This document shows positions 1 to 64,000 of a stretch of 64,000 bases of DNA, in pieces. This stretch comes from Halosimplex rubrum (GTDB lineage Archaea > Halobacteriota > Halobacteria > Halobacteriales > Haloarculaceae). The translations under genes were made by a program, and so were the position numbers. Where the stretch lies: the NCBI RefSeq assembly GCF_013415885.1, contig NZ_CP058910.1, forward strand, positions 992,001-1,056,000, read 5' to 3'. The notes below the pieces were generated by a model. It saw only the letters and a program-made list of their open reading frames with translations. It searched no databases and was not told the origin of the DNA. Positions within the stretch are counted from its first letter, which is position 1. Each line of letters opens with the position of its first letter.

Positions 1-122
1 TCGAGGTCGACCTCGACGCCGAGAGCGCCGACGGCGCGGCCGAGCGCGCCGGCGAGATGGCAGAGCGCCTCCTCGCCAACCCGACCATCCACGACTACGA
101 GGTCACCGTCGAGGAACGATGA
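1..122 (+). CDS. purS: PurS, FGAM synthase small subunit (3' end only)
   Basis: Only the last 39 codons are present; the start lies before the window. The visible tail has an acidic helix followed by LLANPTIHDYEV, typical of the end of PurS, the small subunit of formylglycinamidine ribonucleotide synthase in de novo purine synthesis. In archaea this enzyme is split into PurS, PurQ and PurL, and PurS bridges the glutaminase and synthase subunits. The next gene downstream is purQ on the same strand, which supports the call. The stop codon is TGA at 120-122. Confidence is limited because only the C-terminus can be read. Confidence 0.82.
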   Translation, partial: EVDLDAESADGAAERAGEMAERLLANPTIHDYEVTVEER

Positions 123-177
123 CCGTCGCCGCCTCGTCGACGCCGACGCTCGGATCGCACACCGGGGGGTGCTCGCC

Positions 178-855
178 GTGACCGTCGCCGTCGTCCAGTT
201 CGGCGGGTCCAACTGCGACCGCGACACCGTCCAGGCGCTCGCCCATCTCGGCATCGACGCCGACCTCGTCTGGCACGAGGACGGCCTGCCCGAGGAGACG
301 ACCGGCGTCGTCCTCCCCGGCGGCTTCTCCTACGGCGACTACCTGCGGGCCGGCGCGATGGCCGCCCGCTCGCCCGTCATGGACGAGGTCCGCGAGGCCG
401 CCGACGCCGGCACGCCCGTTCTCGGCATCTGCAACGGCGCACAGATCGGCTGCGAGTCGTCGCTCACGCCCGGCGCCTTCACCACCAACGAGAGCGCCCG
501 CTTCCAGTGCGAGCGGGTCACCCTCCGCGTCGAGAACGCCGACACGCCGTGGACCGAGGGCTTCGACGAAGGCGAGGTCGTCGAGTTCCCCATCGCCCAC
601 GGCGAGGGTCGCTACGAGATCGACGACAACCGTCTGGACGAACTCGAAGCCGACGGCCGGGTCCTGTTCCGCTACTGCGACGAGGACGGGAACGTGACTC
701 CCGAGGCCAATCCCAACGGCTCGAAACACAGCGTCGCGGGCGTCCTCGGCGACCGCGACTCCGTCGCCGTCCTGATGCCCCACCCCGAGCGCGTCTCCCT
801 GCCCGACATCGGCTCGACCGACGGCCAGGGCGTCCTTCGCGCGTTCGGCGAGTAG
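178..855 (+). CDS. purQ: PurQ, FGAM synthase glutaminase subunit
   Basis: Class I glutamine amidotransferase subunit that hydrolyses glutamine and passes ammonia to PurL in step 4 of purine synthesis. The frame can open at GTG 169, but GTG 178 gives the family's usual N-terminus (MTVAVVQFGGSNCD), so I chose 178 (225 aa). The nucleophile is Cys85 in LGICNGAQ, and the His202/Glu204 pair lies in MPHPER near the C-terminus, so the triad is complete. The oxyanion region PGGFSYGDY is at 47-55. It follows purS on the same strand with a 55-base gap and is probably cotranscribed. Length is normal for archaeal PurQ. High confidence. Confidence 0.95.
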   Translation: MTVAVVQFGGSNCDRDTVQALAHLGIDADLVWHEDGLPEETTGVVLPGGFSYGDYLRAGAMAARSPVMDEVREAADAGTPVLGICNGAQIGCESSLTPGAFTTNESARFQCERVTLRVENADTPWTEGFDEGEVVEFPIAHGEGRYEIDDNRLDELEADGRVLFRYCDEDGNVTPEANPNGSKHSVAGVLGDRDSVAVLMPHPERVSLPDIGSTDGQGVLRAFGE

Positions 856-858
856 CTC

Positions 859-1068
859 TCAGTCGTCGTCGCTCGCCCGCTCTCCGGAGTCGCGCTCCTC
901 GCGCAGCTCCTCGACCTCGGCCTCCAGGTCCTCGATCCGTTCGTCGTCCCCGGAGTCGGTGACTCGACGGACGAGGTAGACGACACCGCCGATCACGCCG
1001 GCGACGATACCGAGGTTCACCAGGATGACGACCAGCTCCGTCAGTCCGAGGACCAGCGGGGGGACCAT
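859..1068 (-). CDS. Small membrane-anchored coiled-coil protein
   Basis: A 69-aa protein starting at the ATG at 1066-1068. Residues about 5-35 form one strongly hydrophobic segment rich in Val, Leu and Gly, followed by RRVTDSGDDERIEDLEAEVE, the start of a charged heptad-like helix to the C-terminus. This looks like a single-pass membrane anchor with a short cytoplasmic coiled coil. No enzymatic motif is visible. It ends 3 bases after the purQ stop on the opposite strand. The frame opens far upstream inside the NUDIX region, but only this part reads like a real haloarchaeal protein. Function unknown. Confidence 0.65.
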   Translation of the reverse strand: MVPPLVLGLTELVVILVNLGIVAGVIGGVVYLVRRVTDSGDDERIEDLEAEVEELREERDSGERASDDD

Positions 1069-1141
1069 ACCGGCGATCTGTTGGGTGCGCGACTTGTCTC
1101 TGTGGGGTCGGCGCGGCGTCCCTCGCCGCGGCTCCGACGGC

Positions 1142-1705
1142 TCACTCCCTCCCGAGCGCCAGCGCGGCCTCGTACACTTCGCGGGTGTGGTCGGGATTGA
1201 ACACGTCCTCGAGCAACGACCCCAGCCAGGCCGCTTCGGTGATCTCCTCGTCGGGGTCCCCCAGGTCGCCGCCGTCGGCCACCGCCGGGTCGGTCGCGCG
1301 ACACAGGAAGTGGACGAACGCCATCTCGACGCGGCGGTCGTCGTCCCCGTCGCGCTCGCCGACCCCGCCGCCGGCGGCGGCCTCGCGGACGACGCTCTCG
1401 TCGACGCCGACGGGTCGCACGGGCTCGACCGCGACCCCGGTCTCCTCGCGCACCTCCCGGACGACCGCGTCGGCCAGCCCCTCGCCGTCTTCGACCGCGC
1501 CGCCGGGGAGTGTCCACTCCGTGGGATACGCCTCGTTACGGATGGCCAGCAGGCGCCCGCCGTCGAGGACGACGCCCGCGACGCCCCAGCCCGACCGGAA
1601 CACCTCGGCGTCGCGCAGTTCGTCGAACCGCCCGGGGTCGACCGCGTGGCGTTCCCGCCGGACGACGAGGTCGTCGTAGCGCCGGCGCGGGTCGGTCCGA
1701 TCCAT
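1142..1705 (-). CDS. NUDIX hydrolase
   Basis: A 187-aa NUDIX-superfamily pyrophosphohydrolase. The full NUDIX box GX5EX7REUXEEXGU is present at residues 69-91, with catalytic and Mg-binding residues in REVREETG. The conserved strand before it (VAGVVLDGGRLLAIRN) is intact. The ATG at 1703-1705 (MDRTDPRRRYDD) is preferred to a longer frame starting at 1828, because the extra 41 residues look like translated intergenic DNA. The substrate (oxidised nucleotide, nucleotide sugar, ADP-ribose or other) cannot be told from the motif. The gene is monocistronic, downstream of secD on the same strand with a 216-base gap in which I see nothing else. Confidence 0.85.
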   Translation of the reverse strand: MDRTDPRRRYDDLVVRRERHAVDPGRFDELRDAEVFRSGWGVAGVVLDGGRLLAIRNEAYPTEWTLPGGAVEDGEGLADAVVREVREETGVAVEPVRPVGVDESVVREAAAGGGVGERDGDDDRRVEMAFVHFLCRATDPAVADGGDLGDPDEEITEAAWLGSLLEDVFNPDHTREVYEAALALGRE

Positions 1706-1921
1706 GGCGTCTGGTTGCCCCTTCCGGTCGATAATCCCATCGGATCGCGACACCCGCGGGTCGTCGGCCGAGATCAGAACAACCGGATCTCCGCTATCGG
1801 TCACTCGACGAGCACGGTTCACCGGCACGGGTCGAGGGGCTGGGCGAGCGCTGCGGACTCTCGCACTCGCAGGCCGAGTCGGCGAACCGGTGGACGACGG
1901 ACCCCGGAACGGGAGCGACGG

Positions 1922-3517
1922 TCAGTCGCGCTGTTCTTCGCTGAGCATCAGGTTGCGCAGCACGTCACCGTAGGCGGGCCGGGTCACCAGCACGCCGATG
2001 AGCACGCCGACGATGGTGACGATGGCGAAGCCCTGCAGGTCCCCGAGCGAGAGAAACGCGAGCGGGCTCATGGCGATGATGGTCGTCACGGCGGCGGCGC
2101 CGATGACCCAGAACGCCTTGCGGAAGCGGCTCTGGAACACCCTGCCGGTCGCGATCTCACCCTCGTTGAGGATCTCGTCGGCGATGATCAACAGGTCGTC
2201 GACACCGGTCCCGATGACGGCGATGAACCCGGCGATATACGAGAGGTTCAGCGGGAGGCCGATGGCCGCGGCGAACCCGAGCAGCAGGTACACCTCGGCG
2301 GCGGCGGTCGCGAGCATCGGGAGGGCGACTCGGGGGTTCTTGTAGCGCAGGAAGACCGAGCCGCTGACAGCGAGCCAGGCGATCAGGCCCGTCAGCAGGG
2401 CCTGCCACTTGAAGCGGTCACCGAGGCTCTGCTGGAGGAACAGGACGGTCCCGTCCTCGACGGCCAGCCGCGTCGGCAGCGCGCCGGCGCGCAGGTTGAC
2501 CTGCAGGCGCTGGGCCTCGTCGATCGACCGCGTCTGCATGATGAACGACGGCGCCGTCTCGAACTCGCCGGACTCGATGTCCTCCGCGAGACCCGGGTCG
2601 AGACCGGCCGCGTAGACGATCTCGCCGTCGACGGTGGTGTACAGACAGTACCCGGGGTCCTCCGGGCTCTGTCGGTACCGACAGCTCTGGGGCCCGGTCG
2701 CCTCGCTGGAGGTGAAGCCCAGGTCCACGAGGTCCTGAGAGTAGTTCCGGGCGGCGTCCTCGGTCAGCGTGATGGGAACGTAGGGCTGGCCGGCGTCGTT
2801 GGTCTGGGCGATGCCGATCTGGGAGTCCTCGAGCTGACGGTTCGTCAACACCGTCTGGTTGCGGTAGACGGTGCCGTTGTCGGCCTCGACGGGGACGGTG
2901 GCGACGATGCTGACCTCCCCCTCGTCGCCGATGAGATTGAGCACCTCGGTGGTGTTGGCGTTGGGCACGTCGATGACCACGTAGTTCTCGCCGGTCGCCG
3001 AGCGCTGAGTCGCCACCTGTCCGCCGCTCAGCCCGCCGCGGTTGATCTTCGCGGTGATCGTCTCGACGGTCTGCTGGCGGGTCTGGGCGGTCACACCGCC
3101 GCGGATCGTCGCCGCCTCGCCGTCGAGCCCGGCCTCCGTCAGGGCCGCGCGGAACTGCTGTTCGCTGACGTTCTCGACGAGCACCTCGACGGAGTCGCCG
3201 TCGTCGGCGTTCAACACGACGGACACGTCGCCGGCCGAGACGTTCAGCCGGTCGCCGACGGTCTGTCGGATGCTCGACCGCTGGCCCTGCTCGATGTCGA
3301 GGTCCTCGGCGGTCGTCCCGACCAGCGGGGCGCGGATGCGCGACCCGCCGGCCAGTTCCAGCCCGAACTGGAGGTTCGTCGGTCCCGTCGCGGCTCCGTA
3401 CGAGGAGCTGTTGTTCGCGCCGGCGTCGGGCGCCCCGGCCGGTCCGAACAGCGCGAACGTCGACGCGAGGACGAACACGACGAGCATGACGATCCGCCAG
3501 TTCTCGCGGAGGTTCAT
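1922..3517 (-). CDS. secD: SecD, protein-export membrane protein
   Basis: A 531-aa subunit of SecDF, the RND-type membrane complex that assists Sec-dependent export from outside the membrane. One N-terminal transmembrane helix (residues about 8-25) is followed by a large external domain (about 30-350) and five C-terminal helices. LNLSYIAGFIAVIGTGVDD and the later FQSRFRKAFWVIGAAAVTT stretch match SecD/SecF family signatures. The start is the ATG at 3515-3517. It overlaps the stop of the upstream secF by 4 bases (ATGA), showing an operon in the order secF-secD, as is usual in haloarchaea. Confidence 0.95.
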   Translation of the reverse strand: MNLRENWRIVMLVVFVLASTFALFGPAGAPDAGANNSSSYGAATGPTNLQFGLELAGGSRIRAPLVGTTAEDLDIEQGQRSSIRQTVGDRLNVSAGDVSVVLNADDGDSVEVLVENVSEQQFRAALTEAGLDGEAATIRGGVTAQTRQQTVETITAKINRGGLSGGQVATQRSATGENYVVIDVPNANTTEVLNLIGDEGEVSIVATVPVEADNGTVYRNQTVLTNRQLEDSQIGIAQTNDAGQPYVPITLTEDAARNYSQDLVDLGFTSSEATGPQSCRYRQSPEDPGYCLYTTVDGEIVYAAGLDPGLAEDIESGEFETAPSFIMQTRSIDEAQRLQVNLRAGALPTRLAVEDGTVLFLQQSLGDRFKWQALLTGLIAWLAVSGSVFLRYKNPRVALPMLATAAAEVYLLLGFAAAIGLPLNLSYIAGFIAVIGTGVDDLLIIADEILNEGEIATGRVFQSRFRKAFWVIGAAAVTTIIAMSPLAFLSLGDLQGFAIVTIVGVLIGVLVTRPAYGDVLRNLMLSEEQRD

Positions 3518-4371
3518 CGAGCCACCCCCTCGTACTTGTACCAGCGAAGCAGGCTCAGGTTCAACATGTAGGTGTTCATGAGGTCGGCGACCAGCCCGAA
3601 CACGAGCACGATCGCGAGATCGGGCAACAGCGGGATGCCGAACAGCGACGAGACGATCCACATCACGGTCATCGCGGAGATCGAGGTGACGGTCATCGTC
3701 ACACCGGTCTGCATCGCGCGGTAGGTGCTCTCGTAGAAGCTCCCGCGCCGGCGGAGGATGTGGTTGTTCAGCAGGATGTCCGAGTCGACGGAGTACCCGA
3801 TCAGCATCAACAGGGCCGCCACCGAGCCCAGCGAGAGCTTGATCCCGAAGACGTTCATCAGCGCGAGCGGGATGACGATGTCGGAGAACGCGGAGGCGAC
3901 GACCGCGATGGAGGGCACGAACGTCCGGAACAGCGCGAAGATGAGCAGGCTCATCCCGACGAAGGCGACGCCGATGCCGATCAGCGCGAGGCGCTGGGCG
4001 TCGGCGCCGAAGCTCGCGGATCGGGACTGGACGGAGACGATCTCGTAGCCCGCCGACCGAGCCGCCGAGCTGATGGCGTCGGAGTCGGTCGCCTGAGTCG
4101 TGACGATGTACTCGTTCGAGCCGGCGATCGGCTGGACCGAATCGATCTCGAAGTCGAGGCTCTGTCTGACCTCGGACTGGGAGGCGTCGGTCGCGACCTG
4201 TATCTCGGTCCCCCCGGTGAACTCGATCCCCGGTGTGACCGGTGTCCCGGTCATCAGGGTCCACCCCGCGAGGACCAGCAACGCGAGCGCCAGCACGGCC
4301 AGCGGCACGGCCGCGAGCTGGCGGTTTGAGTACCGGTCGTAATCCGGTTCCGGTACTACGAACTCGACCAT
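3514..4371 (-). CDS. secF: SecF, protein-export membrane protein
   Basis: A 285-aa partner of SecD. Transmembrane helix 1 spans about residues 20-42. It is followed by the PGIEFTGGTEIQV motif that opens the external domain in SecF proteins, then five helices including the signature region GYSVDSDILLNNHILRRRG. The ATG at 4369-4371 gives MVEFVVPEPDYDRYSN. A TATA-like box (GGCTTATCGG on the minus strand, 4393-4402) lies about 25 bases before the start, so the transcript is probably leaderless. The gene is divergent from pan, and secD overlaps its 3' end by 4 bases. Confidence 0.94.
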   Translation of the reverse strand: MVEFVVPEPDYDRYSNRQLAAVPLAVLALALLVLAGWTLMTGTPVTPGIEFTGGTEIQVATDASQSEVRQSLDFEIDSVQPIAGSNEYIVTTQATDSDAISSAARSAGYEIVSVQSRSASFGADAQRLALIGIGVAFVGMSLLIFALFRTFVPSIAVVASAFSDIVIPLALMNVFGIKLSLGSVAALLMLIGYSVDSDILLNNHILRRRGSFYESTYRAMQTGVTMTVTSISAMTVMWIVSSLFGIPLLPDLAIVLVFGLVADLMNTYMLNLSLLRWYKYEGVAR

Positions 4372-4392
4372 GCCCGTCGGTGTGCGACGCCC

Positions 4393-4402
4393 GCCGATAA
4401 GC
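4393..4402 (-). promoter_or_regulatory. TATA-like box of secF-secD
   Basis: On the minus strand the sequence reads GGCTTATCGG, centred about 26 bases before the secF ATG. This is the usual distance for a leaderless haloarchaeal promoter. Assigned by spacing and A/T content only. Confidence 0.5.
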
Positions 4403-4561
4403 CTTCTCCATTGCGTCGACACCGCCGAACCGGACGACACCGCCGCCGTCCGCCGGGGTCGGCCCGTTCGGTACGCGTCCGACCGCCGGATGGGGCGCGG
4501 ATCGGTCGGTCGGCGCACCCAAAGGCACTTTTTCTTTCGCTCGTTACCACCCACTAACCCG

Positions 4562-5782
<1,221 letters not shown>

Positions 5783-5785
5783 GAC

Positions 5786-5893
5786 CATCTTTTTCGACCG
5801 GGGGCTTCCTCGGTCGCTCCGCTCCCTGCGGAGAGCCCCCGGTCCAAAAACATGGGTGAAAAAGCCGCATCTCGGCCTTCGGCCTCGATGCGG
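5786..5893 (+). repeat. Variable-arm hairpin element, copy A
   Basis: It begins CATCTTTTTC 4 bases after the pan stop. The first hairpin has 11-bp perfect arms: GACCGGGGGCT (5796-5806) and AGCCCCCGGTC (5834-5844). The loop holds CCTCGGTCGC and an inner stem CTCCGC/GCGGAG. Then come AAAAACATGGGTGAAAAAG and a second hairpin, CCGCATC (5865-5871) with GATGCGG (5887-5893). It lies between the convergent ends of pan and a methyltransferase, with T-tracts on both strands. Flanks and loop recur in copies B, C and D, but the arms are unique to this copy. Confidence 0.8.
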
Positions 5894-5940
5894 TGAAACG
5901 CCTCGCTTCGCTCGGCGTATGCCCGAGATCGCGGGAGGCG

Positions 5941-6576
5941 CTACCGTCGCACGAACACGGCGGGGCTGTCCCCGGACCGTTGATCGGCCGCTCCGACGAA
6001 CGACCAGTAGTCGCTAGCTTCCGTGCCGAGCAACCGTTCGATCTCCGTTCGAGTGATCAGGTTCGTCCCCGAGTCGACGAGTGCGAAGAACTCCCGCTTC
6101 TGCTCGGGTTGGCCCCTGAGCCACTCCCGGGTCGCCTCGTTCGGGTAGTTGAAGATCAGATAGCCGCCGGGTTCGACGTGGTCGTAGAGCGCTTCGATAG
6201 CGTCCTCGATCGCCTCGACGAAGTACAGCGTCGCCATGCAGTACACGATATCGAACTCCCGGCCCACGTCGAGGTCGGGCAGCGAGCGAACGCGGAAGGA
6301 GATGTTCGACAGGTCGCGTCGATCGGCCACCTCGTGGTCGTCGCGGATTACGTCCTCGGAGATGTCACAGCAGTAAAACTCCATGTCGGGGTGGCGCTCG
6401 GCGAGCGCGAACTCGGTGACTGCTGGCCCACAGCCGACCGAGGCGAACGAATCGGGGTCCGCCCCCGTCTCATCGAGAAAGCGGTCGACGTACTCGTCCA
6501 TCTCCTCCCCGGCGAGATACGCGCACCGCTCGTAGTCGCCGGCCTCGTAGAACTCCCGCCATCGGTCCTCGACCAT
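5941..6576 (-). CDS. Class I SAM-dependent methyltransferase
   Basis: A 211-aa protein with a Rossmann-type methyltransferase fold. Motif I is FASVGCGPAVTEFA (about 44-57), the acidic end of strand beta-2 is YCCDISED, and motif IV/post-I is FDIVYCMATLYFVEA, followed by LYDHVEPGGYLIFNYPN. Substrate unknown; it resembles the generic Methyltransf_25/11 group. A TATA-like ACTTTATC (minus strand, 6599-6606) lies about 25 bases before the ATG, suggesting a leaderless mRNA. It converges with pan across repeat element A. The fold is secure; the biological role is not. Confidence 0.8.
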   Translation of the reverse strand: MVEDRWREFYEAGDYERCAYLAGEEMDEYVDRFLDETGADPDSFASVGCGPAVTEFALAERHPDMEFYCCDISEDVIRDDHEVADRRDLSNISFRVRSLPDLDVGREFDIVYCMATLYFVEAIEDAIEALYDHVEPGGYLIFNYPNEATREWLRGQPEQKREFFALVDSGTNLITRTEIERLLGTEASDYWSFVGAADQRSGDSPAVFVRR

Positions 6577-6734
6577 ACCGCTGTCGCAGTACCGCGCGGA
6601 TAAAGTACCTCACGACGGCCCGAGGACCGAGAGTGTCTTGATCACCTTTTAGGCAACTCTTTATGACTTGTTTAAGGATCAAAACTAAATACGAGACGTT
6701 CGACCAGTGAAAACGTATTACGGTGACCGAACAC

Positions 6735-7643
6735 ATGGTATCCAGTGACAGCGGAAAGGGGGGCGCGTCGATCCGGACGGACGGACCGGGCTTTCTGACT
6801 GACCGCGACGACCTTGCGGCGGTCCGCGAGGAGGCAGTGGCGTTCATCAAGGACACGGTGACGAACGCGGGGGCTCGGGGGGTCGTCGTCGGGTTGAGCG
6901 GCGGCGTCGACTCGACGCTGACGGCGAACCTGGCCGTCCAGGCGCTCGGCAGCGACCGCGTACTGGGGCTGGGGCTGCCGGCCCACACCGACGAGGACAA
7001 CGCCCAGGAGGCCCGGACGATGGCCGAGGGGCTGGGGATCGAGTTCCGCGAGGTCGACCTGCGGCCGCTGCTGGACCTGTTCGAGGACCACGTCGCGCCC
7101 GAGGTCGCTCCCGACGGGGGACGGCGGGCGATCGGTAACCTCACCGCGCGCCTGCGGATGTGCGCGCTGTACTACGCGGCCAACGCCCGGTCCTCGCTGG
7201 TCTGCGGGACGGCCAACCGCTCGGAGCTACTGCTGGGCTACTTCACGAAGTACGGCGACGGCGGCGCGGACCTGTTCCCGCTCGGCGACCTCTACAAGAC
7301 GGAGGTGCAGGCGCTGGCCCAGCAGGTGGGCGTCCCGCGGCGGATCGTCGCCAAGGAGCCGACGGCGGACCTGTGGGCCGGACAGACCGACGCCGAGGAC
7401 CTGGGGGCGCGCTACTCGGAGATCGACCCGGTCCTCCGCAGAGTCGTCGACCGCAGCGAGCGCGTCGAGGACGCCCTCGACGACCTCGACGTGAGCCCCG
7501 AGACCGCCGAGACGGTCGCGCGGATGTACGTCGACTCGCTCCACAAGCGGGCCGTCCCGCCGACACCGGGCATCGACGGCCGCGGGGAGGGGTCGGGCGG
7601 TTCGTACCCGCTGCACCTCGCGCCGATGGCCAGCGGGCTGTGA
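6735..7643 (+). CDS. nadE: NAD+ synthase, ammonia-dependent type
   Basis: A 302-aa enzyme of the N-type ATP-pyrophosphatase superfamily that amidates nicotinic acid adenine dinucleotide to NAD+. The PP-loop SGGVDS is at residues 55-60, followed by NadE signatures GTANRSELLLGYFTKYGD and KEPTADLWAGQTDA. There is no nitrilase-type glutaminase domain, so free ammonia is the expected nitrogen donor. The ATG at 6735 is chosen; an in-frame GTG at 6723 would add four residues. The upstream 60 bases are A/T-rich (CTTTATGACTTGTTTAAGG near 6657) and probably hold the promoter. Confidence 0.94.
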   Translation: MVSSDSGKGGASIRTDGPGFLTDRDDLAAVREEAVAFIKDTVTNAGARGVVVGLSGGVDSTLTANLAVQALGSDRVLGLGLPAHTDEDNAQEARTMAEGLGIEFREVDLRPLLDLFEDHVAPEVAPDGGRRAIGNLTARLRMCALYYAANARSSLVCGTANRSELLLGYFTKYGDGGADLFPLGDLYKTEVQALAQQVGVPRRIVAKEPTADLWAGQTDAEDLGARYSEIDPVLRRVVDRSERVEDALDDLDVSPETAETVARMYVDSLHKRAVPPTPGIDGRGEGSGGSYPLHLAPMASGL

Positions 7644-7655
7644 CAGCGGTCGCCG

Positions 7656-8264
7656 TCAGGACTCGCAGGTGACCTCGTTGGCGTCGATGCGTTCAGCGGA
7701 GAGCAGCGGCGACCGCGCGAGCAGGTCCCGGGACCGGTCCGCGCTGCCGGGGATCGCCGTCCGGTCCATGTACGGGGGCGTCTCCGGCGTGTAGTCCCGC
7801 TGTTCGGTGCCGGTCCCTGCGGCGAACGCGAAGTCTTCGTCGGCGACCGCCACGTCCCAGCCGATACAGGCCCAGCGCTCGGCCTTGCGTGTGGGGTCGT
7901 GACGCGGGAACCGCTTCAGGACGACGGCGCGAAAGCGCGTGCCGTCGGGGCGCTCGTACTCGCCGACGACGCCCGTCTCGGCGCCGAGCATCCGCGCGGC
8001 CATTGTCCGCGTCTCCGTGAGCGTCCAGCCGCTGCCCGGTTCGGGCAGTACGTCCTCGGCATCGCGGTCCGGCGTCGACGAGGGAGATGCTGTCGTTCTC
8101 GACGCCGTCCCCGGCGTCCGCGACACCCTCGGGGTGTCGGTCGGCGCTGGCGACGGTGCGGCGTCGGCGTCCGGTTCGGGCGAGTCCGGCGTCTCACAGC
8201 CCGCGACCGCGAGCGGAACCGCGGCACCGATCGCCCGGAGGACCGAACGGCGTGTCAGCGTCAC
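7656..8264 (-). CDS. Tat-type lipoprotein, function unknown
   Basis: A 202-aa secreted lipoprotein. The N-terminus has twin arginines (MTLTRRSVLRA), a hydrophobic stretch and lipobox AVAGC with Cys23, the haloarchaeal Tat-lipoprotein pattern. Residues about 25-70 are a Pro/Thr/Ser-rich linker of the kind that sets a domain away from the membrane. The remaining 130 residues form a small folded domain with no motif I recognise. It includes RFRAVVLKRFPRHDPTRKAE and a C-terminal Cys. It ends 13 bases after the convergent nadE stop. Export and lipidation are well supported; function is not known. Confidence 0.75.
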   Translation of the reverse strand: MTLTRRSVLRAIGAAVPLAVAGCETPDSPEPDADAAPSPAPTDTPRVSRTPGTASRTTASPSSTPDRDAEDVLPEPGSGWTLTETRTMAARMLGAETGVVGEYERPDGTRFRAVVLKRFPRHDPTRKAERWACIGWDVAVADEDFAFAAGTGTEQRDYTPETPPYMDRTAIPGSADRSRDLLARSPLLSAERIDANEVTCES

Positions 8265-8370
8265 GGGAAGGACGGGTAGGCCCGCCGGTAAATACTTTCT
8301 CGCCGACAGTCGAGGCGGACGCTCGACCGGAAACGAAACCCCTTAGCGCGCGAGTCGACCAGTCGGAGGT

Positions 8371-8856
8371 ATGAGCACCATCCGGGTGGCGTGGGGGTCG
8401 GCCACCGGCCCGACCGAGATGTCGTCGTTCGACGCGGCGCTGGCCGAGGCGGGCGTCCACAACTACAACCTCGTAGCGCTCTCTTCCGTGATTCCCGCCG
8501 AGGCCGGGCTCGAACGCGTCGGCACCGCGCCCGATCTCGGACCGACGGGCGAGGCACTGTACGCCGTCGTCGGCCGGGAGACGCTTCCCCCGGGCGCCGA
8601 CGGCGCGGCCTGCGCCGGCCTCGGGTGGGTCCGCAGCGAGTCCGGTCGGGGGCTGTTCTACGAGGCCAGCGGCACCGACCCCGAGGCGGTCGCGGAGGCG
8701 GTCGAGGCGGGCCTGCGCCGCGGGATGGAACTGCGCGAGTGGAGCTTCCGCGCCGAGCCCGAGGTGGTCGTCGAGTCGACCCCCGCGGACCCGGCCGAGC
8801 ACGCGACGGCGGTCGTCGTCGCGGCCTACGGCGATAGCGAGTCCTTACTCGACTGA
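8371..8856 (+). CDS. pdaD: Pyruvoyl-dependent arginine decarboxylase
   Basis: A 161-aa proenzyme that decarboxylates arginine to agmatine, the first step of archaeal polyamine (and, in this lineage, agmatidine) synthesis. PdaD self-cleaves at a Ser-Ser bond to create the pyruvoyl cofactor; here the site is Ser38-Ser39 in LVALSSVIPA. Other family features are GSATGPTEMSSFDAAL near the N-terminus and the conserved AYG...SLLD tail. A GGAGGT string touches the ATG too closely to act as a ribosome site. CCCTTAGCG at 8338-8346 is a plausible TATA box for a leaderless transcript. Confidence 0.93.
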   Translation: MSTIRVAWGSATGPTEMSSFDAALAEAGVHNYNLVALSSVIPAEAGLERVGTAPDLGPTGEALYAVVGRETLPPGADGAACAGLGWVRSESGRGLFYEASGTDPEAVAEAVEAGLRRGMELREWSFRAEPEVVVESTPADPAEHATAVVVAAYGDSESLLD

Positions 8857-8929
8857 GGGCGGGCGCGGCGGCGCCGCCGGCCGGTCGTCGCCACGATCGA
8901 TCGTGTGGATCGGCAAGCTGTACGCCTCT

Positions 8930-8950
8930 CCCAGGGGTTAAGACCCTGGG
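8930..8950 (+). promoter_or_regulatory. TATA-like box inside a perfect palindrome
   Basis: GTTAAGA (8937-8943) is flanked exactly by CCCAGGG (8930-8936) and CCCTGGG (8944-8950). The next ATG is 8976, so the A/T core is about 30 bases upstream, where a haloarchaeal TATA box belongs. The surrounding 7-bp inverted repeat could be an operator that hides the TATA box when bound. Inferred from position and symmetry. Confidence 0.45.
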
Positions 8951-8975
8951 CCGCTTACGGCCGCGGAAGAGCCCA

Positions 8976-9329
8976 ATGTACGGAAATTCGCCGCTCGGCG
9001 ACGACGGGTTGGACCCGGAGACGCTCTCGCCCGACCAGCGCCGCCAGCTGGAGCGGGACCTCTCGCGAGTCGCCCAACAGACGCGGAGACTCCTCCCCGA
9101 GGAGTTCGTCGTCGGGTCGGACCTGACGGCCGGGTCGGACGGTCCCGAAGCCACCGTCGCCGTCCGCCCGCCGGTCGGCCCCGTCGTCTCCGCGGGCTAC
9201 ACGCCCGAGGAGGCCGACGCGACCATCACCGAAGACGAACAGACCGACCTCGCGCAGGGACTGGCCGCCAGCGCCGCCCTCCAGGTCAAACAGGCGCTGT
9301 CGGGCAGTACGAGCCCGACGGCTCGATAG
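8976..9329 (+). CDS. Conserved haloarchaeal protein (DUF5811-like)
   Basis: A 117-aa soluble acidic protein. It has a helical N-terminal half (LSPDQRRQLERDLSRVAQQT) and a beta-rich centre containing LPEEFVVGSDL and VAVRPPVGPVVSAGYTPEE, followed by a helix. From memory this matches the haloarchaea-restricted family DUF5811, for which no function is known; the family number is a recollection. No catalytic residue set, metal site or membrane segment is visible. It stands alone, with a palindrome-embedded TATA-like box upstream. Confidence 0.72.
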   Translation: MYGNSPLGDDGLDPETLSPDQRRQLERDLSRVAQQTRRLLPEEFVVGSDLTAGSDGPEATVAVRPPVGPVVSAGYTPEEADATITEDEQTDLAQGLAASAALQVKQALSGSTSPTAR

Positions 9330-9363
9330 CCCCCCAGAGACGCCCGCGACAGCTGTCGTCCCC

Positions 9364-9579
9364 TCAGTTCTCCCCGACGCCGGTCGGCGGATTGTAGAAC
9401 AGCGCGTAGCCGACCGTCCCGCTGGCCGGGACGCTCCCGACGGCCAGTGCGGTCCCCCACGACCACGACAGCACCGCGCCGACGAGCGCCGCGAGCGCGA
9501 GGATCGCCGGGATCAGCGCCAGTATCGCGTCGTGGACCGACACCACACCGCGCGCGTCGCTCGCTGCTGGTCGAAACAC
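9364..9579 (-). CDS. Small two-helix membrane protein
   Basis: A 71-aa hydrophobic protein starting with GTG at 9577-9579. There are two predicted transmembrane stretches: AILALIPAILALAALVGAV, then a second from about residue 43 to 62. A TATA-like CATTTAATTAC (minus strand, 9600-9610) about 26 bases upstream fits a leaderless start at this GTG. Internal GTG codons at residues 12 and 13 are alternatives. No family recognised. It is convergent with the DUF5811-like gene. Confidence 0.55.
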   Translation of the reverse strand: MFRPAASDARGVVSVHDAILALIPAILALAALVGAVLSWSWGTALAVGSVPASGTVGYALFYNPPTGVGEN

Positions 9580-9688
9580 GTGTCAACGGTCGTGCGTGAT
9601 GTAATTAAATGTTATTACTGCATGTGCGGCGAGGGTGGCTGTCCCTGGAACACGGGTGAGCAGATGAGCGGGCGAGCGGCGGTGGGCG

Positions 9689-11503
9689 TCACTTCCCCCA
9701 GAAGGGGTCGCGGTTGCGCCGCTTGTCGAGGTACGCGTTGAGCGTCTCGAGTTCGCTGACGGGGATGTCCTCCGAGAGCTCCTGTTCGAGGATCTTCGCG
9801 TGTTTCTCGGGGATCTCCGTCCAGAGCTCGTCGCCCTCCTCGATCTGACGGCCGACCGTGGGGCCGTCGATGGAGACGGCCGCGCGCTCGCCGCGCCCGA
9901 GTTCGTCGACGTCCTCGCCCTCGTCCTGGATGGTCTTGAGCAACCCGACGCGCTCGGGTTCGCTCCCCTCGAACAGCGCGACGTTGGAGTTCCGGTGGAG
10001 CGTCCCCCCCAGCACCTCGACGCCGACGACGGCGGGGTCGGACTGGCGGAAGGTGTGGTCGTCCAGTATCCGGAAGCGGGCGGGCCGGGTGATGTTGTCG
10101 AGCACCTGGTCCTGCTGGGCGCGCTCGCGCTCCTCGACGAACTCCTCGTACTCCTCGACCAGCCGGTAGATCACGTCGTGCTCGAAGATTCGCACGTCCT
10201 CCTGTTCGGCCAGGTCGCTGGCGTCGTCGAGGGTGTCGACGCCGAACCCGAGGATCGTCCGGTGTTTCTCCTCGCCCGCGGTCTCGGCGACGCGCACGTC
10301 GCGGGGGGCGATGTCGCCCACCTCGGCGCGAACGATCGGGATCTCCTCCGCTTCGAGCGTGGTGGCCAGCGCCTCCAGGCTCCCGAGGGTGTCGGCCTTG
10401 ACGACGACGCCCTCCTCGACGGTCTGGACGGCGATGTCCGCGAGTTCGGCCCGCACGTCCTCGATCACGTCGTCCACGTCGCGGTCGCCGACGACGCGGA
10501 TGGGCGCGCCGGCCATCGCGTCGTCGAGATCCGGCGCGGCGATCTTGATGCCGTCGGCGGCCGCCACCGAGTCGACCTGTTCGAACTGGCCCTCGGTGCG
10601 GATCTCCTCCAGCGGGCGCGGCCGCAACAGGGCGCGCACCTCGGTGACGATGGGGCCCTCGACGCCGCCGACGACGATCTCGTCGTCCGCCCTGATTGTC
10701 CCGTCGTAGATGATCGCGTCGACGGTGGCCCCGAAGCCCTGGGTGTCGGTGACCTCCAGCACCGTGCCGGCGGCGGGTCCGCCCACGTCGACGGCCATCT
10801 CTTCTTTCATGTAGCGCTGGGAGAGACCCATCATGACCGTCAGCAGGTCGGGGATGCCCTCGCCGGTCTCGGCCGAGACGGGGACGACGCCGATGTTGTT
10901 CTGGAAGTCCTGAACGCGCCAGTACATGTCCGCCGAGAAGTCGTTGTCCGACAGATCGCCGATGAGCTCGTAGAGGTTCTCGTTGAGGTCGCGCTCGACG
11001 CGGTCGGTCTGGGCGTCGATGGTCCGCTGGGTGGGCGTGTCGGGGTTGGGGTTCCAGCCGGGGGTGGTATCGATCTTGTTGGCGGCGACGATGAAGGGGG
11101 TCTGGGTGCGCGCGAGGATGTCCACGGCCTCGAGCGTCTGGGGCTGGAAGCCGTCGTTGACGTCGACGACGAGGATCGCGATGTCGGCGAGCGCGCCGCC
11201 CCGCGAGCGCAGCGTCGAGAAGGAGTGGTGGCCGGGCGTGTCGATGAACAGCAGGCCCGGCAGGTCGAAGTCGGTCGGGTCGACGAGCTCGCCGGCGATC
11301 TCGGAGATCACGTCGAGGGGGACGGCGGTCGCGCCGATGTGCTGGGTGATCGCGCCGGACTCGCCCTCGGTGACCGCGGAGCCGCGGATCTCGTCGAGCA
11401 GGCTGGTCTTGCCGTGGTCGACGTGGCCGAGTACGGCGACTATCGGTGTCCGAAGCGTCGCTTCGGACTCGTCGTCGGTGTCTGTCGGTTGTGAATCTGC
11501 CAT
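9689..11503 (-). CDS. infB: aIF5B, translation initiation factor (IF-2 type)
   Basis: A 604-aa GTPase that promotes subunit joining and Met-tRNAi placement in archaea. The G domain is at the N-terminus: GHVDHGKT (26-33), switch [10 protein letters not shown] (88-95) and NKID near residue 143. Domains II-IV follow in aIF5B order without the long bacterial N-terminal extension. The ATG at 11501-11503 ([13 protein letters not shown]) is preferred to an upstream extension of 21 residues. Upstream there is a TATA-like ACTTATCC (minus strand, about 11551-11558) and a GGTGAT ribosome-site-like string shortly before the ATG, so this transcript probably has a short leader. Confidence 0.95.
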
Positions 11504-11645
11504 CCTATCACCACAGAAGGTTCGGTTGTCTCGGATCAGCCCCGCAGGCCGGATAAGTGATCTCATCTGCGCGTGGGCGGCCCGACGAGCGGGCGATAGC
11601 CGACCCGACTGTCGGCCCGGCGGTCGGACGGCGGAGCCGGCCCGG

Positions 11646-12230
11646 CTACTCGGTGACGGTGAACGAACCGGTCATGCCGACGCCCTGGTGGGGAGCGCAG
11701 TAGTACTCGTACTCGCCGGCCGCCTCGAAGGTAACGGAGAGCTCGTGGCCCTCGTCGTAGACGTCCCCGTCGCCACCGGCCGTCCCGGAGAACTCCGACC
11801 CGCTCGGCGTCGTCTCGGGGCGCACGTTGTGCCCGTTGCTCTCCCAGACCCAGACGACCGTCTCGCCGGTCGATATCTCGAAGGACTCCGGCGCGAAGGC
11901 GAGTTCCTCGTCGGCGACCGCGACGACCTGAGCGGCCTGCCTGGGTGTCGCCGTCGGCGTGGGCGTGGCCGTCGGTGTGGGGCTGGCGGTCGGCGTCGGC
12001 GTCGCGGCCGAGTCCGGTGTGGCCGTCGGGGTCGGTCCCTCGGTCGGCGTGGGCGAGGCGGTCGCCGTGTCCGTCGCGGGCTCGTCGGTCGCTGTCGGCG
12101 ACGGCGAAGGCGTCGCGTCGCCGTCGGTCCGGGGGTCCTCGGCGTCCGTCTCTGCGCCGTCGCCCCCGCAACCGGCGACGGCGGCGGCGAGCGCGGTCCC
12201 ACTGAGTCGGAGCAAGCGGCGGCGGTGCAT
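11646..12230 (-). CDS. Halocyanin-type blue copper lipoprotein
   Basis: A 194-aa membrane-anchored cupredoxin, likely a peripheral one-electron carrier on the outer face of the cell membrane. The N-terminus has RRR, a hydrophobic core and lipobox AVAGC (Cys21). Residues about 38-96 are a Thr/Pro/Ala repeat linker. The C-terminal domain carries all four type-1 copper ligands: His134 (NGHNV), Cys178 and His181 (YYCAPH) and Met186 (GVGM). A TATA-like GGTTTATTCC lies about 25 bases before the ATG. Its immediate upstream neighbour on the same strand is a paralogue that lacks one ligand. Confidence 0.9.
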
Positions 12231-12320
12231 GGACCCGCTCGGGACCGTCGGGGAATAAACCCCACGGGGCCCGAACCGATCGGGCCCCGGCGGCTGGGCC
12301 GGTCGGTCCGCGGCGGCCGA

Positions 12321-12854
12321 TCACCCCGTCACGGTGAACGAGCCGCGCATCCCGAGGTTCCGATAGGGATAGCAGCGGTACTCGTACTCGCCGGCGACCT
12401 CGAACGTGTGTGCGAAGGTGTGGCCCTCGTCGTAGGTGGTCTCGTCACCGCCGGCCGTCCCGGTGAACGTCGATCCGCGGGGTCGGGCGGTCGCCTGGAC
12501 GTTGTGCCCGCTGCTGTGCCAGACCCAGACGACCGTGTCGCCGGCGGCGACCTCGAACACTTCGGGGTCGAACTCGCCCGACCCGTCACCGACGGCGACG
12601 ACCTGCGCGGCCTCGTCAAGCGCCGGTGTGGCGGTCGCCGTCGGCGTGGCGGTCGGGGTGGCCGTGGCCGTCGGCGTCGGGTCCGGAGTCGGACTCGCCG
12701 TTGGCGTCTGCGTCGCGGTCGCCGTCTCCGCCGGCCGCTCCGCCGACCCCGGATCGTCCGGCGTCGCCGTGGTGTCGTCCGATCCCAGCCCACACCCCGG
12801 GACGAGCCCCGCGAGCGCGACCGCGCCCGCCCGCAGCAGACGTCTGCGATCCAT
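12321..12854 (-). CDS. Halocyanin-like lipoprotein lacking one copper-ligand His
   Basis: A 177-aa paralogue of the downstream gene with the same plan: lipobox ending in Cys21, Thr/Pro/Ala linker (about 44-78), then a cupredoxin domain. Three copper-ligand positions are kept (His117 in SGHNV, Cys161, Met169 in LGM). The second His reads Tyr164, in CYPY instead of CAPH; the codon is TAT, one base from CAT. Copper may therefore be absent, bound in an altered geometry, or replaced. The start is the ATG at 12852-12854. A TATA-like GCGTTATGCC sits about 30 bases upstream. The reading frame is otherwise intact. Confidence 0.85.
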
Positions 12855-13011
12855 GGGGACTTCGTTGGACGAGGACCGGCATAACGCCGGTGGTTCCGGC
12901 GACTGCGGGCGTCGACGAGAGACGGCGGCCCGACGGACCGCGACGGCGGGCGTCACGCGGTCGTCAGACGCCCCCGTGGCGTTTATGGGGCCTGAATCGG
13001 TAGTCGGGGGC

Positions 13012-13251
13012 ATGGCCGAGATACTCGCCGAGAACCTCTCCGGCAAGGCCGTCACCGGGACGGACGGCGCCGAGATGGGGATGCTGTACAACATCACGAT
13101 GGACCTGGAGACCGGGCGGCTCCGGAACCTCATCATCGAGCCCAACGAGCACCTCGACAACTCGCAGTTCGAGGTCGACGAACAGGGACACCTCCTCGTG
13201 CCCGTCGACCGCGTCCAGGCAGTCAAAGACCAGATGATCGTCCAGCGCTAA
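13012..13251 (+). CDS. PRC-barrel domain protein
   Basis: A 79-aa protein that is essentially one PRC-barrel domain, a small beta-barrel found in photosynthetic reaction centres and, in RimM, in ribosome maturation. Visible features are LSGKAVTGTDGAEMGMLYNI at the start, then LRNLIIEP and a C-terminal LVPVDRVQAVKDQMIV. The ATG at 13012 is chosen, with a TATA-like GTTTATGG about 25 bases upstream. The stop TAA at 13249-13251 directly abuts the ATG of nob1. Coupling to an rRNA-processing nuclease hints at a role in ribosome biogenesis; this is inference. Confidence 0.88.
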   Translation: MAEILAENLSGKAVTGTDGAEMGMLYNITMDLETGRLRNLIIEPNEHLDNSQFEVDEQGHLLVPVDRVQAVKDQMIVQR

Positions 13252-13710
13252 ATGTACGTCCTCGACGCCTCGGCCTTTATCCACGAGTATCACACGACCG
13301 AACAGCAGGCCACGATCCCGCTCGTCCGCGAGGAGCTCGAAGACGAGAGCGCCTACCGCTACGACGCCATGGAGGGGTCGGGCATGCACATCCACATCCC
13401 CGAGGACGAAACCGTCGAGCGCATCGAACGCGCCGCCCGCGAGACGGGCGACCTGGAGACCCTCTCGGAGACGGACATCCGCCTGGTCGGCGCCGCGTTC
13501 GAACTCGACGGCCGGCTGGTCACCGACGACTACGCCATGCAGAACGTCGCCGAGAAGCTGGAGGTGGCGGTCGAACTCATCGCCCGCGAGGGGATCAGCG
13601 AGCAACGGGACTGGCGCTTCCAGTGTTCGGGCTGTGGCCGCGAGTTCGACGAGAACCACGACCGCTGTCCGATCTGCGGGAGCGACCTCTCACGGAAGAA
13701 CCCGGCCTGA
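13252..13710 (+). CDS. nob1: Nob1-like rRNA maturation endonuclease
   Basis: A 152-aa PIN-domain nuclease with a zinc ribbon, matching archaeal Nob1, which cleaves the 3' end of pre-16S rRNA. The PIN acidic residues appear as Asp5 (YVLDASAF), a Glu in REELED, Asp75 (SETDIRL) and Asp92/93 (TDDYAMQ). The ribbon uses Cys125, Cys128, Cys139 and Cys142 (CSGCG...CPICG). It begins at the base after the stop of the PRC-barrel gene, so the two are translated from one mRNA. Length and domain order are as expected. High confidence. Confidence 0.94.
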   Translation: MYVLDASAFIHEYHTTEQQATIPLVREELEDESAYRYDAMEGSGMHIHIPEDETVERIERAARETGDLETLSETDIRLVGAAFELDGRLVTDDYAMQNVAEKLEVAVELIAREGISEQRDWRFQCSGCGREFDENHDRCPICGSDLSRKNPA

Positions 13711-13795
13711 GCGGCCGTCGACGCGCCGGTTTCCGACGGATCTGCCCTTCTGCGAGTCCCGCCGCTGGTCGGCCGACTGCGCCCCCACCCACCCG

Positions 13796-13942
13796 CTACG
13801 GTGCGTGCTCTTCGAGATGGTCGAGCCCGGTGTCGACGAGCTGCCGGAGTACTTCCTCCTCGGTGAGGTCGTACTGCCGGGCGATCGCCTCGATCTCCCG
13901 GGCGCGGTCGTCGTCACAGACGACCGTGTAGCGGGTCGGCAT
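13796..13942 (-). CDS. 48-aa ribbon-helix-helix-like protein
   Basis: A small gene read from the ATG at 13940-13942 to TAG at 13796-13798. The protein begins MPTRYTVVCDDDRAREIEAI, continues ARQYDLTEEEVLRQLVDTGL and ends DHLEEHAP. An N-terminal strand (RYTVVC) followed by two amphipathic helices is the ribbon-helix-helix (CopG/Arc-type) plan of small DNA-binding dimers. A TATA-like box (GGTTATTAAGC on the minus strand) lies 26-36 bases upstream, with a near-perfect palindrome just beyond it, fitting an autoregulated repressor. Family assignment is from the pattern only. Confidence 0.68.
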   Translation of the reverse strand: MPTRYTVVCDDDRAREIEAIARQYDLTEEEVLRQLVDTGLDHLEEHAP

Positions 13943-13967
13943 ACACCCCGTGTTTCCCGCCGGACCG

Positions 13968-13999
13968 CTTAATAACCCGTCAGACGGCCGTCCGACGGG
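13968..13999 (-). promoter_or_regulatory. TATA-like box with adjacent palindrome
   Basis: TTATTAAGC (minus strand, 13968-13976) is at promoter distance from the 48-aa gene. Positions 13976-13999 form a 24-base near-palindrome: CCCGTCAGACGG followed by CCGTCCGACGGG, with one mismatched pair. It covers the site expected for the transcription-factor-B element. A candidate operator; inferred. Confidence 0.4.
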
Positions 14000-14051
14000 T
14001 TTCCCGACTGGCCGAGCCGGACGGTCGGTTCGGCGCGGGCGAGGGGCGTCC

Positions 14052-14813
14052 TCACCCGACGACGCCGGTGGCCTGGAAGTACTGCAGGAGGAAGCTCATC
14101 GTGTTCCAGCAGCCGTGGACGACGATGGGGACGACGATGTTCTCGGTGAGTTCGTACACCGCGCCGAGGACGACCCCCAGCGCGGCGGCGAGCGCGAGCG
14201 ACGAGACGATACTGCCGTCCGAGCCCAGCAGGGCGAAGTAGTGCATCGCGCCGAAGACGGCGCTGGCCAGCACGACCGCCGGGACGGCGCCGTAGGCCCG
14301 TCGAAAGAGCCCCTGGACGATCCCGCGGAAGAGCAGTTCCTCCGCGGGCGCGACGAACAGGAAGGTCACGGGGATCAGGTAGAGGAAGCGGACGGGGTCC
14401 CGCTGGCCCTGGGTGATGACCTGGTTGGTCGCCGTGTCGACGCCGGCGGCCTGGACGACCGCCGACAGCGCCGTCGCGATGGCGAACAGGCCGACGAAGC
14501 CGGCGACCGTCCAGCCCAGGTCCCGCAGCGACGGGACGGCGGTCCGGAAGAACTGCTCCTCGGAGCGCCACCCGAGGTAGAGACCGATGACGGCGAAGAA
14601 GCCGACGAACTGCGTGGCCGTCAGCGCGGCGTAGGCCAGCGGCGGCAGCGTCGCCGTCGACTCGACGTCGAAGCCGAGCGCGCCCAGGACCGACCCGGCG
14701 CCGGCCAGCAGGAAGGTTCCGGCGATAAAGGCCAGGACCACCAGCGCTATCGAGTGAAACAGGCTCTCGACGCGAGTCTCCATGTCGGCGACGCGGTAGT
14801 ACTCCGAACCCAT
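14052..14813 (-). CDS. CPBP-family intramembrane metalloprotease
   Basis: A 253-aa multi-spanning membrane protein of the CAAX-protease/bacteriocin-processing family. The catalytic motifs are present: EELLFRG (Glu158-Glu159, Arg163), FGAMH (His191) and VVHGCWNT (His233, Asn237), with six to eight hydrophobic helices. The ATG at 14813 is preferred to GTG 14840, because a TATA-like stretch lies over the latter. Archaeal members are rarely characterised and may process prenylated or hydrophobic peptides, or act as self-immunity proteins. No bacteriocin-like gene is adjacent. The gene stands alone between pgi and the 48-aa RHH gene. Confidence 0.86.
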   Translation of the reverse strand: MGSEYYRVADMETRVESLFHSIALVVLAFIAGTFLLAGAGSVLGALGFDVESTATLPPLAYAALTATQFVGFFAVIGLYLGWRSEEQFFRTAVPSLRDLGWTVAGFVGLFAIATALSAVVQAAGVDTATNQVITQGQRDPVRFLYLIPVTFLFVAPAEELLFRGIVQGLFRRAYGAVPAVVLASAVFGAMHYFALLGSDGSIVSSLALAAALGVVLGAVYELTENIVVPIVVHGCWNTMSFLLQYFQATGVVG

Positions 14814-14915
14814 CTGCGTGGCCGCCGGTAGGTCCCCCACGGGTTTGACTGCACCGGTCCCGTCGGCGCCCGGACGGGGCCGCGAGCGGTCGGTCCCGAC
14901 GGCGCGACCGAGCCG

Positions 14916-16211
14916 TCAGTCCACGATCAGTTCCGTCTTCTCGGCCACCGCGTCGGCCTCCTCGAAGTCGCCGCCGCCGAGCAGGCCGCGGGCCGCCTTT
15001 TTCCCCCACTCGACCGCGGGCTGGTCGAACGTCTCGACGCCGTACAGCTCGCCCGCCAGCACGCAGGCGGCTTCCATGTCGACGAGCAGGCGACCGACGC
15101 TCTCGGCGTCCATCGCGTCGATCTCGATCCGGACGGAGGGGCGCTCGGCGGCGGCGAGGCTCGCCTCGGTCGCCTCGAACTCCGCGTCGAGCAGGGCTCC
15201 CAGATCCTGCCCGCCGAGGTATTCGAGGTCGGCCACGTCGGTCTCGGGGATCGGGCAGTCGGGGCGTTCGGCGGGGCGGACGACGGTGACGAGCTTGTCC
15301 CTCGGTCCCGCCCGATAGAGCTGGAGCTGGGAGTGCTGGTCGGTCGCGCCGAGCGCGCGGGCGGGGGTCTGGCCACCTCCGTCTTTCCCGAGGCTCTCGG
15401 CCCACAGCTGGGCGAACCACTCCGCGAACGACTCCAGCCCCTCGACGTAGGGCATCATCGCGTCGACGCTCGCGCCGCGCTCGTCCAGCGCGTAGGCGAC
15501 CGCGCCGTAGGCGTAGGCCGGACACTCGAAGAGCGACCCCGCGAGCGCGTCGGCCCCCGCGCGACCGCCCGCGAGCAGCCCCTCCAGGTCCACGCCCATC
15601 ATCGCCGCGGGGACGAGCCCGACCGTCGACAGGGCGGAAAAGCGGCCGGGGACACCCTTCGGCACGTCGAGGGCGGGCAGGCCCTCGGCCTCCGCGAGGT
15701 CGCGCAGCGGGCCGGGCTCTCCCGTGGTGACGACCGTCTGCTCGCTCCAGTCGACCCCCGCGGCGTCCATCGCCTCGCGGACGACGAGGAAGTTCGCCAG
15801 CGTCTCGGCGGTCGTGCCCGACCGCGAGACGACGTGGACCACCGTTTCGGCCAGCGGGAGGTCGTCGAGCAGCCGGTTCACGTGGGCGGGGTCGACGTTG
15901 TCCAGCGCGTAGTGGTCGACCGGGGAATCGCCGGCCAGCGCCTCGGTGATCGTGACCGCGCCCAGCGCCGACCCGCCGATGCCGACGGTGAGGACGGCCT
16001 CGGGGTCGAAGCCGGCGACGGCTTCCTCGATCTCGGCGGCGTCGACGCGCTCGGGGAGGTTGAGCGAGGCGTAACCGAACTCGTCGTCGGCCATGCCGCG
16101 GGCGATCCGGTCGTGGGCGTCGGCGACGCGCTCGTCGAGGTCGTCGAGGTCGCTCCGGCTGATCCCGGGGTCGGCCTCGCTGGCCAGCGCGTTCCCGATG
16201 TCGACGTTCAT
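14916..16211 (-). CDS. pgi: Glucose-6-phosphate isomerase
   Basis: A 431-aa enzyme interconverting glucose-6-phosphate and fructose-6-phosphate. Sugar-phosphate isomerase motifs are clear: VGIGGSALG (76-84) and SRSGTTAET (129-137), then later GPRDKLVT and the C-terminal catalytic Lys region ELYGVETFDQPAVEWGK. It is the phosphoglucose-isomerase superfamily type, not the cupin type. The ATG at 16209-16211 (MNVDIGNALASEADPG) is chosen over a longer frame reaching 16463, whose extra residues are Arg/Ser-rich junk. It is shorter than bacterial Pgi, as usual in haloarchaea. In halophiles it serves mainly gluconeogenesis. Confidence 0.95.
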   Translation of the reverse strand: MNVDIGNALASEADPGISRSDLDDLDERVADAHDRIARGMADDEFGYASLNLPERVDAAEIEEAVAGFDPEAVLTVGIGGSALGAVTITEALAGDSPVDHYALDNVDPAHVNRLLDDLPLAETVVHVVSRSGTTAETLANFLVVREAMDAAGVDWSEQTVVTTGEPGPLRDLAEAEGLPALDVPKGVPGRFSALSTVGLVPAAMMGVDLEGLLAGGRAGADALAGSLFECPAYAYGAVAYALDERGASVDAMMPYVEGLESFAEWFAQLWAESLGKDGGGQTPARALGATDQHSQLQLYRAGPRDKLVTVVRPAERPDCPIPETDVADLEYLGGQDLGALLDAEFEATEASLAAAERPSVRIEIDAMDAESVGRLLVDMEAACVLAGELYGVETFDQPAVEWGKKAARGLLGGGDFEEADAVAEKTELIVD

Positions 16212-16377
16212 GTTCGACCGGTCGCTCGGGTGGGGGATAGTCCTTTTCGACGCGGTCGCGCCGTTCGACCACGGTCGCGAGCCCGCTCCGCGCGGTGCGG
16301 TCCGAGCGACGCGAGCCCGGACGGCTCCCGACCGGCGAACGGGTGGTTTATTCCCGACCGAGCCGAACCCCCGGAGG

Positions 16378-16953
16378 ATGAGCGACGCCACGGACGAGGT
16401 GAGCGCGGACGGGGAGGTCCCTCCGGCGTCCGGCGACGGTTCCGACGCCGCCGAGACGTACAAGGGCCTCCTGACCGCCTACCCCTACGCGTTCAGGGCG
16501 AGCGACTCGATGGCGTTCCGGATCTACGCGGGCGTCAGCGCGCTGTTCGGTATCGGGGTCGTCCTGCTGTTCACGTTCGCGGTCGTGACGCTCCTGGGGA
16601 GCACCGCCGACGCGGCCGGCGGGTCGTTCACCTTCTCTCGAGCCTTCTTCCTGTTCCTGATGTTCCTGGTGCTCGCGCCGCTGGTTGCGCCGGTGCTGTT
16701 CGTCGCCCGTCGGCACCGACGAGTGGGGTCGGAGACCCGATACGACCGACAGATGGCGGCAACCGGATACGGCTTCCTCCTGGCGATGTACGTCGCCCTG
16801 GTGATCACGACGCCGGCCGACCTGCAGGAAGACCCGGGCGGCCTCTTCGGCGCGGTCGCCGAGTTCCTCTACGGACTGCCGAACGGAACGGCGGTCGTCC
16901 CACCGGTCGCCGCTGCGCTGCTGATCTACCTCACCCACCGACAGTTGCGGTGA
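16378..16953 (+). CDS. Conserved haloarchaeal membrane protein
   Basis: A 191-aa integral membrane protein. An acidic N-terminal tail (about 1-35) precedes YKGLLTAYPYAFRASDSMAF, then about four transmembrane helices at roughly 48-70, 82-105, 128-145 and 167-185. RRHRRVGSETRYDRQ forms a basic cytoplasmic loop. The ATG at 16378 is chosen because the longer frame before it is untypical; TTTATTCC about 30 bases upstream may be its TATA box. It resembles haloarchaeal membrane proteins of unknown function; I cannot give a family name with certainty. It is divergent from pgi. Confidence 0.78.
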   Translation: MSDATDEVSADGEVPPASGDGSDAAETYKGLLTAYPYAFRASDSMAFRIYAGVSALFGIGVVLLFTFAVVTLLGSTADAAGGSFTFSRAFFLFLMFLVLAPLVAPVLFVARRHRRVGSETRYDRQMAATGYGFLLAMYVALVITTPADLQEDPGGLFGAVAEFLYGLPNGTAVVPPVAAALLIYLTHRQLR

Positions 16954-17048
16954 GGGCGACGACTCCGCTGTCCGGTGCGGATCGAGCGGCGTCGACGGGG
17001 CGAGTCGCCGTCGAAACGGGGAAAAGCCCCGGCCGACTACGCCCGTCC

Positions 17049-17507
17049 ATGAAGACCGGGACGTTCCTCGTCACCGAGGCCGACGCGGAGTCGGCGGTAC
17101 TGCGCGACGTGAGCGACGGCCAGATCCACACGCTCGGGTCCAATCCCGACCTGGCGGTCGGCGTCGCGATCGAGGGGACGCTCGCGCCGGAGCCGCCGAT
17201 GGACGTGGTCTGGACCGTCGAGGAGATCGACCGCCAGTTCACCGTCTCCGTCGAGGAACACGACGAGCCGCCCACCGAGCGAGCCCGCGAGACCGCCGCC
17301 GCCCAGCCCGTCGGCGAGGTCACCACCCACGAACGGGCGGGCACCGGCGAGGTCCACGTCCTGACCGTCCCCGAGGAGTCGACCGACAGCGCCGTCGCCG
17401 ACGTGCGCGACGACGAGGCGACCGTCGAACGCGCCGCCCGCCTCGGCGTCGAACGCGTCGAGATCCGCTCGGAACCCGGCGTCGTCAGCGTGCGCTATCT
17501 GCCCTGA
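17049..17507 (+). CDS. Conserved haloarchaeal protein (DUF5812-like)
   Basis: A 152-aa acidic soluble protein starting at the ATG at 17049. The N-terminal beta-rich part (KTGTFLVTEADAESAVLRDV, then GQIHTLGSNPDL) resembles an OB-like or S1-like fold. The C-terminus has a helix and strand (ARLGVERVEIRSEPGVVSV). From memory it fits haloarchaeal DUF5812, of unknown role; the family number is unverified. No active-site motif is seen. It is the last gene before the toxin-antitoxin pair, on the same strand, with an 96-base gap containing repeated CAAAC boxes. Confidence 0.75.
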   Translation: MKTGTFLVTEADAESAVLRDVSDGQIHTLGSNPDLAVGVAIEGTLAPEPPMDVVWTVEEIDRQFTVSVEEHDEPPTERARETAAAQPVGEVTTHERAGTGEVHVLTVPEESTDSAVADVRDDEATVERAARLGVERVEIRSEPGVVSVRYLP

Positions 17508-17559
17508 GAGTCGGATTTCTCCGGCGAAGGCGACGTTCACGGGTAGTATCCGCCAGCGA

Positions 17560-17595
17560 CAAACAGGCAAACATTCAAACAGCAGTCCGACAAAC
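17560..17595 (+). promoter_or_regulatory. CAAAC box cluster upstream of toxin-antitoxin genes
   Basis: Four CAAAC boxes occur at 17560, 17568, 17576 and 17591, the first three spaced exactly 8 bases apart, just before the GTG start at 17604. Direct-repeat operators are common before autoregulated toxin-antitoxin operons. Assigned by position and repetition only. Confidence 0.4.
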
Positions 17596-17603
17596 ATCCA
17601 GAC

Positions 17604-17951
17604 GTGCCGATCGATATCGAGCGGTTCGAACACGAGCGAGATCTCGGGAGCGAAGAGACGCATGCGACCCGAATTCTGCGGTTTCTCGCATCGAACGACG
17701 ATAAAGCGTTTCGGAGAGGGGAGATCGCGGCGGAGACCGGTATCGACGCCGACACGGTGAGTTCGGTGCTGAATCGGCTAAAGACGCGAGATCTGGTACG
17801 CCACAAGCGACCGTACTGGGCGATCGGCGACCCGAAGCGACTCCGAGAGGCGAGCGCGACGAGCGACTCGCTGGCCGCGCTCAACGACCGACTGGGGACC
17901 GAAGACATGGACGAGTGGCGTGAGGCCGCAGACCGAGACGGCGAGAGATGA
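17604..17951 (+). CDS. Winged-helix antitoxin-like protein
   Basis: A 115-aa protein starting with GTG at 17604. Residues about 18-75 form a winged helix: ATRILRFLASNDDKAF, then RRGEIAAETGIDADTVSSVL as the recognition unit, then RLKTRDLVRHKRPYW as the wing. The C-terminal 35 residues are charged and probably bind the partner toxin. The stop overlaps the ATG of the following MazF/PemK-like gene by 4 bases. This MarR-like-HTH plus MazF pairing is a recurring haloarchaeal type II toxin-antitoxin layout. The antitoxin role is inferred from context; the DNA-binding fold is read from sequence. Confidence 0.8.
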   Translation: MPIDIERFEHERDLGSEETHATRILRFLASNDDKAFRRGEIAAETGIDADTVSSVLNRLKTRDLVRHKRPYWAIGDPKRLREASATSDSLAALNDRLGTEDMDEWREAADRDGER

Positions 17952-18274
17952 CCCTCGAACGTGGCGACGTAGTTACGGTGAGCGATCCGTTCGACGACAA
18001 CGAGACCCGCCCGTTCGTGATCGTCAACACCGACGACCACCCGTTTCACGGCGAGCAGTACGTCGCCCTGACGCTCACCACTCGCACCTGGTTCGACGGG
18101 ACGCTCCCGCTCACGGACGACGATTTCGTCGAAGGCGGGGTTCCCGACGACAGTTTCGTCGTCCCGTGGGGCGTCGCATCTCCAGGCGGAGGCGTCATCG
18201 GCGAGCGATTCGGCGAGATCCGGTCATCGACTGTCGACGACGCTGTGGACGCACTGACCACGTACCTCCGCTGA
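17948..18274 (+). CDS. MazF/PemK-family toxin
   Basis: A 108-aa protein beginning MTLERGDVVTVSDPFDDNET, with the family's N-terminal RGDVV strand followed by RPFVIVNTDDHPFHGEQYV. VALTLTTRTWFDGTLPL matches the conserved T..T region. Characterised MazF/PemK toxins are ribonucleases that cut mRNA at short motifs. The loop and basic residues that normally contact RNA are less obvious here, as is common in acidic haloarchaeal versions. It overlaps the antitoxin-like gene by 4 bases and ends 3 bases before the next gene on the opposite strand. Confidence 0.82.
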   Translation: MTLERGDVVTVSDPFDDNETRPFVIVNTDDHPFHGEQYVALTLTTRTWFDGTLPLTDDDFVEGGVPDDSFVVPWGVASPGGGVIGERFGEIRSSTVDDAVDALTTYLR

Positions 18275-18277
18275 CGA

Positions 18278-18631
18278 CTATTCCGTCGGTTCGCCGGCGC
18301 TCTGGACGCGCCAGCCGCCCTCGACCCCGCAGGAATCGCGGACCGCGTACTCGATGGCCGTCGACTCAGTGACGCGGGCGCCCCCTTCGACCGATTCGAT
18401 CCGGAGCGGCACGTCCAGCGTGTCCCCGCAGCACCCGACGCCGGTGAACTGCTCGGTCACCTGTCCCGTCTCGACGCGCCCGAGCGTCTTCCTGAGGTAG
18501 GCGCGAAACGGCGAGCCGTCGAGCTTGTCGCGGCCCCACGTGCTCAGGTCCGACGGGTAGGATATCACCACCCGCGTCGCGGTGTCACCGGTCGCCGCGC
18601 CGTCGGTCGGTCGCCGGTTCTGTGGACTCAT
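18278..18631 (-). CDS. Hypothetical protein with paired cysteines
   Basis: A 117-aa soluble protein I do not recognise. After a Thr/Asp-rich N-terminal tail it has RVVISYPSDLSTWGRDKLDG, a helical part, then FTGVGCCGDTLDVPLRIE with adjacent cysteines, and a further Cys in RDSCGVEGGWRV. The three cysteines could bind a metal or form a disulfide. It converges with the toxin-antitoxin operon, 3 bases from the toxin stop. The codon pattern matches the neighbours, so I regard it as real. Confidence 0.65.
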   Translation of the reverse strand: MSPQNRRPTDGAATGDTATRVVISYPSDLSTWGRDKLDGSPFRAYLRKTLGRVETGQVTEQFTGVGCCGDTLDVPLRIESVEGGARVTESTAIEYAVRDSCGVEGGWRVQSAGEPTE

Positions 18632-18766
18632 CGATCCGAGTTAGCGCGTGACGCGGAAAGGGATTCCGTCGGACTGCGAGTCAAGCGGAAACTCGTGAGG
18701 CGACGATTCGAGTGGAAACGGGGGTGTCCGGTCGCGAACGGTGGCGGCGACGGCGACAGCGGGCCG

Positions 18767-20557
18767 TCAGATCAGCTCCTCGAACTCGTCGAGGAACTCG
18801 TCGTAGGTGTCGATGGCCGACTGGATCGGGTCAGAACTGGTCATGTCGACGCCGGCGCTCTCCAGCAGTTCGAGCGGGTACTCCCGCGAGCCGCTGGCGA
18901 GGAACTCCCGGTAACGCTCGGCGGCGGGCTCGCCCTCCTCCAGGATGCCCTGGGCGAGCGCGACGGCGGCCGAAATTCCGGTCGCGTACTGGTAGACGTA
19001 GAACGCGCGGTAGAAGTGCGGGATGCGCATCCACTCGCGGGCGATGCGGTCGTCGACCGCCGCGTTGGCGTAGTACTCCTCCTTGAGCCCGCCGTACACG
19101 TCGTCGAGTCGGTCGGCAGTCAGGGCCTCGCCCTGCTCCTCCAGGCGGTGGGTCTCGTGTTCGAACTCCGCGAACATCGTCTGGCGGAACAGCGTTGACC
19201 TGAATCGTTCGAGGTACTGGTTGAGGACGTGCCGGCGCAGGGTCTCGTCGTCGACCACGTCGAGCAGGTGGTGGGTCAGGAGCGTCTCGTTGACGGTGCT
19301 CGCCACCTCGGCGACGAAGATCTCGTAGGAGCTGTAGACGTACGGCTGGTGTTCGCTGGTGTACTCCGAGTGCAGCGAGTGGCCCAGCTCGTGGGCGAGC
19401 GTGTACATCGACGCCACGTCGTCCTGGTAGTTCATCAGGATGAACGGCTGGGAGTCGTAGGTCCCGCCGGAGTAGGCGCCCGACTGCTTGTTGTCGGTCT
19501 CGTAGACGTCGACCCACCGCGAGTCGAGGCCGTCGGCGAGCCACTCCTGGTACTCCTCACCCAGGGGCTCGACCGCGCCGGTCACCCACTCGCGAGCCTG
19601 GTCGTACTCCACGTCGGGGCTCTCCCCGTCGACCATCGGGACGTAGAGGTCCCACATCCGAAGTTCGTCGGCGTCGATCGAGCGGCGCTTCAGGTCGGCG
19701 TGCCGTTGGAGCACGTCGAGGTTGTCGTCGACGGTGTCGACGAGCGTGTCGTACACCTCGACGGGGACGTTGGGACCGTCCAGGGCGGCCTCGCGGGCGG
19801 TGTCGTAGTTCCGAGCGCGGGCCAGTTTCACGTCGGTCTTGACGCTGTTCTTGTAGGCGGAAGCGATGGAGTTGCGGTAGTCCTCCCACTCGTCGTAGAA
19901 GGTCTCGTACACGTGGCGGCGAAAGTCGCGGTCGGGGCTCTCCTGTAGCGTCGTGAAGTTGTTGAGGGTGATCCGCCGGGGCTCGCCGTCGGGGTCTTCG
20001 ACGCTCGGGAACTCCACGTCGGCGTTGACGAGCATGTTGTACACCTCGCCGGTCGACCCCAGCACCTCGCCCAGGTCGGCCAGCAGGTTCTCGACCTCCG
20101 CCGACCGGGTGTGGGGTTTCATCCGCAGCACGTCGTCGAAGTAGTGGCCGTAGACGTCCAGATCGGGGTTGTCGTCGATGTAGGCGTCGACGGTCTCGCG
20201 GTCGAGGCGCTGGATCTCCGGTTCGAGGAAACTCGCGGCGCTGGAGGCCTCGGAGGCGAGCGACTGGGCGCGCGAGGACAGCGCCTGATAGTGGCTGTCG
20301 GCGGTGTCCTCGTCGCTGCGCATCCGGGCGTAGGCGGAGACGTTCGCCACCTCGCGCATGATCGACTCGTAGGTCTCCAGACAGTCCTGCAGGGTCTCGG
20401 GGTCCTCGGTCGCCCGTCCCTCGAACGCCCGGAGGTCGTCGAGTCGCTCTTGCACGGAGTCGAACGCCGCCTCCCACTCGTCGTCGTCGGCGTAGAGCGA
20501 CTCCAGCTCCCACTTGTACTCCTCGTCGATATCGCCGCGCTCGGGCACGGAACTCAT
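18767..20557 (-). CDS. pepF: Oligoendopeptidase F (M3B metallopeptidase)
   Basis: A 596-aa cytosolic zinc peptidase of clan MA, family M3. The zinc-binding motif HELGHSLHSE is near residue 387, and the M3B region FAEVASTVNETLLTHHLL supplies the third ligand Glu. The N-terminal helical lid domain (DIDEEYKWELESLY onward) is complete. It is expected to trim short peptides left by the proteasome. Length is normal for PepF. It is a single gene; the small membrane gene beyond its 5' end is on the same strand, separated by 33 bases. High confidence. Confidence 0.95.
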   Translation of the reverse strand: MSSVPERGDIDEEYKWELESLYADDDEWEAAFDSVQERLDDLRAFEGRATEDPETLQDCLETYESIMREVANVSAYARMRSDEDTADSHYQALSSRAQSLASEASSAASFLEPEIQRLDRETVDAYIDDNPDLDVYGHYFDDVLRMKPHTRSAEVENLLADLGEVLGSTGEVYNMLVNADVEFPSVEDPDGEPRRITLNNFTTLQESPDRDFRRHVYETFYDEWEDYRNSIASAYKNSVKTDVKLARARNYDTAREAALDGPNVPVEVYDTLVDTVDDNLDVLQRHADLKRRSIDADELRMWDLYVPMVDGESPDVEYDQAREWVTGAVEPLGEEYQEWLADGLDSRWVDVYETDNKQSGAYSGGTYDSQPFILMNYQDDVASMYTLAHELGHSLHSEYTSEHQPYVYSSYEIFVAEVASTVNETLLTHHLLDVVDDETLRRHVLNQYLERFRSTLFRQTMFAEFEHETHRLEEQGEALTADRLDDVYGGLKEEYYANAAVDDRIAREWMRIPHFYRAFYVYQYATGISAAVALAQGILEEGEPAAERYREFLASGSREYPLELLESAGVDMTSSDPIQSAIDTYDEFLDEFEELI

Positions 20558-20590
20558 GCAGTTTTGTTCGGACCGTCCCGCCGTAAGCCT

Positions 20591-20800
20591 TTACCGTTCA
20601 CCTGGTCCCCATATCGCTCGTTCGTCACGGATCAGTTTCTTGATCAGATCCCAGACCACTCCGGATACGACGACCTTGGAAATCCAGACCACCAGCGCTT
20701 CTACCGAAAAGAAAACCACCAGAATAACCAGACTGACCAGGACGACGTCTATCTCCGCGAAGGCGGCTGCGAGACGTCCCGTCGTCGGTCGGTCAATCAT
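20591..20800 (-). CDS. Small membrane protein
   Basis: A 69-aa protein from the ATG at 20798-20800 (MIDRPTTGRLAAAFAEIDVV). Two hydrophobic segments run together at about residues 17-53 (VLVSLVILVVFFSVEALVVW, then SKVVVSGVVW), followed by a basic tail KKLIRDERAIWGPGER. A TATA-like AGAATTGTATC (minus strand, about 20834-20844) lies upstream. A longer frame reaches 21082 but its extra part is unlike a protein. No family recognised. It marks the left edge of the A/T-richer patch. Confidence 0.5.
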   Translation of the reverse strand: MIDRPTTGRLAAAFAEIDVVLVSLVILVVFFSVEALVVWISKVVVSGVVWDLIKKLIRDERAIWGPGER

Positions 20801-21215
20801 CCGCGGGTACCAGTCACTCGGTGGCGGACAGGTGATACAATTCTGATAACGGGGTGAGAACGGACACGAACCTAGGATTCGGGGCGGACGGCAGTGGAGA
20901 ACGAGGGGAAACTGGGCAGCAACACGGAACTGACGAAGCCGCCTGCGTTCGGTTTCAGAAACCATATACGATCCGGCGGTACTGTCGTTCGGGACTCGCG
21001 TCCACGCAGGCACGATACGTGTGCCGTTCCTGCTTGCTTGTGCACGACGACGTTCGGTGCCCCACGATTCAGAGTGAGACAAAGACGGAACACCGCGTCT
21101 CTACGCGTGCAGAGACTCGTATCGAACCGTGAACGCGGTCGTGGTGACAACCCGTCCAGGCGGCAAATGGATGTCTAAAACCCCACTCGGCGAGTCAAAG
21201 CTGATTCTCGGCGAG
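20801..21215. other. 415-base gap with no supported gene
   Basis: A/T-richer than its surroundings. Short frames on both strands (for example 20894-21178 plus and 20872-21150 minus) overlap each other, have no recognisable motif and are Arg/Ser/Cys-rich, so I do not call them. The left end holds the promoter of the small membrane gene; the right end is a 21-base tandem repeat spilling out of the ATP-grasp gene. The middle may be a decayed gene. Confidence 0.5.
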
Positions 21216-21235
21216 TCAAAGCTGGTTCTCGGCGA
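21186..21235 (-). repeat. 21-bp tandem duplication across a stop codon
   Basis: Two units (21186-21206 and 21207-21227, differing at one base) plus an 8-base partial copy. On the minus strand each unit reads GAGAA(C/T)CAGCTTTGACTC followed by GCC. Each therefore encodes Glu-Asn-Gln-Leu-stop in the same frame as the end of the ATP-grasp gene. The last codons and stop have been copied tandemly. Confidence 0.85.
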
Positions 21236-22595
21236 TGGTCCCACAACGGTTTCGGACGGCAAATGCGACGTGCCCTGCCGTTCTTATCGCGTCCCGCAGT
21301 TCGTCGCTCGTAACTGTCCTTCCAGCGGTACGTTCCAACAGTTCCCACAGATCGACATCGAAAGTCGCTTGCTCGCGTGGATTCGGAATTGCGACGGAAC
21401 CGTCTCGGACCTCTTCGAGCGTGTAGTAGTTCACGTACTCGGTCCCCGCATTCGCGTTGAGATCGGGTTTGCTTGACACCCGCACGACCGTCGAAACGAC
21501 CGTTGAGGCGGTTGGATCGGGAACGCTGGTATCCCGGACCACTAACGGCACGAAATCGATGGGGCTACTTTCCGAATCGGGGTGACAGCGAGGCGGGATC
21601 TCGAACGTCTCGTACTGCACCTTGTCCCGCTCGAATGTCCCCGCGATCGCCTCCTCCACGACGCCGTAGTGCGATGTGTTTGCCCGAGAGTTGAAACAGA
21701 ACTCTTCTTTGTTTTCACAGAGGATCGAAAAGTCCGAGAAAGACCGCTTGTCTCGGACGATCTGTTCCTTCTCGAGCACCTTTCGCCTGATCGACTGCGG
21801 GTCGTCCACGACCACGACCTCATCGCCCCACGTACCGTACGGACCCTTCACGACGACACGACGACCGAGTTCCTCGTAGAAGTTCCTGACATCAGAGACC
21901 GTCTCGATTCGAGTAAATCGAGGGATTTCGACCCCTTGTCGCTGATGGACGAGTCGCTTTGCTTCCCGTAAGAGTCCGAGTTTGCCGGTCGTTTCAAATT
22001 GTGGGTTCCAGACACCTGTGGGAGCATTGGCGCCTTTGCTCATGGCGTTCACGTCGCTGTCGAGTGCGGTCTGAAGGGGACCCCCCCCGTCGGTGAGATT
22101 CACGTAGCCGTCAACCTGAACTGGCCCCTGGGGACGATCGTATGTGATAGTCGAGTCACGTTGTGCGATGCCACGGGCGCCTGCAGTGAGAAACACAGTA
22201 CGAACGGAGTGGAGTTCGGAGATGGTGTCGACGACGGCCTGCTTGTCGCTCACGATCCACCGGTCCTTGTCGACCCACTCGTTGTCGCTCGTGTCGAAAA
22301 CCGACTCCGGAAGGTTGACCACGACCGATCGTCCCGTCCCCGGGACGTTCGACAGGAAGGCACGGGCAACAAGATCTAAGACGGGTCGGTCTGACTTCTC
22401 CTCGTGGATTCGGAGGCCTTCCGGATTCGCGTTGATGTCTCCGAGTAGGTACGGGACGAACGAATCTCTCTCTGTGTTGTATGTGAGCTTCACGTCCGCA
22501 CTCGTCACCACGTTTGGGAGCGTCCCTCGCCTGCGTTCGGTCGACTCGGCTCCGACGATCTCCGTCGTCGAAGCCGAAAGGTCATCCCAGTTCAT
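21216..22595 (-). CDS. ATP-grasp-like protein of unknown substrate
   Basis: A 459-aa protein from the ATG at 22593-22595 (an in-frame GTG at 22610 is possible). The middle carries an ATP-grasp signature: ELGRRVVVKGPYGTWGDEVV (about 246-265), where Lys and the small glycine loop bind ATP. Near the C-terminus STVVRVSSKPDLNANAG (about 380-396) resembles the metal-binding R...N..GG segment. The N-terminal 200 residues include NPEGLRIHEEK and a Rossmann-like region. This suggests a carboxylate-amine or peptide ligase. Base composition is more A/T-rich than the flanks. It is divergent from a FilR1-type regulator that may control it. The fold is moderately sure; substrate unknown. Confidence 0.7.
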   Translation of the reverse strand: MNWDDLSASTTEIVGAESTERRRGTLPNVVTSADVKLTYNTERDSFVPYLLGDINANPEGLRIHEEKSDRPVLDLVARAFLSNVPGTGRSVVVNLPESVFDTSDNEWVDKDRWIVSDKQAVVDTISELHSVRTVFLTAGARGIAQRDSTITYDRPQGPVQVDGYVNLTDGGGPLQTALDSDVNAMSKGANAPTGVWNPQFETTGKLGLLREAKRLVHQRQGVEIPRFTRIETVSDVRNFYEELGRRVVVKGPYGTWGDEVVVVDDPQSIRRKVLEKEQIVRDKRSFSDFSILCENKEEFCFNSRANTSHYGVVEEAIAGTFERDKVQYETFEIPPRCHPDSESSPIDFVPLVVRDTSVPDPTASTVVSTVVRVSSKPDLNANAGTEYVNYYTLEEVRDGSVAIPNPREQATFDVDLWELLERTAGRTVTSDELRDAIRTAGHVAFAVRNRCGTIAENQL

Positions 22596-22610
22596 CGAAC
22601 TTCCGCTCAC

Positions 22611-22876
22611 GATCGAGATAGATCGGCTGGGCCTATTACGGTTCGTTCACGCTTTGGGAAATGAACACGGACGGGAAGTCACGTCGCCCCGAATCGAAGC
22701 CAACTGGGACTCCCTTCACGACCCCCGGAGATTTACGGTCCGCAAATTCGTGCGTAGCTCTACCGTTTTTTCGCGGTCTGTTCAGAGGTCCGAAGATTCC
22801 CGTGGTCAGCGGATGGTACATAATTATATCTTGAACTGTTAAGGGTAAAATAGGACCTGGGGTGACAATCGAAGCA
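22611..22876. promoter_or_regulatory. Divergent promoter region, ATP-grasp gene / regulator
   Basis: 266 bases between divergent starts. On the plus strand ATAATTATATC (about 22820-22830) is the strongest TATA-like run and faces the regulator. On the minus strand a TATTACGG-type stretch near 22633-22641 could serve the ATP-grasp gene. A T6 run lies at about 22766-22771. No clear palindrome was found. Confidence 0.45.
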
Positions 22877-23731
22877 ATGCCCAACTATGACCGAAACTCG
22901 AGCGATAAGGACACCGAGTTTGAGATGACCCAGTCGAAGGCCAGAAAGGCCAACGAGATCTTCAGCTGGTTCGGTGGGAGCGAACAACGGATTCAGCTGT
23001 TCGCAGACCTCTACGGCGGGATTTCACAGAAGGAAATGAAACGGAAGTACAACGATAGCTTCCTGTCTAACCAGCGTGAGAATCTAAACTCGTTTGGATT
23101 CTACAGGAAGGACGGTGACACACACCGCCTGACACCGCTCGGAGAGAAGGTGTACGAACCGTTCATCGAACTGTGCAGACAGGCGCAGATCGTCGAGGAA
23201 CTCCGTCCGATCCTTCACGCCATTCCATCGGACAGCGATAACACCCCACCGATCGAGGACCTCTATCAGGCAGTCAGACGAGGAGAGGTTCGCGTAGTGG
23301 CGGAGAACATGGTTAACGAGTTTGCAGTCCTGACTAGCTACCGGGAGGCTGTCGGCGAATCGCAGACGCTGCGGGAAGTCGTAATCGGAATCCTTCGTCC
23401 ACACGGGTTCCACGACCAAGTGACCGAAGGAGAACTTCAAGCGGAGTACATCTACCCTTCGAAGGTTCTCGAAGAGATCACGAACAACGCCGATCGACTG
23501 GAACTCGCGCAGGAACACGCCGAAATGAGCGTAGATCATCACATCATCGACGAGCAGTTCCCGTTCAATTTGAGCATTCTCGATCAGTCTGTCATCATCT
23601 GGGCACGGCGACCGACTGAAAACAAATACAGGGTGATGCTCGAGACCGATGCGAGCGAAATCAGGGAGTGGGCGACAGATCTGTTCGAACGGAAGAAAGC
23701 AGCTGCTGAGCCGGTCGATTGGTCGCAGTAA
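22877..23731 (+). CDS. HTH transcriptional regulator, FilR1-like sensor domain
   Basis: A 284-aa putative regulator. An N-terminal winged helix (about 25-90: RIQLFADLYGGISQKEMKRK, then a wing ending HRLTPLGEKVYEPF) is followed by a helical linker. The C-terminal domain (about 190-275) contains MSVDHHIIDEQFPFNLSILD and RVMLETDASEIREWATDLF, matching the archaeal FilR1-type ligand-sensing domain as I remember it. The ATG at 22877 is used; GTG 22862 and ATG 22925 are alternatives. Codon use is A/T-richer than the chromosome, like its divergent neighbour. Its most likely target is the shared promoter. Confidence 0.72.
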   Translation: MPNYDRNSSDKDTEFEMTQSKARKANEIFSWFGGSEQRIQLFADLYGGISQKEMKRKYNDSFLSNQRENLNSFGFYRKDGDTHRLTPLGEKVYEPFIELCRQAQIVEELRPILHAIPSDSDNTPPIEDLYQAVRRGEVRVVAENMVNEFAVLTSYREAVGESQTLREVVIGILRPHGFHDQVTEGELQAEYIYPSKVLEEITNNADRLELAQEHAEMSVDHHIIDEQFPFNLSILDQSVIIWARRPTENKYRVMLETDASEIREWATDLFERKKAAAEPVDWSQ

Positions 23732-23851
23732 CGACCCTCGAACAGTCCTATTCGGGGGTGTCCGGAGTCGTGGAAGTCCGAACTCCCAACTGATACTGCG
23801 TGCAGTTCAGTCTGTCGCCCGTTACACACGAAGGTAGTTGACACCCGGAGC

Positions 23852-23911
23852 GTTTCGAACCCCAGTGGGAACCAACGTGTTTCGAACCCCAGTGGGAACC
23901 AACGTGTTTCG
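23852..23911. repeat. 27-bp direct tandem repeat
   Basis: Two identical units, 23852-23878 and 23879-23905, starting GTTTCGAACCCCAGTGGG and ending AACCAACGT, then a partial third copy GTTTCG. The unit contains CCC-AGT-GGG dyad symmetry and begins like a haloarchaeal CRISPR repeat, but no spacer separates the copies. It lies between the regulator and methyltransferase genes, at the right edge of the A/T-richer patch. Confidence 0.85.
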
Positions 23912-23926
23912 TCCCCCGTCTGTAGC

Positions 23927-24664
23927 TCACGCCGCCCGCCCCTCGAATATCAGCGTCGACGGCAGCTTCGCCAGCAACTCGGGCCTGTGCTCGCCCCAGG
24001 GCCCCTCCTCGTAGTCGTCGGGGTCCGCAGACCCGGGTTCGAGCATCCGCTCGACCCGAAACCCCGCCCCGACGAGCGCGTTGTGTACGTCGGCGACCGA
24101 GTGACGGTAGGTCACCATGTCGACGTCGAGGTCGTCCTGCGGCGTGACCTGCCGACCCGTGTCGAAGTAGCTCTCCTCGATCTCGTGACTCTCGGGGTCG
24201 GCCAGGCCGTAGACCGGGTGAGGCATCGAGAAGACGAACCGGCCGCCCGAGCGGAGCACGCGGTGGGCCTCCCGGAAGCAGGCCGCCAGGTCCTCGACCC
24301 ACTGGAAGACGTAGGCGTTGAACGCCACGTCGAAGCTGTCGTCGTCGAACATCCCCAGGTCCGTCACGTCGCCCTGGCGGAACGCCACGTCGGTGTCGCG
24401 CTCGTCGGACAGATCGCGAGCGAAGGCGAGTTGCTCCGTCGAGAGGTCGATACCCGTCACGTTCGCGCCCCGTTCGGCGAGCGCGACCGAGCACTGGCCG
24501 CCGCCACAGCCCAGTTCCAGCACGTCCTTGCCGGCCACGTCCAGCAGGAGCCGCAGGTCGTTGTCCGCGCTCATGCCGGTCCAGTTGACCCCCACGTCCA
24601 GATCGATGTCGTCCTGGAACCAGCGGGCCGTCAGCTCCCACCACTCCTTCACTTCCTCAGTCAT
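23927..24664 (-). CDS. Class I SAM-dependent methyltransferase
   Basis: A 245-aa methyltransferase from the ATG at 24662-24664. Motif I is VLELGCGGGQCSVALAERGA, the acidic loop is VTGIDLSTEQL, motif post-I is VTDLGMFDDDSFDVAFNAYV and motif IV is RVLRSGGRFVFSMPHPVYG. It resembles UbiE/Methyltransf_11 enzymes acting on small molecules. Trp and Asp near the N-terminus (EEVKEWWELTARWFQDDIDL) are typical of a haloarchaeal subgroup. GC content returns to the chromosomal norm here. Substrate unknown. The A/T-rich patch ends just downstream of it. Confidence 0.82.
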   Translation of the reverse strand: MTEEVKEWWELTARWFQDDIDLDVGVNWTGMSADNDLRLLLDVAGKDVLELGCGGGQCSVALAERGANVTGIDLSTEQLAFARDLSDERDTDVAFRQGDVTDLGMFDDDSFDVAFNAYVFQWVEDLAACFREAHRVLRSGGRFVFSMPHPVYGLADPESHEIEESYFDTGRQVTPQDDLDVDMVTYRHSVADVHNALVGAGFRVERMLEPGSADPDDYEEGPWGEHRPELLAKLPSTLIFEGRAA

Positions 24665-24763
24665 ACCCCGTCTGTTTCCCCCTGCTACGAAAGGTCTTGT
24701 GTCACCCCGTGATATCGTCTCAAGGAGCTTCGAGCGCACGATTTTGTAAGTGGCGCGCGCTAT

Positions 24764-25049
24764 CGAGCGTGCCTGCCTCTTGGCAGGCCGCTCGAAATAG
24801 TCGTGCGAGGGATGAGAAGCGCAGCCTGCGAGCAGCGAGGGACCGGCGGTCCCTCGGGCCATGCGGGCGACCCGAGCGCCGCCCGCAGACATCGCAATCG
24901 GCTGGGGAGGGTCGTGGCTGTTTGCGGTGCTGTGCGGGAGCGGTCTGCTGTCCCTGGTGGATTGAAAGGGCGAGGCGCGCTCGCGTTCATGTAGTCGTCT
25001 GAGCGGGCCACTATCCGCGCGGGCGGTGCCGAGAGCGCGGATATCCCGC
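24764..25049 (+). ncRNA. Candidate structured RNA / intergenic element
   Basis: The 5' hairpin pairs CGAGCG (24764) and GCCTGCC (24771) with GGCAGGC and CGCTCG (ends 24794) around a 4-base loop, with one bulged T. The 3' hairpin pairs GCGGG (25003) and TATCCGCGC (25012-25020) with GCGCGGATA (25035-25043) and CCCGC (25045-25049). Strand and expression are unknown. From memory similar GATTGAAAGGGCGAG modules recur between genes in other haloarchaea, so this may be a repeat family rather than a unique RNA. Confidence 0.35.
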
Positions 25050-25060
25050 CTCAGCGACCG

Positions 25061-25148
25061 CGAGCGGGTCGAGGGCTTTCATCGGTTGCTGATTTCCCCA
25101 ATCTCGACTCCAGCTAGCGAGTGGGTCGAAAGCGTTCATCGATTGCTG
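25061..25148. repeat. Imperfect direct repeat upstream side of truA end
   Basis: Two copies, about 25061-25090 and 25118-25147, share 25 of 30 bases, including GGGTCGA and TTCATCG(G/A)TTGCTG. The offset is 57 bases. They lie just beyond the truA stop codon. Function unknown. Confidence 0.6.
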
Positions 25149-25164
25149 TCAAGTACAACCTCAC

Positions 25165-26004
25165 TCACTCCAGCGAATCCCGAATTTCGCCGGCGACGCG
25201 TCCCCGGGTCAAAAACTCCGTTGCACGCGCTCCGAACACCTCGCGGGCGCTCTCGGAGGCGTCCTCGTCCACCTCGAATGCAACGCCCGGATACGCCACG
25301 TCCCACAACGCCAGCGGGTACGGCGCCGCGGGCGCGACGCCCTCGGGACCCTCGATCTCCTCCGCTGCGAACACCCGGTCGACCTTCCCTAGGTCGGACT
25401 CCCCACGACCGACCTCGGCGGCGAGCCCCACCACACGACGGACCAACTGCCGGGCGAACCCGCCCGCCTCCAGCCGGACGACCAGAAAGTCGCCGTCGCG
25501 CTCGACGGTCGTCGACAGATCCCGACGTGTCCCCTCGTCGTCGGGCGTGAGGTTGTGAAAGTCGTGCTCGCCGGCGAGCCGGTCGAGCGCGTCGCGAACC
25601 CGAACCTCGTCGAGCGGTCTCCCGCCACCGTCACGTGGCGCGTACAGGTGATACCGATACGTCCGCGAGACGGCGTCGTGGGTGGCGTGAAACTCCGTGC
25701 CCACGTCGGCACTGGCCCACGCCCGAACGGACGCGGGCAACTCGCTGTTGAACGCCCGGGCCGAGAGCCACGCGGGCGTCTCGAAGGCGACCGTCTGGGC
25801 CCGCGCGGACACCCCGGCGTCGGTGCGACCCGCGGCGGCGTACCCGTCGGGTTTGTCCACCCCTTCCGCCAGCACGTCCAGGTCACGGAGCGCGTCGAAG
25901 ACGGCGTCCTCGACGGTCGATACGTCGGGCTGGCGCTGGAAGCCGCGGAACGGGCGGCCGTCGTAGGCGAGGCGATAAGCGCGCATCGCCGGCGTCTCCG
26001 ACAT
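25165..26004 (-). CDS. truA: tRNA pseudouridine(38-40) synthase TruA
   Basis: A 279-aa enzyme that isomerises uridines 38-40 of the tRNA anticodon arm. Catalytic Asp62 sits in YAAAGRTDAGVSA, and the N-terminal RLAYDGRPFRGFQRQP is diagnostic. The C-terminal half has AGGFARQLVRRVVGLAAEVG, the second family signature. Start MSETPAMRAYRL at 26004; an internal Met (residue 7) is possible. It is the last of three minus-strand genes (hisS, SHOCT protein, truA) with short gaps, likely one transcription unit. Confidence 0.95.
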   Translation of the reverse strand: MSETPAMRAYRLAYDGRPFRGFQRQPDVSTVEDAVFDALRDLDVLAEGVDKPDGYAAAGRTDAGVSARAQTVAFETPAWLSARAFNSELPASVRAWASADVGTEFHATHDAVSRTYRYHLYAPRDGGGRPLDEVRVRDALDRLAGEHDFHNLTPDDEGTRRDLSTTVERDGDFLVVRLEAGGFARQLVRRVVGLAAEVGRGESDLGKVDRVFAAEEIEGPEGVAPAAPYPLALWDVAYPGVAFEVDEDASESAREVFGARATEFLTRGRVAGEIRDSLE

Positions 26005-26054
26005 CGGTTCGGCTTCGCGAGACCGGGCCTTGTCGGTTTCGGGCCGGTGCGGCC

Positions 26055-26633
26055 TCAGGCGGACTCCGAGACGCGGTCGGGCACGTCTTCGCCGAGTCCC
26101 TCCAGCCGGCGGCGGTACTCCGCGTCGTCGATCTCCCCGCGAGCGTAGCGCTCCCGGAGGATCGCGACCGGGTCGCGGCCTTCGGTGCCCGAGCCCTCGC
26201 CGCCGATGGACGGGTCGACCGCCTCGGGACCCTCCGCGACCACGCGCTCGACTCGGCGCTCGAACTCGGCCAGCGAGAGCGCGCCGGCGGCGTAGCGGGC
26301 GCGCAGTTCTTCGATCACTACGTCGTCGTCGGTCACCTCGTACTCGTCGAGGCGGTCGGCGACCGCGGCGACCAGTCCGAGCAGGACGACGACGCCGAGG
26401 CCGGCGGCCTGCCAGGGCGCCAACCCGACGTTGCCGGGGAAGACGGCGGCGAGAACCGGACCGAGGAGCGTCCAGACGGCGGCGACGAGAACGAGCGGCG
26501 CCAGGTCCGTATCTTCACGGGATCCGCGCCCGCGGACGGCGCTCCGGATGCGGCCCCAGTGAGCGGATCCGTCGGGTTCCGTGGCGACACGACCGACGCG
26601 CTGCCAGTCGATCCCGTCCTCGTCGTTCCCCAT
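26055..26633 (-). CDS. SHOCT-domain membrane protein
   Basis: A 192-aa protein with two transmembrane helices (about 45-65 and 73-93). They are followed by two SHOCT-like helical hairpins, VIEELRARYAAGALSLAEFE (about 106-130) and AILRERYARGEIDDAEYRRR (about 155-178). SHOCT modules often sit at protein termini and mediate oligomerisation; their precise role is not settled. Having two in one protein is a common haloarchaeal arrangement. The gene lies between hisS and truA in a probable operon, though a link to tRNA biology is not evident. Confidence 0.82.
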   Translation of the reverse strand: MGNDEDGIDWQRVGRVATEPDGSAHWGRIRSAVRGRGSREDTDLAPLVLVAAVWTLLGPVLAAVFPGNVGLAPWQAAGLGVVVLLGLVAAVADRLDEYEVTDDDVVIEELRARYAAGALSLAEFERRVERVVAEGPEAVDPSIGGEGSGTEGRDPVAILRERYARGEIDDAEYRRRLEGLGEDVPDRVSESA

Positions 26634-26696
26634 CGGTCGCGGATCGGAACGTCAGACAGGTGATTGTTTCGCCTCGGCGTGCGGGGCGGGCGACGG

Positions 26697-28007
26697 TCAG
26701 GCGAACTCGTCGTAGGTCGGCCGCTCGCTGTCGCCGGGGAACTCCGCGACGGGGACGTTCGTCTGGTCGCCGCTCTCCATGTCCTTGACGGTCACCTCGT
26801 CGTTCTCCAGGTCGCGCTCGCCGACGATCACGACCGTCTCGGCGTCGATGGAGTCGGCGTAGTTCATCTGCGCGCCGAAAGAGCGGTCGCTCACGTCGGT
26901 CTCGACGACGTGGCCGCGCTCGCGCAGGTCGCGGGCGATGCGGGAGGCCACCGAGCGCACGTCGCCGACCTGCAGGACGTAGTAGTCCGTCGCGATGCCC
27001 TCGCCCGGCCAGGCGTCGTGGGTCTGCAACAGGAGCGGGAGCGTCGAGTTCATGACGCCGATGCCGACGCCCACCGCCGGGGTCGACTGCCCGCCGAACT
27101 CCTCGATAAGGTGGTCGTAGCGGCCGCCGCCGAAGATCGAGCGCGATACTTCGCCCGAGGCGTCGAAACACTCGAAGACGACGCCGGTGTAGTAGTCCAG
27201 CCCGCGTGCGGTCGTCAGGGACACGTCGCAGTACTCCCGGACGCCGAAGTCCTCGGCGGCCGCGAGGACGTTCCGCAGGTTCTCGACTGCCGCCGCGAGG
27301 TCGTCGCTGTCTGAAAAGTCCGTCAGCGCCGACAGATCGTCGTCGCCGGCGACGAGCAGGTCGTCGAACTCCCGGGCCTGGTCGTAGGAGAGGCCGGCGT
27401 CGGACAGCAGGCCGAGGTACTCCCCCTCGTCGACCTTCGCGCGCTTGTCGACGGCGCGGATGGCCTCGGTGGTGTCCACGTCGGCGTCGAACGACCGCAG
27501 GAGTTCCCCCAGGATGTCGCGGTGAGAGACGCGGAACTCGAACTCCGAGCCGTCGAGGCCGAGGTTGGTCAGCGAGTCGGCGGCGAACGCGAGCACCTCG
27601 GCGTCGGCTTCCGGTTCCGAGGAGCCGAAGATGTCGGCGTTGGTCTGGTAGAGTTCGCGGAACCGGCCCTGCTGGACCTGCTCGTAGCGCCAGAACGGCC
27701 GCGTCGAGACCCACTTGATCGGCTTCGACAGCGCCTGCTGTTTGGCGACGACCATCCGCGCGACCGTCGGCGTGAGCTCCGGAGTGAGCGTGACGTGGCG
27801 GCCGCCCTTGTCCTCGAAGTCGTAGAGTTCGTCGACGATGTCCTCGCCGCTCTTGTCGGTCCACATCTCCGCCGGCTCTAAGGCCGGCGTCGACGTCTCC
27901 CGGAAGCCGTAGGCCCGGGCGGTGTCCTCGATGGTGTCGATGACCTCCCGGAGCGGGGCCATCTCGTCGGGGTAGAAGTCGGTGAACCCCTTCAGTCCCT
28001 CGTACAT
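26697..28007 (-). CDS. hisS: Histidyl-tRNA synthetase
   Basis: A 436-aa class II aminoacyl-tRNA synthetase. Motif 2 is FWRYEQVQQGRFRELYQ, the histidine-specific motif is RGLDYYTGVVFE, and motif 3 is in PAVGVGIGVMNS. The C-terminal anticodon-binding domain (LQVGDVRSVASRIARDLRER onward) is complete. Start MYEGLKGFTDFYPDEM is typical of archaeal HisS. It heads a minus-strand group with the SHOCT protein and truA, 63 and 50 bases apart. High confidence. Confidence 0.96.
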   Translation of the reverse strand: MYEGLKGFTDFYPDEMAPLREVIDTIEDTARAYGFRETSTPALEPAEMWTDKSGEDIVDELYDFEDKGGRHVTLTPELTPTVARMVVAKQQALSKPIKWVSTRPFWRYEQVQQGRFRELYQTNADIFGSSEPEADAEVLAFAADSLTNLGLDGSEFEFRVSHRDILGELLRSFDADVDTTEAIRAVDKRAKVDEGEYLGLLSDAGLSYDQAREFDDLLVAGDDDLSALTDFSDSDDLAAAVENLRNVLAAAEDFGVREYCDVSLTTARGLDYYTGVVFECFDASGEVSRSIFGGGRYDHLIEEFGGQSTPAVGVGIGVMNSTLPLLLQTHDAWPGEGIATDYYVLQVGDVRSVASRIARDLRERGHVVETDVSDRSFGAQMNYADSIDAETVVIVGERDLENDEVTVKDMESGDQTNVPVAEFPGDSERPTYDEFA

Positions 28008-28076
28008 ACCACCCCGTTCGGCCAGGGGTCGCTTGAACCTGTCCGTGTCGTGCGAGCGGTTGTCTGGCCCGCGATC

Positions 28077-28328
28077 CTACCAGTCGTCCACGTCGTATAC
28101 TTCCCCGAGGAGTTCGAACTCGTCGATGTCGTACTCGGTATCGCTTTGCTGGTTGATGAGGTACTGGTCGTGGAAGTAGAACCGATAGTGACTGTCACTG
28201 TGACTTCGCACTCCGAACCACGCGTCGGTCACTTCGGTCACCACCTGCGGGTTCGTCCGGCCGTTCCACCGGACGAGGCTCCCCTCCTCGACTTTGTTCA
28301 TCTCTGTCGAGACCGGCGGTCGAGACAT
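28077..28328 (-). CDS. Hypothetical small protein
   Basis: An 83-aa soluble protein with no recognised family. From residue 10 (MNKVEEGSLVRWNGRTN) onward it has a beta-rich core, KVEEGSLVRW and VVTEVTDAWFGVRS, reminiscent of an SH3-like or KOW-like small barrel. It has an aromatic/acidic C-terminal half. The second Met (residue 10, at 28301) may be the real start. Slightly A/T-richer than its neighbours. Isolated between hisS and the PP-loop gene. Confidence 0.55.
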   Translation of the reverse strand: MSRPPVSTEMNKVEEGSLVRWNGRTNPQVVTEVTDAWFGVRSHSDSHYRFYFHDQYLINQQSDTEYDIDEFELLGEVYDVDDW

Positions 28329-28391
28329 CTAGTGTCGAAGTGACGGATCGAGTCTGAGTATTTGGGACCCAGAGTCGATTCGGGTCTGTTC

Positions 28392-29015
28392 TCACTCGGT
28401 CCGCCCCGTCACCCGCGACTGGACGTGCTCGGGGAACACCTCCGAGACGGTCCCCTCGCCGTGCTCGTCGGCCATCAGCGCGCGAAGCTCGGTCTCGTAG
28501 TCCCCGGTCGGGAGCTGCTCGCTCGGGCCGGTCTCCACGTCCAACAGCCGGTCGGCTAACTCGTCGATAGCCCCGCGGCCGTAGCCCGCGAGCGGGCGGA
28601 GGTAGTCGATCCCGTTCCTGTCCTCCAGGCTCTGGGCGAACGGTCGATCGATCACGGGCGCGCGGTCGTCGCGGCGGGTACCGTCCGCGACCGCCGAAAA
28701 CGATCCCCCACCGACCGCCGCGCGGGCCGCGACCGTCTCCAGGGCGTGCTCGTGGACCAGTTGAATCCCGTTCCGGGGGTAGCCGTCCGCGACCATCCGG
28801 TCGACGGCCTCGCGAGCCACCGACTCGTCCAGTTCGACCCGTTCCACGGCAAGCCCCACTCGTTCGCCGGCCTCGCGAGCGGTGTCGACGACCGCCGGTC
28901 CGTTCTCCAGCGCGAACGTGCAGCTACACAGCACCACGTCGTAGAACGGGTCGAGGAGCGTGGCCGCGAGCGCGGAGTCCTTGCCGGCGGAGAACAGCGT
29001 GGCGACCGTCGGCAT
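28392..29015 (-). CDS. PP-loop ATP-pyrophosphatase family protein
   Basis: A 207-aa protein with the N-type ATP-pyrophosphatase PP-loop SAGKDS at residues 9-14 (TVATLFSAGKDSALAATLL). It also has DGTRRDDRAPVIDRPFAQSL and LRPLAGYGRGAIDELADRLL, which fit archaeal proteins related to asparagine-synthase/tRNA-thiolation ATPases. Such enzymes adenylate a substrate before amidation or thiolation. The ATG begins right after the TAG of the PDCD5-like gene, so the two are translationally linked in an S19e-PDCD5-PP-loop operon. That suggests a translation-related, possibly RNA-modifying, role. Substrate unknown. Confidence 0.78.
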   Translation of the reverse strand: MPTVATLFSAGKDSALAATLLDPFYDVVLCSCTFALENGPAVVDTAREAGERVGLAVERVELDESVAREAVDRMVADGYPRNGIQLVHEHALETVAARAAVGGGSFSAVADGTRRDDRAPVIDRPFAQSLEDRNGIDYLRPLAGYGRGAIDELADRLLDVETGPSEQLPTGDYETELRALMADEHGEGTVSEVFPEHVQSRVTGRTE

Positions 29016-29378
29016 CTACCGGCGCTGGATGTCGAAGCTCTTCTTGTCCGGCTGGAGCTCCTTGAGGAGCTGTTTCATCTTCTCGTCGTCGATCTTGCCC
29101 TGGATGCGGCCGCTCTGGGCGAGCGCGAGCACCTGCTGTTCGACCTTGTCGCCGAAGTCGGGTTTGGACATCTGGACGGTGTTGAGCCGCTTGCGTGCCT
29201 CGTCGGTGAGGTGCTTGCGCAGCATGGCCTTCTTCTGGGCCTCGCGCTGTTCGCGCTGGGCCTCCATGGCCTCCTCGTCGACGCCCTGGCCCTGGCCCTG
29301 ACCGCCCTGTTCCTGCATCTGCTCCATCTTCTCCTGACGGAGCTTCTCTAACTCCTCGTCGTTCGGTTCGCCGCTCAT
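29016..29378 (-). CDS. PDCD5-like DNA-binding protein
   Basis: A 120-aa archaeal homologue of human PDCD5 (TFAR19). A Gln/Gly-rich stretch (GGQGQGQG at about 25-32) interrupts the N-terminal coiled helix. It is followed by the conserved core [20 protein letters not shown] and [20 protein letters not shown]. The archaeal protein is annotated as DNA-binding; its cellular role remains unclear. It lies downstream of ribosomal protein S19e, a conserved archaeal gene pair, and abuts the PP-loop gene with no gap. Confidence 0.93.
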
Positions 29379-29480
29379 GGGGGTCCCTTGTCGAGTCGCG
29401 GGGAAAACGATTTCGGAGCTATCGGCGCGACGGCCGGGCCATCTGGGGCGGCGAAATCGGGAGAACGGCCCGCAGAACGT

Positions 29481-29942
29481 TCAGGCGTAGCGTTCGAGTT
29501 CCGGACGGTCCAGGTCCTCGAGGACCTCGCCGGCGACGTCGTCGAGGAGGCTCTGGCCGTCGGGGGTGATGCGGCGGCCCTCGCCCTCGGCGGTCTGGAC
29601 GTAGCCGGCTTCCTCGAGCTGCTGGAGCGCCGTTCGGACGATCTTGCCGCTGCCGTCGGTGGTCTGGTTCGGACGGACCACGTAGCGGTTGGAACCCTGC
29701 TTGGTGCCGCCGTAGGCCGTCCGGAGCGCGCCGACGCCGGTGGGGCCGTCGACGGCGACTTTCCGGAGGAGGCTGGCGGCGCGGATCTGCCAGAAGTCGT
29801 CCTGTTCGGGCGGCAGCTCGCGGCCGACGCCGGTCTTCGTGAACTTGAGCCAGTCGGGTTCCTGTACCTCGTCTTCCTCGTCGAGGCGCTCGGCGACCGC
29901 CTCGTTGAGGTCTTCCGCGGGCACGTCGTAGAGTGTCGTCAT
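29481..29942 (-). CDS. rps19e: Ribosomal protein S19e
   Basis: A 153-aa small-subunit protein shared by archaea and eukaryotes. Family features are TTLYDVPAEDLNEAVAERL at the N-terminus, DDFWQIRAASLLRKVAVDGP and GVGALRTAYGGTKQGSNRYV, then a winged-helix end with RRITPDGQSLLDDVA. The ATG at 29940-29942 is chosen over an extension to 29978. A TATA-like CCTTAAATGA (minus strand, 29965-29974) about 27 bases upstream fits a leaderless start exactly there. It leads the S19e-PDCD5-PP-loop operon. Confidence 0.95.
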   Translation of the reverse strand: MTTLYDVPAEDLNEAVAERLDEEDEVQEPDWLKFTKTGVGRELPPEQDDFWQIRAASLLRKVAVDGPTGVGALRTAYGGTKQGSNRYVVRPNQTTDGSGKIVRTALQQLEEAGYVQTAEGEGRRITPDGQSLLDDVAGEVLEDLDRPELERYA

Positions 29943-29964
29943 TGCAGATGTCTTCCGGAGCGGC

Positions 29965-29974
29965 TCATTTAAGG
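29965..29974 (-). promoter_or_regulatory. TATA-like box of S19e operon
   Basis: CCTTAAATGA on the minus strand, centred 27 bases before the S19e ATG. The spacing implies transcription starts at or next to the start codon and decides between the two possible starts of the gene. Confidence 0.55.
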
Positions 29975-30046
29975 CCATCGTTCGCCGGACGGGTACGGGA
30001 CGGAGACACAGGGGAAACGAGGCCGACCGAAGGGAGGCCTCGACGG

Positions 30047-30142
30047 AGCGAGCGAGGAACGTCAGTGACCCGCGAGCAGCGTGGTCCGAACGCGGTGAGG
30101 ACCACGAAACAGCGAGCGAGGAACGTCAGTGACCCGCGAGCA
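30047..30142. repeat. 32-bp direct repeat flanking a small hairpin
   Basis: Identical 32-base copies at 30047-30078 and 30111-30142 begin AGCGAGCGAGGAACGTCAG and end TGACCCGCGAGCA. Between them GTGGTCC and GGACCAC can form a 7-bp stem. The repeat lies in the gap between the S19e operon promoter and the end of the flippase-like gene. Confidence 0.85.
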
Positions 30143-30190
30143 ACGGGAAGGTGGCCGTCGCGAGGGCGCGGCCATGGCGGGAACCGTCGG

Positions 30191-31207
30191 TCAGTCGCCG
30201 ACGCCGAGGGCGAACGCGACGCCGCCGCCGACGACGGTCGGGAAGACGTAGGTGGCGCCGCGGTGGACGAGGACGGCCGCGCCGGCGACGCCGCCGGAGA
30301 TCCCGGTCGTCGAGACGAGCAGGGCGATCAACACGGCGTCGACGCCGCCGAGTCCGCCGGGCAGCGGCGTCATCCCGGCGACCGCCCCCATCGGGACGAC
30401 GAGCAGGACGGCCGAGAACGGGACCGCGTGACCCAGCGCGTACACCGACAGCCACAGCGACGCGCACATCGCCAGCCAGCCGAGCGCCGAGAAGCCGACG
30501 GCCTCCAGCAGCGTCGCGCGGCTCGTGGCGACCCGTTCGATGGCGCCGAAGAAGCCCTCGATGCGGCGCTCGATCGCCTCGGCGGTGGGCGGAGACCTGC
30601 GCGGGACGACCCGGCCGAGAAAGCGAACGACGGGCGTGGCCGCGCGGACGACGGTGGCCTCGAGTTCGTAGCGGTACTGCCAGCCGAAGTAGGCGGCCGC
30701 GGGGATACCGACCGCGAGGGCGACCAGGGCGGTCGTGGCGAAGACGAGGTTGCGCCCGAACTCCGCGGCGCCGGCGACGACGAACGTGAGCCCCACCATG
30801 GCGTAGCCGATGGAGGGGACGAAGTGGAGCGCGTCGACCGACGCGATGGCGGCCAGGCCGGTCTCGTACTCGCTGTCGGTCGCCCGCGAGATGAGGTAGC
30901 CGCTGACCGGTTCGCCGCCCGCCTGACCGAAGGGCGTGACGTTGTTCGAGAAGACCGCGCCGGCGAAGACGAACCCGCTCATCCCGACCGAGAGGGGAGC
31001 GTCGAGCGCGCCCAGTACCGTCCGCAGCGCCATCCCCCAGAGGAACAGCCACGCGACCGCGACGCCGAGGATCACGAGCAGGAACCGGGGTTCGATCCCG
31101 CGAAGCTCCGAGAGGATGTCGCCGATGCCGACGACCCACACGAGCGCCGCGAGGACCAGCGCAGCGCCGACGAAGCCGACGACCGTCGCCCACCTGTCCC
31201 CGTTCAT
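30191..31207 (-). CDS. Flippase-like / LPG-synthase TM-domain membrane protein
   Basis: A 338-aa integral membrane protein of the UPF0104/lysylphosphatidylglycerol-synthase transmembrane family, which in haloarchaea includes AglD-type cell-envelope proteins. Characteristic segments are NNVTPFGQAGGEPVSGYLI (about 78-96) and PLPGGLGGVDAVLIALLV near the C-terminus, within about eight helices. The ATG at 31205-31207 (MNGDRWATVVGFVG) is chosen over a longer frame. Family members may move lipid-linked sugars or lipids; the precise substrate cannot be told. It is divergent from thiL. Confidence 0.83.
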   Translation of the reverse strand: MNGDRWATVVGFVGAALVLAALVWVVGIGDILSELRGIEPRFLLVILGVAVAWLFLWGMALRTVLGALDAPLSVGMSGFVFAGAVFSNNVTPFGQAGGEPVSGYLISRATDSEYETGLAAIASVDALHFVPSIGYAMVGLTFVVAGAAEFGRNLVFATTALVALAVGIPAAAYFGWQYRYELEATVVRAATPVVRFLGRVVPRRSPPTAEAIERRIEGFFGAIERVATSRATLLEAVGFSALGWLAMCASLWLSVYALGHAVPFSAVLLVVPMGAVAGMTPLPGGLGGVDAVLIALLVSTTGISGGVAGAAVLVHRGATYVFPTVVGGGVAFALGVGD

Positions 31208-31364
31208 GTCGGGGTCGAAGGGCGTCCGCGGCTTGAACCCTCCGGAGTGGCCGCGAACGGCGGACGCGACCGCCGACCCGCGCGGACCCGAGCGCTCCGT
31301 CGGCGACGGACCGTCGCCCCGCTCGAACCGCAGGGGGTTTCCCGGGAGCGAGCGAACGCGTCGT

Positions 31365-32240
31365 ATGGACGAACGGACCGCGCTGGGGCTGCTCGGCGAC
31401 CGTCTGTCGGCGGCGGGCGACGACGCCGCAGTCCTCGACGGCCAGGTCGTCACCACCGACATGCTCCACGACCGGACGGACTTCCCCGACGGGACGACCC
31501 GCTACACCGCCGGCTGGCGCGCCGTCGGCGCCTCCCTCTCGGACGTGGCCGCGATGGGCGCCGACGCCACCGCCGCCGTCGCCGTCTACGCCGCCCCCGC
31601 CTTCGACGAGGCGGAACTCGCCGACTTCGTCGACGGCGCGAGCGAGGTCTGTGCGGCCGTCGGCGCCGAGTACGTCGGCGGCGACCTCGACCACCACGAC
31701 GAGTTCACCGTCGCCACCACCGCGCTGGGCGACGCCGACGAGCCCGTCCGACGGTCCGGCGCCGAACCCGGAGACGCGGTCTGCGTCACCGGCACGCTCG
31801 GACGGAGCGGGGCCGCCCTCCGACTGTTCGACCGGGGCGGCCCCGGCGACATCGAGCGCGCCAACGACCTGTTCCGGTTCGAACCTCGCGTGGCCGCCGG
31901 CCGTGCGTTGGCCGGCCGGGCGACCGCGATGATGGACTCCAGCGACGGGCTGGCCCGTTCACTCCACCAGCTCGCCGAGGCCAGCGGCTGCGGGTTCGCC
32001 GTCGAGTCCCCACTCCCGATCGACCCGGTCGTCGACGAGGTGGCCGCCGACGCCGACGACCGGCTGGAGCTGGGCGCGTTCTTCGGCGAGGACTTCGAAC
32101 TCGTCTGTACGGTCCCCGAGGAGGCGCTGTCGGCTGTCCGCGCGGACGTGTCTGTCGAGTTGACCAGGATCGGCGCGGTCGTCGAGTCGGGCGTCACGAT
32201 CGACGGCGAGTCGCTCCCGGATCGCGGGTACACTCACTGA
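31365..32240 (+). CDS. thiL: Thiamine-monophosphate kinase
   Basis: A 291-aa ATP-dependent enzyme phosphorylating TMP to thiamine pyrophosphate. ThiL metal- and nucleotide-binding motifs appear as GDDAAVLDG (about 18-26), TTDMLHDRTDF (about 30-40), GGDLDHHDE and MMDSSDGLARS. The last is the signature of the PurM/ThiL fold. The ATG at 31365 gives MDERTALGLLGDRL; the longer frame before it crosses the flippase promoter region and is not coding. Length is slightly short for the family but complete. Confidence 0.93.
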   Translation: MDERTALGLLGDRLSAAGDDAAVLDGQVVTTDMLHDRTDFPDGTTRYTAGWRAVGASLSDVAAMGADATAAVAVYAAPAFDEAELADFVDGASEVCAAVGAEYVGGDLDHHDEFTVATTALGDADEPVRRSGAEPGDAVCVTGTLGRSGAALRLFDRGGPGDIERANDLFRFEPRVAAGRALAGRATAMMDSSDGLARSLHQLAEASGCGFAVESPLPIDPVVDEVAADADDRLELGAFFGEDFELVCTVPEEALSAVRADVSVELTRIGAVVESGVTIDGESLPDRGYTH

Positions 32241-32287
32241 ACCGCTGTTTTTCGCCGGTCGTCGCGGTGGCACGCGCGAGCGACCGC

Positions 32288-33460
32288 TCACCCGGCCAGG
32301 ATCTCGAAGGGCACGGGCGTGAAACAGAGCAGACCGAGCGCGAGCGTCAGGACGCCCAGGGCCCGACGACGGGGACCGATCGGGTCGTCGCGGATCGGCG
32401 TGGCGGGGCCGGCGTAGGCCAGCCCGGCGGCGATGACGCCCCAGACGACCCAGAGGACGACCGCGTTGGTCGCCTCCTGTGCGAGATAGAGATAGCCCGC
32501 GAGGCCGAAGAGGGCCGCCGGGACCGCGGCGGCGACGGTCTCCTGGCGGGGGCCGAGGATCGCGCGGACGATGTGGCCGCCGTCGAACTGCCCCACCGGG
32601 AGGAGGTTCAGGAACGTGACGAACATGCCGACCCAGCCGCCGAAGATGACTGGGTTGGCCGCCAGCCCCGGGTCCGGATAGGAGAGGGGCTGGCCGGTCA
32701 GCTCGGCGAGGATAACCAGCAGGAGTGGGTCGTTGAACCGGATCGCGCCGCCGCCGCTGGCGACGCGCTCGGGGACCGTGATCGGGTCCAGGAACAGCCC
32801 GATCACGGTCACGACGACCGTCGCGACCAGGCCCGCGAGCGGGCCGGAGACGCCGATGTCGAACAGCGCCTTCCGGTCGGGGATGCGCCCGCGCATGCGG
32901 ATGACCGCACCCATCGTCCCGATGAGCGAGGGGAACGGGATGAAGTAGGGGAGACTCGCGTCCACGTCGTGGTAGCGGATCATGACGTAGTGGCCGAACT
33001 CGTGGACAGCCAGCACGCCGAGGATCGCGGCGGTGAAGGGCCACGCCTCCAGCAGGGCCAGCGGACTGTCGAGCTCGACGTAGTACCAGATCGACCCGAC
33101 GTACAGCGTCGACAGCACCGTCAGGACGAAGAAGACGAGGTTCGTCCACGGGATCCCGTCGATGTGGGGCGAGCGGGGTTCGGCGACGAGGACGTACTGC
33201 GGGCGAGTCGGCCCGAAGCGACCCTCGACGGCCGGCCGCTCGTCGAACGGTCCGGACGACTGAGCGCGGGTCGTCAGCGACACGTCGTAGCCCGCGTCGC
33301 GGAACAGGCCCCACAGCTCGCGCTCCAGAACCTCGGCGGACGCCAGCGGCGTGCCCAGGTAGTAGACCGTCTCGTCGTCGACGCGCACGTCGGCGACCTG
33401 GAAGACCGACTCGACGTCCTCGACCGGCGGCCCCTCCGCCGGCGTGCGACGCTCGTCCAT
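32288..33460 (-). CDS. Site-2-type intramembrane metalloprotease (M50)
   Basis: A 390-aa membrane zinc protease. A soluble N-terminal domain (about 1-95) is followed by helices carrying the zinc motif HEFGH (153-157). The third ligand lies in LLPVGQFDGGHIV (about residues 276-289). Such proteases release membrane-tethered regulators by cutting inside the bilayer. FIPFPSLIGTMGAVIRM is also conserved in this archaeal subgroup. The ATG at 33458-33460 (MDERRTPAEG) is preferred to an extension to 33502. It converges with thiL. No obvious anti-sigma-like substrate is adjacent. Confidence 0.9.
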   Translation of the reverse strand: MDERRTPAEGPPVEDVESVFQVADVRVDDETVYYLGTPLASAEVLERELWGLFRDAGYDVSLTTRAQSSGPFDERPAVEGRFGPTRPQYVLVAEPRSPHIDGIPWTNLVFFVLTVLSTLYVGSIWYYVELDSPLALLEAWPFTAAILGVLAVHEFGHYVMIRYHDVDASLPYFIPFPSLIGTMGAVIRMRGRIPDRKALFDIGVSGPLAGLVATVVVTVIGLFLDPITVPERVASGGGAIRFNDPLLLVILAELTGQPLSYPDPGLAANPVIFGGWVGMFVTFLNLLPVGQFDGGHIVRAILGPRQETVAAAVPAALFGLAGYLYLAQEATNAVVLWVVWGVIAAGLAYAGPATPIRDDPIGPRRRALGVLTLALGLLCFTPVPFEILAG

Positions 33461-33770
33461 CGACCGTCGGTTGGATCCTCCCGAGTATAAATCCCGGGAC
33501 ACCGCCGGCGACCGACCGATCCGCCGGAGCCGACGGTCGCGTCACCGAGTCGGCGACGCCGGCCGCGCCGCTGGGCCGGTCGGACGGGAGGAAGCGGGTC
33601 GGAACGCCCGCGCTCGGGCGTCCAATCAGGGACGGGGTTGCGGTGAACGGATGGGTGGTGTTCGGTGTTCGGAAGTCGGTGCGTGTGGTGGGGTGCGGAC
33701 GGGGTCGCCGTCCGGGGATGTGTGGGTGCGTGGGTTCGGGGCGTGGGTGTGCGGTGGAGCCCGGTCGTCG
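33461..33770. other. 310-base gap with strongly G/T-skewed plus strand
   Basis: From about 33640 to 33765 the plus strand is nearly all G and T, with GTGTTCGG repeated twice in tandem. The minus strand is correspondingly C/A-rich. The frames across it encode only His/Pro/Thr-rich or Gly/Val-rich text and are not called. It lies between two minus-strand genes, so any transcript would be C/A-rich. Confidence 0.5.
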
Positions 33771-34019
33771 TCAGGCGACTTCGACGCGCCACGTGGTCGC
33801 GCTCGTGTAGGACCACTTCTCGACCTCGAGCTCGGTGGCCGAGTCGCGGATCTTCACCATGAGCGCGCCGATCTCTTTGGGCGACAGGCCGACTTCGTCC
33901 GCGATGAACTTGCTCTTGAAGTACATCTCGCCGTCCTCGGCCTTCTGGCGCAGATACGCCTTGAGTCGCTGTTCTTTCGACGGCGCGTCGTCGTTGGAGG
34001 GCTGGAGTATCGAGCTCAT
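33771..34019 (-). CDS. Small HTH-like haloarchaeal protein (DUF7123-like)
   Basis: An 82-aa protein, MSSILQPSNDDAPSKEQRLK onward. The core, KAYLRQKAEDGEMYFKSKFI then ADEVGLSPKEIGALMVKIRD, is a compact helix-turn-helix, followed by a wing-like ELEVEKWSYTSATTWRVEV. Proteins like this are conserved in haloarchaea as small putative transcription factors; the DUF number is from memory. The ATG at 34017-34019 is supported by a GAGGTG ribosome-site string 6 bases upstream and a TATA-like TTTATATG further up, so this mRNA has a short leader. Confidence 0.82.
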   Translation of the reverse strand: MSSILQPSNDDAPSKEQRLKAYLRQKAEDGEMYFKSKFIADEVGLSPKEIGALMVKIRDSATELEVEKWSYTSATTWRVEVA

Positions 34020-34024
34020 GTTGA

Positions 34025-34064
34025 CACCTCGATTTGCTCTGTGGCCGGTAAGCCCATATAAACG
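34025..34064 (-). promoter_or_regulatory. TATA-like box and ribosome-binding site of HTH-like gene
   Basis: On the minus strand CGTTTATATG (34055-34064) is a strong TATA-like box. GAGGTG (34025-34030) precedes the ATG by 6 bases. A leadered start with a Shine-Dalgarno-like site is less common here than leaderless starts. Confidence 0.55.
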
Positions 34065-34136
34065 GAGGAAGCTTCGGGTGGCTTCGTGTCGTTTCACGAA
34101 CTACACGGGAAAATCGGCCGATGTTCGAGTTTTTAG

Positions 34137-34197
34137 GACGTTTTCCTATCCGCTTAGACGTTTTATAAACTGCGCAGAAACGTCGAGACGTTTTTGC
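34137..34197. promoter_or_regulatory. Operator-like array with palindrome and TATA-like core
   Basis: GACGTTTT occurs at 34137, 34157 and 34187, that is 20 and 30 bases apart and on one helix face. The third copy is half of a near-perfect 24-base palindrome (GCAGAAACGTC, GA, then GACGTTTTTGC). TTTATAAAC at 34162-34170 lies between the boxes. Likely a protein-binding site; target gene unclear. Confidence 0.45.
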
Positions 34198-34417
34198 ACT
34201 TCGACCGCACGGCCGACCGAAAAACCGACGCGAAACGCGGATTCAGCCCGATGTTGCGGAAATGGTTGCCGGTTTCGGGCGGTCGCAGGGGGACGAGCGC
34301 GCCGGCGGGCGTCCGGGGTAGTGAGTGGTTGGGAGCGGTATCGCGGGGACGGCGACGACACGCTCGGCCGTCGCGGCTTGACAACCCTTAAGACGGCATC
34401 GTGGCTACGCCGTCCCA

Positions 34418-35137
34418 ATGAAAACAGTCGTCTCTATCGGCGGGAGCGTCCTCGTTCCGTCGGTGGGTCCGGAGCGAGTGCGGGCCTACGCGGACGCGGT
34501 CGAATCGCTCGACGCCGACGGTCACACTCTCGGGACCGTCGTCGGCGGCGGCCCGACGGCCCGCGAGTACATCGGGGCCGCCCGCGAGCTGGGCGCCAAC
34601 GAGATCGAGCTGGACCAGCTGGGGATCGAGGTGACTCGACTCAACGGCCGCCTGCTCATCGCCGCGCTCGACGAGCGCGCGGCGCCGACCCCGCCCGAGA
34701 GCTACGAGACCGGGCGCGAGGCCATCCGTCGCGGTGACATCCCGGTGATGGGGGGGACCGTCGCCGGCCAGACCACTGACGCCGTCAGCGCCGCCTTCGC
34801 CGAGTACGTCAACGCCGACCTGCTGGTCTACGCCACCAGCGTCGACGGCGTCTACGACGCCGACCCGGGTGAGGACCCCGACGCCGCGAAGTTCTCGGAG
34901 ATCACCGCCGACGAGCTGGTCGGGCTGATCGCCGACCTGGAGATGGACGCCGGCAGCAACGCCCCCGTCGACCTGCTGGCCGCGAAGATCGTCCAGCGGT
35001 CGGGCATCCGCACGGTCGTCCTCGACGGGACCGACCCCGCGGCCGTCGAGCGAGCGATCCGAACCGGCGACCACGACGGCACCGACGTGGTCCCCGAGGG
35101 CGTCGGGGCGGCGCCCGCCGAGTGGAGCGACCGATGA
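34418..35137 (+). CDS. pyrH: UMP kinase
   Basis: A 239-aa amino-acid-kinase-fold enzyme phosphorylating UMP to UDP in pyrimidine nucleotide synthesis. The N-terminal phosphate loop is KTVVSIGGSVL, with GGGPTAREYI following at about 46-55. The later segments PVMGGTVAGQTTDAVSA and YATSVDGVYDADP match archaeal PyrH. A TATA-like CCCTTAAG 27 bases before the ATG suggests a leaderless mRNA. lysS follows after 34 bases on the same strand, and the two are probably cotranscribed. Confidence 0.94.
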   Translation: MKTVVSIGGSVLVPSVGPERVRAYADAVESLDADGHTLGTVVGGGPTAREYIGAARELGANEIELDQLGIEVTRLNGRLLIAALDERAAPTPPESYETGREAIRRGDIPVMGGTVAGQTTDAVSAAFAEYVNADLLVYATSVDGVYDADPGEDPDAAKFSEITADELVGLIADLEMDAGSNAPVDLLAAKIVQRSGIRTVVLDGTDPAAVERAIRTGDHDGTDVVPEGVGAAPAEWSDR

Positions 35138-35171
35138 CCGAGCGACGGGCGACCCACCGGGGGCGAACCGC

Positions 35172-37040
35172 ATGAGCGAGACCGGCGACGACGCCGGCAC
35201 CGACGGGCCGAGCGCCACCTCGACGGCCGACGAGACCGACGCGCCCGGCGCGACCGAGACCGCCGACGACACCCGCCCCGACGAGACCGAGGGCGAGGAC
35301 CACTACGCCTTCTGGGCCGACGAGGTCGCCGACGCCGTCGAGGCCCGCGACCCAGAGGAGCCGATCGTGATCAAGGGCGGTATCTCCCCCTCGGGGGTCC
35401 CGCATCTCGGTAACGTCAACGAGATCATGCGCGGCTACTTCGTCGCGGAGGTGCTGCGCGAACGCGGGTGGGAGGTCCGGCAGGTGTTCACCACCGACGA
35501 CCGCGACCCGCTGCGCAAACTCCCCCGCAAGCTCGCCGATCTGGACGGCAAGATCGTCGACCTGGGCGACGTGAACGCCGGCGCGCTCGGCAAGAACCTC
35601 GGGCACGCGTACACGGAGATACCGGACCCCTTCGGCTGCTGTGACTCCTACGGCGAGCACTTCTCGACGCTGATCGCCGAGTCGGCCGAACTGCTCGACG
35701 CCCCCATCGACGTAGTCTCGACGACCGAACTGTACGAGTCCGGCCGCATGGACGACGTGGTCGAGCACGTCCTCGCGAATCAGGACCGGGCGCGCGAGGT
35801 GCTCTCGGCGTACCAGGACAAGGTCGACGAGGACTACGTCCCGTTCAACCCCTTCTGTTCGGAGTGCGGGAAGGTGACCGAGACCGTCACTGCGGTCGAC
35901 GTGGACGCCCGCGAGGTCGACTACCGCTGTACCGACATCGAGGCCGGCAACCGCACCATCGAGGGCTGCGGCCACGAGGGCACCGCTACCTTCCGCGAGG
36001 GCAAGCTCCCCTGGCGCTTCGAGTGGCCCGCCCAGTGGCAGGTCCTCGGAGTGGACTTCGAGCCGTTCGGCAAGGACCACGCCGAGGGGTCGTGGCCCTC
36101 CGGCGTCGACATCGCCGAGAACGTCCTCGACATCGAGCCGCCCGAACCGATGGTGTACGAGTGGTTCACCCTCGACGGCGACCCGTTCTCCTCTTCGGAA
36201 GGCAACATCGTCCTCGTCCACGACGTGCTGGAGACGCTCGAACCGGAGGTGTTGCGCTACTTCTTCGCAAAGGACCCGAACAAGGCCCGGGACTTCAGTA
36301 TCGAGCGGCTCGACCAGCTCGTCGACGAGTTCGACCGCGTCGAGCGGCTCTACTACGACGAGGAGTCGGGCACCGAGCGGGAGGAACGGCGCGCCGACCG
36401 GGTCTATCCGTTCCTGAGTTCGCTGGCCGACGTGCCGCCCGCGGCGCTGGCCGCGAGCGACGCGTTCGACGTGAGCGACGAGAGCGAGGCGGCGACGCTG
36501 GCCGCCGACTTCGACCGCAACGACCCCGAGGACCGTCGGCGCCGCCGGGAGTTCGTCGACGGCGAGTTCGCGAATCGGGTGCGCCTCCCCTACACCTTCG
36601 CCGCGGTCCTGGGCATGTTCGACGACGAGGACGCCCGCGCGGCGACCGCCCGCAAGGAGGGCCACGTCGCCGACGACGACCCCGAGTGGGCGGTCGACGA
36701 CGCCTTCGGTCGCGTCGCGCTCGCGAGCGAGTGGGCCGACCGCACCGACAACGAGTACAACTACACCGTCTCGCGGACGGAACTGCCCGAGGTGTCCGTC
36801 GACGAGGCGACCGCCGCTGCGCTGGACGACCTGGCCGACTTCGTCGCGGAAGGCCGCGACGGCGAGGCGATCCAGGGCGAGATCTACGAGACGGCAAAGC
36901 GCCACGACGTCGAGATCGGCGACTTCTTCGGCGTCGGCTACCGCCTCTTTTTCGACGAGGACGAGGGGCCGCAACTCGGGTACTTCCTCGGCGATCTCGA
37001 CCGGGAGTTCGTCGTCGAGCGACTGCGACGGGAGCGGTAG
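35172..37040 (+). CDS. lysS: Lysyl-tRNA synthetase, class I
   Basis: A 622-aa archaeal-type class I LysRS. After an unusually acidic Thr/Ala/Asp-rich N-terminal tail of about 45 residues, the catalytic domain begins HYAFWADEVADAV. The HIGH-equivalent is SGVPHLGNVNE, and the KMSKS-equivalent is degenerate (FSSSEGN). A zinc-type site is suggested by FNPFCSECGKV and the following Cys residues. The C-terminal helical domain binds the anticodon. Start ATG 35172; a later start is possible because the tail is low-complexity. A variable-arm hairpin (copy C) starts about 50 bases after the stop. Confidence 0.94.
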   Translation: MSETGDDAGTDGPSATSTADETDAPGATETADDTRPDETEGEDHYAFWADEVADAVEARDPEEPIVIKGGISPSGVPHLGNVNEIMRGYFVAEVLRERGWEVRQVFTTDDRDPLRKLPRKLADLDGKIVDLGDVNAGALGKNLGHAYTEIPDPFGCCDSYGEHFSTLIAESAELLDAPIDVVSTTELYESGRMDDVVEHVLANQDRAREVLSAYQDKVDEDYVPFNPFCSECGKVTETVTAVDVDAREVDYRCTDIEAGNRTIEGCGHEGTATFREGKLPWRFEWPAQWQVLGVDFEPFGKDHAEGSWPSGVDIAENVLDIEPPEPMVYEWFTLDGDPFSSSEGNIVLVHDVLETLEPEVLRYFFAKDPNKARDFSIERLDQLVDEFDRVERLYYDEESGTEREERRADRVYPFLSSLADVPPAALAASDAFDVSDESEAATLAADFDRNDPEDRRRRREFVDGEFANRVRLPYTFAAVLGMFDDEDARAATARKEGHVADDDPEWAVDDAFGRVALASEWADRTDNEYNYTVSRTELPEVSVDEATAAALDDLADFVAEGRDGEAIQGEIYETAKRHDVEIGDFFGVGYRLFFDEDEGPQLGYFLGDLDREFVVERLRRER

Positions 37041-37090
37041 ACCGGCCGCCAGTTTTCCGAGGTCCGGCGTGTTCAGTAGGCGTGCGAACC

Positions 37091-37197
37091 CACTTTTTCC
37101 AGCGGAGAGTTCCTCGCGGCGCTTCGCGCCGCTGCGGGAATCCTCCGCTGGAAAAACTTGGGGAAAAAGGCTGAATCCTCGCTTCGCTCGGATTCAG
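37091..37197 (+). repeat. Variable-arm hairpin element, copy C
   Basis: It begins CACTTTTTC about 50 bases after the lysS stop. Arms CCAGCGGAG (37099-37107) and CTCCGCTGG (37143-37151) pair perfectly. The inner stem is GCGGCGC/GCGCCGC around TTC. Conserved tail AAAAACTTGGGGAAAAAGG differs slightly from the other copies. The next hairpin is CTGAATCC (37171-37178) with GGATTCAG (37190-37197). Loop start TCCTCG is shared with copies A, B and D. Confidence 0.78.
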
Positions 37198-37248
37198 TGA
37201 ATCGCGCTCGCTTCGCTCGGATTCAGTGAATCGCGCTCGCTTCGCTCG
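37179..37248. repeat. 29-bp tandem repeat
   Basis: Identical units at 37179-37207 and 37208-37236 start TCGCTTCGCTCGGATTCAG and end TGAATCGCGC. A 12-base partial third copy runs to 37248. The unit includes one arm of the second hairpin of element C, so hairpin material has been copied tandemly. Confidence 0.85.
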
Positions 37249-37338
37249 CGCGAATGCTACTGATCAGCCTATCACCTGTACTGAGCATCCGCGCCGGATG
37301 GAGTGAGGCGCGGTTCACCGAACCGAGCGAAGTCGTTC

Positions 37339-37483
37339 GAAAGACGGCACAGCCGTCTTTCGTGATGACGAGAGAGCGTCGCTCTCTCGAACCACGAGGT
37401 TTGGCCTTTTTCACCCATGTTTTTGCCGGAGGGGTTCCCGCAGGGAGCGCAGCGACCGAGGAAACCCCTCCGGGAAAAAGATG
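37339..37483 (-). repeat. Variable-arm hairpin element, copy B
   Basis: On the minus strand it begins CATCTTTTTC (37483 downward). The 11-bp arms are CCGGAGGGGTT (plus 37426-37436) and AACCCCTCCGG (37463-37473). The loop contains CCTCGGTCGCTGCGC, nearly identical to copy A, and the tail is AAAAACATGGGTGAAAAAGG. Beyond it lie two perfect stems: CGAGAGAGCG/CGCTCTCTCG (37369-37389) and GAAAGACGGC/GCCGTCTTTC (37339-37361). Confidence 0.8.
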
Positions 37484-37525
37484 GTAACCAAACCCTCTTG
37501 ACGGGGAGGCCCCTGCAATCGGGTA

Positions 37526-39304
37526 ATGGTAAGCCCGCTGTACTGGGTGCTCGCCGCGATCGTCGTCTTCACCGCGGGGACGATGGCGCTGCAGGCGAGG
37601 GGCAAGCTCCCCGATTCCGTCCGCGTCTCCGGCCCGATCCTGACGCTGCACACGCTCCGGGGCCGGCAGTTCCTCACGTGGCTCGCCACGCCCAAGCGGC
37701 TCTGGCGCGCCTGGGGGAACTTCGGCGTCGGGATGGCGCTGGTCACGATGGTCGGCATGTTCGTCGCCGTCTTCAACGCCGGCTGGCAGGCGATGCAACA
37801 GCCCGAGGCCCAGCCCGTCCAGAACCCACAGAACGTGCTGGTCATTCCAGGGGTCAACGACTTTCTCCCGCCCGCCGCCGCCCCCGAGATCGTCCTCGGC
37901 CTGCTCATCGGCCTCGTGGTCCACGAGGGGGGCCACGGCCTGCTCTGTCGCGTCGAGGACATCGACATCGACTCGATGGGGCTGGCCTTCTTCTCGTTTA
38001 TCCCGGTCGGCGCGTTCGTCGAACCCGACGAGGAGAGTCGCCTGCGAGCGAACCGGGGCGGCCAGACCCGGATGTTCGCCGCCGGCGTGACCAACAACTT
38101 CCTCGTCGCGTTCGTCGGGTTCCTGCTCCTCTTTGGCCCGGTCTCGGGCGCCATCGCGACCGCGGCCGGCGTCCCGGTCGGCAACGCCGCCGCCGGGTCG
38201 GCCGCCGACGAAGCCGGTCTGGAGTACGGTGACCTCGTCACCGAAGTCGAGGACGAAGCGATCGCGAACGTCTCCGAGTTCGAGGCCCGGCTCGCCGCGA
38301 TAGAGGGGCGGTCGGTCGACCTCACGCTGAAGAGCGGCGAGACGACCACGCTCGAACGGAAGCTCGCGCTCGTCCGGTCGGTCCCGTCGGTGACCGACGG
38401 CATCGAACCGAACCAGGACAACGCGACGATCGTCGAGGCGGTCAACGGCACGGCCGTCTACACCGAGCGCGGCTTCGCCGAGGCGATGGCCGGCCGCGGG
38501 ACGGCCACCCTCGAGACCAGCCGCGGGACGACGACGTTCCCCGTCGGCGCCTACGGGCTGGCCGTCGAGAACGGCCCGCTCGCGAACGCCTCGGTCCCGG
38601 CCGACGGGACGGACGTGATCGTCCGCTCGGTCGCCGGCGAGCGCACGCCCAACGCCTCCGCGTACGGCGACGCGGTCGGCGGTCTCGAACCGGGAGAGAC
38701 CGTTGAGGTGCGGGCGTCGGTCGGCGGCGAGTCCGACACCTACGACGTCACGGCGGGCTGGGACGGTCCCGGGGACGCGCTCGGGCTCCGCACCCAGCAG
38801 GGCTTCAGCGGCATCGCGGTGACCGACGCCGGCATCGACGTCTACCCCGCGGCGCAGTTCCTCGCCTACCTCGGCGGGTTCAGCGGCGACTGGGGCGGGC
38901 TGTTCTCCGGGCAGTTCCTCCAGCAGATGTTCGTCGTGCTCCTGTTGCCGTTCCTGAGCACTCTCGGACTCGGATTCGGCTACAACTTCGCCGGGTTCGT
39001 CCCCGACGTGGCGAACTTCTACACGGTGGCCGGCCCGCTCGAACCGCTCGGCGGCGGCGTGTTCATGATCGCGAACATCCTGTTCTGGACGGCCTGGGTG
39101 AACCTCAACCTCGGCGTGTTCAACTGCGTGCCTACCTTCCCGCTCGACGGCGGGCACATCCTCCGGGCGTCGGCCGAGTCGCTGGTCGCCCGCCTCCCCG
39201 TGGAAGACGGCCGTCGCGCGACCACCGCGGTCACCGCCTCGATCAGCCTGCTGATGATCGCCGGCCTCTTTCTCATGCTGTTCGGGCCGCAACTGCTCAA
39301 CTGA
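37526..39304 (+). CDS. Site-2-type membrane protease with PDZ-like insert (M50)
   Basis: A 592-aa membrane zinc protease distinct from the smaller one at 32-33 kb. The zinc motif is VVHEGGHGL (HEGGH 133-137), and the Asp ligand lies in FPLDGGHIL (538-546). Between them, residues about 190-430 are extracytoplasmic and contain two PDZ-like segments (AADEAGLEYGDLVTEVEDEA, and a second one starting EAVNGTAVYTERG). SMGLAFFSFIPVGAFVEPDE is an archaeal subgroup signature. Expected to cut membrane-bound regulators. The promoter region is occupied by hairpin copy B, which ends 42 bases before the ATG. Confidence 0.9.
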   Translation: MVSPLYWVLAAIVVFTAGTMALQARGKLPDSVRVSGPILTLHTLRGRQFLTWLATPKRLWRAWGNFGVGMALVTMVGMFVAVFNAGWQAMQQPEAQPVQNPQNVLVIPGVNDFLPPAAAPEIVLGLLIGLVVHEGGHGLLCRVEDIDIDSMGLAFFSFIPVGAFVEPDEESRLRANRGGQTRMFAAGVTNNFLVAFVGFLLLFGPVSGAIATAAGVPVGNAAAGSAADEAGLEYGDLVTEVEDEAIANVSEFEARLAAIEGRSVDLTLKSGETTTLERKLALVRSVPSVTDGIEPNQDNATIVEAVNGTAVYTERGFAEAMAGRGTATLETSRGTTTFPVGAYGLAVENGPLANASVPADGTDVIVRSVAGERTPNASAYGDAVGGLEPGETVEVRASVGGESDTYDVTAGWDGPGDALGLRTQQGFSGIAVTDAGIDVYPAAQFLAYLGGFSGDWGGLFSGQFLQQMFVVLLLPFLSTLGLGFGYNFAGFVPDVANFYTVAGPLEPLGGGVFMIANILFWTAWVNLNLGVFNCVPTFPLDGGHILRASAESLVARLPVEDGRRATTAVTASISLLMIAGLFLMLFGPQLLN

Positions 39305-39413
39305 GCGGGCTCCGGCCGGGACCCTCGCGGACGCCGGCGACCGCCCGCATTCGCGCTCGCCCGGCGCGGCCGGGAACAACAAGTTTCCTAAACTGCGATC
39401 GCTAACTCCCGGT

Positions 39414-41417
39414 ATGGTCAGACGCGAGCCGCCGCAGACGGAGGAAGGCTGGTACGCCTTCCACGACCTCAGGACGGTCGACTGGGAGGCCTGGCGGGAC
39501 GCCCCCGAGCGCGTCCGCGAACGGGCGCTGGACGAGGCCGTCGACTTTCTCGGGTCGGCCGAGGCCGTCGCCGACGCAGAGGAGGGCGACTCGGCACTGT
39601 ACGCCGTCGTCGGGCACAAGGCCGATCTCATGGTCGTCCACCTCCGGCCGACGCTGGCGGACACCGAACGCCTCGAACGGCGCTTCGAGCGCACCGAGTT
39701 CGCGCAGTTCACCGAACAGTCCTCCTCGTACGTCTCCGTGACGGAGGCGTCGGGCTACAGCGAGCGCGCCCGCGAGTACTTCGACGGCGAGGTCGACGAC
39801 GACTCGGGGCTCGCTCAGTACATTCAGTCACGGCTCCACCCCGAAATCCCCGACAGCGAGCACGTCTCCTTCTACCCGATGTCGAAACGCCGCCAACCGG
39901 GACAGAACTGGTACGACCTGCCCTTCGAGGAGCGCGCCGAGCACATGGAGAGCCACGGCGACATCGGCCGCGACTACGCGGGTCGGGTCTCCCAGATGAT
40001 CACCGGGTCGGTCGGCATGGACGACTGGGAGTGGGGCGTCACCCTGTGGGCCGACGATATGACCGACGTGAAGGAGCTGCTCTACGAGATGCGCTTCGAC
40101 CCCTCCTCCTCGAAGTTCGCCGACTTTGGCCCCTTCTACGTCGGCCGGAAGTTCCCGCCGGCGGATCTGGACGCCTACCTCGCCGGCGAGTCGGTGCCGA
40201 CCGCCGACGCGACCGACGAGTCGACCGGCGAACGGGTCGCCCACGCGAGCGCCTCGGGCGCCGGCCACGACGGCAACGCCGGCGGCGGCCACGGCGCCCG
40301 GGGCGACGGCGAATCGGTCGACCCGCCGGCCGAGAGTCACGCAGGGGGCGCAAGCGACGGCGAGACGGAGTCGGTCAGCGAGTCGAGCGAGGGCGGAGCC
40401 GGGGGTCGGCCCGCGGCGGCCCAGAAGGACGTGGACGCCGCGGAACTCGACGCCGACGAGGCCGCACAGACGCTCGCGAACTTCGGCGTCTACCCCGAGG
40501 AGTACGGCGCGGGCGACTACGCGCTGGTCTGTTACGCCGACGCCGACGCCGAGGACCTCGTCGACGAGGTCGACGGTCTCCGGGGCAACTTCGACCACTA
40601 CGACACCCACGTGCTGACGAGCGTCCGCGCCAACCAGGGACAGACGGCGATCGTCAGCGTCTGGGCCAACGAAGGCGCCGCCGACACCGCCATCGGCTTC
40701 CTGACCGACATCGACGCGGTCACGCACAGCGCCCGCGGCCCCCTCGGCGACGCCGGCGAGGCCGGCCGCGAGGGCGAGGCGGGAGCGAGCGGCGCCGAGG
40801 GCGGCGACGCCGAGAGCGACACCACCGCTGCGGACATCCGCGCGGAGCTCGCCGACGAGGGCGTCTACGCCGGCCAGCCCCACGGCGAGGACGTGTACGC
40901 GCTGGTGCTGTACTCCGAGGCCGACCCGGAGACGCTCGACGCGGAGGTGTCGGACCTGCGCGAGGGCTTCGACCGCTACGACACCCACGTCAAGACCGCC
41001 GTCTACGGCGACGTGGCCGAGGACTCGGACACGATCGCCGTCGTCAGCCTCTGGGACACCGAGAGCGCCGCCGACACCGCCGCCGACTTCCTCACCGATC
41101 TGCCGGGGATCGTCGGCCGCTCGCAGGACCGGGCGGGCTTCGGCACGATGGGGATGTTCTACACGGTCAAACCCGACTACCGCGAGGAGTTCGTCGACAC
41201 GTTCGGGACCGTCGGCGGACTGCTCGCGGAGATGGACGGCCACCGCGAGACCGCGCTGCTGGCCAACCGCGAGGACGAGACGGACATGTTCATCGCCAGC
41301 CGCTGGGACGCGAAGGAGGACGCGATGGCCTTCTTCCGCTCCGAGGACTTCCGCGAGACCGTCCAGTGGGGTCGCGAGGTGCTGGCCGACCGGCCGCGCC
41401 ACGTCTTCCTCGCCTGA
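39414..41417 (+). CDS. pitA: PitA-type fusion: chlorite dismutase-like plus monooxygenase-like domains
   Basis: A 667-aa multi-domain haem-type protein. Residues 1 to about 250 are a Cld/HemQ domain; His181 in HMESHGDIGR is the expected proximal haem ligand, with GPFYVGRKFPP closing the domain. A low-complexity Gly/Ala/Asp/Ser linker (about 262-340) precedes two related modules of about 85 residues (about 345-430 and 480-560). They share FDHYDTHVLTSV / FDRYDTHVKTAV and a following VSVWANEGAADTA / VSLWDTESAADTA. The C-terminal about 95 residues form an ABM-type domain (GMFYTVKPDYREEFVDTFGT). Haloarchaeal PitA is a known Cld-ABM fusion; the doubled middle modules are the notable feature. Role possibly haem or chlorite chemistry; uncertain. 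Confidence 0.85.
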   Translation: MVRREPPQTEEGWYAFHDLRTVDWEAWRDAPERVRERALDEAVDFLGSAEAVADAEEGDSALYAVVGHKADLMVVHLRPTLADTERLERRFERTEFAQFTEQSSSYVSVTEASGYSERAREYFDGEVDDDSGLAQYIQSRLHPEIPDSEHVSFYPMSKRRQPGQNWYDLPFEERAEHMESHGDIGRDYAGRVSQMITGSVGMDDWEWGVTLWADDMTDVKELLYEMRFDPSSSKFADFGPFYVGRKFPPADLDAYLAGESVPTADATDESTGERVAHASASGAGHDGNAGGGHGARGDGESVDPPAESHAGGASDGETESVSESSEGGAGGRPAAAQKDVDAAELDADEAAQTLANFGVYPEEYGAGDYALVCYADADAEDLVDEVDGLRGNFDHYDTHVLTSVRANQGQTAIVSVWANEGAADTAIGFLTDIDAVTHSARGPLGDAGEAGREGEAGASGAEGGDAESDTTAADIRAELADEGVYAGQPHGEDVYALVLYSEADPETLDAEVSDLREGFDRYDTHVKTAVYGDVAEDSDTIAVVSLWDTESAADTAADFLTDLPGIVGRSQDRAGFGTMGMFYTVKPDYREEFVDTFGTVGGLLAEMDGHRETALLANREDETDMFIASRWDAKEDAMAFFRSEDFRETVQWGREVLADRPRHVFLA

Positions 41418-41487
41418 GCGGCGGGGGCGGTTTTCGAGCGCTCCGAGCGCCGACAGCTACAAGCCCGCGATGGTCGAACGCCGAGCC

Positions 41488-42348
41488 ATGACCGGACCAG
41501 GAGCCACGAGCGGACGAGTCGCGGACGGCGTGGCGGTCGTGACCGGCGGCGCGCGCGGTATCGGCGAGGCGACGGCTCGGCGACTGGCCGAGGAGGGCGC
41601 GGACGTGGTCGTCGTCGACGTGCTGGGCGAGCGCGCCGAGACCGCCGCCGAGGCGATCGCCGCGGATACCGGCCGGGAGACCCTCGCTGTCGAGTGTGAC
41701 GTGGGCAAGGAAGCCGCCGTCGAGGCGATGGCCGAACGGGTCGCCGATCGCTTCGGTGGCGTCGATATCCTCGTCAACAACGCGGGGATCCGCGTCGACC
41801 CGAACCCGGTCACCGAGGCCGACGAGGACAGCTGGGACCGCATCCTCGCCGTGAATCAGAAGGGCGTCGCCTTCTGTGCGAAACACCTGATCCCGCTGAT
41901 GACTGGAGGCGGGGGCGACACTGAAGGGGCCGAAGGCAACGGCTCGGTCGTCAACGTCGCGTCGATGGGCGCTGAGGTGGGCCGTCCGGAGTGGGCGCAG
42001 TACGACTCGACGAAGGGCGCCGTCGTCGCGATGACGAAGGACATGGCCTGCGACCACGCGCCGGAGGGAGTTCGGGTCAACGCCGTCTCGCCGGGCTACG
42101 TCGTCACCGAGTACCACGAGCCCGACGACTCCGAGGTGGCTCGCGAGTACCGCGAGGAACAGACGACGCCCAGCGCCGACGGCCCGGGCATCCTCAAGCG
42201 TGCGGCCGACCCGCGGGAGATCGCCGACGCCGTCCTCTTTCTGGCGTCCGACGAAGCGTCGTTCGTCACCGGGACGAACCTGCGGGTCGACGGCGGCGTC
42301 TCGGCCGTCGGGACCGGCTTCGATTGGGACCCCGCTCAGGACCGCTGA
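41488..42348 (+). CDS. Short-chain dehydrogenase/reductase
   Basis: A 286-aa NAD(P)-dependent oxidoreductase. The nucleotide loop is TGGARGIG (19-26), NNAG lies in DILVNNAGIRVDP, the catalytic Ser in VNVASMGAEVG and the Tyr/Lys pair in YDSTKGAVV. The C-terminal FVTGTNLRVDGGVSAVG is typical of FabG-like SDRs. An acidic residue after strand 2 (VVVDVLGE) favours NAD over NADP. An in-frame ATG at 41470 would add six residues. Substrate unknown. Its last 13 bases overlap the end of the convergent MFS gene. Confidence 0.9.
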   Translation: MTGPGATSGRVADGVAVVTGGARGIGEATARRLAEEGADVVVVDVLGERAETAAEAIAADTGRETLAVECDVGKEAAVEAMAERVADRFGGVDILVNNAGIRVDPNPVTEADEDSWDRILAVNQKGVAFCAKHLIPLMTGGGGDTEGAEGNGSVVNVASMGAEVGRPEWAQYDSTKGAVVAMTKDMACDHAPEGVRVNAVSPGYVVTEYHEPDDSEVAREYREEQTTPSADGPGILKRAADPREIADAVLFLASDEASFVTGTNLRVDGGVSAVGTGFDWDPAQDR

Positions 42349-43706
42349 CCGGTCGCCCACAGGGCGAGCGTCAGCGCCGTCGCGGCGACGAGCGCGGCCG
42401 CGAGCAGCTGGAACGCGACGGTGAAGCCGGCGGTCTCGGAGAGGAAGCCGACGAGAGCGGGCGAGACGGCGCCGGCGACCATCAGCAGCGTCCTGACGAC
42501 GCCGAGGCTGCCGCCGGCGACCGATTCGGGGGCGATGTCCATCATGTAGGCGCCGCGGAGGGGTCGAGAGCCGTGGGCGCCCAGTCCGAGGAGGACGACG
42601 GCGCCGCCGAGGACGAGGGGACCGCCCGTCCCCGAGAACGCCAGCACCGCGACCATCCCGGCGGTGGCGACCGCGAGCGTCAGCGCGAGGACCGGCTCGA
42701 CGCCGACGCGGTCGCTGGCCTCGCCGGTGACCAGCTGGACGAGGCTGACCAGAAAGAGCGCGCTGAACAGGAGGTTCGCCGTCGCCGACGACACGGCGGT
42801 CTCCTCGGTGAGATACAGCGGGAGGAAGGCCACGGCGCCGTTGTAGGCGAACGCGAAACAGACCGTGACGGCGACGAAGAGGGTGAATCGGGGGTCCCCG
42901 AACAGCGAGAGATAGACGCGCAGCGAAGCCGACGCCTCGCCCTCGCCTTCCTCGCCGTTCGGGGTGGACTCGGACGCACGAGCGCCCGTGGCGTCGTTAC
43001 CGAGCCGTCTGGGGATCACGCGTGCGAACGCGGCGGCGAGGCCGACGCCGACGACGCCGGCCGCGAGGAAGAGCGTCCGCCAGGGGGCGCCGAGGACGCC
43101 GGGGGCCGCCGACGCGAGGACGACCGCGGCCGGCGCCGCGGCGCCGCCGAACGTCCCGAACGTGTCGAACACGCCCAGCGCGCGGCCGGTCCCGCGGGGG
43201 TACGCTCGCGCGAGCAGGCTGACGCCGACGGTCTTGTACGTGCCGGTGCCGGCGCCGATCAGGGCCATCGCGCCGACGAGGACGGCGAACGGCGCGTCGA
43301 CGGCGAGCGCGAACGCACCGCCGGCGGTGACGAGTCCCCCCGCGGTGATCACCCGAACGGAACCGATACGGTCGGCGAGCAGCCCCGAGGGGAACTGCAT
43401 CAGCGCGTAGACGAGCATCAGCGCCGTGAACGCCGAGCCGAGGACCGTCCGCGAGACGCCGTAGGTCCCCCCGATCGTCTCGAACAGCGGCGGGAAGGCG
43501 TACCGGAGGAACTTCCCGAGGAACCACACGAGCGCGGTCGCGACGAGCGCGTCGAAGCGCGCGAGTCGGCGCGGGATCACCGGCCCGACCCTCCCGGATC
43601 GGGCCGGACCCGCGAGCGCGACCGCGCCGGCGGCGCCGCTGGTCGGGGTCGCGACGCGGGCGCCGCCGGTCGTCGTCGTCGCGGAGTGGGCACTGCGGTT
43701 CGACAC
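42336..43706 (-). CDS. MFS transporter
   Basis: A 456-aa major-facilitator protein with 12 predicted helices in two bundles and a charged central loop (about 230-255, EEGEGEASAS). MFS motif A-like sequence LLADRIGSVRVITAGGLV follows helix 2, and its counterpart in the second half is GEASDRVGVEPVLALTLAV. The N-terminal 45 residues are Thr/Ala-rich, so a later start such as Met after residue 45 cannot be excluded. Substrate unknown; the sequence resembles nitrate/sugar-phosphate-type carriers only in general layout. It overlaps the convergent SDR gene by 13 bases. Confidence 0.85.
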   Translation of the reverse strand: MSNRSAHSATTTTGGARVATPTSGAAGAVALAGPARSGRVGPVIPRRLARFDALVATALVWFLGKFLRYAFPPLFETIGGTYGVSRTVLGSAFTALMLVYALMQFPSGLLADRIGSVRVITAGGLVTAGGAFALAVDAPFAVLVGAMALIGAGTGTYKTVGVSLLARAYPRGTGRALGVFDTFGTFGGAAAPAAVVLASAAPGVLGAPWRTLFLAAGVVGVGLAAAFARVIPRRLGNDATGARASESTPNGEEGEGEASASLRVYLSLFGDPRFTLFVAVTVCFAFAYNGAVAFLPLYLTEETAVSSATANLLFSALFLVSLVQLVTGEASDRVGVEPVLALTLAVATAGMVAVLAFSGTGGPLVLGGAVVLLGLGAHGSRPLRGAYMMDIAPESVAGGSLGVVRTLLMVAGAVSPALVGFLSETAGFTVAFQLLAAALVAATALTLALWATGQRS

Positions 43707-43875
43707 CGCTGGGATCGCACGATATCGGAGAAGGCGGACTCACGGTGAAATGCGTCCCGGTTCCGGCGAGGCCGACCCCGCCAGAGCCAAGGTACTCGCG
43801 GCCGAACTCGCTGTCGTGCCAGACGATAGCAACGAGGGGGACGAACGATCGAACGGCGGCCCGACGCCGACGGAG

Positions 43876-44196
43876 ATGGACGACGCGCCGCGAGTGAGCT
43901 GTTCGCGCTGTGGCCGCGAGTGGGACCTGTCCTACGAACTCGACGACCTGGGCGTCGGCAACCAGGCCATCGAGCAGTTCGCGCTCGACCACAAGCGCCA
44001 CACCGGCCACTTCCCCGACGACGTGACGACGTGGTTCGCCGAATGCCGCCGCTGTCCGGAGGGGTCCGAACACCTCGTGCGCCACGCGGCCGAGCGCTGG
44101 GCCAAAATTCACGCCCGCCACACGCGCCACTCGGTGGCCATCGAGCACGGCATCGACGACGAGACGACCGTCGTCGAACCAGCGGACGCGCAGTAG
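43876..44196 (+). CDS. Conserved haloarchaeal zinc-binding-like protein
   Basis: A 106-aa soluble protein. CSRCGREWDL (Cys9, Cys12) and CRRCP near residue 60 form two Cys-x2-Cys knuckles, so a zinc site is likely. Several His residues (DHKRHTGHFPDDV, HARHTRHSVAIEHG) add potential ligands. ATG 43876 is the start judged most protein-like. ATG 43750 is in frame with a GGTGA string before it and would add 42 poorly conserved-looking residues. I do not recognise a named family. Downstream sufU is convergent. Confidence 0.62.
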   Translation: MDDAPRVSCSRCGREWDLSYELDDLGVGNQAIEQFALDHKRHTGHFPDDVTTWFAECRRCPEGSEHLVRHAAERWAKIHARHTRHSVAIEHGIDDETTVVEPADAQ

Positions 44197-44248
44197 TTCG
44201 AACCGCGAACCGAACCGCAGAACGGCGGTCTCGACTCGAAGGCCGACC

Positions 44249-44680
44249 TCAGTCCTCGTCGTCTTCGGTCGTCGTCTTGTCGACGTCCAGCTCCTCGAAG
44301 TAGATCTCCGCGCCGTCCTGGGCGACCTTCTCGGCGAGCACGGCGCACTTGACGCGCATCGGCGAGATGTCGACGCCGAGCATGTCGATCACGTCGTCCC
44401 TGTCCATCTCCGCCAGATCCTCGACGGGCATGCCCGCGAGCTGCTCCGAGAGCATCGAGGCGGAGGCCTGGGAGATGGCGCAGCCGTCGCCGCGGAAGGC
44501 GACGGCGTTGATGACCTCCTCGTCGTCGTCGAGGACGACGTCCATCTCGATGGTATCGCCGCACATCGGGTTCTCGCCGACGTGGGTGAACGTGGCCTCC
44601 TCGAGTTCCCCGTAGTTACGCGGGTTCTTGTAGTGGTCGAGGATCTGCTGTCGGTACATATCCGAGCCGCCGATACCCAT
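44249..44680 (-). CDS. sufU: SufU/NifU-type iron-sulfur scaffold protein
   Basis: A 143-aa homologue of the IscU/SufU family, a scaffold or sulfur-transfer partner in Fe-S cluster assembly. The three conserved cysteines are present: Cys40 and Asp42 in NPMCGD, Cys67 in GDGCAIS and Cys112 in VKCAVL. The N-terminus MYRQQILDHYKNPRNYGELE is diagnostic. The first ATG (44680) is used; MYRQQI at 44659 is an alternative. The matching cysteine desulfurase sufS lies 3 kb away on the same strand, with a J-domain ferredoxin between, so this is an Fe-S locus broken up by other genes. Confidence 0.93.
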   Translation of the reverse strand: MGIGGSDMYRQQILDHYKNPRNYGELEEATFTHVGENPMCGDTIEMDVVLDDDEEVINAVAFRGDGCAISQASASMLSEQLAGMPVEDLAEMDRDDVIDMLGVDISPMRVKCAVLAEKVAQDGAEIYFEELDVDKTTTEDDED

Positions 44681-44813
44681 TGTCGGCCGTGGGTATGCCC
44701 TACCGGCGGAAAAGGATTCCGAGGGAGCGGTTGTCACGCGGCCGACCGATCTCGGAGTATACGTTCTATACCCCCCGATCGGTCGGCGGCTTCGCGGCGT
44801 GAATCTACACCGA

Positions 44814-44823
44814 AGTTTATTAC
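44814..44823 (+). promoter_or_regulatory. TATA-like box of PH-like gene
   Basis: AGTTTATTAC lies about 40 bases before the ATG at 44859. Transcription would start near 44844, leaving a short leader of about 15 bases. Confidence 0.45.
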
Positions 44824-44858
44824 CTACCGTCCCGGAAATACAGCACAACCACAGGGCA

Positions 44859-46106
44859 ATGTTCGACCGAGTAAACGACGCGATATCCGGTGGTGGGTCG
44901 GGGGAGGTCGACGCGGAGCACCTCGACGGGTTGCTGCGCGACGGCGAGGAGCTGCAGCACGCGCTCGCCAACGACGGCACGATCGAGCACACGGAGGACG
45001 GTCGAACGACGACGATCGAATCGGGGGGCGGCCACGGCGCCTACATGCTCGTGACCGACGAGCGGGTGCTCTGGGTGCTGGGCGACCAGCCCGAGACGGC
45101 CGAGATCGCCTTCGAGATGAACCGGCTACAGACCAGCCACGTCCGCAAGGGGCTGATCAACAGCAAGCTGGAGGTCCAGACGTACGACGAGTCGGTCGTC
45201 TTCGACCCCGACGAGGGCGACGCCGAGGAGGCCGAGGACTACATCAGTAACGTCGGCTCGTCGTGGGCGGACATGTCGAGCGCGCTCGCGCAGGCCCGCG
45301 ACGCAATCGCCGCCTACGAGGACGCCTGCGAGCGCGGCGCCGACCCCAACCAGCACGCGCTGGCCGCCCGCTCGCAGTTCTCCCAGGCCCGTCGGTGCGC
45401 CACCCGCGAGGACCGAGCGCCCGAGCAGAAGATCCGCGCCGAGATCCAGGAGGTCGTTACGGAACTGGCTCACACGCGCGTCACCTCGTGGCTCGACCGC
45501 GCACAGTCCCAGTACGAAGCCGTCGCGGCCGCGCTCGATGAGGACCGCTACGGCGACGCCTGCGAGGCGTACGTCGACGCCGCCGAGGCCGTCGAGGAGG
45601 CCCGCGACGTGATCGACGACGTCGACGACGTGCCCGAGGGCGCCGAGAGTCGACTGGACGCCATCGAAGCCGACCTCAGGGAGGCCGGCGAGCGGTTCCT
45701 CGACGACGCCGCCGGTCGTTGCGAGACGGCGCTCGACGCCGAGGAGGCGACCGTCGCCGTCGACGCCTGGGAGGAAGCGTTCGACCGCTACCGCGCCGCC
45801 GCCGACGCCGGCTGGAACGGCCACGCCCCCGTCTCCGAGGACGCGCTGGAGTACCAGCTCACCTGGGTCACCGCCGGCCTGCTGGAGGCGATGAGCGCCC
45901 ACGCCGCCGCGCTCGAACGCGAGGGCGACGGGACCGACGACACCGACGAGGCCGGCGACTACTACGAGGACGCCGAGGCGTGGTTCGAGCGCGCCCGCGA
46001 CCTCGCCGGCGAGCGCCCCCACCACGACGCCGACGACTACGAGGCCGAGCGCGACCGCCTCGAGGAGAAGCGCCTCGAGAGCGCCGGCTGGGAGTTCGGC
46101 GGCTAG
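44859..46106 (+). CDS. Haloarchaeal protein with PH-like N-terminus and helical repeats
   Basis: A 415-aa acidic protein. Residues about 25-110 look like a bacterial-type PH domain (GAYMLVTDERVLWVLGDQPE, then MNRLQTSHVRKGLINSKLEV). Residues 125-415 are almost wholly helical and Ala/Glu/Asp-rich, with TPR-like repeats (AYEDACERGADPNQHALAAR, CEAYVDAAEAVEEARDVI). No transmembrane helix or enzyme motif is visible. Start ATG 44859 follows the TATA-like box; the frame opens 60 bases earlier. It may be a membrane-associated scaffold, but this is inference. It is divergent from sufU. Confidence 0.72.
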   Translation: MFDRVNDAISGGGSGEVDAEHLDGLLRDGEELQHALANDGTIEHTEDGRTTTIESGGGHGAYMLVTDERVLWVLGDQPETAEIAFEMNRLQTSHVRKGLINSKLEVQTYDESVVFDPDEGDAEEAEDYISNVGSSWADMSSALAQARDAIAAYEDACERGADPNQHALAARSQFSQARRCATREDRAPEQKIRAEIQEVVTELAHTRVTSWLDRAQSQYEAVAAALDEDRYGDACEAYVDAAEAVEEARDVIDDVDDVPEGAESRLDAIEADLREAGERFLDDAAGRCETALDAEEATVAVDAWEEAFDRYRAAADAGWNGHAPVSEDALEYQLTWVTAGLLEAMSAHAAALEREGDGTDDTDEAGDYYEDAEAWFERARDLAGERPHHDADDYEAERDRLEEKRLESAGWEFGG

Positions 46107-46107
46107 G

Positions 46108-46875
46108 TCACCGCGCCACGAGGACCACCCGCATCGACTCGACCGTGAGGTCGCTCCCGTCGAATCCGCCGAGCAGCGCCACGTCGTCGAAGCCGCCGCG
46201 TTCACACAGCTCCCGAAGCACCGGCGGGGCGTACAGCCGGTTCTCCCACTCCATGGTGTCGATGTGCTCGTAGCCGTCGCCGACGACATCGAACACGTCC
46301 AGCGTCGTCGAGAACCGGCTCGTCTCCACGTCGAACTCCTGGCGGTAGACGGTCAACCGGTCGTCGTCCTCCGTGACCGTGGCCCCGTCGAGGTCGGCGA
46401 CGAAGGCGTCGCGGTTGGACTGCTCGACCACGAGGGCGCCGTCCTCGGCCAGCAACTCGCGGGCGTCGGCCAGGACCGCCTCGTCGGTCTCGCGGCCGTA
46501 GTAGCCCAGCGAGTTCCAGAACACTGTGACCAGGTCGTAGCTCCCCGACAGCTCGTCCAGTTCGCGCATGTCGCGGTGGTGGAACTCCGTCCGGTCGGCC
46601 ACGCCCCGGTCGCTCGCCCGCTGGCGCGCCCGGTCGAGGAACGGCTCGGAGAAGTCCAGTCCCTCGGCCTCGACCCCGCGGTCGGCCAGCGCGAGGGCGT
46701 GGCGGCCGACGCCGCAGGCCACGTCGAGCGACCGATCGGGCTCGCAGTCGAACTCGGCGGCCAGCAGGTCGAGCAGGTCGGCGACCTCCGCGTCGGCCGC
46801 CGCGAACATGTCCTCGAAGTGCTCCGCGAACAGGTCCGCCTGGTCGCGAAACAGGCGGTCGGCCCAGTGGCTCAT
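46108..46875 (-). CDS. Class I SAM-dependent methyltransferase
   Basis: A 255-aa methyltransferase starting MSHWADRLFRDQADLFAEHF at 46875. Motif I is SLDVACGVGRHALALADRGV, the acidic loop is EGLDFSEPFLDRAR, and FHHRDMRELDELSGSYDLVT and TVFWNSLGYYG follow. The N-terminal helix and the post-motif LTVYRQEFDVETSRF are typical of the archaeal Methyltransf_25 group. Substrate unknown. It ends 2 bases from the convergent PH-like gene and lies downstream of the J-domain ferredoxin on the same strand. Confidence 0.84.
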   Translation of the reverse strand: MSHWADRLFRDQADLFAEHFEDMFAAADAEVADLLDLLAAEFDCEPDRSLDVACGVGRHALALADRGVEAEGLDFSEPFLDRARQRASDRGVADRTEFHHRDMRELDELSGSYDLVTVFWNSLGYYGRETDEAVLADARELLAEDGALVVEQSNRDAFVADLDGATVTEDDDRLTVYRQEFDVETSRFSTTLDVFDVVGDGYEHIDTMEWENRLYAPPVLRELCERGGFDDVALLGGFDGSDLTVESMRVVLVAR

Positions 46876-46935
46876 GGCCGGTCGGTCGGCCCCGCCCGGC
46901 AAAAGTCCGGGGGCGCGTGGGATCGGGTCGCGCGG

Positions 46936-47658
46936 TCAGTCGTCGTGGGCCTGCTCGAACGGTCGCGGCGGCAACAGCAGGTCCTCCAGTTCGGGCATCG
47001 ACTTGACGTTGTAGACGACCTGCAGTTCGTCGGTGACGGGCATCCCGTTGCAGGAGAGCTGGAACCCCTGGTCGAGCATCTCCTGGGGGAGGACGTGGTC
47101 GACGCGGGTCCGCACGTCGCCCTCCAGCACGATGATCGCGCAGTTCGCGCAGGCGCCGCCGCGGCAGGCGAAGGGCCACGCGAACCCGTGGCGCTCGGCG
47201 GCTTCCAGCAGCGACTCGCGCGGCCGGACCCAGAACTGGCCGTAGTCCTCGCGGTCGAGCCCGCCGTCGGCGGCGGTCTCCATGAGGTCCGGGTCGTCGA
47301 GGTCCCACCCGCGGTCGTCGAGCACCTCGTAGTTGAGGTACTCGACCCGACAGCGCTGCTCGCGGCGGGGTTGCTCCCCGTTCTCGGCGGGCGACGCCGC
47401 GGCTTCGGCCCGCTCGGCCGGCGATCGGTCTTCGCCCCCGTCCCCGTCCTCGCCGACCGCTTCGCTACCGCCGTCTTTGAGTTCCTCGTAGGCGGCCTTG
47501 ACGAGCTGGAACTCGCGGGCCGACCCCCCGTGGTCGGGATGGGCGTCCTTGATCCGCTCCCGGTAGGCCTCCTTGATCTCCGCCTCGTCGGCACCCGGCT
47601 CGACCGAGAGAACGTCGAACGGCGACTCCACGCGCGCCCCTAGCGGCAAGAGGCGCAT
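46936..47658 (-). CDS. J-domain / 2Fe-2S ferredoxin fusion
   Basis: A 240-aa fusion. Residues about 12-62 are a J-domain (FDVLSVEPGADEAEIKEAYR, with the HPD motif at 40-42 in DAHPDHGG), the module that stimulates Hsp70/DnaK. A Glu/Ala/Gly linker (about 65-100) leads to a haloarchaeal plant-type ferredoxin (EYLNYEVLDDRGWDL onward), with cluster ligands Cys165, Cys170 and Cys173 (CRGGACANC) and Cys203 (LSCNG). The domain is longer than plant ferredoxin because of the usual halophile insert. The ATG at 47658 is preferred; an upstream ATG at 47670 lies in hairpin copy D. Its place between sufS and sufU suggests a role in Fe-S assembly. Confidence 0.88.
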   Translation of the reverse strand: MRLLPLGARVESPFDVLSVEPGADEAEIKEAYRERIKDAHPDHGGSAREFQLVKAAYEELKDGGSEAVGEDGDGGEDRSPAERAEAAASPAENGEQPRREQRCRVEYLNYEVLDDRGWDLDDPDLMETAADGGLDREDYGQFWVRPRESLLEAAERHGFAWPFACRGGACANCAIIVLEGDVRTRVDHVLPQEMLDQGFQLSCNGMPVTDELQVVYNVKSMPELEDLLLPPRPFEQAHDD

Positions 47659-47667
47659 AAACCCCTC

Positions 47668-47773
47668 CATCTTTTTCGCTTGGGGGTATCCTCGCGCCCT
47701 TCGGGCGCTGTGGGCACCCCCAAGCGAAAACCATGGGTGAAAAAGGCCGAGCGCTCCCTTCGGTCGCGCTCGG
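47668..47773 (+). repeat. Variable-arm hairpin element, copy D
   Basis: It begins CATCTTTTTC at 47668. The 11-bp arms are CGCTTGGGGGT (47677-47687) and ACCCCCAAGCG (47716-47726). The inner stem is GCGCCC/GGGCGC around TTC, preceded by TCCTCG. The tail GAAAACCATGGGTGAAAAAGG is followed by a third hairpin, CCGAGCGC (47747-47754) with GCGCTCGG (47766-47773). It fills the gap between sufS and the J-domain ferredoxin gene. Confidence 0.8.
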
Positions 47774-47850
47774 AAGAACCGGCGCCGCCGGCGCCGGACG
47801 ATGGTGCCGACCGCCACCGCAGAACCGCCACCGCAAACGCGACCGCTACC

Positions 47851-49092
47851 CTACGCGAACAGCTCTCGCGCCGCGTCCAGCGCCTCGACCAGTTTATCGA
47901 CTTCTTCCTCGGTGTTGTAGATGTAGAAACTCGCCCGGGTCGAGGAGGGGATGCCGAGCTTGTCGTGCAGCGGCTGGGTGCAGTGGTCGCCGGCCCGCAC
48001 CGCGACGGCGAAGTCGTTGAGGATCTCCGAAGCGTCGTGGGCGTGGACGTTCCCGAGGTTGAACGACACCAGCGCCGCCCGGTCGTCGCCGGGCGGCCCC
48101 AGAATCGTGATGTCGTCGAACTCCGAGAGGCGGTCGTAGGCGTATTCGGCGAGCGCCTCGCCGTGTCGCTGGACGTTCTCCATGCCGATCTCGTCGAGGT
48201 AGTCGCAGGCTTCGGCCAGCGCGATACCCTGGGAGATCGGCGGGGTGCCCGCCTCGAACTTCCAGGGGAGTTCGTGCCACGTCGACTCCTCGAAGGTGAC
48301 CTTCTCGATCATCATCCCGCCGTAGAGGTACGGCTGCATCTCCTCCAGGAGGTGCTCTTTCCCGTAGAGGACGCCGATACCCGTCGGCCCGCACATCTTG
48401 TGGCCCGAGAAGGCGAAGAAGTCCGCGTCCATCTCCTTCACGTCGACGGGCATGTGCGGGACGGACTGGGCGCCGTCGATAAAGCAGAGCGCGTCGTGGT
48501 CGTGGGCGATATCGGCGATCTCCGAGGCGGGATTGATCGTGCCCAGCGTGTTCGAGACGTGGACGGCGCTGACCATCTCCGTGTCGTCGGTGACGAGCTC
48601 GCGCAGATGGTCCATGTCGAGGTAGCCCTCGTCGTCGACGCGGGCGTACTTGACCGTGGCGCCGGTCTTCTTGGCGATCTGCTGCCACGTCACGAGGGCG
48701 GCGTGGTGTTCCATCTCGGTCATGACCACCTCGTCGCCCGGTCCCAGCTCCGCGAGGCCCCACGCGTAGGCGACGGTGTTCATCGCCTCGGTCGTGTTCT
48801 TCCCGAAGACGACCTCTTCCCGGCCGTCGGCGCCGACGAAGTCGGCGACGCGGTCGTGGGCGTCCTCGTAGGCGATCGAGGCCTCCTGGCTCAGCTGGTG
48901 GAGCCCGCGGTGGACGTTGGCGTTGGTCGTCCGGTAGTAGTCGGCGATGGCGTCGACGACCCGGTCGGGCGTCTGGCTGGTCGCCGCGTTATCGAGATAC
49001 ACCAGCTGCTCCCCCGCGAACTCCCGTTCGAGGATCGGAAAGTCCCCGCGGATGCGCTCGACGTCGAGCGACTCCGGTTCTGACACTTCCAT
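47851..49092 (-). CDS. sufS: SufS cysteine desulfurase
   Basis: A 413-aa PLP enzyme (class V aminotransferase fold) that removes sulfur from cysteine for Fe-S cluster assembly. The PLP lysine is Lys232 in FAFSGHKMCGPTG; the catalytic cysteine is Cys371 in RAGDHCTQPLH. N-terminal YLDNAATSQTPDRVVDAI and TEMEHHAALVTWQQIAKKTG are SufS signatures (class II desulfurase type). Length is normal. Hairpin copy D and the J-domain ferredoxin follow on the same strand. High confidence. Confidence 0.96.
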   Translation of the reverse strand: MEVSEPESLDVERIRGDFPILEREFAGEQLVYLDNAATSQTPDRVVDAIADYYRTTNANVHRGLHQLSQEASIAYEDAHDRVADFVGADGREEVVFGKNTTEAMNTVAYAWGLAELGPGDEVVMTEMEHHAALVTWQQIAKKTGATVKYARVDDEGYLDMDHLRELVTDDTEMVSAVHVSNTLGTINPASEIADIAHDHDALCFIDGAQSVPHMPVDVKEMDADFFAFSGHKMCGPTGIGVLYGKEHLLEEMQPYLYGGMMIEKVTFEESTWHELPWKFEAGTPPISQGIALAEACDYLDEIGMENVQRHGEALAEYAYDRLSEFDDITILGPPGDDRAALVSFNLGNVHAHDASEILNDFAVAVRAGDHCTQPLHDKLGIPSSTRASFYIYNTEEEVDKLVEALDAARELFA

Positions 49093-49182
49093 CAGTCGAA
49101 GGGAGGCGCTCGACGGGCAACATTCCTTCGGTTTCCCGAAAACTCAGTTCGCGCTCGGCGAACACCCGAGCGACCGGTCGTT

Positions 49183-49512
49183 TCAGATCCACCGACTGAC
49201 CGGCAGGACGCCCCTGAGCGTCGTCACGAAGATTACGAGACCGGCCGCGAGTACGGCGAGTCCGATACCGAACGACGCGGTCGACGTCGCATCGACGACG
49301 GCCGTCACCCCGGAGACGAGGGAGACGAACCCGATCCCGAGCAACAGGAGCGTGCCGACGACGCCGAGGATCGCGTCCTCGACGGCGTCGTGGACGACCT
49401 CGTAGAGTTCGTCGTCGTCGAGTCCGGCCGAGACACCGCCGTCGGAAACCGGCCGGTCGGCCCCGTTCGAGGCCCCCGTCGGTTCGTCGCCAGGACTGTC
49501 CTCGTCGGTCAT
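49183..49512 (-). CDS. Two-helix membrane protein
   Basis: A 109-aa protein with an acidic, Asp/Gly/Ser-rich N-terminal tail (about 1-30). LDDDELYEVVHDAVEDAIL follows, then two transmembrane helices (about 48-70 and 80-100) and a short tail PVSRWI. The ATG at 49512 (MTDEDS) is used; another ATG two codons upstream is possible. Many haloarchaea carry such small membrane proteins of unknown role. No recognised family. Confidence 0.65.
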   Translation of the reverse strand: MTDEDSPGDEPTGASNGADRPVSDGGVSAGLDDDELYEVVHDAVEDAILGVVGTLLLLGIGFVSLVSGVTAVVDATSTASFGIGLAVLAAGLVIFVTTLRGVLPVSRWI

Positions 49513-49579
49513 ATACATGTCGACTCACCACGAGGTCAGAACCGTTCCGGTCGCGTCGGCGGTGTCGGTCGAACCCGAT

Positions 49580-49870
49580 TTACATCCAGAGCAGCTGCGC
49601 GTGGCGCGTGCCGTCGAGGTCGAGGACGTTCTCCTCGTCGACGAAGCCGTGTTCGACGGCCAGATCGACGGTCTCCTCGCCGACGAGGTTGGCGGTCGTA
49701 CAGCGCTTGAGGCTGTCGACCACTTCCTCCTCGCTGGCCTCATCGCCGTCGTAGAAGTCGGGTTCGACGGTCAGCGAGACGGAGCCGTCCTCGTAGGTCT
49801 CGCCCAGGTCCTCGGGGTCGCAGACCGAGACGAGCAGCCCCTCGTCGGTGTCCCGTTCGTTGAGCAACAT
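49580..49870 (-). CDS. DUF424 family protein
   Basis: A 96-aa archaeal protein matching DUF424: MLLNERDTDEGLLVSVCDPE, then LGETYEDGSVSLTVEPDFY and a C-terminal ENVLDLDGTRHAQLLWM. It is a compact alpha/beta protein of unknown function, widespread in archaea. The ATG lies 3 bases beyond the stop of the TPR gene upstream on the same strand, so the two are cotranscribed. No catalytic motif is evident. Confidence 0.88.
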   Translation of the reverse strand: MLLNERDTDEGLLVSVCDPEDLGETYEDGSVSLTVEPDFYDGDEASEEEVVDSLKRCTTANLVGEETVDLAVEHGFVDEENVLDLDGTRHAQLLWM

Positions 49871-49873
49871 CGC

Positions 49874-50602
49874 CTACTCCATCATCTCCGCCTCGGCCTC
49901 CTGGCGGAGTTCGTCGGCCTCCTCGGCCAGCTCCTCGGCGCGGTCGTCTTCGCCGAGTTCCTCGAGGGCGCGGGCCTTCTCTTCGATGATCTCGGCGTTG
50001 CGAAAGCCCAGGCGGATGGCGTTGTCGAAGGCGTTGCGGGCGTCCTCGGCGAGGCCGCGCTCCAGCAGGAAGAAGCCGCGGTTGTACCAGCCCTGGGCGA
50101 AGCGGGGGTCGACCTCGACGGCGCGCTCGGCGTGTTCGAGCGCCTGCTCGGTGCGGCCGGACTCCCAGAACGCGAAGGCGAGGTTCGTCTCGGCCGTCGC
50201 GGCGTGCTCGGAGTCGTCGTCGATGTTGAGCGCCTCGCGATAGGCGCCGATGGCGGCGTCCCACTCCTCCATCTCGGCGTGGGCGGCGCCCTTGTTCGTC
50301 CAGGCCTCCTGCTCTATCTTCTCGTCCTCGGCGAAGCGGGCCGCCCGTTCGAGGGCGTCGGTGGCCTGCTCGTAGCGGTTGATGCCGATGTAGCTCAGCC
50401 CCACGTCGAGGAGTTGGTCGGCGTCGACCTCGTCCGAGGCGAGGTTGCGCTCGTCCAGTTCGTCGGTGAGCACGCGCGAGTCGACGGGGTCGACCTTGTT
50501 CGTGTCGACCTGCAGCTCGGGCGGATCGATGTCGAACCCCTCGTAGGGGTCGCCGAAGCCCTGCCCGGAGGAGAACTCGTGGTCGTCCCGGTCGTCAGTC
50601 AT
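49874..50602 (-). CDS. TPR repeat protein
   Basis: A 242-aa soluble protein. After an acidic N-terminal region (about 1-60), residues 65-225 hold about five tetratricopeptide repeats. Examples are QLLDVGLSYIGINRYEQATD, EAWTNKGAAHAEMEEWDAAI, TNLAFAFWESGRTEQALEHA and GWYNRGFFLLERGLAEDARN. TPRs mediate protein contacts. It precedes DUF424 in the same operon with a 3-base gap, which may point to a shared complex. The specific partner is unknown. Confidence 0.9.
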   Translation of the reverse strand: MTDDRDDHEFSSGQGFGDPYEGFDIDPPELQVDTNKVDPVDSRVLTDELDERNLASDEVDADQLLDVGLSYIGINRYEQATDALERAARFAEDEKIEQEAWTNKGAAHAEMEEWDAAIGAYREALNIDDDSEHAATAETNLAFAFWESGRTEQALEHAERAVEVDPRFAQGWYNRGFFLLERGLAEDARNAFDNAIRLGFRNAEIIEEKARALEELGEDDRAEELAEEADELRQEAEAEMME

Positions 50603-50707
50603 ACCCCGGGGTACGCGAGCCGAGCGGTTAAGGGCTACGTCCCGGGCTCGCGACCGGCTCGCGGCTACACCTGTCGGCCGGGACGAACGTCGGTGGCGTT
50701 CGCTCGG

Positions 50708-51055
50708 CTACCAGTGTCCGCCGCCCAACGCCCCGCCCGGTGGGCGGTCCGAGCCGTCGGAGTCGTCGCTCTCGTCGGTATCGTCGATCCCCTCGCTGCC
50801 GTCGCCGGACTCGTCGTCGGCTCCGCCGCCACCCGACGGCGGACCGCGAGCCGAATCGGACGCGTCGGCGCCCCGGCGGAAGAAGCCGACGAGCAGACTC
50901 AGGGCCAGGTAGCCGACGGCGAGGTAGGCGAGGGGGTAGCCGAAGCTGTTGCTCGGGTCGTACGGGTGCGTGTTCGCGGCGATCAGCCCGAGACCGACGA
51001 CGACGACCGCGGTGCAGCGGCGGAGGGTCAGACGCAGGGCGGCGGAGTCGTCCAT
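50708..51055 (-). CDS. Small membrane protein with acidic tail
   Basis: A 115-aa protein from the ATG at 51053-51055. Two transmembrane helices (about 15-30 and 40-62) contain CTAVVVVGLGLIAANTHPYD and YPLAYLAVGYLALSLLVGFF. A long Gly/Asp/Ser-rich acidic tail (about 66-115) ends in GGALGGGHW. The repeated frame across this region continues far upstream but only this part has a membrane-protein pattern. No family recognised. Confidence 0.65.
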   Translation of the reverse strand: MDDSAALRLTLRRCTAVVVVGLGLIAANTHPYDPSNSFGYPLAYLAVGYLALSLLVGFFRRGADASDSARGPPSGGGGADDESGDGSEGIDDTDESDDSDGSDRPPGGALGGGHW

Positions 51056-51195
51056 GCGGGACCGTGACGCCGCCTCGGAGGCTAAGTGTGACGGTCGACT
51101 CGCGGCGTGGACGCGGTCGTACCGAGCAGTCGGCGGTCGTGTCGGACGGCGCGGTCGGCAGTCGGGTGACCGGAGTCGACCACCGAGCGGCCCGT

Positions 51196-52452
51196 TCAGT
51201 TGCTCGGCGAGGAGTCGGAGGTGCCACCGTCGTCGGCGTCGTCCGCCGGCGGCTGGGGGTCGCGTTCCTCGAAGCGGTTCTCGGCGTACTCGTCGGATGG
51301 AACGTCGCCCTCGGACTGCGGGTCGGCGCCGACCGACCCTCCCATCGAGGCGTCGAGGGTGAGCCGCTCGCCGTGGAGCAGTTCCGGGAGGACGATCCGG
51401 ACGCACTCCAGGATGGCGACGAAGACGATGGGCAGGAGGAAGAAGCCGTACCAGCCGAACAGGACGGGCCCGAGCAGGTAGGCGAACATGAGCATGATCC
51501 CGTCGAGGTGCCGACCGGAGATGTACGGCTGGAGGAACGTCTGCGGGAGGAAATCGAGCGCGAGGAAGTAGACGACGGCGGTGGCGCCGACGAACACGAG
51601 GGCGGACCCGCTCGACCTGACGGCCTGGACGGCCAGCAGCGCGAGCACCGGCACGTAGACGACCTTCCCGACCACGAGCGGGATCAGGCTCGCCGCGCCC
51701 GTCAGGAACGCCAGCACGGCGACCATCGGAATCCCCAGCCCCGCCGGGGCGAGGAGGTTCGTCCCGAGGTAGGCCAGGCCCGCGAGGCCGGACATGACGA
51801 CGACGAACAGGAGGTTGCCGAAGAAGACCGACTCCAGGTCCGTGTCGACGGCCGTCGCGTACGCGTAGGCCACGGTGTTGGTGCCGCCGAACAGCTGCCG
51901 GAGCGCGTCGGCGATGTCGTCGTCGTACTTGAGGAGGAAATACGAGAGGGTGCCCGACAGGGCGAGCAACAGCAACGTGCTCGCGACGGCGGAGACGACG
52001 GTCCGCCCGGTCCGAAGCACCGTCAGGACCTTTTGACGGGGATTCGAGACGAACTCCCCGGGGTTCTCGAGCGCGCGCATGAACGACTGGCGCTCGGCGA
52101 GCGGGACGTCGCCGAGACCGAAGTACTGGCCCAGAAGCGCGACCGGGTCGACGGTCCCGGTCAGGAACCCCTGGAGCGCGAGGAGGAGCTGGTAGCCCGC
52201 GTACAGCGAGAGCGCGATCACCGGTACCAGCACGAGGAGGACGGTGATCCCGGCGGCGAGCCAGTCGCTGTCGACGACCGCGGCGACGCGGTCGTTGATC
52301 GGCCGCGTGGCGTAGTAGCCGAACACGCCGAGCACGAGCAGTCCGACGAACTGCCAGGCCAGGTACGCCGCGACGGCCGCGAGCAGCGCGACGAACAGCC
52401 ACCAGCCGATCCGTGACCGCTCGAGGACCGTCCGGTCGTCGGAGTGTGCCAT
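51196..52452 (-). CDS. AI-2E family transporter-like membrane protein
   Basis: A 418-aa protein with eight predicted helices and an acidic C-terminal tail (about 365-418). The AI-2E (PerM) family pattern shows in FGYYATRPINDRVAAVVDSD after helix 2, the segment from LLKYDDDIADALRQLF, and the late ISGRHLDGIMLMFAYLLGPV signature. Family members include exporters and Na+/H+ antiporters; the substrate is not predictable. The ATG at 52450-52452 (MAHSDDRTVLER) is preferred over an extension to 52536. Confidence 0.87.
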   Translation of the reverse strand: MAHSDDRTVLERSRIGWWLFVALLAAVAAYLAWQFVGLLVLGVFGYYATRPINDRVAAVVDSDWLAAGITVLLVLVPVIALSLYAGYQLLLALQGFLTGTVDPVALLGQYFGLGDVPLAERQSFMRALENPGEFVSNPRQKVLTVLRTGRTVVSAVASTLLLLALSGTLSYFLLKYDDDIADALRQLFGGTNTVAYAYATAVDTDLESVFFGNLLFVVVMSGLAGLAYLGTNLLAPAGLGIPMVAVLAFLTGAASLIPLVVGKVVYVPVLALLAVQAVRSSGSALVFVGATAVVYFLALDFLPQTFLQPYISGRHLDGIMLMFAYLLGPVLFGWYGFFLLPIVFVAILECVRIVLPELLHGERLTLDASMGGSVGADPQSEGDVPSDEYAENRFEERDPQPPADDADDGGTSDSSPSN

Positions 52453-52627
52453 CGACCTCGTTTGTCGCTCGATACCGAAGGGACTGATGCCGGGAGATGC
52501 GTGGCGTGGTCGCTCGCGGTCGGTGCGGTCGCTCACGGGCGACCGCCGACGGCCCCGGCGAGCCGCCGAGTATCATCGGCGGGATCGTCCAACAAGAGTT
52601 TTACGCGATGACAGACCAGTCGGTAGT

Positions 52628-53392
52628 ATGCAAGCCGTCGTACTGGCCGCCGGTGAGGGGACGCGGCTGCGTCCGCTGACCGAGGACAAGCCCAAGGGGA
52701 TGGTCGAGGTCGCGGGCAAGCCGATCCTGACGCACTGTTTCGAGCAGCTGGTCGAACTCGGCGCCGACGAGTTGCTGGTCGTCGTCGGCTACAAGAAACA
52801 GGCCATCATCGACCACTACGAGGACGAGTTCGAGGGCGTGCCGATCACCTACGCCCACCAGCGCGAGCAGAAGGGCCTGGCTCACGCCCTGCTCACCGTC
52901 GAGGACCATATCGACGACGACTTCATGCTGATGCTGGGCGACAACATCTTCCAGGCCAACCTCGAAGACGTGGTCAATCGCCAGGCCGAGTCCCGCGCCG
53001 ATGCGGCCTTCCTCGTCGAAGAGGTTCCCTGGGAAGAAGCGAGCCGCTACGGCGTCTGCGACACCAACAAGTACGGCGAGATCACCGACGTGATCGAGAA
53101 GCCCGACGACCCGCCCTCCAATCTCGTGATGACCGGCTTCTACACGTTCACCCCCGAGATCCTCCACGCCTGCCACCTCGTCCAGCCCTCCAATCGCGGC
53201 GAGTACGAGATCTCCGACGCGATCGATCTCTTGATCCACTCCGGGCGGACCATTGACGCCATCCGCATGGACGGCTGGCGCACCGACGTGGGCTATCCCG
53301 AGGACCGCGAGTCCGCCGAACAGCGACTCGAAGAGGCGGGGGCCGTCGAGACGGACGACGACGCCGAGTCGGCCGACGCCACTGCAGAGTGA
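52628..53392 (+). CDS. Sugar nucleotidyltransferase (AglF/RmlA-like)
   Basis: A 254-aa enzyme that activates a sugar-1-phosphate with a nucleoside triphosphate. N-terminal MQAVVLAAGEGTRLRPLTED and PKGMVEVAGKPI are the nucleotide-binding signature. MLGDNIFQ holds the metal-binding Asp, and YGVCDTNKYGEITDVIEKPD follows. It resembles haloarchaeal AglF, a glucose-1-phosphate uridylyltransferase of S-layer N-glycosylation, but the symbol is not certain. The ATG at 52628 has a TATA-like GTTTTACG about 27 bases upstream. A UDP-sugar epimerase follows, so both likely make glycan precursors. Confidence 0.88.
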   Translation: MQAVVLAAGEGTRLRPLTEDKPKGMVEVAGKPILTHCFEQLVELGADELLVVVGYKKQAIIDHYEDEFEGVPITYAHQREQKGLAHALLTVEDHIDDDFMLMLGDNIFQANLEDVVNRQAESRADAAFLVEEVPWEEASRYGVCDTNKYGEITDVIEKPDDPPSNLVMTGFYTFTPEILHACHLVQPSNRGEYEISDAIDLLIHSGRTIDAIRMDGWRTDVGYPEDRESAEQRLEEAGAVETDDDAESADATAE

Positions 53393-53452
53393 GGGCGACG
53401 TGACCGACAGCGTGCCGATGGGTTTTTCTCCCGTCGAGTGAGCGATACGACA

Positions 53453-54436
53453 ATGCGAGTCCTCGTCACCGGTGGCGCCGGCTTCATCGGCGGCCACCTC
53501 GCCGAAGCGTTCGCTCGCGACGGTCACGACGTGGTCGTCCTCGACAACTTCGACCCGTACTACGACACGCGGATCAAGGAACACAACGTCGAGGTCGGCC
53601 GCGCGGCGGCCGACGACGGCGACGGCAGCTACGACTTGGTCGAAGGCGACGTGCGCGACGCCGACCTCGTCGCCGACCTCGTCGCCGACGCCGACTACGT
53701 CTACCATCAGGCCGCCCAGGCCGGCGTCCGCACGGATTACAGCCCTCGCAAGTACGACGAGGTCAACGTCGACGGCACGCTCAACGTCCTGGACGCCGCC
53801 CGCGACCACGACATCGAACGGCTTGTGTTCGCGAGCAGTTCGTCGGTGTACGGCAAGCCCCGTTACCTGCCCTACGACGAGGACCACCTCACGACACCGA
53901 TCAGCCCCTACGGCGCCTCGAAGCTGGCCGGCGAGCGCTACGCGATGGTGTACGCCGAGCGCTACGGCGTCCCCGCGGTCGCGCTGCGCTACTTCACGGT
54001 GTACGGCCCGCGGATGCGGCCGAACATGGCCGTCTCGAACTTCGTCTCGCGCTGTCTCGACGGCGAGCCGCCGGTCGTCTACGGCGACGGCTCCCAGACC
54101 CGCGACATGACCTACGTCGCGGACATCTTGAGTGCGAACCGGGCCCTGCTCGACACGGACGCCGCCGACGGCGAAGTGATGAACGTCGGCAGCACGGACA
54201 ACATCGACATCGAGACGCTCGCGACGGAGATCCGCGACCAGCTGGCGCCCGAACTAGAGATCGAATACGCCGACGCCTACGAGGTCGACGCCGACCACAG
54301 CCACGCCGACGTGTCCAAGGCCAGCGAGCTGATCGGCTACGAGCCGACCTACACTATCCGCGAGGGCGTCGAAGCGTTCGTCGAGTGGTACCGCGACAAT
54401 CGCGGGTGGTACGAACCCCTCGTCCGAAACTCCTGA
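53453..54436 (+). CDS. NAD-dependent UDP-sugar epimerase (UDP-glucuronate 4-epimerase-like)
   Basis: A 327-aa extended-SDR enzyme. The NAD loop is VTGGAGFIGGHLA (residues about 5-17); catalytic Ser is in FASSSSVYGK and the Tyr/Lys pair in PYGASKLAGERY. The LDNFDPYYDTRIKEHN stretch and RYFTVYGPRMRPNMAVSNF resemble UDP-glucuronate 4-epimerases more than GalE. Hence UDP-GlcA/GalA is the best guess, followed by UDP-Glc/Gal. The ATG at 53453 is used; GTG 53438 is in frame. It sits with the nucleotidyltransferase in a glycan-precursor pair. Confidence 0.9.
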   Translation: MRVLVTGGAGFIGGHLAEAFARDGHDVVVLDNFDPYYDTRIKEHNVEVGRAAADDGDGSYDLVEGDVRDADLVADLVADADYVYHQAAQAGVRTDYSPRKYDEVNVDGTLNVLDAARDHDIERLVFASSSSVYGKPRYLPYDEDHLTTPISPYGASKLAGERYAMVYAERYGVPAVALRYFTVYGPRMRPNMAVSNFVSRCLDGEPPVVYGDGSQTRDMTYVADILSANRALLDTDAADGEVMNVGSTDNIDIETLATEIRDQLAPELEIEYADAYEVDADHSHADVSKASELIGYEPTYTIREGVEAFVEWYRDNRGWYEPLVRNS

Positions 54437-54516
54437 GCGAACGATATCGGGCAGCCGAACGGCGGCCGCGCGGCCGGGACATGGTCGACCAGGCCGGTGT
54501 TCGAACGCCGACACGT

Positions 54517-54525
54517 AGATTTATG
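54517..54525 (+). promoter_or_regulatory. TATA-like box
   Basis: GATTTATGA lies about 37 bases before the ATG of the DUF7504-like gene. Core promoter inferred by spacing. Confidence 0.4.
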
Positions 54526-54557
54526 ACGGATAGCCGGGTAGCAACGAACGCACCTGC

Positions 54558-55181
54558 ATGTGTTCCGTCACCGAACAGTCGCAGACGTCGATACGACCCG
54601 GGGACAACGTGCTCGTCTGCTGCCCGTCGTTCACGGGCGCGGAGCCGCGAGCCTGTCTGGATCTGCTGACGCCCGACGGGTCGACCGACGTACACGCGCT
54701 CTCGGTGCTTTTCACCCAGTCTCCCGGGGACCACGTCGACGCCTGGCAGCGGATCGCCGGCGCCTACCCGACCCGGATGCGGATCGTCGCCGTCGACGCC
54801 GACGCCCGCTCGGACCGGACGGACGAGACGGCCGGCCCCGACGCCGACCGGTCGGTCGAACGGGTCGGGTCCCCACACAACCTGACGCGCCTCGGGATCC
54901 GGGTCGCCGACTGCCTCGACGAGTGGGACGGGTCCGCCGAGACGGTCGTCGTCTGTTTCCAGTCGCTCACGACGCTGTTGCAGTACGTCGACGTCGAGAG
55001 CGCGGTCGAGTTTCTCGACGTGGTGACCGAGCGGTGCGCGGCGACCGACGCCGTCGCCCACTACCACCTCGACCCGGAGGCTCACGACGACGAGACCATC
55101 GACCGGCTGAGCGAGCTGTTCGAGACGACCCTCCGCTTCGACGACGGCGAGTGGACCGTCCGGGCCGGCGGCGAGGAGTGA
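54558..55181 (+). CDS. DUF7504-like haloarchaeal protein
   Basis: A 207-aa soluble protein. PGDNVLVCCPSFTGAEPRAC near the N-terminus looks like a degenerate P-loop region without the Lys. GSAETVVVCFQSLTTLLQYV, then VESAVEFLDVVTERCAATDA and AHYHLDPEAHDDETIDRLSE resemble KaiC/RecA-like haloarchaeal proteins that have lost ATP binding. I recall such sequences annotated as DUF7504. Function unknown. Isolated between the epimerase and the permease operon; ATG 54558 follows a TATA-like box. Confidence 0.7.
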   Translation: MCSVTEQSQTSIRPGDNVLVCCPSFTGAEPRACLDLLTPDGSTDVHALSVLFTQSPGDHVDAWQRIAGAYPTRMRIVAVDADARSDRTDETAGPDADRSVERVGSPHNLTRLGIRVADCLDEWDGSAETVVVCFQSLTTLLQYVDVESAVEFLDVVTERCAATDAVAHYHLDPEAHDDETIDRLSELFETTLRFDDGEWTVRAGGEE

Positions 55182-55330
55182 ACGCGCCTCGGTAGGTCGG
55201 TACGGACCGACGGCGGCTACGCGGTCGTCCGACGGGTGAACGGCCGCTTCGGGAGATCTCGAGCGGGTTTCGGTGCCGAACCGAGGACCTTCGGCGCCCG
55301 CGACCGCGGTCCCGCGGTGTTCGACAGCAA

Positions 55331-55339
55331 GATATATTG
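55331..55339 (+). promoter_or_regulatory. TATA-like box of permease operon
   Basis: GATATATTG lies about 45 bases before the ATG at 55380, implying a short leader of some 18 bases. It would drive the three overlapping genes of the permease operon. Confidence 0.5.
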
Positions 55340-55379
55340 CCGGAACCGCGGTGGGTCGGACAACGACGGTTCGCTCCCG

Positions 55380-58300
55380 ATGAACTACGCACGGGCGCTC
55401 GTCACCCGGTGGTCGGCCCGCGACCAGTTCGCGGTGCTGGTGGTCGCCGTCGCGACGGCGTTCCTCGTCGGGGCGGTGCTCGTGTTGCTCGGCGTCGCCG
55501 GGCAGACGACTGCGATCGCGGGCGAACACGGCGCCGAGACGGCGGTCACGCTGACGAACGATCCGGGTGCCGTCACGGGCGAACGAGCGGCCTTCCCGCT
55601 GGCGACCGTCACGGTCGACGGTGAACGGCGGACGGTCGTCGGAGTGCCTGCCGGCGGGACCGACGCCGGCTCGACTTCCACCAGCGGGACCGACGCCGGC
55701 TCGACCTCCACCGGCGGGACCGCCGACGCTCCTCCCCTCGCCGGCGGGATCGACGGCGTTTCGGCCCCCGACGGCGTCGCCGGCCCGGTGTCGGGCGAGC
55801 GGGTCACGCTCGTCGGTGACCGGGCCGCGGTCGACCGGCGGGTCGACCACCGCGCGGGGGCGGACGTGTTCCCCGACTCGTGGCTGGTCACCGACGCGGC
55901 GACGGTGAGGGAGGTGGGCGCCGACCGGGCGCTTCGCTCGCGACCGGCGGCGTCGCCGGTTCCCGGCGAGGGGGCGCCGCTGACCGGGGCCCTCGCGTTC
56001 TTCCTCGCGGGCACCCGACAGATGCTCGGCGTCCTCGCGGTGGTCTGTCTGAGCGCCGCGGTCCTCGTCGGCGTCGTCGTGTTCAGCGTCACGCGGATGA
56101 CGGTCCGCGACCGTCGCGAGGCGCTCGTCGTCCTCCGGGCGACCGGCGCCACCCCGCGACGTATCGGGCTCGTCGTCGCCGCCCGGGCGGGACTGCTCAC
56201 GTCGGCCGGCGTCGCGCTCGGCTACGCGGTCGGCGTCGTCGTCCCGAACGCGGTGACCGCCGGCGCGGTGACGCTGGGGCTCCCCGTGGGCCTCCCGCTC
56301 GGGATCACCCGGCGGAGCGCGCCGCTCGTCGCCGGCGTCTGCGCGACGTTCGTCGTCGTCGGCGTCGCCGCCGGCGCGCTCGCCGCGCGGTCGGTCACGC
56401 GAGGTGCGCCGCTCGACCCGCCGCCCGGCCCGGCCGAGTGGCTGCCGTCGCTCCCCGGCGGGCCGCTCGCCCCCGACTGGCTCTCGGAGCGACTCGATGC
56501 CCTGTCGGAGCGGCTCGACGGCCCGTCGAGGTGGCTCCGCGGCCCGTCGCTGCTGCCGGCCGGGGCGGCCGTGCCGACGACGGCCACCCTCGCCGTGTTC
56601 GTCACGTTCGTCCTCGTCGTCGTCGCGCTCGTCGGCGTCGTCGGCGGCGTCGGCGCCACCGGGGACCAGGGAGGTGCGACGATCGTCGCACCGGACGCGC
56701 TCCACCCCGTCGACAGCCGCGTCCCGGCCGGCTACGCCGACGTGCTCCGGCGGTCGGGGACGCCCGCCAGCGCCGAGATCCTCCTCTTTCTGGTCCACGA
56801 CGGCCGACCGTTCCCCGCCCGCGGGGCGTCGTTCGAGGCGTATCGCTCCGTCTCGGACGCTCGCATCGTCTCGGGGCGCCCGCCGAACGGGACCGACGAA
56901 GCGGTCGTCGGCGCGGACCTCGCCGGGACGCTCGGCGTCGAACCGGGCGAGACGCTCGCGCTCGGCGGGAGCACGAGACGCGCCGTCGCGACCGTCGAGG
57001 TCGTCGGCGCGTTCGAGGCGAGCGGTGCGGCCGACGACCACCTGCTCGTCGCCCCCTCGCTCGCCCGCCACCTGTCGGACGTGTACCCGGGGTACGCGAA
57101 CCTGATCCGACTCGGCGAGCCCGCCGCGAACGAGTCGAGCGACGGGGTCGTCGTCCTCGGCGCGACGACGCCCGACCGGGTGGCCCGGGGCGAGACGGTC
57201 GAGGTCGGGGTCCACCTCCGGAACGTCGGCGCCGAGCGGGCGACGCGGACGGTCCGCGTGCGATTCGGCGACCGGACCCGACGGGTCGAGGCGTCGCTCG
57301 ACCCGGACGAGCGACGGACGGTCGTCGCCGAGTTCGACGCGACGGGCGAGGGCGTCCGGGCGGTGACCGTCGGGTCGACGACGCGGCGAGTTCGCGTCCT
57401 CGCACCGGAGACGCTCGCGCTCCCGCCGCTGCCCGACGAGGCCCCGCCGAACGCCAGCCTGCGCCTCCCGGTCCGGACGCTGGCCGGCGAGGCGGTCGCG
57501 AACGCGACCGTGACGGTCGGGGGGCGGACGGCGCGCACCGACGAATCCGGAGCGGTGCGGCTCCGCCTGCCGGCGACGCCCGGGACCTACGCGATACGGG
57601 CGAGCGCCGGCGACCGGACCGCGACCGGCCGGATCCGGACGGTGGCCGGCGCGCCCCGCACTCCGGGGGTCCGGTTCGTGGTGCCCGACGAGACCGGTGC
57701 GCTGACCGACCCGACGGTCCGACTGCGGCTGACGAACCCCTGGGCGACCGCGCTCGAACGGACCGCGACGATCGCTGGCCCGGGGGTCGAGGTGACCGAA
57801 TCGGTTCGGATCCCGGCCGGGGGCGAACTGACGCGGACGGCGACGCTCGACCCCAGGCCGCCCGGGACCTACACCGTCCGGGCGACGGCGGGCGAGGCCG
57901 TCGTCGAGCGGTCGTATCGAGTGGCCGGCGACGACCGACTGGCCAGCGCGCTCGCGTCCAGCGGGCGCGTCTCGGGCGCGACCGGCACGAGCGGGCTCCT
58001 GTCGCGCGTCTTCGGCAACCTCTGGCTGGTGCTGGCGACGCTGGTCGGCCTCGGCGCGGTGATGACGACCGGGAGCACGGTCGCGGCGTTCGCGGACGCC
58101 GTCCAGGCCCGACGGAGCGATATCGGCGTCCACCGGGCCGTCGGCGCGAGCCCCCGGCGGGTCGCCCGGCTGGTGCTCGGCGACGCCGTTCGCATCGGCG
58201 TGCCGGCCACCCTCGCGAGCGTCGCGCTCGCCGGAGTGGCGCTGTGGGTCCTCGCCCGTGCCGGGGCGTTCACCGTGTTCGGCGTCCGCGTGGCGGCTGC

Positions 58301-58427
58301 GCTCCCGGTGGCCGTCGTCGGACCGCTCGCGCTGGGGTCGCTGGCGCTCGCGCTCGCCAGCGCGGGCGCCGTCGCCTGGTGGTACAGCTCGGTCGACCCG
58401 TCGCGGCTGTTCGGAGGGGGGTCGTGA
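55380..58427 (+). CDS. FtsX/MacB-type ABC permease with CARDB-like domains
   Basis: A 1015-aa membrane protein. One helix near residues 18-40 is followed by an external segment containing a 30-bp duplicated Gly/Thr/Ser/Asp stretch. A first FtsX-type helix bundle (about 210-340) contains RREALVVLRATGATPRRIGL, and a second MacB-core-like external domain follows (about 445-570). Beyond that are beta-sandwich modules: CARDB-like (about 600-677), carboxypeptidase-regulatory-like (about 694-757) and another CARDB-like (about 774-849). The C-terminal FtsX bundle (about 870-1015) has RRSDIGVHRAVGASPRRVAR. The stop overlaps the next gene's GTG. With the ATPase two genes on it forms an ABC-type mechanotransmission or export system. 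Substrate unknown. Confidence 0.82.
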   Translation: MNYARALVTRWSARDQFAVLVVAVATAFLVGAVLVLLGVAGQTTAIAGEHGAETAVTLTNDPGAVTGERAAFPLATVTVDGERRTVVGVPAGGTDAGSTSTSGTDAGSTSTGGTADAPPLAGGIDGVSAPDGVAGPVSGERVTLVGDRAAVDRRVDHRAGADVFPDSWLVTDAATVREVGADRALRSRPAASPVPGEGAPLTGALAFFLAGTRQMLGVLAVVCLSAAVLVGVVVFSVTRMTVRDRREALVVLRATGATPRRIGLVVAARAGLLTSAGVALGYAVGVVVPNAVTAGAVTLGLPVGLPLGITRRSAPLVAGVCATFVVVGVAAGALAARSVTRGAPLDPPPGPAEWLPSLPGGPLAPDWLSERLDALSERLDGPSRWLRGPSLLPAGAAVPTTATLAVFVTFVLVVVALVGVVGGVGATGDQGGATIVAPDALHPVDSRVPAGYADVLRRSGTPASAEILLFLVHDGRPFPARGASFEAYRSVSDARIVSGRPPNGTDEAVVGADLAGTLGVEPGETLALGGSTRRAVATVEVVGAFEASGAADDHLLVAPSLARHLSDVYPGYANLIRLGEPAANESSDGVVVLGATTPDRVARGETVEVGVHLRNVGAERATRTVRVRFGDRTRRVEASLDPDERRTVVAEFDATGEGVRAVTVGSTTRRVRVLAPETLALPPLPDEAPPNASLRLPVRTLAGEAVANATVTVGGRTARTDESGAVRLRLPATPGTYAIRASAGDRTATGRIRTVAGAPRTPGVRFVVPDETGALTDPTVRLRLTNPWATALERTATIAGPGVEVTESVRIPAGGELTRTATLDPRPPGTYTVRATAGEAVVERSYRVAGDDRLASALASSGRVSGATGTSGLLSRVFGNLWLVLATLVGLGAVMTTGSTVAAFADAVQARRSDIGVHRAVGASPRRVARLVLGDAVRIGVPATLASVALAGVALWVLARAGAFTVFGVRVAAALPVAVVGPLALGSLALALASAGAVAWWYSSVDPSRLFGGGS
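55654..55713 (+). repeat. 30-bp in-frame tandem repeat
   Basis: Units 55654-55683 and 55684-55713 differ at two bases and start GCGGGACCGACGCCGGC. A partial third copy follows. Each encodes ten residues of a Gly/Thr/Asp/Ser linker in the permease, so length can change without a frameshift. Confidence 0.8.
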
Positions 58428-60045
58428 CCGACCGTCGCTTCGACGTCGCGCTCGTCGCGGCCGTCGTCGCGGTCGGGATCGCGACCCGGCTGTCGTCGCT
58501 CACCCTCTCGCCGCTGCCGTACAACACGGACGCGTTCGTGTTCGTCAGCTCCGCCGAGCAGGTCCTCGCGGCCGACGGCGTGGCGCTGACCGGCTCGGCC
58601 GCCCCGGCGCCCGACGCGTACCTGTTCGTGACGCTGATCGCGGCGACCAGCGCGGTCGTCGGGCTCGAACCGATGGCGGTCGTCCAGCCGCTGGTCGCCT
58701 GCCTTGGGGTCGTCCCGTCGCTCGTCGCGATGGCGTACGCCCGGTCGCTCACCGCCGACCTCCCGCGCGCCCACCGGCGAGGGGCCGCGGCGTTCGCCGG
58801 CCTCGTCCTCGCGGTGAACGGACCGTACCTGTTCCGGACCATGTCGGTCAACGCCGAGGTGTACGGCCTGGCGCTGCTGGCCTGCTTCGTCCTCGCGCTC
58901 CATCGAGCGCTCGCCACCGGTCGGCGTCGCTGGCTCGGCGCGACCGTCGCGCTCGGGTTGCTGTTTCCGTTCGCCCACAACCTCTCGACCGTCGTGGCCG
59001 GACTCGTCGCCACGACCCTGGTCGCGCTCGGCGTCGCCCGCCGGTTCACCCTCGGCCGAGCGGTCGGCGGGGTCGTCGGCGTCGCCGGGTTCTGGCTGTT
59101 CGCGCTGGGCTACTACGAACTCGTCGACCTGCCGCGGGCGAGCGCCGTCTCTGGCTCGATCGGGCTCTTTCTCGCCTGGGCGATCCTTGCGGTCGCGCTG
59201 GCGCGGTGGCTCGACGTCGCTCCCCGGCGCGTCCAGCGGGGGTTCCCGCTGGCCGTCTGCGTCGCCGGTATCGCCGTCCTCGCGGTCAACGCGGCCGTCT
59301 CGATATTCCCCGGAGAGGCGACTACTCCGCCGCTGCTGGTCGCGCTCACGCTGCCGCTGTTGCTGGTGGTCGTCGTCGCCGCCGGCGGGTTCCCGCGGCT
59401 GGCGAGCGAGCGCGGACTGGGGATGTTCGCGGCGCTGGTCGGTCCGCTCGCCGCGATGGGCTTCGCGCTCACCGGCGGGCGGACGCCGGCGTACCTCGAT
59501 CTGTTCGTCCGGTCGACGACGTTCCTCCACCTCGCGCTCGCCGTCGCGACGGCGGTGGCCCTGGCGTACTACGGCGCCCGCCGGCCGGCCCGCGGGCGGG
59601 TCGCGGCGGTCGCCGTCGTGGCGGCCGTGCTCGTCTCCGCGCCGTACCCCTTCGCCGGGCTAGCGGCGTTCCCGTTCGAACCCGTGACCCAACCCGACGA
59701 GTTCGACGCCGCGACGTTCGCGACGGAGCGCGTCGACGGCGGGTGGGCGACCGACGACCACCTCGCGTACGTCGCGTACAACTACCGCGGCGCCGCGGTC
59801 ACCGACGCTCCGACCGCCGCGTGGCTCCGCGGCGCGGCGCCGCCTCCCGACTGCCCGACGCTCGCCCGAGGCTCGTGGACGACCGTCGGCGCGCCGACCG
59901 GCACCGGACCGGTACCCGTATCAGCGGGCGGGTACGACGAGTGGCTCGTGACGGGAGATGTCGTCTACGCCGGCGGCGCAGACTCGCCGATCGTCGTCCG
60001 GTGGGGCCCCGACGAGTGTCGGCCGATCGGCTCGGGGGTGGCGCC

Positions 60046-60049
<4 letters not shown>
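58424..60049 (+). CDS. Multi-spanning membrane protein, GT-C-like
   Basis: A 541-aa protein starting at GTG 58424, overlapping the permease stop by 4 bases. It has about ten to twelve hydrophobic helices. The first external loop carries LPYNTDAFVFVSSAEQVLA, like the acidic loop motif of GT-C glycosyltransferases that use lipid-linked sugars. FAHNLSTVVAGLVA and PAYLDLFVRSTTFLHLALAV are further helices. A soluble C-terminal part (about 425-541) includes DEFDAATFATERVDGGWATD. The GT-C assignment is tentative. Its translational coupling to a permease and an ATPase is unusual and suggests they act together at the surface. Confidence 0.72.
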
Positions 60050-60708
<659 letters not shown>

Positions 60709-60734
60709 CTGCGCCGTCGGGCGAGCGCATCAGG

Positions 60735-60751
60735 CCCCTCGCCGCGAGGGG
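60735..60751 (+). terminator. Perfect hairpin after permease operon
   Basis: CCCCTCGC and GCGAGGGG pair across one central base, starting 27 bases after the last stop of the operon. There is no T-tract after it, so a termination role is uncertain. The rest of the 262-base gap shows nothing notable. Confidence 0.35.
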
Positions 60752-60970
60752 TCGGGCCGCTCCGCAGAACCGAAGCGGAACCGGTTACGGTGGCGCGCTG
60801 TCGTCTCGGACTCGCTCGCGGTTCCGACGGGCCCTCAGAGCTTGCAGTCTCCCGCGGTCGAGACGACCGCTAGCGAGCGAGTCGATGACAGCCGCCATCT
60901 GCCGCGGGGTGCCGGGTCCCCGACGGCTCCGAAAGCCACGCAAAACGCTCTCACCGACGACCGCCGTCGC

Positions 60971-62212
60971 TCACACGAAGGCGTTCTGGTGGGGCGAGTA
61001 GCGGACGAACGCCGCCACCGCGACCAGCACGACGCAGCCGGCGTACAGGCCGTATGGGACCCCACCGAGCGACGTTCTCGACCGGAGCAGGTCCTCCGCG
61101 AACTCCGTCGACCGGGCGACGGCGTAGCCCGCCAGAACGGCCGCCGGGACGACGCTCCCCTGCACGTAGTGGATCCACGTCGACGAGGTCGCGACCGTGA
61201 ACAGGGCGATCGGGGCGGCCAGCCACCAGCAGAGGACGAGTCCGGGGCGGCGATCGGCCGCGTCCACACTCGACGCGGGATCGGCGTCCGCGTCCGCGCG
61301 GTCGGCCCGGACCGCGAGGGCGGCGCCGACCGCCGTCAGCGGGAGGAGCGGGCCGAGATACGACGGGAACTGCAGGGCGTAGAAGGGGTTGAACGGACCG
61401 ACCATCGTGCCCAGCTCCCCGTGGAGCGGCGCGTGGTCGGTCCCGAGGCGGCCGACCGCCTGTTCGGCGACCATCTGGCGGAGGTACGTCTCCGGCCGGG
61501 ACAGGTAGGCGAACAGGTTCCAGGGGAGGACGACCGCCAGGCCGGCCGCGGCGCCCTTTGCGAGGTCGACGACGCGGTCGCGGGAGACGAGGCCGACCAG
61601 CAGGGGGAGCGCGACGACGAGGAACACGCCGGCCGCGGCCTGTTTCGACAGGGCGGCGAGGCCGCCCGCGACGCCGGCGTAGACGAGGTATCGGGAGTCG
61701 GTGCGGGCGCGCCAGAGCCACCAGACGAACAGCGTGCCGAACAGCGTGAGGAAGATGTCGGTCGTCGCCGTCCGACCGCCGTTGCCGTACCAGTAGATCG
61801 CCGGCGTCGCCAGGAAGGCCAGCGCCGCCGCGAAGCCGGCCCGCCGCCCGTACCAACGGGACCCGATCCGGTGGACGACCACCGCGCAGGCCAGCGACAC
61901 GACGACCGAGGGGAGCCGGACCGCGAACGGAGTCGCGCCCAGGACCTCGACGCTGAGAGCCTGCAGCCAGAAGACCAGCGGCGGCTTCTCCAGGAAGACC
62001 GCCCCCGCGATGATGTCGGCCTCCCCCGTGTATCGCGGGACGAGCCAGTGGCCGCCGACCGCCATCTGCCGGGCGACGTCGAAGTAGATTCGCTCGTCGA
62101 GCGTCGTCGCGAACGACCCCAGCCCGGGGAGATAGCCGACGGCGCCGACCACGAGGATCGCGAGCACCTCCCAGCACTCGTGGACCACCTCGGGCCGGCG
62201 GAGGGACTTCAT
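60971..62212 (-). CDS. GT39/ArnT-like membrane glycosyltransferase
   Basis: A 413-aa integral membrane enzyme of the GT-C superfamily. After helix 1, the first external loop has LDERIYFDVARQMAVGGHWL with acidic Asp39/Glu40, the catalytic-type motif of PMT/ArnT enzymes, then EKPPLVFWLQALSVEVLG. About ten helices follow. Such enzymes move a sugar from a polyprenyl phosphate to protein or lipid. The ATG at 62212 (MKSLRRPEVVHE) is chosen; a TATA-like GCTTTACTAC (minus strand) about 25 bases upstream supports it. It lies near other glycosylation genes. Confidence 0.87.
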   Translation of the reverse strand: MKSLRRPEVVHECWEVLAILVVGAVGYLPGLGSFATTLDERIYFDVARQMAVGGHWLVPRYTGEADIIAGAVFLEKPPLVFWLQALSVEVLGATPFAVRLPSVVVSLACAVVVHRIGSRWYGRRAGFAAALAFLATPAIYWYGNGGRTATTDIFLTLFGTLFVWWLWRARTDSRYLVYAGVAGGLAALSKQAAAGVFLVVALPLLVGLVSRDRVVDLAKGAAAGLAVVLPWNLFAYLSRPETYLRQMVAEQAVGRLGTDHAPLHGELGTMVGPFNPFYALQFPSYLGPLLPLTAVGAALAVRADRADADADPASSVDAADRRPGLVLCWWLAAPIALFTVATSSTWIHYVQGSVVPAAVLAGYAVARSTEFAEDLLRSRTSLGGVPYGLYAGCVVLVAVAAFVRYSPHQNAFV

Positions 62213-62428
62213 ACGGAAGCGCCGGCACGGCCCGTAGTAAAGCGTGCGGATCCGCACCGTTTCCGTCGCATCGTCGCCGCGCGGTCACCGGGTCACCGAC
62301 GGATCGCCGGGCGCTGTCCCGGACGTTCGGGCGTCCCACCTCGGCGACCGGACCGATCTCGAACGAGACCGTCCGACCGTCCCGCGGAACGCAACCCATT
62401 TGCCCCCGCGCCGACAGCCGGACACCTG

Positions 62429-63526
62429 ATGACCCGGCGCTCGGCGCTCCCGGCGGTCCGGCGGTCGCCCGCGGATCTGGTGGCCGTCGCCGCGCTGACG
62501 CTGGCGACGGCCCTCGTCGCGCTGGTCCCGGGGTCGGACGGAACGCCGTTGCGGGTCCTCCTCGGCCTCCCGTTCGTCCTCCTGGCCCCCGGGTACGCGC
62601 TCGTCGCGGCGGCGTTCCCCGCCGCTCGGCGCGAGCGGGCGACGACCGGCGGGCGGGACCGCCGCGGCCTCGACGGCCCGGAACGGCTCGCGCTCGCCGT
62701 CGGCGCCAGCGTCGCCCTCGTTCCGCTGGTCGGACTCGCACTGAGCGTCGCCGCGGTCGGGATCAGCCCCGTCCCGGTCGTCCTCTCGCTGAGCGCGGTC
62801 GCGCTCGGGGCGACCGCGGCGGGGGCGCGACGGCGCTCGGCGGTCCCGGTCGACGAGCGACCGGTCGGGTCGGTCGCCGACTGCGTCCGGGCGGCGCGGG
62901 CTCGGCTCGCCGGTCGGAGCGGCCGGTCGGGCGGGGCGGGCGACTCCGACGACCGGTCCGACGGGCCGTCCGACTCGGGGAGGCGCCCGGTCGCGACGCT
63001 CGACGTGGCCCTCGTCGCGGTCCTCGCGCTGGCGGTGACGGGCGGGGGGTACGCGGTCCTCGGACCGACCGGAGGCGGCGACTACACCGAACTGTCCCTC
63101 CTGACCGAGACCGAGTCGGGCGAACTCGTCGCGGACGACTACCCGCGGAACGCCACCGTGGGCGACGCCGAGCGGTTGACGCTCGGGGTCGGGAACCGCG
63201 AGGGCGAGCCGGTCGACTACACGGTCGTCGTCGAACTGCAGCGCGTCGCGTCGGGGGCCGACGGCGGCGCCCGGACCGTCGCGAACGCCACGGCTACGCC
63301 GGGCGCGGCGGGCGGCCTGACGGTGCTGGAGGAGGCCGAGCTCCGGCGGTTCTCCCCGCGGGTCGAGGCGGGCGAGACGCGGCTGGAACCGCACGCCGTG
63401 ACGCCGACGCTGGCCGGCGAGCGCGTCCGGCTCGTCTACCTTCTGTACGTCGGCGAGGCGCCCGCCGACCCCTCGACGGCGAACGCCCACCGGGCCGTGT
63501 GGCTGTGGCTCTCCGTCTCGGAGTGA
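62429..63526 (+). CDS. DUF1616 membrane protein
   Basis: A 365-aa protein with an N-terminal cluster of four helices (about 15-130), a polar Ser/Gly/Arg/Asp loop (about 140-190) and a fifth helix (about 192-214). An external beta-rich domain follows, containing YTELSLLTETESGELVADDY and TVGDAERLTLGVGNREGEPV. This matches DUF1616, common in haloarchaeal and methanogen glycosylation and exopolysaccharide clusters. Function unknown. ATG 62429. It is divergent from the GT39-like gene. Confidence 0.86.
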   Translation: MTRRSALPAVRRSPADLVAVAALTLATALVALVPGSDGTPLRVLLGLPFVLLAPGYALVAAAFPAARRERATTGGRDRRGLDGPERLALAVGASVALVPLVGLALSVAAVGISPVPVVLSLSAVALGATAAGARRRSAVPVDERPVGSVADCVRAARARLAGRSGRSGGAGDSDDRSDGPSDSGRRPVATLDVALVAVLALAVTGGGYAVLGPTGGGDYTELSLLTETESGELVADDYPRNATVGDAERLTLGVGNREGEPVDYTVVVELQRVASGADGGARTVANATATPGAAGGLTVLEEAELRRFSPRVEAGETRLEPHAVTPTLAGERVRLVYLLYVGEAPADPSTANAHRAVWLWLSVSE

Positions 63527-63580
63527 GCCGCCCGTTCGGCGCGGCGGGCGCGGGTCGCTCGCGGCGGCCCGTCCCGACGG

Positions 63581-64000
63581 TCAGCGCGGGTCCGGCTCCT
63601 CGCCCGACGCGGCCGCGTGCTCGCGCAGGTGACCGGCCGCCATCGACCACTTCTGAAGGCAGGCGATCAGGTACCAGCCGGCGGTCTCGGCGGGGTCGGC
63701 CGCGGCGTCGGCCAGCCGCGTCCGAAACGCGAGGGGGTTCACCGGGAGGAACTGCCGGAGCTCCAGCGGGTGGCGCACGTCGAAGCGGTCGCCGTGAGAC
63801 GCCCGGAGCTCGGCGCGACCGCGTCCGATACGCGCGCTCTGGGAGAGCACGTCGCCGAGCGTCGACCGGGCGGGGTGGTACACCGTCACGTCGGGCGCGT
63901 AGTCGAGGTCGAACCCCGCCGCGTCCACGCGGCGGCCGAACTCCAGGTCGCCGTTCGACCGGAGTCGACCGTCGAAGCGGCCGACGGCGTCGAACACTCG
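63581..64000 (-). CDS. Glycosyltransferase family 2 (C-terminal part)
   Basis: The gene runs off the right edge; its first codons lie outside the window. The visible 139 residues begin RVFDAVGRFDGRLRSNGDLE, a GT2 motif in which FDG...NGDLEFGRR carries the catalytic ED-type region. They continue YAPDVTVYHPARSTLGDVLS and a helical C-terminus (TAGWYLIACLQKWSMAAGHL). GT2 enzymes use nucleotide sugars at the cytoplasmic face. With the DUF1616 and GT39-like genes it belongs to a glycosylation cluster. Substrate unknown. Confidence 0.85.
   Translation of the reverse strand, partial: RVFDAVGRFDGRLRSNGDLEFGRRVDAAGFDLDYAPDVTVYHPARSTLGDVLSQSARIGRGRAELRASHGDRFDVRHPLELRQFLPVNPLAFRTRLADAAADPAETAGWYLIACLQKWSMAAGHLREHAAASGEEPDPR

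Follow-up and report, generated by a model that had tools for sequence, protein, structure and literature searches.

A J domain fused to a plant-type 2Fe–2S ferredoxin in most Halobacteria, a candidate client-specific DnaK co-chaperone

The window (the whole 64,000-nucleotide stretch of DNA analyzed here) encodes a protein, denoted J-Fer, in which a J domain and a plant-type 2Fe–2S ferredoxin domain are joined in one chain and followed by a short conserved tail. J-Fer is a real, old and little-noticed gene of most salt-loving archaea. Judging from its sequence, it may be a class C (type III) J-protein and act as a client-specific co-chaperone of DnaK, with the client docked by the ferredoxin domain and the tail; we favor this reading tentatively, at a little short of even confidence.

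Domain architecture and predicted structure of J-Fer

The likeliest coding sequence spans positions 46936..47631 of the window on the minus strand (GTG start, 231 aa); residue numbers below follow the longer open frame (47658..46936, minus strand, 240 aa), which opens with ATG 47658. The sequence-only reading, that one polypeptide carries both a J domain and a ferredoxin, is borne out by matches over the cut-off for each, and the recurrence of the pair across genomes means that it is no frame artifact. The J domain (residues 13–62, 47473..47622, minus strand) scores 44.2 bits against PF00226 (cut-off 27.8, E = 2.1e-11), which is the sole DnaJ-related Pfam match; the Gly/Phe, zinc-finger and C-terminal DnaJ domains are missing, as in class C (type III) J-proteins. 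Its HPD motif (residues 40–42), G44, G45, F50 and A56 are invariant in all 54 aligned sequences, and the basic helix II residues R33 and R35 are conserved in at least 90% of them. The ferredoxin domain (residues 104–227, 46978..47349, minus strand) scores 162.2 bits against the NCBIfam model NF041393, "ferredoxin Fer" (curated cut-off 150), with further matches to Pfam Fer2 (PF00111, residues 144–204) and to the fdx_plant model TIGR02008. Its four cluster cysteines, C165, C170, C173 and C203, are spaced CX4CX2CX29C and are invariant in 25/25 and again in 54/54 aligned relatives.

In an AlphaFold2 model built from 54 relatives both domains reach pLDDT values around 90, the J domain as three helices, with the chain ends and linker residues 65–97 disordered (pLDDT < 50 for the latter). 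This acidic linker (residues 64–103, 47350..47469, minus strand) differs widely in length within the family. The top Foldseek match is the Haloarcula ferredoxin 1doi (TM 0.93 of target), 1doi and 1e10 being the best structural matches, and the closest solved structures by sequence are likewise the Halobacterium and Haloarcula ferredoxins, at ~50% identity (1doi/1e10). The ferredoxin domain thus shares its fold and cysteines with the haloarchaeal Fer family (NF041393; 1doi, 1e0z). Unlike stand-alone Fer, which ends in ...LQNRVI, J-Fer possesses the J domain, reads CRGGACANC for CRAGACANC in the cluster loop, and carries a C-terminal tail with the core LPPRPFEQA. The tail, LPPRPFEQAHDD (residues 229–240, 46939..46974, minus strand), takes the family form LPPxPFExA: L229 and P230 are invariant, F234 is found in 51 of 54 sequences and A237 in 47 of 54. 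Its mean commonest-residue frequency (0.73) matches those of the ferredoxin (0.74) and J (0.71) domains, although residues 231–240 are mostly unordered in the model (pLDDT about 50). Conservation equal to that of the folded domains in so unordered a segment suggests that the LPPxPFExA tail is a docking motif.

Distribution and ancestry

Every one of the 391 Halobacteria genomes sampled has some match; about 280 carry the fusion (~279 fusion-level matches), whereas ~112 have stand-alone Fer or less. Fusion-level here denotes a best E below about 1e-43, counted by hand, with one Fer-only genome just under the line excluded; the line was verified by matched range in 43 genomes, in which the weak cases of one genus proved to be true fusions and the others Fer alone. 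The absences are concentrated in one family (f3). Recurrence of the fusion in haloarchaeal annotation had been foreseen from the sequence, and it does recur, under the RefSeq name "ferredoxin Fer"—a name that masks the presence of a J domain in the records of haloarchaeal genomes. No J-Fer was found outside Halobacteria among some 200 other genomes of a phylum sample; all 42 of its 247 genomes with a match at 1e-10 belong to the window's own order.

A tree built on 128 ferredoxin domains sets J-Fer apart from stand-alone Fer as one clade on a 100/100 branch, and on these sequences the fusion is of single origin. The tree includes 25 stand-alone Fer sequences, mostly from genomes without J-Fer, and is rooted at its midpoint, which leaves the derived side unproven. 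Stand-alone Fer co-exists with J-Fer, and genomes lacking the fusion gave no sign that it had split into a J gene and a Fer gene, retaining an ordinary stand-alone Fer. Some genomes hold two J-Fer copies that belong to separate branches of the tree (the locus pairs L046/L077, L048/L092 and L078/L099), and copies occur on plasmids of Halocatena, Haloprofundus, Halobaculum and Haloferax.

The constituent domains were also seen in other settings. A protein of ~410 aa from family f3 (L161:738-1967, minus strand) combines the haloarchaeal ferredoxin domain with two universal stress protein (Usp) domains, and Fer matches fall in frames of similar length (~410 aa) in several further genomes of that family. 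At L160:683-1624 (plus strand; genus g20, family f4), a J-Fer-like ferredoxin with the loop CRGGACSNC and an LRLPSP tail has, at the N-terminus and in the J domain's place, a region that resembles an HTH (HTH_23, under the cut-off). Finally, in a genome without J-Fer, L150:1956-2567 (plus strand) encodes a J domain 63% identical to that of J-Fer, placed C-terminally behind another region.

Comparison with known J-protein–ferredoxin systems

DnaJ-Fer proteins, with a ferredoxin bearing the motif CXXCXXC, are known from plants and Thaumarchaeota; a 2012 survey recorded J–ferredoxin fusions only from Viridiplantae and Thaumarchaeota, with Halobacteria unreported (PMC3564930). Among them, the algal proteins CDJ3–5, which possess a ferredoxin domain, interact with HSP70B and so offer a precedent for a co-chaperone of this build (PMC9407819, PMC3564930); according to a review they activate the HSP70B ATPase and recruit HSP70B to chloroplast Fe–S biogenesis (PMC9407819), and the 2012 paper regards their precise function as unsettled (PMC3564930). 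Redox-active clusters and HSP70B interaction are on record for CDJ3/4 (PMC3564930, PMC9407819). J-Fer shares with CDJ3–5 and DnaJ-Fer the order of an N-terminal J domain and then a ferredoxin domain, but its ferredoxin is the plant-type Fer2 domain of the haloarchaeal Fer family, with CX4CX2CX29C in place of CXXCXXC. Membership of the plant and thaumarchaeal DnaJ-Fer group was rejected on this difference in ferredoxin type, which makes an independent haloarchaeal fusion most likely; J–ferredoxin fusions seem to have arisen at least twice, with clusters of different types. A literature search that was thin on subscription journals turned up no account of the fusion in haloarchaea.

The second comparison is with HscB and Fdx of the ISC system, to which the sequence-only reading had likened J-Fer. 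A J domain, a 2Fe–2S ferredoxin and, in this genome, a nearby IscU-like gene make up the resemblance, which does not extend further. Fdx of the ISC/adrenodoxin type has the cysteine spacing CX5CX2CX(about 36)C, whereas that of J-Fer is plant-type (4, 2, 29), and no NCBIfam model for Isc Fdx matched J-Fer at E 0.001. HSCB_C (PF07743), the domain with which HscB binds its scaffold, is absent from J-Fer in the Pfam scan, the LPPVK motif of HscB's scaffold partner is absent from SufU (which has ISPMRVKC instead), the neighborhood is unconserved, and the genome encodes a single HSP70 with no specialized HscA. An HscB-like identity was therefore rejected.

Proposed function

This genome encodes a complete DnaK, as does each of the 56 genomes checked. 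Together with the invariant HPD motif and the invariant ferredoxin site, this universality suggests that J-Fer assists DnaK and binds its client by means of the ferredoxin part, so that the DnaK half of the earlier proposal, a DnaK-linked Fe–S maturation factor, holds up (HPD in 54/54), whereas the Fe–S-assembly half is not supported. In the mechanism that we propose, the J domain would dock on the cell's DnaK and trigger its ATPase, while the ferredoxin domain, presumably loaded with its 2Fe–2S cluster, would bind a specific client through the ferredoxin face and the conserved tail, thereby bringing DnaK to that client. The client would most likely be a redox or Fe–S protein that recognizes plant-type ferredoxins. 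Neither gene order nor the few phyletic profiles tried (SufU, DnaK, P450 and fatty acid desaturase) singled one out: P450 occurs in 23/26 genomes with J-Fer versus 21/30 without (P = 0.11), and fatty acid desaturase gave no match over the cut-off in the genomes tried. The bolder version of this proposal, a class-wide haloarchaeal system in which the redox or cluster state of the ferredoxin directs DnaK to a dedicated client via the LPPxPFExA tail, and which would be the second co-chaperone of this design to arise, independently of the first and around another type of cluster, we consider unlikely as a whole. Haloarchaeal genetics (Haloferax, Halobacterium) make the need of such a chaperone recruiter for its ferredoxin directly testable.

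The ferredoxin domain may also be a simple electron carrier. J-Fer would then serve one oxidoreductase, with the J domain only aiding, together with DnaK, the folding of the partner or the ferredoxin, or cluster loading. The intact domain, with its four cysteines and its ~50% identity to 1doi/1e10, is consistent with such a role, and GG for AG in the cluster loop and the extra tail suggest a changed partner; but the co-existing stand-alone Fer could carry electrons itself, and J-Fer does not co-vary with the P450 or desaturase partners tried, which leaves this alternative unlikely.

Quite unlikely, in our estimate, is a redox-sensing co-chaperone, in which reduction, oxidation or loss of the cluster would switch access of the J domain to DnaK and thereby tune chaperone activity under oxidative or iron stress. 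Such a sensor would suit a chain whose J domain is tethered flexibly to a domain with a cluster at its surface, and the other haloarchaeal proteins that pair the ferredoxin domain with Usp domains or an HTH-like region hint at regulatory uses; the great variation in linker length, however, argues against a rigid intramolecular switch.

Start codon and promoter

The start and promoter of the client-specific co-chaperone candidate were assigned from the upstream regions of 67 relatives, with codon 10 of the longer frame as the common reference point (A/T background near 35%). This codon is GTG in 45/67 and ATG in 18/67 placed relatives (63/67 together), and several relatives have in-frame stops between it and a conserved TATA box. 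The first nine residues of the longer frame are unconserved and not confidently folded (pLDDT < 50 in AlphaFold2), and ATG 47658 lies inside the TATA box itself (TTTATG); J-Fer therefore probably starts at GTG 47631. Relative to this GTG, the TATA box TTTAT (47657..47661, minus strand) occupies −30..−26 and a WW element (47641..47642, minus strand) −11/−10. A/T is found in 81–96% of the 67 upstream regions at −29..−26 (96% at −28, 94% at −27) and in 88% and 79% at −11/−10, the two elements keeping constant spacing across the family. They match the haloarchaeal promoter consensus of a TATA box and a −10 WW element, in organisms in which most transcripts are leaderless and some begin with GUG (PMC4983044). 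On this sequence evidence J-Fer appears to be leaderless, with its own promoter. As the SUF-adjacent members retain this promoter, J-Fer appears to be transcribed independently there too, and read-through from sufS may also occur.

Genomic neighborhood and the SUF question

Upstream of J-Fer, 219 bp separate it from the stop of the cysteine desulfurase gene sufS (47851..49092, minus strand; TIGR01979, 560.9 bits). Downstream lie a SAM-dependent methyltransferase gene (46108..46902, minus strand; PF13649; start perhaps ATG 46875), which also follows J-Fer in the Halosimplex loci and the MAG loci L036 and L064, then a gene for a 435-aa protein with no Pfam or NCBIfam match (44799..46106, plus strand), and then sufU (44249..44659, minus strand; TIGR01994, 107 bits, cut-off 92.5). 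The placing of J-Fer between same-strand sufS and sufU genes is thus literally correct, but sufU starts ~2.3 kb away, beyond two genes, one of them on the opposite strand; J-Fer has its own promoter, and J-Fer and sufU form no operon.

Conservation of this neighborhood across Halobacteria, the check that the sequence-only reading had named in advance, was not found. J-Fer has sufS or sufU no more than 8 kb away in 7/80 relatives (four Halosimplex and three MAGs), the 80 being the closest ones and hence biased toward the window; the sufS match in L102, at 28% identity, was left uncounted. All of the SUF-linked members fall in one 13-row subclade of the 128-domain tree, alongside unlinked Halomicrobium and another MAG, and among genomes in which both positions were given, J-Fer and SufU are close only in two Halosimplex genomes. 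Moreover, SufU was found in 48/48 genomes, among them 30 that lack J-Fer; the SUF system can therefore do without J-Fer. SUF operon membership was accordingly rejected: the adjacency is confined to a handful of species and does not tell us what J-Fer does. That J-Fer is nonetheless a SUF-pathway assembly factor, linking DnaK to SufU or SufBCD and supplying electrons as HscB and Fdx in one chain, is very doubtful given these results and the lack of Isc-type features, for all that sufS adjoins it and sufU is near in Halosimplex and three MAGs, that SufBD and DnaK are encoded in this genome, and that the plastid J-proteins DJA5/6 serve SUF (PMC9407819).

No other conserved neighbor emerged: clustering of ORFs over the 80 loci, with crude ORF calling that missed J-Fer itself at several of them, gave small clusters spanning at most 9 loci, apart from one promiscuous cluster in 20/80 loci at scattered distances. 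In other genera J-Fer adjoins genes for BioY, SRP54, nucleoside phosphorylase, a pterin-binding enzyme and an AMP-binding enzyme, which are mutually unrelated.

Two observations concern the SUF genes themselves. Genes for one DUF424 and one TPR protein (window positions 49580-50602, minus strand) adjoin sufS in the three SUF-linked MAGs, and also in H. carlsbadense, whose sufS is no longer beside J-Fer; they are more constant neighbors of sufS than J-Fer is. The 435-aa protein (44799-46106, plus strand) is acidic and is conserved beside sufU in Halosimplex and one MAG.
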